A stretch of DNA of 14,417 nt, taken from contig JAICHN010000082.1 of NCBI GenBank assembly GCA_025924845.1, positions 1 to 14,417 on the forward strand. Direction: 5' to 3'. Below the pieces are notes generated by a model that saw only the letters and a program-made list of their open reading frames with translations, ran no database searches and had not been told where the DNA came from. Source of the stretch: Chloroflexota bacterium (GTDB taxonomy: Bacteria > Chloroflexota > UBA5177 > JANWHV01). Numbering within the stretch: position 1 is the first letter of the stretch; every line of letters starts with the position of its first letter. Positions 1 to 14,417 of the stretch are shown here, piece by piece. The translations under genes and the position numbers were made by a program.

Positions 1-407
1 AGATAGAGGAGCGGCGCCAGCGCGATGATCGGCACCGCCTGGCTGGCGGCGATGATTGGCGCCGTCAACCGCCCCAACCACGGTACATGCGCGATGAGGT
101 AGCCCAGGGGAAGAGCAATGACCAGGGCGATAGCGAAGCCGATGCCCGCTTCCTGCAGCGTCACCCAGGAGTTGGTGATCAACGTGCCGTCGGCCAGCAT
201 GTCTCTGGTCCGCTCGAGCACCACGCCGGGGCGGGGCAGCACGAACTCCTGATAGTGACCGAGCCGGGCGATCCCTTCCCAGCCGAGCAGGAAAATCGCG
301 GCGCTGAGGGCGGGTGAGCCGGCACGGAGGAAGGTGTTTCCCAGGCCCTTACCGCCAGAGCGATAGCGCCTCATCTGCGTCTTTGCCGACAGGTTGACCG
401 TCGCCAT
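1..407 (-). CDS. Riboflavin-type ABC transporter permease, N-terminal part (RibX-like), cut by window edge
   Basis: The first 135 codons are present, starting at ATG 407-405; the rest lies beyond the left edge. A short basic cytoplasmic N-terminus (MRRYRSGGKG, residues 12-21) is followed by a hydrophobic segment at about 33-49 and a second at about 88-108 (GIGFAIALVIALPLGYLIAH). The stretch ending in VPIIALAPLLY looks like the start of the permease core of the binding-protein-dependent family used by SsuC/ThiX/RibX importers. A purine-rich AGGGGGA lies about 13 bases upstream of the ATG. Substrate is inferred from the leader: an FMN riboswitch and terminator directly precede the gene, and RibX permeases under FMN riboswitches are known from Chloroflexota. 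The family fold is fairly sure. The riboflavin assignment depends on the riboswitch, and a thiamine-precursor or nitrate/taurine-type permease would look the same here. Confidence 0.75.
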   Translation of the reverse strand, partial: MATVNLSAKTQMRRYRSGGKGLGNTFLRAGSPALSAAIFLLGWEGIARLGHYQEFVLPRPGVVLERTRDMLADGTLITNSWVTLQEAGIGFAIALVIALPLGYLIAHVPWLGRLTAPIIAASQAVPIIALAPLLY

Positions 408-428
408 GCCGTTTTCCGTCCCCCTAGT

Positions 429-456
429 AAAAAACCCGAAGGTAACCTCCTTCGGG
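429..456 (-). terminator. Intrinsic terminator downstream of the FMN riboswitch
   Basis: On the minus strand an 8-bp perfect stem CCCGAAGG/CCTTCGGG (449-456 with 435-442) with a 6-base loop is followed directly by TTTTTT (429-434). It sits between the aptamer and the permease start, where a transcription-attenuating expression platform belongs. It should form when FMN is bound and stop transcription before the permease gene. Confidence 0.88.
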
Positions 457-528
457 CCGGTGACGGATCGATACGACAGCCGCTCTCGGCCGCTCGCCAG
501 GGTTTGGCGACAACCAGCGCGACACATC

Positions 529-669
529 GCCTTCTTCCATCCGGACTATACCGTCGGCTCCGGCATCTCACCGGATCTGCTGACACGCGTCGATTGAACG
601 CGCCGCTCGCGGGCTCGGCCCCTTTTGGAGTCATACCGCCGGTAGGGAATCACACCCTGCCCTGAAGGC
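529..669 (-). ncRNA. FMN riboswitch (RFN element)
   Basis: On the minus strand the conserved FMN aptamer blocks appear in order: AGGGTGTGATTCCC, then ACCGGCGGT, then GAGCCCGCGAGCG, then a variable stem, then GATCCGGTGAGATGCCGG, AGCCGACGGT and AGTCCGGATGGAAGAAGG. The closing P1 helix is GCCTTC (669-664) with GAAGGC (534-529). These blocks match the RFN consensus nearly base for base, including the paired loops of the six-stem junction. The element lies 122 bases upstream of the permease start and is followed by an intrinsic terminator, so it should switch the permease off when cellular FMN is high. It is not upstream of riboflavin biosynthesis genes here, so it marks a transport operon. Confidence 0.96.
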
Positions 670-678
670 TACAGGTAC

Positions 679-707
679 ACGATACCTCATTGTACGGGGG
701 ACGGCAA
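679..707 (-). promoter_or_regulatory. Candidate promoter for the riboswitch-permease transcript
   Basis: On the minus strand TTGCCG (707-702) and TATCGT (684-679) are separated by 17 bases, each matching four of six sigma-70 consensus positions. The predicted start near 672 would place the aptamer P1 helix at the very 5' end of the RNA. The position fits well; the hexamers are only moderate. An alternative -10 is TACAAT a little upstream. Confidence 0.4.
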
Positions 708-720
708 ATCGCGCCGGCTC

Positions 721-1332
721 CTACTCCTCGGGCCGATCTGGGCCGAGCAGCGCGGCCAGCACAGGGCTGGTGAACTCCGAGGCCAGGCAGTCCATGTGGA
801 TCGTGTCGTGAAAGGCGCCCCCGACCCACTTGCACTGGCGCTGCCTGCCAAACTCGCGGAAACCCGCCTTTTCATAAGCCCGCCTGCCCGCCAGGTTGCC
901 GGCGTTGACCAGGAGCGACACGCTATGCAGACCGAGCGCCGTAAAGGCGTAGTCAAGCATGAGCCGTGTCGTCTCGGTGCCATAGCCTTTGCCGCGCATA
1001 TCGGGCTCGCCGATCAAGATACCGAACACGGCGGAGCGATCGCGATAATTGATCGCCATGAGGCTCGTATTACCGATCGGCCACCAGGACGTCTTCTCGT
1101 AGATCGTAAAGCCAATCTCATTCGCTGCCTTGCCCGCGTCGGACAGCCACGTCTCCTCCTGCTCGAAGGTAAGGGGACGCGGGCTTCCTCCGAGGTTGCG
1201 AAGAGTACTGAAATCGTTGATCCAGCGCTGATAGACCGGAAGGAGATCCTTCCGTAGCGGGCCAAGCGCTACCAGTTCCCCTATGATATTCAGGATCGGG
1301 CGGTCCTGTTGCGCGTCGAATCCGGTGGCCAT
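721..1332 (-). CDS. GNAT-family N-acetyltransferase (RimJ/RimL-like)
   Basis: The product is 203 residues from ATG 1332, preceded by GGGAGA about ten bases upstream; a longer open frame runs back to 1395 but would overlap the preceding gene. GNAT hallmarks are visible: the acetyl-CoA pyrophosphate-binding loop RGKGYGTE (about 113-120) and the motif-B region NAGNLAGRRAYEKAGF (about 143-158). The pattern is that of the RimJ/RimL branch, which acetylates protein N-termini or small amines such as polyamines and drugs. The substrate cannot be read from sequence. The gene starts 16 bases after the lysR stop on the same strand, so the two are probably one transcript. The C-terminal 20 residues (TSPVLAALLGPDRPEE) extend past the usual domain end. 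Confidence 0.82.
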   Translation of the reverse strand: MATGFDAQQDRPILNIIGELVALGPLRKDLLPVYQRWINDFSTLRNLGGSPRPLTFEQEETWLSDAGKAANEIGFTIYEKTSWWPIGNTSLMAINYRDRSAVFGILIGEPDMRGKGYGTETTRLMLDYAFTALGLHSVSLLVNAGNLAGRRAYEKAGFREFGRQRQCKWVGGAFHDTIHMDCLASEFTSPVLAALLGPDRPEE

Positions 1333-1348
1333 GGGGGCAATCTCCCAA

Positions 1349-2302
1349 TCACAAATCTTTGCGAGCTGGCGCCGTGGGGCGGGGCGAGACCCCAACCGGG
1401 ACGGGAAGATCGAGCGGTGCGGCGAGGATCTCGCGGGTGAGCGCGATGAACGCCCTCAGGGCGGGCGATAACCACTTATCACGGTGCCACACCATGAGTG
1501 TGACGAGACCGAAGTCCTTGGCGGTCCAGGGTAAGGCGACGAGACGACCACGAGCAAGCTCATCACGTACCGTCACCTCAGGCAGCAAACTCAGCCCCAT
1601 CCCGGCGATCACACACTGTTTGATCGCCTCAATGGAACTGAACTCGATGGTGCCGGCCGGGTGTACGTCGGCTGCTGCCAGCATGCGCTCGAAGCGTTCG
1701 CGATAGACACACCCCACCTCGGTCAGCAGCAGAGTCTCTCCATGCAACATGCGGGTATCGACGCGTACGCGCCGGGTGAGCGGGTGGTCGGGATGGGCAA
1801 AGAGCGCTAACGGCTCACGAACCAGGGGCTCGGTAACGAGGTCGGGGAACGATTGTCGGTCACCATAACAGAAGCCCATATCGGCCCTCCCCTCGGCGAG
1901 CATGCGCCGGAAGTCGATGCCGTCCATGGGCCGAAAGATGACCTGCACGCCGGGATAACGATCGCGGAATTGGGACAGCACCGGAGGGAGCCGGTGGATA
2001 CACAGCGATTCCGGGGTGACGATGGTGAGCGTGCCGGACGGCTCTTCCGTCGATGGTACCGCTGCCCTGGCCTCATCGGCTAATTGGAGCATACGCTCGG
2101 CGTAGGGCAGCAAACGGCGACCGGCGTCGTTGAGCAGAATCCGCTTGCTCAGGCGCTCAAATAGCGGAGTGCCCAGTTCGCTCTCCAACTCTTGAATCTG
2201 TGAGGAAACGCTGGACTGCGCGTAGTCCAGTGCCTCGGCGGCGCGGGTGAAGCTCAGCACGCTTGCCACCTCGCGAAACGTAGCCAGTTGTCGCAGTTCC
2301 AC
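1349..2302 (-). CDS. LysR-type transcriptional regulator
   Basis: A 317-residue LysR-family protein of normal length. The N-terminus MELRQLATFREVASVLSFTR, followed by AAEALDYAQSSVSSQIQELE and LGTPLFER, is the classic winged-helix domain (residues 1-60). A coiled linker helix (about 58-88) and a periplasmic-binding-like effector domain (about 92-295) follow; IVTPESLCIHRLPP opens the latter. The start is GTG 2302 with GGGAG seven bases upstream; an ATG four bases further up is out of frame. The last 20 residues are proline-rich and probably disordered. A GNAT acetyltransferase lies immediately downstream. Upstream are two T-N11-A palindromes shared with a divergent small gene, the usual layout for autoregulation plus control of the divergent gene. 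The effector is unknown. Confidence 0.93.
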   Translation of the reverse strand: MELRQLATFREVASVLSFTRAAEALDYAQSSVSSQIQELESELGTPLFERLSKRILLNDAGRRLLPYAERMLQLADEARAAVPSTEEPSGTLTIVTPESLCIHRLPPVLSQFRDRYPGVQVIFRPMDGIDFRRMLAEGRADMGFCYGDRQSFPDLVTEPLVREPLALFAHPDHPLTRRVRVDTRMLHGETLLLTEVGCVYRERFERMLAAADVHPAGTIEFSSIEAIKQCVIAGMGLSLLPEVTVRDELARGRLVALPWTAKDFGLVTLMVWHRDKWLSPALRAFIALTREILAAPLDLPVPVGVSPRPTAPARKDL

Positions 2303-2334
2303 ACATCGCTCCCGGCGATAGTAAAAATCAGAAC

Positions 2335-2365
2335 CATCGTTTGGAACGATGATAACACAGTGTTA
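2335..2365. promoter_or_regulatory. Two adjacent LysR-box palindromes
   Basis: The first site, CATCGTTTGGAACGATG (2335-2351), is a perfect 7+3+7 palindrome. It contains ATC-N9-GAT, the NodD-type form of the LysR box. The second, TAACACAGTGTTA (2353-2365), is a perfect 6+1+6 palindrome whose outer bases also read T-N11-A. Centres are 16 bp apart. They lie 33 to 63 bases upstream of the lysR start and just upstream of the divergent small gene. The palindromes are directly seen; binding by the adjacent LysR protein is inferred. Confidence 0.7.
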
Positions 2366-2369
2366 GGAT
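2341..2369 (+). promoter_or_regulatory. Candidate promoter of the divergent small gene
   Basis: TTGGAA (2341-2346) and TAGGAT (2364-2369) are separated by 17 bases on the plus strand. The -35 lies in the first palindrome and the -10 abuts the second, so a regulator bound to either would block or contact polymerase. It would give a leader of roughly 48 bases before the ATG at 2424. A minus-strand -10-like TACTAT (2323-2318) for lysR has no good -35 partner. Confidence 0.42.
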
Positions 2370-2423
2370 GGGGATAAGGAGCGGCAACGGTTGGAGTCCC
2401 GTCGATCTGGAAGGAGATCCAAG

Positions 2424-2612
2424 ATGCAAGGGCAATGGGAGACACTGGTCAACGGCAATAGCGCCTGGGAGCGGGAAGCGCGTCGCCTCGCGACCGTGGC
2501 AGGCATCGCCTATGTGGTACTCAATGCTGAACGCTTGATCTCCTACGACGTACGCGACTTGCAGGCGCTCAACCTGAGGCTGCGTCGGAAGCATCGCCGG
2601 CGGTCGATATAG
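2424..2612 (+). CDS. Small hypothetical protein divergent from lysR
   Basis: I do not recognise this 62-residue product. It starts at ATG 2424 with a near-ideal AAGGAGATC six bases upstream, which argues for the internal start over an earlier ATG at 2391. The sequence opens MQGQWETLVNGNSAWEREAR, has a short hydrophobic stretch (TVAGIAYVVLN, about 25-35), and ends in a very basic tail (RLRRKHRRRSI). It could be a small nucleic-acid or membrane-surface-binding protein, but no fold can be assigned. It is divergent from lysR, shares its palindromic intergenic region, and overlaps the last 44 bases of menE in convergent orientation. Codon third positions are G/C-rich like the neighbours. It could still be a chance frame antisense to the menE end; the ribosome binding site is the main support. 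Confidence 0.5.
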   Translation: MQGQWETLVNGNSAWEREARRLATVAGIAYVVLNAERLISYDVRDLQALNLRLRRKHRRRSI

Positions 2613-4161
2613 CCGGCCCTTCCGCCTCGGCGCGTAGCTGCCGGCGGAGCACCTTGCCGGCCGCATTCCGGGGCAGGGCCGCCACGATACGAATTCGGGT
2701 CGGCGTCTTGTAACCGGCCAGGCGCTCACGGCAAAAGTCTCGGAGCTGCACGGCATCGATGGCCGCGCCTTTGCGAGAGACAACCGCCGCGGCCACGCAC
2801 TGGCCCCACCGCGCGTCGGTGATGCCGTAAACCGCTGCCTCGGTCAGGTCGGGGTGGGTCAGCAATACAGCCTCGACCTCAGCCGGAGAGATGTTTTCGC
2901 CCCCGCTGATAATCAGATCAGCACGGCGATCCAGCACATAGAGGTAGCCTTCGTCGTCCAGTCGTCCGATGTCACCCGTGTGCAGCCATCCGTCGCCGGG
3001 CGCGGCGGGCAACGGTCGCGAGAAGTCACCATCCTCGGGAAGGTAGCCGGAGGCAACGCTCGGGCCGCGCACCCAGATCTCGCCTTCGACCCCTGCCCCG
3101 ACCTGAACTCGGTCGGATCGGGCATCGACTGGCGCGATCTGAATTTCATTCGTCAACAAAGGTCGGCCCGCCGAGCCTAACTTGCGCAGGGCATCGGTCG
3201 GTGAAAGCGCCACAACCTGGGAGGCAGTCTCCGTCATACCATAGCTTTGCACCACGGGAAGCCGGCGTGCCGCGCACTCTTCCAGGATGCCGAGCGGCGC
3301 CGGCCCGCCCCCCAGCAGGACACAGCGCAGGGTGGGGGGGGGCGGGCTGCCCGCCCAATGGTCGAGCAAGCGCCGCAGCATGACCGTCACCAGCGAAACA
3401 ATGGTCACGCCGTACTCGGTCATGGCGCGACTTGCCGAAGTGGGGTCGAAGCTGGGGCCGCCCCGATTGACCGACGGGAAAATCAGCGGAATGCCATAGA
3501 TAACGGCGCGGAACAGCATGGCCAGTCCACCCACGTGGAACAGGGGGAGACAGACGAGCCAGCTATCGTCTTCGCGCAAGCCGAGGTTAAGCGCGGAAGC
3601 GGTCGCACTCCACCAATGGTTCCCATAGTTGAGCAGAACTCCCCTGGATTGTCCAGTAGTGCCGGAGGTGAACATGACGCACTGGGTTTCCCGCAAGTCG
3701 AGCCGCGGCGATTCGCCAGGTGCGACAGCCCGTTCGGGTGACCGGAGCGCATCCGTGATCGCAAGGAGTGTCGGCGCCGCGGCCAGGAGCTTAATCAACC
3801 GTGCTTGCGTCTCGGTTTGCTCGTCATGAACCAGGATTCGGGCACCCGACAAGGAGATCTGCCGGCCGAGTTCGGGTGGAGCGTGGCGAAGGTTGAGCGG
3901 GACCAAAACGGCGCCCAGGCGAGTCAGCCCATGGACCAACGCGACGTACGGCGCGCCATTGGTGAGCAGGGCCGCTACGCGATCGCCGCGAGCCACACCG
4001 CTATGGCGGAGCCGGCAGGCTAGCACATCGGCGCACCGATCCAGTTCGGCGTAGGTCCACCGGACGCCTCCTTCCGCCTCGATCACGGCGGGAGAGTCAG
4101 GACGGTCGGCGGCACGCCTGGCCAGCCACTCCGGCACGTACTGCCAATCAGATACCGACAC
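2569..4161 (-). CDS. menE: o-Succinylbenzoate-CoA ligase
   Basis: A 530-residue ANL-superfamily acyl-CoA synthetase that activates OSB with ATP and CoA to OSB-CoA in menaquinone synthesis. Motifs in order: the P-loop FTSGTTGQSRGV (164-175), the adenine-binding YGMTETAS (307-314), the ATP-ribose-binding GWLHTGD (391-397), the hinge region DRRADLIISGGENISPAEVE (411-430), and the catalytic C-terminal lysine in AAGKVLRR (K503). The family P-loop is normally followed by Pro-Lys; here it reads Ser-Arg. The start is GTG 4161 with GGCGAGG close upstream, eight bases after the menA stop. Last gene of the six-gene men operon, which supports MenE rather than a general fatty-acid ligase. At 530 residues it is longer than typical MenE (about 450-490), partly from a tail after residue 510. 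Confidence 0.92.
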   Translation of the reverse strand: MSVSDWQYVPEWLARRAADRPDSPAVIEAEGGVRWTYAELDRCADVLACRLRHSGVARGDRVAALLTNGAPYVALVHGLTRLGAVLVPLNLRHAPPELGRQISLSGARILVHDEQTETQARLIKLLAAAPTLLAITDALRSPERAVAPGESPRLDLRETQCVMFTSGTTGQSRGVLLNYGNHWWSATASALNLGLREDDSWLVCLPLFHVGGLAMLFRAVIYGIPLIFPSVNRGGPSFDPTSASRAMTEYGVTIVSLVTVMLRRLLDHWAGSPPPPTLRCVLLGGGPAPLGILEECAARRLPVVQSYGMTETASQVVALSPTDALRKLGSAGRPLLTNEIQIAPVDARSDRVQVGAGVEGEIWVRGPSVASGYLPEDGDFSRPLPAAPGDGWLHTGDIGRLDDEGYLYVLDRRADLIISGGENISPAEVEAVLLTHPDLTEAAVYGITDARWGQCVAAAVVSRKGAAIDAVQLRDFCRERLAGYKTPTRIRIVAALPRNAAGKVLRRQLRAEAEGPAISTAGDASDAASG

Positions 4162-4169
4162 GGCCTCGC

Positions 4170-5081
4170 CTAGCGCAGCAGGCTCAGCGCGAACAGCGCG
4201 CCGAATCGCAGGTGCAGTTCCGCTGTACCCTTCAGGGCCTTGTTAAGGGCACGGTCCTGATTGGCAGCGAGATAGAGCGAGAGGCGCACGGCGCGGGGGA
4301 GGGTGAGCAGGGGAAGCCAGAATGTATAGTCCCAACTGGCCCCGGTCTGCCATAAAGTAAACGGAATGGTGTAGGAAATCAGTTGGAACAGCATATACTG
4401 TTGGCGAGTCGCCTCGCGGCCGATCCGCACGGCAAGGGTGCGCTTCCCAGCCGCGCGGTCAGTGTCAATATCGCGCAGATTATTCACTACCAGGATGTTG
4501 GCGCAGAGCAAACCAACCGGCACGGAGGCGAGCAGCACATGTAAGGTGACCGTTCCCGTTTGCAAGTAAAACGTGCCTGCTACGGCGATCAAGCCGAAGA
4601 AGACGAAGACGAATAGGTCACCGAGTCCGTGATAACCAAGGGGGAATGGTCCGCCCGTATAGCCGATCCCACAGAGAATGGACAAGATGCCGATCGCCAG
4701 AATGGGTGCCCCGCCCACCGCAACCAGGTATGCGCCCAGCAGCAAGGCAAGGGCGAACGTGTAACCTGTGGCTAGCAGCACCTGGCGCGGCGTGAATATA
4801 CCGCTCTGTGTCACCCTGGTGGGACCCAGCCGCTCGGCCGTATCGGCGCCCTTGCGGAAGTCGTAGTAGTCGTTGGCGAAGTTCGTTCCGATCTGAATGA
4901 GCAGGGAACAAGCAAGGGTTGCCAAGAACACAATCAGGTGAAATTGGCGGGCCGAAATAGCCAGGGCGCTGCCCACCAGCACCGGCACCACCGCGGCGGG
5001 CAGCGTAGCGGGGCGGGCCGCCAAATACCATCCGCGAAGCCGGTCAATCGGCTCGGATGCGGTCCCTTCCGACTCGCTCAT
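4170..5081 (-). CDS. menA: 1,4-Dihydroxy-2-naphthoate polyprenyltransferase
   Basis: A UbiA-superfamily integral membrane prenyltransferase that attaches a polyprenyl chain to DHNA, giving demethylmenaquinone. The first Asp-rich prenyl-diphosphate site is NFANDYYDFRKGADT (about residues 67-81) and the second is NNLRDIDTDRAAGKRTLAVR, both highly characteristic of MenA. Multiple hydrophobic segments run throughout; the N-terminal RGWYLAARPATLPAAVVPVLVG is the typical MenA entry helix. The start is taken at ATG 5081, which overlaps the menB stop as TGATG and suggests translational coupling; a GTG one codon earlier (5084) is equally possible. The end lies eight bases before menE. Confidence 0.95.
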   Translation of the reverse strand: MSESEGTASEPIDRLRGWYLAARPATLPAAVVPVLVGSALAISARQFHLIVFLATLACSLLIQIGTNFANDYYDFRKGADTAERLGPTRVTQSGIFTPRQVLLATGYTFALALLLGAYLVAVGGAPILAIGILSILCGIGYTGGPFPLGYHGLGDLFVFVFFGLIAVAGTFYLQTGTVTLHVLLASVPVGLLCANILVVNNLRDIDTDRAAGKRTLAVRIGREATRQQYMLFQLISYTIPFTLWQTGASWDYTFWLPLLTLPRAVRLSLYLAANQDRALNKALKGTAELHLRFGALFALSLLR

Positions 5082-5929
5082 CACGGCAGTCGCGGGTATT
5101 TACTAAAGTCGGGCTTTCGCTTCTCCAGGTAGGCGTTTCGCCCTTCCTGGGCCTCCTCGCTCATATAGAACAGAAGCGTGGCGTCGCCCGCCAGTTCCTG
5201 GATCCCGGCCAGGCCATCGGTGTCTGCATTGAAGGACGCCTTGAGACAGCGCAGCGCAATGGGACTCTTTTCGAGAATCTCCCGTGCCCAGGTCACCGCC
5301 TCGATTTCCAGCTCCTCGAGCGGCACCACGGTATTGATCAGGCCCATGTCGAGTGCTTGCTGGGCATTATATTGACGGCACAGATACCAGATCTCGCGGG
5401 CCTTCTTATGGCCAACCAGGCGAGCCAGATAGCCCGCTCCGTACCCGGCGTCAAAGCTTCCCACCCTGGGCCCGGTTTGCCCAAACACGGCGTTGTCGGC
5501 GGCGATGGTCAGGTCACAGACCACGTGCAACACGTGGCCGCCCCCTATCGCGTAGCCCGCCACCACGGCGATGACCGGCTTGGGGAGCGCGCGAATCTGC
5601 TTTTGCAAATCAAGCACATTCAGGCGCGGCACGCCGTCGGTGCCGACGTAGCCCGCCTCGCCGCGCACCCGCTGATCGCCGCCCGAACAGAAAGCTTTGG
5701 TCCCCGCGCCGGTGAGCAGGACCACGCCGACGGCCGGATCCTCACGGGCGATCGCGAACGCCTGGATCAACTCGTTCGTGGTCAGCGGAGTGAAGGCATT
5801 CCGCACCTCGGGCCGATTGATGGTGATGCGGGCGATGCCCTCGCCCACCTCATATAGAATGTCGCTGTATGACCCTTGTCGTTCCCAGGCTACGTCGGAG
5901 GGTTTGATCGTACGTTCGCCGGTTTCCAT
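5081..5929 (-). CDS. menB: 1,4-Dihydroxy-2-naphthoyl-CoA synthase
   Basis: A 282-residue crotonase-fold enzyme that cyclises OSB-CoA to DHNA-CoA. Visible features: the oxyanion-hole region [10 protein letters not shown] (81-90), [16 protein letters not shown] (125-140), the signature [22 protein letters not shown] (149-170), and the C-terminal [11 protein letters not shown] typical of MenB. By motif alignment with the E. coli enzyme, the active-site Tyr94, Ser158, Asp160 and Tyr255 are all kept. Gly153 (in QTGP) marks the bicarbonate-dependent type I class rather than type II enzymes, which carry Asp there. The start ATG 5929 follows AAGGAA, four bases after the menH stop. Confidence 0.97.
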
Positions 5930-5933
5930 TAGA

Positions 5934-6848
5934 CTATTCCTTTTGCTCGATTAAGGGAGGCTCCGGGGGTCCGGCCGCCAGTTCGCGAAAGAACATCAAC
6001 ACTTCCGCGTCAAATCGCTTGGGTTGCTCGAGGTGGACGTTGTGCCCCGCGTCATCCACAACCGCCACGCGCGCCCGCGGCAACTGCTCGGCCATGGTGA
6101 CCGCGTGTTCGCGGTAACGTTCGTCCAGCGCGCCCACGATGAGCAAGGTCGGCATGGTCAACTCGGCCAGCCGCTCGTGCAGGGGCGGAGTGGTGCCCAC
6201 GCCGAGTCCGCGCAGACTGTTCGCGATGCCGCGAGGCGTATTATGGAGACGCTGGTCCCGCTGACGGTGGCGTACAGGCAAAGGCAGCTTGCGTTGGCTG
6301 GCGAAGAGAGGTAGTGCCTCCCAGCGGCGCGTGAACGCGGCCACGCCCTTCCGTTCGGTGTACTCGGCCAACTCCTCATCACCGCGGCGCCGCTTGGCGC
6401 GGTCGTCGGGATCGAGAATGCCCGGTGACGCGCTCTCCAGAATAAGCGCGCCTACCTGGTCCGGCGCGGCCAGCGCGAGGTGGAGGGCCACTCTGCCGCC
6501 CATCGAATAGCCAAGTAAGCCATAGCGCTCCCGGCCTCCCTCCGGCAAGGGTGAGAGGAGTTGATCGCAGAGCGCTTGCAGATCCGCCACCGTATGCTCC
6601 ATCGTGTAGCGGGCCGGATCGGCAGGGGCGTCACTCTGCCCGTGACCTAGCAGATCGATGCTGATCACACGGAAATGAGCGCCGAACCCAGCCCGGTGCG
6701 GAGCCCAGTTTTCGGAGTCGCCCGCGAACCCGTGGAGTAAGAAAAGTGGCGGCCCCAGGCCGCTGACCGTCACGGAGTAGCGGACCCCATTGATCGGGAT
6801 CAGGCGTTCGGTCACGGCCCTGTCCGCGGCTGCCGGCGGATTATCCAT
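5934..6848 (-). CDS. menH: 2-Succinyl-6-hydroxy-2,4-cyclohexadiene-1-carboxylate synthase
   Basis: A 304-residue alpha/beta hydrolase placed between menD and menB, so it most likely removes pyruvate from SEPHCHC to give SHCHC. The oxyanion motif FLLHGFAGD (37-44), nucleophile elbow GYSMGGR (Ser115), acid in GALDERY (Asp242) and base in DAGHNVH (His269) form a complete catalytic triad. A cap domain (about 145-225) is very rich in Arg. It is longer than E. coli MenH (about 250 residues), through an N-terminal extension and a Pro-rich C-terminus. The operon position decides the assignment; by fold alone it could be another hydrolase. Confidence 0.9.
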
Positions 6849-6878
6849 CCTCTGTCAACCCCTTTGTCGCCCCGGTGG

Positions 6879-8699
6879 TCATTCCATGCTATCCAGGATA
6901 CCGGCAACGGCGGCCCGGACAAGTGGCCCGCAGCGCCGATGCAGTGCCACGTTGGCGGCGCGATCGGTGCGCACCTCCACGATGTGTAGCCCGCCTCGAG
7001 TAATTCCACCCTGAACCGCTTCGCGGAACTCGCCCCACGCCGCGCATCGGGTGTACGCGCCGCCGTACAGCGCGGCGGCGTGGGCGAAGTCGAGACCATG
7101 CGGGGTGCCGAATAACTCCTCAAATGACCACTCGTCGGTCGCCGCTCCGGCGGCTGCCTGGGGCAGGAAGGAGAAAATGCCGCCCCCATCGTTGTGGACT
7201 ACTACGACAACCAGGGAAATGCGGTGACGGTTCGCCGCCAGAAGGCCGTTCATGTCGTGATAAAAGGAGATGTCGCCCAGCACCAATACGGTAGGGTGGT
7301 CGCTCACGCCGGCCACGCCGAGCGCCGAGGATACCACGCCGTCGATGCCGTTGGCGCCTCGATTGGCCAGGAAACGCACCGGCGCCTGCCGTTTGGCAAA
7401 GAAGGTGTCGAGGTCGCGCACCGGCATACTGTTGCCCACGAAGAGGTTGGCGCCGGAGGGCAAAATAGCAGTAAGCTCGGTGAAGATCCTCCCTTCGAAC
7501 GGCTCGTCCATGGCGGCGACGGCGTCGTTGATCGCGGTACGGGCTGCTTCAGCCGCGCTAAGCCATGTTGAGGCCCATGTACTGACGCTCGGCCGCTCGA
7601 CTGAGGGATTGCGCACGGCGCTGAGCACTTCTAACAGAGTGGTACACAAGAGGGTGGGGTCGGCGCGCACGCACTGGGCGGCGAGCAGCGTTGGGTCTTG
7701 CGGCTCGCCTCGCGCCACCAGAATTTGCCGAATCTCCGGACGGCGCTGTAGGTAGTCGAGGAGCGGCTTGGCGGTCGATAGGGCGCCAAAGCGCAAAACT
7801 ACATGCGGAGACTCGTGAGAAACAAAACGCTCATCGCGCAGTAGCATGTCGTAACTATCAATGACCAAGGCAGTGTCATGCGAACCGCAACGAAGGCCGG
7901 AAAGGGGGTCGGCCAGAATTGGATAGCCCAGGCGCCGAGCCAGGACGGTTAGCGGTTCGGCGAGGTCAGGTTCATCCAGCGGCCCGCAAATGATCAATCC
8001 GCGCGGCGCGGCGAGCAGTTCTGCCGCTAGTTCGTTCAAGAGCGCCGGATCGGGAACCAGGACGGGCCGGTTATAGGTCGTGAAGGGTAACCCATCTTCC
8101 CGTCCTTCGCGGCCCGGCACGGACAACGATGCAAGCTGCTCGTTCGGCGCGGGGGTGGGCACGAGCGGTTCCCGAAATGGAAAGTTCAGATGGACTGGGC
8201 CGGCAGGAACCTCCAGGGTGCGCGCCACGGCGCGGCAAGCAGTGACGCGCGCGTAACGGAGTACGTCGTCGCGCGGCGTTGGCACGGCCATTTCCACCGA
8301 CCACTTGACCTGGGCGCCGTAAAACCGGATCTGATCGATGGTTTGGGCGGCGCCGCAATCGCGGAGTTCGGGCGGCCGATCGGCGGTGAGCACCAGAAGC
8401 GGAACGCCGGCATGACGCGCCTCCACCACGGCCGGCATAAAGTTTGCCGCCGCCGTTCCTGAAGTACACACGACAATCGCCGGCATGCCCAGACATTTGG
8501 CGATGCCGAGGGCGAAGAAGGCGGCGGATCGCTCGTCAAGGTGGGTCCAGAGACGGAAACGGGAATCCTTGGCGAAACTGATTGCCAGGGGCGTGGAGCG
8601 GGAGCCGGGACACAGGCAGACATGATGCACGCCCGCGCGCGCGAACTCGTCGACCACGGCGCCGGTGAAGAGATATGCGGGGTCCAGGACGCTAAGCAT
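6879..8699 (-). CDS. menD: SEPHCHC synthase (2-oxoglutarate decarboxylase type)
   Basis: A 606-residue thiamine-diphosphate enzyme that adds the succinic semialdehyde carbanion from 2-oxoglutarate to isochorismate. Motifs: LCPGSRSTPLAI (29-40), HLDERSAAFF with the catalytic Glu56, VVCTSGTAAANFMPA (76-90), LTADRPPELRDCGAAQTIDQ (104-123), FVGNSMPVRDLDTF (420-433), ANRGANGIDG (445-454), and the ThDP/Mg site GDISFYHDMNGL (475-486). The frame is open for another 142 codons upstream, but MLSVLDPAYL at ATG 8699 is the true start: it matches where MenD proteins begin and overlaps the menF stop as TGATG. A 30-base gap separates its stop from menH. Confidence 0.97.
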   Translation of the reverse strand: MLSVLDPAYLFTGAVVDEFARAGVHHVCLCPGSRSTPLAISFAKDSRFRLWTHLDERSAAFFALGIAKCLGMPAIVVCTSGTAAANFMPAVVEARHAGVPLLVLTADRPPELRDCGAAQTIDQIRFYGAQVKWSVEMAVPTPRDDVLRYARVTACRAVARTLEVPAGPVHLNFPFREPLVPTPAPNEQLASLSVPGREGREDGLPFTTYNRPVLVPDPALLNELAAELLAAPRGLIICGPLDEPDLAEPLTVLARRLGYPILADPLSGLRCGSHDTALVIDSYDMLLRDERFVSHESPHVVLRFGALSTAKPLLDYLQRRPEIRQILVARGEPQDPTLLAAQCVRADPTLLCTTLLEVLSAVRNPSVERPSVSTWASTWLSAAEAARTAINDAVAAMDEPFEGRIFTELTAILPSGANLFVGNSMPVRDLDTFFAKRQAPVRFLANRGANGIDGVVSSALGVAGVSDHPTVLVLGDISFYHDMNGLLAANRHRISLVVVVVHNDGGGIFSFLPQAAAGAATDEWSFEELFGTPHGLDFAHAAALYGGAYTRCAAWGEFREAVQGGITRGGLHIVEVRTDRAANVALHRRCGPLVRAAVAGILDSME

Positions 8700-10186
8700 C
8701 AAACCGAGCCGGCCAGCGCGCCGAGCATCGCCTTGAGCTTGAGACACGACTCGCGATATTCGCTCGCCGGATCGGAGTCCCCTACGATGCCGCAACCGGC
8801 GAACAGATGCGCCTGTCGGCCGTCCAGCAGAGCGGATCGGATGGCCACCGCGAACTCTCCTTCGCCATGGCGATCCAGCCAGCCGACCGGACCGGCATAC
8901 CAACCGCGATCGAGCTGCTCGCGGCGCCGAATCAGGGCCAGCGCATCGGTCCGCGGATAGCCGCCCACGGCGGGCGTGGGATGCAACTGAGTCACAAGGT
9001 CGAGGATGCAGGGGCGGGTACCATCGGGACGAACCGCGAGCGTGCCGGCGATCGGTGTATAGAGGTGCTGCACATTGGAGAGGCGGAGCAGGCGGGGGTG
9101 CGAGGCAATGTCCAAACTCTCGCATAGGGGCGCCAGGCTCTCGGCCAGCATCTCGGCGACCACCGCGTGCTCGGTACGATCCTTTGGAGAGGCAAGGAGA
9201 CGAGCCCCCAATGCCTCATCAGCGGTGGGATCGGCGCCTCGACCTATGGAGCCCGCCAGGCAAGAGGTGGCTAATTCGCCGCCGCGCAGGCGCACCAGGC
9301 GCTCGGGCGAGGCTCCTAGAAACACGCTGCCTGGCCGGCCCGATTCCCCGTTCGGTCGAGACACCGCGAACAGGAACGCATCGGGGAAGGTGTCGCGAAG
9401 GCGGCTCAGCGCCGTTCCTGGATTAAACGCGCGATCCGGCAGGGCGATCGTCACCTGTCGGGCCAACACCACCTTGGTCATGTTGCCGTGGCGAACCTCG
9501 GACGCCGCTTCACCGACCAGCCTCTTCCATTCCGCCTCGGGCATGGTGTCCTGAAGCGTAAACGGTTTGCCTGCGTGCGCGTCGTCCGGGCCGGCGGTGT
9601 TCGCGACGGCAAGCGCCTGGTCGCGCAGGTGTAGGGCGGTAGCCGCCAGCAGGTCCGGATCATCCTGCGGACGCACCACGATTGACGTTGTCAGCCAGTG
9701 TTCGCCGGCCACATTTGCCAGAATAAGTGTAGGCAGCACCATGGCGGAGTCGGGAAAGCGGGCCCAAAGGGCGGTGTGGCTGGCCTCGGGATCGAAGCGG
9801 AACCCACCCAGCACAAGCGGTCCGAGTCCCCAGCGATCGGCGGGCGCCTCAATTACAGCGCCCGCGATCATGGCGCGCCATACCGCTGCCGCCTCCGCGA
9901 AACCGTGGCCGGAGGAGGACGGCAACGTGTAGGCGACGCCCAGTCCGGCGATGCTCAAGTAGTGACCGGTTTCCCGATCCCGATGTTCCCAAAAGACGCG
10001 ATCAGGAACCCGGTCCATTGCCGAAAATAGGGCAAGAGGGTCGCACGGATCGACACGTTCGCCGACACTTACCAACACTGTCTCGCCGCCTCTCAGCGCA
10101 CGGCGGTGCCCCTCGCGAAGGGCAGAAGGGAGCGAGTGTGCGGTGGGCCGAGGAGCCGTGGGTCGGAGCAGATCGAGGGTCGTCAC
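8699..10186 (-). CDS. menF: Isochorismate synthase
   Basis: A 495-residue chorismate-binding enzyme that converts chorismate to isochorismate, the entry step of the pathway. The C-terminal catalytic domain carries the general base Lys238 (GNMTKVVLARQ), FLGASPERLVRL (289-300; Glu295 is the likely general acid), LAGSIGRG (310-317), SPKDRTEH (333-340), TQLHPTPAVGGYP (399-411) and the Mg site GCGIVGDSDPASEYRESCLK (464-483). The lysine base marks isochorismate/salicylate synthases rather than anthranilate synthase, and being followed by menD makes it MenF. The start is GTG 10186, with TAGGAA a few bases upstream. It begins only 12 bases from a 42-bp palindrome, so the promoter must lie in or beyond that palindrome. 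Confidence 0.95.
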   Translation of the reverse strand: MTTLDLLRPTAPRPTAHSLPSALREGHRRALRGGETVLVSVGERVDPCDPLALFSAMDRVPDRVFWEHRDRETGHYLSIAGLGVAYTLPSSSGHGFAEAAAVWRAMIAGAVIEAPADRWGLGPLVLGGFRFDPEASHTALWARFPDSAMVLPTLILANVAGEHWLTTSIVVRPQDDPDLLAATALHLRDQALAVANTAGPDDAHAGKPFTLQDTMPEAEWKRLVGEAASEVRHGNMTKVVLARQVTIALPDRAFNPGTALSRLRDTFPDAFLFAVSRPNGESGRPGSVFLGASPERLVRLRGGELATSCLAGSIGRGADPTADEALGARLLASPKDRTEHAVVAEMLAESLAPLCESLDIASHPRLLRLSNVQHLYTPIAGTLAVRPDGTRPCILDLVTQLHPTPAVGGYPRTDALALIRRREQLDRGWYAGPVGWLDRHGEGEFAVAIRSALLDGRQAHLFAGCGIVGDSDPASEYRESCLKLKAMLGALAGSV

Positions 10187-10198
10187 GTATTCCTACCA

Positions 10199-10240
10199 AC
10201 TACTGGTAACCGACCGACGCGTCGGTCGGTTACCAGTAGT
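10199..10240. promoter_or_regulatory. Perfect 42-bp palindrome between menF and menG, probable TetR operator
   Basis: Each 21-base arm is the exact reverse complement of the other with no central spacer; the left arm runs ACTACTGGTAACCGACCGAC plus G and the centre is ACGCGT. The inner ACCGACCG/CGGTCGGT repeat is typical of TetR-family operators. The palindrome ends 12 bases upstream of the menF GTG and 43 bases upstream of the menG ATG, so one occupied site could repress both directions. Its length would suit two dimers, as known for QacR, whose operator also has a GACCGA core. In RNA from either strand it would form a 21-bp hairpin. No convincing -35/-10 pair can be read beside it. The palindrome is certain; its ligand, the TetR protein encoded after menG, is inferred. 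Confidence 0.85.
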
Positions 10241-10283
10241 GTACCATGGCAGTACGACGTTTCCAAGCGAAGGAGTCCAACCA

Positions 10284-11045
10284 ATGGCCCAGGCAGCAAT
10301 GCCGGACGGCGAGTACGGCGCCCAACTGACCGGTCAGGCGCGGGCGGAGTATGTGCGATCGCTCTTCGCCCGCATCGTGCCACGCTACGACCTATTCAAC
10401 ACGCTCTCTACGTTCGGCCAGGACCGCCGCTGGCGACGTATTCTGGTGCGCCTAGCGGCCGTGCCCGCCTCGGGCCGAGTGCTGGACGTGGCAACCGGTA
10501 CGGGCGCGGTGGCCTTTGCCCTGGCCAGGCAGACACCCACCGCGCACGTAGAAGCATTGGACTTCTGCGCTCCCATGATCGACCGCGCCCAAGCCCTGGC
10601 CGAGACGCGAACCGGCATCGCGGCGGGAGTAACCGCGGTGCCTACGTTTGTCGTGGGCGACATCCTCGCCCTACCCTACGACGACAATTCGTTCGACGCG
10701 GTGACCATCTCGTTCGGCATTCGCAATGTGGCCGATATTCCACGTGCCCTGAACGAGATCCGTCGGGTCTTGAAGCCGGGCGGGCGCTTCGTCTGCCTCG
10801 AATTGACCCATCCCCGATCGCCGCTGATTCGTATTCCCTTCCATTTCTACTTCTATCGTCTGTCGCCGCTGCTGGGCGCACTGTTGTCCGGTGACCGAGA
10901 CGCCTATACCTATCTACCGCATTCGTTGACCCAGTTTCCCGACGCGGCACATTTGGCCCAGTTGATGCGGGAGGCGGGGTTTACCCTGGTGCGGCATCGC
11001 ACGCTCAACCTGGGGACCATCGCCATTCATCGAGGGCTGAAGTAG
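10284..11045 (+). CDS. menG: Demethylmenaquinone methyltransferase (UbiE/MenG)
   Basis: A 253-residue SAM-dependent C-methyltransferase for the last step of menaquinone synthesis. The UbiE/COQ5 N-terminal signature is clear in YDLFNTLSTFGQDRRWR (35-51), SAM motif I is VLDVATGTG (66-74), the acidic loop is ALDFCAPMI (91-99), and FGIRNVAD (144-151) plus RVLKPGGRF (161-169) complete the family pattern. The start ATG 10284 is preceded by AAGGAG at good spacing; the frame is open further upstream but would run through the palindrome. It lies divergent from the other men genes and upstream of tetR. Bacteria with ubiquinone use the same enzyme for both quinones; no ubiquinone gene is seen here, so MenG is the better name. 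Confidence 0.95.
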   Translation: MAQAAMPDGEYGAQLTGQARAEYVRSLFARIVPRYDLFNTLSTFGQDRRWRRILVRLAAVPASGRVLDVATGTGAVAFALARQTPTAHVEALDFCAPMIDRAQALAETRTGIAAGVTAVPTFVVGDILALPYDDNSFDAVTISFGIRNVADIPRALNEIRRVLKPGGRFVCLELTHPRSPLIRIPFHFYFYRLSPLLGALLSGDRDAYTYLPHSLTQFPDAAHLAQLMREAGFTLVRHRTLNLGTIAIHRGLK

Positions 11046-11050
11046 CCGCC

Positions 11051-11695
11051 ATGGAGGAGCGGGCGGCCCGCGGCGGGCGTGACAAGGCCGCCACCCGCGA
11101 GCGGATCCTCCAGGCGGCGATCGATGTGTTCGGCGAGCGCGGCTACCAGGCGGCGAGCATGGACGAGATCGCGCGGCGGGCCGGCAGCTCGAAAGGAGGA
11201 GTGTACTTTCACTTCGCCAATAAGCAGGCCATCTTCGAGGCGCTGATCTCCGAGTTGGTCATGCTGTTGGAGGCTGATGTACGAGCGGCGATTGGCCAGG
11301 CGCATGGTGCGTTGGCGCGCGTGAACGCCGCGCTGTCGGTGGCGATCCAGACCTTCGCCGCCCATCCTGGGCTCACTCGTCTGCTCCTGGTTGAGGTCAA
11401 CGGTCTAGGACATCCCTTCGACCAAGAGATTCGGGCTGCCCGCGGCGTATTTCTGGGCGTGATTGAGTCATACCTGACCCACGCCGTGGAGGAAGGGGTC
11501 ATAGCACCGCTCGACACCCACATCGCGGCGTGCGTCTGGCTCGGAGCGATCAATGAAGTGGTGGTGCAATGGCTCTACGCCGAGAGCCCAAGCAAATCGG
11601 CTCTGGAAGCGGCGCTGCCGGCGCTCCGGTCGGCGCTGCTACGGAGTATCGGGGTACAAGAGGAAGCGCCAGGTCAACCCGCGGCGCGAAGGTAG
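11051..11695 (+). CDS. TetR/AcrR-family transcriptional regulator
   Basis: A 214-residue TetR-family repressor. The N-terminal helix-turn-helix is complete: TRERILQAAIDVFGERGYQA (15-34), SMDEIARRAGSSKGGVYFHF (36-55), then ANKQAIFEAL. Residues from about 70 form the helical ligand and dimerisation domain. It starts five bases after the menG stop, so it is probably co-transcribed with menG. There is no strong ribosome binding site (GAGGG is about 15 bases upstream), which suggests low or coupled translation. The nearby 42-bp palindrome is the natural operator, giving autoregulation together with control of menF-E and menG. The ligand is unknown; a quinone, a pathway intermediate or an acyl-CoA would be reasonable. 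The 3' end overlaps the convergent toxin gene by 22 bases. Confidence 0.92.
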   Translation: MEERAARGGRDKAATRERILQAAIDVFGERGYQAASMDEIARRAGSSKGGVYFHFANKQAIFEALISELVMLLEADVRAAIGQAHGALARVNAALSVAIQTFAAHPGLTRLLLVEVNGLGHPFDQEIRAARGVFLGVIESYLTHAVEEGVIAPLDTHIAACVWLGAINEVVVQWLYAESPSKSALEAALPALRSALLRSIGVQEEAPGQPAARR

Positions 11696-12051
11696 ACTAC
11701 CCGATCGGTCCAATCCTCCGCGCCGGCATCGCGCCACAAGGCGAGAAGTGCCTTGATGAGTACGCCTGTATTGCCCTCGGCTTTGGCCCGGTGATCAACG
11801 AAGATAACCCCAGCATGTGAAGTGTTCCCATGGGCCAAATCTTTCAGCAAGGGTGCGATAGTCCGGAGATCGCGCGTCACCAGCGTCCATCCTTGCTCGC
11901 GCGCATGGTTCAGGATCAGCCAATCCGGCGCCCCCAGATGCGCTCCTTCCATCCACGGCCGCATACAGATCACCTCTACGGCCGGATGGTGAGCGCGGAG
12001 CTGCCGCGCATCCTCCTCCGAGAAGTGCTCATCCAGCAGGAGACGTAACAT
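11674..12051 (-). CDS. DUF5615/PIN-like ribonuclease toxin
   Basis: A 125-residue protein of the Mut7-C/PIN-like DUF5615 type, the nuclease half of a VapC-like toxin-antitoxin pair. It begins MLRLLLDEHFSEEDARQLR, where Asp7-Glu8 is the first acidic site. DWLILNHAREQGWTLVTRD (43-61) carries the helix and the second conserved acidic residue Asp61, and GVIFVDHRA (81-89) gives a further acidic residue. The start at ATG 12051 is preferred over an in-frame TTG six bases earlier. It overlaps the upstream antitoxin gene by 23 bases, so translation is probably coupled. RNase activity is inferred from the family. Confidence 0.8.
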   Translation of the reverse strand: MLRLLLDEHFSEEDARQLRAHHPAVEVICMRPWMEGAHLGAPDWLILNHAREQGWTLVTRDLRTIAPLLKDLAHGNTSHAGVIFVDHRAKAEGNTGVLIKALLALWRDAGAEDWTDRVVYLRAAG

Positions 12052-12496
12052 CGTCAACTGCTTGCTTATTCACTTGATCCATGGAAAGTTCAATGACACG
12101 AGTTTGTGGCAGTAGTCGGCGGAGCGCGGCAGCATCATATGCAGCGTTGTCCTGCAAGGCGGCCTCAATCTCGTCGGTATAGGCTTCCGTATAGTTCAGC
12201 GCCGCTTGCACACGCGAGAGCGGCCATCCCAGGTATGCGGCAGTCCCGGCAAGATCGCCCCCTCGTTCGCGGGCAAGCATGGCCACCTCCCACACCGCCA
12301 GGCTCGACCCCTGCATGTATGCTTGCCGGCCAACTATGGAATCGCGGAACTCAATGAAGGCGAACTCGGACATGCGGAGTGCCTCTTCAATCAGCCGCGC
12401 CCCTGTCTCACCTTGAGAATAGCCAAGGCGACGCGCAAGGCGCTTGAGGCGTTCACTCTGTGTATCCTGCAGCCTGATGGTAATCACTTGTGACAT
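12029..12496 (-). CDS. Ribbon-helix-helix plus DUF433 antitoxin
   Basis: A 155-residue protein with two parts. Residues 1-45 (MSQVITIRLQDTQSERLKRL, then ARRLGYSQGETGARLIEEAL) look like a ribbon-helix-helix DNA-binding domain. Residues about 56-113 match DUF433: GRQAYMQGSSLAVWEVAMLA is followed by YLGWPLSRVQAALNYTEAYTDEI. DUF433 proteins are the usual partners of DUF5615/VapC45-like toxins, and the overlapping toxin gene downstream supports the antitoxin role. The N-terminus probably binds its own operator and the C-terminal part the toxin. ATG 12496 is preceded by GGGGG about ten bases upstream. The last 35 residues are acidic and probably flexible, a region that often wraps the toxin. Confidence 0.8.
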   Translation of the reverse strand: MSQVITIRLQDTQSERLKRLARRLGYSQGETGARLIEEALRMSEFAFIEFRDSIVGRQAYMQGSSLAVWEVAMLARERGGDLAGTAAYLGWPLSRVQAALNYTEAYTDEIEAALQDNAAYDAAALRRLLPQTRVIELSMDQVNKQAVDDVTSPAG

Positions 12497-12525
12497 GCGC
12501 CGACCCCCAGCCTTGACTTGTATGC

Positions 12526-12547
12526 GTTGTAGTTATTGTAACAACTA
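12526..12547. promoter_or_regulatory. AT-rich inverted repeats upstream of the toxin-antitoxin operon
   Basis: An AT-rich island in otherwise GC-rich DNA holds nested repeats: GTTGT-N10-ACAAC (12526-12545), TAGTT-N8-AACTA (12530-12547), and TTGTAACAA (12536-12544), a perfect 9-base palindrome. It lies 30-51 bases upstream of the antitoxin ATG, a natural place for the promoter and an autoregulatory ribbon-helix-helix site. The exact -35/-10 is unclear. Confidence 0.5.
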
Positions 12548-12643
12548 TCTCCCAGCTCAGGATTATCGCCGCCTGACCGCTGAGGCTCGCCGGACTGCGT
12601 AAGGGTGCTTCGTCTGGCGCCCGACCTAGCCGTGGAAGTGGTA

Positions 12644-12666
12644 TCACCCTCCTAGAGCGAGGGTGA
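12644..12666. repeat. Hairpin without U-tract
   Basis: TCACCCTC (12644-12651) and GAGGGTGA (12659-12666) form an exact 8-bp stem with loop CTAGAGC. No T-run follows on either strand, so it is not a typical intrinsic terminator. It may be the relic end of a small element or a regulatory hairpin; function unknown. Confidence 0.45.
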
Positions 12667-12734
12667 CCTGGCCGCCGAGGCCTGCCCGTTTTCGTTCGGC
12701 ACACGCCTGGTGGGGGATCGGGCTGCCGAAGCAG

Positions 12735-12860
12735 CAGAATGTGGATACATTCCGCCAGGGCGGCGGTCTGCCCTCGGCCACGCTCGGCATTTAGGATACG
12801 CTGGATGGGGAGAACGTGGTGCCCGGCTTCCGCTATCCGGTGTCTGCCCTATGCCGCTAG
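12735..12860 (+). pseudogene. C-terminal remnant of a Uma2-family endonuclease
   Basis: In one plus-strand frame the codons ending at the TAG of 12858 read DTLDGENVVPGFRYPVSALC (12795-12854). This matches the conserved C-terminal end of Uma2 (DUF820) restriction-like nucleases, normally of the form DTLDGxDVLPGFRxPVxxLF. A TAG at 12792-12794 interrupts the frame just before it. Upstream codons (NVDTFRQGGGLPSATLG) plausibly continue the family's final strands. The nuclease core and start are absent, so this is a decayed relic. Uma2 genes are numerous in Chloroflexota and Cyanobacteria. The match is from memory of the family pattern and rests on about 20 residues. Confidence 0.6.
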
Positions 12861-13145
12861 ACTTGCTCGGTATCGCCGGCGCGGCGACTCTCGTCCCAAC
12901 CTCGTCGCGTGCATGCGAGTAGCGACTGTCCCAAGATAGAGGACTTTGCCGAAAAGGGGGCCGATCGATGGTTGCAAGTTCGATCTCCTCGGGTTGCGAG
13001 CTTGGGGAATGGTCGTTTGTCGGACTACCGGCGGCCGAGTTGGGCTGGGCTGTCTTCGGCAAGGCATGCATGCGTGTGGCTTTGCTGGAGTGCGGGGGCT
13101 GTGGGGCACCCGAGCGAATTTGCTGCCTGTGAAAGCGAGAAGAAG
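12861..13145. other. Intergenic stretch with no recognisable gene
   Basis: Between the Uma2 remnant and the phosphotransferase start I see no coding signal that stands out. The phosphotransferase frame is open upstream to 12909, but those codons show no family resemblance and no start with a good ribosome binding site. The stretch may be more decayed sequence plus the promoter of the next gene, though no clear hexamers are visible. Confidence 0.4.
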
Positions 13146-14300
13146 ATGTCTGGTACGCCGGATCCCGCAAGGATCGATCGCGAGACTCTCAGCGGCCCGG
13201 TCCGCATCTTGCTGGGGCGCATGACGGCGGCCCTCATTGACTGGCACAGTAGTCCACTGGTGGGCGGAGGGGACCCGAAGACCGCCGGGGTGTTCCGTGT
13301 TGCGGGACGTGCCGACGATCACGGCGAGACCCTCTCTTGGTCGCTGGTGCTCAAGGTGCTCCGTCCCACAGGTGAGGACACCGACCCGACCCACCCAAAC
13401 TACTTGAAACGCGAGGTGCTTGCCTACCAATCTGGACTGCTCGCGACATTACCAAGCGGAGTGACCGCTCCCCGCTACTTCGGCGTCACCGAGTACGACG
13501 ACTGTGTATGGCTCTGGCTGGAAGAGATCCGGGACGGCTGGGCTCCCCGGTGGACACTCGATTCCTATGGCAGGGCGGCCTATCTCCTTGGGCAGTTCAA
13601 CGGTGTCTGTGCAAAGGACCTAACGCCGTTCAATGCACCCTGGTGGTGTCACGGCTGGCTCGAGGGCTGGCTCGCCCAATTTTCCGCCGGAATGGCGGAA
13701 TCCCTGGGACGCGTGCTCGACCGCCCCCTGGTGCGGCAGGTGTGCTCCAGCGAAAATGCCGCCCGCTTCTTCCAGCTGTTTGCCGACCGTGCGACATTCG
13801 TCACCGCACTGGACGGCCTCCCCCAAAGCTTCTGTCATCATGACGCCTGAGGCCGTAATCTGGTGCTCCACTCCGATCCAGCGGGACACGACCAGGCCAT
13901 GCTGATCGCCTGGTCCGATGCCGGGAGCGGCGCGCTCGGACAGGAGCTGGCTGCCTTTATTTGGGCACCGGTGATCTACTTTGACGTGGCGATCGACGAC
14001 CGCTACGAGCTGGAAGCCGTAGCCTGGTCCCGATACCTGGATGGGCTGCGGGACGGAGGGTGGCGTGGCGATCCTAGCGTCGTGCGACTCGGCTGTGATC
14101 GCTACACCGGCGATGTCGCCTTACGCAGTCTGACCATCGCGTGGCTCTGTGAGAAATGGTTGCCTGACGAACGACACCATCAGGGGCTGGCGACCTATTT
14201 TGGACGCACCATCGAGGAGATTATTCAGGTGCATGCGAGACTCCTGCCCGTGCTCCTCGATCGCGCGGATGAGGCACGTCGGTTGATGTGTACGATCTAA
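13146..14300 (+). pseudogene. Aminoglycoside-phosphotransferase-like gene broken by in-frame TGA
   Basis: From ATG 13146 (preceded by GCGAGAAGAAG) one frame runs 384 codons to TAA 14300, interrupted only by TGA at 13848-13850 (codon 235). The product resembles the APH/choline-kinase fold: a nucleotide-binding lobe with VLKVLRP and YLKREVLAYQSGLL (the lysine and Glu of small-molecule kinases), then CHHDA-stop-GRNLVLHSD. The stop lies inside the HxDxxxxN catalytic motif (His231, Asp233, Asn238), where relatives often have Trp, so a TGG to TGA change is likely. The following metal-binding IDW reads IAW (residues 254-256), so the DFG-like Asp is also lost. Two lesions at the active site point to a pseudogene rather than a sequencing error. 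The C-terminal half stays open for 149 codons, so the loss looks recent. Substrate of the ancestor unknown. Confidence 0.8.
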
Positions 14301-14315
14301 GACAACAGGCTCACT

Positions 14316-14332
14316 CGACACTCCCGGTGTCG
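14316..14332. repeat. Short hairpin after the phosphotransferase gene
   Basis: CGACAC (14316-14321) and GTGTCG (14327-14332) form a 6-bp perfect stem with a 5-base loop, 16 bases after the TAA at 14300. No T-run follows, so it would be a weak terminator at best. Confidence 0.35.
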
Positions 14333-14375
14333 TGGACGAGGCCGCTGGACTCGCATACGTGACACACAACGTCAG

Positions 14376-14400
14376 GGGCTTGAACGCCTCGTTCAGGCCC
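14376..14400. repeat. 11-bp hairpin at the right edge
   Basis: GGGCTTGAACG (14376-14386) pairs with CGTTCAGGCCC (14390-14400) over 11 bp with one G-U pair and the 3-base loop CCT. There is no T-tract on either strand. Together with the preceding hairpin it fills the geneless 117 bases at the window end; the element may continue past the edge. Confidence 0.45.
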
Positions 14401-14417
14401 TTGGCAAACTCGGGTCC

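Follow-up and report, generated by a model that had tools for sequence, protein, structure and literature searches.

Why should a perfect palindrome of 42 bp lie between two divergent sets of menaquinone (vitamin K2) genes, close to a gene for a TetR-family regulator? The question is raised by the 14,417-bp stretch of Chloroflexota DNA analysed here, which we refer to as the window. With considerable confidence, we propose that the TetR encoded at 11051-11695 has its operator in this palindrome, and that this regulator is dedicated to menaquinone supply and reads a common signal. The palindrome very probably serves as the switch for a repressor found in many Chloroflexota ahead of whichever route supplies menaquinone: one of two unrelated biosynthetic pathways, or a predicted set of import and finishing genes.

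A putative operator between divergent menaquinone genes

The minus strand of the window carries menF (isochorismate synthase; 8699-10186; TIGR00543, 332.9 bits against a cut-off of 224.75), menD (6879-8699, its start provisional; TIGR00173, 472.3 bits), menH (5934-6848; TIGR03695, 252.6 bits), menB (5081-5929; TIGR01929, 440.8 bits, cut-off 342.7), menA (4170-5084; TIGR00751, 225.8 bits) and menE (2569-4161; TIGR01923, 361 bits). On the plus strand lie menG (demethylmenaquinone methyltransferase family; 10284-11045; TIGR01934, 220.3 bits, cut-off 158.35) and, 5 bp downstream, tetR (11051-11695), which encodes the proposed regulator of 214 amino acids. Every one of the seven Men proteins scores above the curated cut-off in one or more NCBIfam models for its function, and by this measure the men gene calls of the preliminary description hold, as does its TetR gene. 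The start of menG was set at the ATG at 10284, which has AAGGAG ahead of it; a longer, GTG-started frame would cross the palindrome. Beyond menE, and likewise on the minus strand, positions 721-2302 hold a regulator of the LysR family and a frame for a GNAT acetyltransferase; small overlapping genes at 11674-12496, also on that strand, have the appearance of a toxin-antitoxin-type pair, one being DUF5615 (27.3 bits, cut-off 23.8) and a second frame giving a weak ribbon-helix-helix match under the cut-off.

The gap between menF and menG measures 97 bp, and the proposed operator (10199-10240, strand not applicable; ACTACTGGTAACCGACCGACG/CGTCGGTCGGTTACCAGTAGT) lies inside it, between the divergent menF(DHBAE) and menG-tetR. 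The preliminary description had called it uninterrupted and free of mismatches, with an arm ending 12 bases from the menF start, and we confirm both points: there are two 21-bp arms, no spacer and no mismatch, and the arm ends 12 bases before the GTG at 10186. No other perfect palindrome of at least 14 bp is present in the window, and by simple arithmetic the chance of a 21-bp arm is about 4^-21 per position, or about 3e-9 over the whole window. The inner 22 bp consist of two exact, staggered 18-bp dyads, ACCGAC-N6-GTCGGT, one at 10209-10226 and the identical word, shifted by 4 bp, at 10213-10230; the window holds no further exact copy. Flanking these are the outer arms at 10199-10207 and 10232-10240. 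A promoter and terminator scan of the window found nothing.

Both sequence and predicted fold place the tetR product in the TetR family. Its helix-turn-helix scores 67.1 bits with TetR_N (PF00440, cut-off 24), PF17932 and PF21351 are also over their cut-offs, and the predicted structure (pLDDT 87) is all helices. A Foldseek search with this model returned 479 PDB chains at E <= 0.001, with many named TetR proteins among the best 50 of the 479. The family habit of keeping a palindromic operator near the regulator's own gene has its counterpart in the putative operator, a conserved dyad upstream of tetR. Two narrower assignments fall short of their NCBIfam cut-offs, with 67.7 bits against 200 for FadR of the Bacillus type (NF053878) and 76.2 against 150 for the ScbR-type autoregulator receptors (NF041196).

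Relatives of the TetR and their neighbourhoods

In a protein database, relatives of the window TetR are 64-93% identical among the best 120 of 533. In the genomes searched for close relatives (a phylum sample of 400, classes of 47, 158, 29 and 177 genomes, and 393 genomes of a fifth class) the best identity is 55%, and neither the 177-genome class nor the 393 genomes of the fifth class hold a relative at E <= 1e-56. Searched with a profile (A1) built from 39 close TetRs, species genomes gave at least 80 loci. Most of the Chloroflexota loci among these that have enough DNA show tetR directly preceding menF on the same strand, followed by menD, menH, menB, menA and menE. Four loci (L022, L027, L034, L036) have menG divergent from tetR across the same gap, and in two (L052, L055) menG is divergent while menB and menA come after tetR. 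An arrangement like that of the window, with tetR behind menG, was not seen in the loci read. Compared with its relatives, the window therefore keeps the operator between menG and menF, with tetR lying behind menG.

At E <= 1e-30, TetR relatives occur in 107 of 400 sampled Chloroflexota genomes, one in each. All 107 neighbourhoods were taken, and genes downstream of tetR on the same strand within 5.2 kb were labelled by tblastn, giving 55 men, 35 mqn and 17 other loci. Two loci were then moved by hand out of the mqn label, which reduced it to 33: L160, whose next gene is only a distant MqnE relative (92.7 bits against a cut-off of 434.55; no Pfam family), and L172, with a transporter and late menaquinone genes. 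After the recount, tetR is directly followed by Men genes in 55 of the 107 loci, by the non-homologous futalosine (Mqn) genes in 33 (a label checked on examples only) and by an ABC transporter with late menaquinone genes in five; one more locus of this last type comes from outside the 400-genome sample. All 55 men loci have MenF as the first men or mqn gene after tetR. In the mqn examples, MqnE passes its cut-off in L161, L125 and L231, and MqnC falls short of its own by half a bit in L231; VitK2_biosynth (MqnA/MqnD) is seen in L161, L166 and L170, and UbiA-UbiX-UbiD in L057, a locus outside the sample. Contig ends limit the reading of L206, L220 and L225.

Beside other or unreadable genes stand 13 of the 107 relatives. 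A single clade, in which the motif is weak or missing, unites eight of them (L168, L171, L177, L200, L214, L216, L217, L225; support 97); it belongs to the same TetR lineage. The next gene encodes an NMT1/THI5-type binding protein in the four annotated members, and MqnA is found elsewhere in the genome in all eight.

MenB at E <= 1e-95 marks 152 genomes, 55 with a TetR relative at E <= 1e-30 and 97 without, and the Men pathway therefore often runs without this regulator. None of the 33 mqn-type genomes is among the 152 with MenB, which argues that one regulator serves alternative routes.

Conservation of the operator core

If the palindrome belongs to the TetR, it should accompany tetR in these relatives. 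The dyad was scored as the best match to 12 fixed letters between 300 bp upstream and 20 bp inside tetR, leaving out two men rows with too little upstream DNA (L261, L262). Of the 53 men loci, 42 reach at least 11 matching letters upstream of tetR, and of the 33 mqn loci, 26 do, which leaves 11 and seven, respectively, with lower scores; with the original script labels, the mqn count is 28 of 35 and that of the others 3 of 17. The same threshold was reached in 1 of 105 stretches of equal length just downstream of tetR and in 4 of 2100 dinucleotide-model shuffles. Across 73 sites, preselected for 11-12 matches, dyad positions 1, 3, 4 and 5 (C, G, A, C) and 12-14 (G, T, C) are invariant, and the dyad precedes the first TetR residue by a median of 44 nt. 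At 33 of the 42 men sites, as against 1 of 28 mqn-labelled sites, a further dyad (at least 10 of 12) lies 4 bp away. Negative loci, the 18 among L061-L080 whose titles do not name Chloroflexota, score 7-9 except for L062 and L069 with 11 of 12.

Two observations from the wider set of loci are worth recording. In three Acetothermia/Bipolaricaulota loci (L031, L039, L045), a TetR is accompanied by a dyad (11-12 of 12) that overlaps the tetR start or lies just before it, and in L031 and L039 the genes after tetR include branched-chain-type ABC transport parts. At L205:3457-4272, a TetR relative has an exact dyad upstream, and the annotated gene that comes next there is of the chlorite dismutase/HemQ family.

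The longest perfect palindrome among the 73 scored relatives measures 34 bp (L176) and most are much shorter; the 42 bp of the window therefore mark the upper end of a graded range of lengths. None of the 73 scored sites shows the outer 9-bp arms, which are so far peculiar to the window. The conservation together with tetR that the preliminary description looked for is thus seen in a core of 18-22 bp; among the scored relatives, it finds no support for the full 42 bp as a unit. These comparisons support, in silico, the core as a conserved companion of the TetR and the men operon across Chloroflexota.

The same comparisons bear on a second layer of control that had been suggested, in which the palindrome acts as RNA, forming a hairpin near the menF start that governs translation or termination. 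The strand does fold strongly (-45.5 kcal/mol, z -6.4) and the arm end is only 12 nt from the start, but any perfect palindrome folds likewise. Half-site letters are conserved as a DNA-reading protein would demand, several being invariant among the sites preselected for 11-12 matches, whereas the outer arms are absent from the scored relatives and most of their sites are imperfect palindromes. Furthermore, the palindrome lies where a promoter is expected, and the transcript may therefore not contain it. We consider the hairpin unsupported and very improbable, and treat the palindrome as a DNA operator in what follows.

How specific, then, is the 18-bp word? It occurs exactly in 16 of 20 whole genomes, and in 15 of those 16 one copy is at the tetR locus. 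Seven of the eight exact sites away from this locus overlap open frames, and one (G013) is intergenic before dxs. In the class of G007, 38 genomes have the TetR and 120 lack it; exact copies are present in 30 of the former and 49 of the latter, and TetR-less genomes hold 0.68 copies each on average. The word being common in TetR-less genomes, our argument therefore rests on its position next to tetR and not on sequence alone.

A competing idea is that the palindrome is a repeat, mobile or generic, or a site for a different TetR, and stands here by chance; wide occurrence as an unrelated repeat is what the preliminary description had held to count against its own proposal. The word does occur elsewhere, including TetR-less genomes where it may stand beside a divergent MFS gene. 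The palindrome, however, is single in the window, on which ground a generic repeat was rejected, and the dyad tracks tetR in both men and mqn settings at its typical distance. Chance placement is hardly credible beside the reading of the palindrome as the operator of its neighbouring TetR.

Individual copies away from tetR have some interest of their own. In G013, the second exact dyad (L267:2991-3008) lies about 114 bp ahead of the dxs start, with a Crp-family gene on its other side, and a link to the isoprenoid tail of menaquinone is possible. The copy at L275:1501-1518, which neighbours an MFS transporter gene in a genome that lacks this TetR, is probably the site of another regulator; judged by open frames, L276 and L281 have a similar divergent layout.

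Pathway swapping and salvage-type loci

A tree of 108 TetR rows (the 107 relatives and the window) requires the men/mqn label to have changed four times or more. Two men-type loci, L173 and L174, fall inside an mqn clade (SH-aLRT 96) and carry that clade's operator variant, ACAGAC...GTCGGT. The window has a long branch (1.4) without a supported place; the tree comes from a quick search with a single support value and long branches, and we draw no finer statements from it. Most of the 108 rows contain the recognition-helix motif SKGxxYFHF.

A third type of neighbourhood, which we call salvage-type, is found in six genomes, with only part of the genes annotated. In L018, tetR is followed by a substrate-binding protein (NMT1_2), an ATPase, a permease, MenG and MenA, the last two over their model cut-offs. 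In L172, it is followed by a UbiD-type decarboxylase (over the cut-off of a menaquinone model), an MqnP-like prenyltransferase, a binding protein, an ATPase, a permease and MenG. L241 has a binding protein, a UbiA-type prenyltransferase, an ATPase and a permease after tetR, and in L233, L234 and L239 transporter genes follow tetR, with MenA (on the other strand) and MenG nearby. No MqnA, and no MenB over its family cut-off, was found in the six genomes, and it is unlikely that lost contigs alone (completeness figures are not given) would account for this in six of six. L018 has an exact dyad and L172 one with a single deviating letter; the score is 9, 9, 9 and 10 in L233, L234, L239 and L241, whose variant GACYGACYRGTCRGTC is shared by the men-type sisters L181, L213 and L258. 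The salvage transporter may carry a naphthoate. By model, the L018 binding protein (2574-3680) comes near the SsuA sulfonate family, with a score below the cut-off (94.7 against 163.5 bits).

Evenly poised, in our judgement, is the reading that the TetR lineage is a (demethyl)menaquinone sensor that was kept while the Men, futalosine or salvage machinery was swapped, its transporter neighbours being candidate ABC importers of naphthoate precursors. The salvage route would then combine a binding protein, ATPase and permease either with MenA and MenG (a 2-naphthoate branch) or with MqnP-like and UbiD-like enzymes and MenG (a 6-naphthoate branch). Six genomes with a transporter cassette under predicted TetR control, late menaquinone enzymes beside it and early ones undetected provide a genomic handle on quinone salvage. 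For L. plantarum, the pathways of quinone uptake and modification are described as 'yet to be identified' (PMC10746273).

Proposed mechanism and signal

We hypothesize that dimers of the TetR bind the 18-bp dyad ACCGAC-N6-GTCGGT. With two dyads overlapping at a 4-bp stagger, two dimers would probably sit side by side, as in QacR. The operator occupies the centre of the 97-bp divergent promoter region, and TetR bound there would therefore block transcription of menFDHBAE on one side and of menG-tetR, and hence of its own gene, on the other. The regulator appears dedicated to menaquinone supply: what follows it directly is the Men operon, the futalosine operon or a predicted cassette for uptake and finishing. 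The preliminary description had proposed TetR control of the Men pathway; a men regulon agrees with the conserved core dyad and the men loci, but this proposal was too narrow, as futalosine and salvage loci are also included.

What would such a regulator measure? Since it follows menaquinone supply and not one pathway, its signal is probably common to all routes, and most simply would be (demethyl)menaquinone. Chorismate stands at the head of both the Men and the futalosine route, and both finish with demethylmenaquinone/menaquinone. The salvage loci drop chorismate, and the product is the simplest common signal. We propose that the level of (demethyl)menaquinone is read by its acting as co-repressor in the hydrophobic pocket of the FadR-like fold, which is predicted to be able to hold a long hydrophobic chain. 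Feedback logic suggests this sign, although most TetRs are released from DNA by their ligand and the sign may be the opposite. With the same regulator and operator before futalosine and salvage genes, effectors confined to the Men route (DHNA, OSB-CoA) become less likely. A regulator that follows the product, not the enzymes, makes the question of what the cell measures tractable with one protein and a few ligands.

The same TetR and operator might instead respond to a metabolite from fatty-acid or isoprenoid metabolism, such as acyl-CoA or polyprenyl diphosphate, or to the general respiratory state, with menaquinone genes as the main target. Such a signal would suit the nearest folds, which are acyl-CoA-responsive FadRs, as well as the second exact intergenic site before dxs in G013 and the chlorite dismutase/HemQ-family gene of L205. 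However, 88 of the 107 neighbourhoods hold Men or Mqn biosynthesis genes and five more are of the salvage type, and the window TetR stays under the FadR cut-off. We therefore regard this alternative as a tentative and less likely one, and retain a dedicated menaquinone regulator as our working explanation.

Comparison with known systems

To our knowledge, an impression that draws on the open-access literature, transcriptional control of whole menaquinone pathways is little described. The preliminary description knew of no well-described TetR control of a complete men operon, and a search of the open-access literature by titles and abstracts, a scope that excludes most subscription papers and regulon databases, likewise found no prior account of a TetR regulator of menaquinone synthesis. 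In mycobacteria, DHNA exerts allosteric feedback on MenD. Both systems control menaquinone synthesis, but the mycobacterial one is tied to the Men pathway, whereas the control proposed here would be transcriptional and independent of the pathway.

QacR of Staphylococcus aureus, from a multidrug-efflux context, binds a long palindrome near its own gene as two dimers. The window has two staggered dyads, and it is this doubling that points to two-dimer binding here. Among the Foldseek matches listed, the best are FadR of Bacillus (5gpa, 3whb; TM 0.77-0.80 by query length, 22-24% identity). Bacillus FadR binds long-chain acyl-CoA, and its known operator is another sequence than the ACCGAC-N6-GTCGGT dyad; the window TetR misses the FadR family cut-off and its neighbours are menaquinone genes.

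The nearest known motif that we found is the operator of PfmR (TTHB023), a TetR-family protein of Thermus thermophilus HB8, given as TACCGACCGNTNGGTN (PMC7022988). PfmR has the TetR fold, and its structure (3vpr) is among the Foldseek matches listed for the window TetR, at 23-24% identity. Its sites map to fatty-acid genes, with no menaquinone link seen in that source (PMC7022988). The spacing of two letters that defines the PfmR site is found among our loci only as a pairing within doubled sites, the men and mqn relatives sharing 6 bp. In other words, both operators are built from the same half-sites, ACCGAC and GTCGGT, which stand 2 bp apart in PfmR (PMC7022988), whereas in the window they stand 6 bp apart, twice and staggered.
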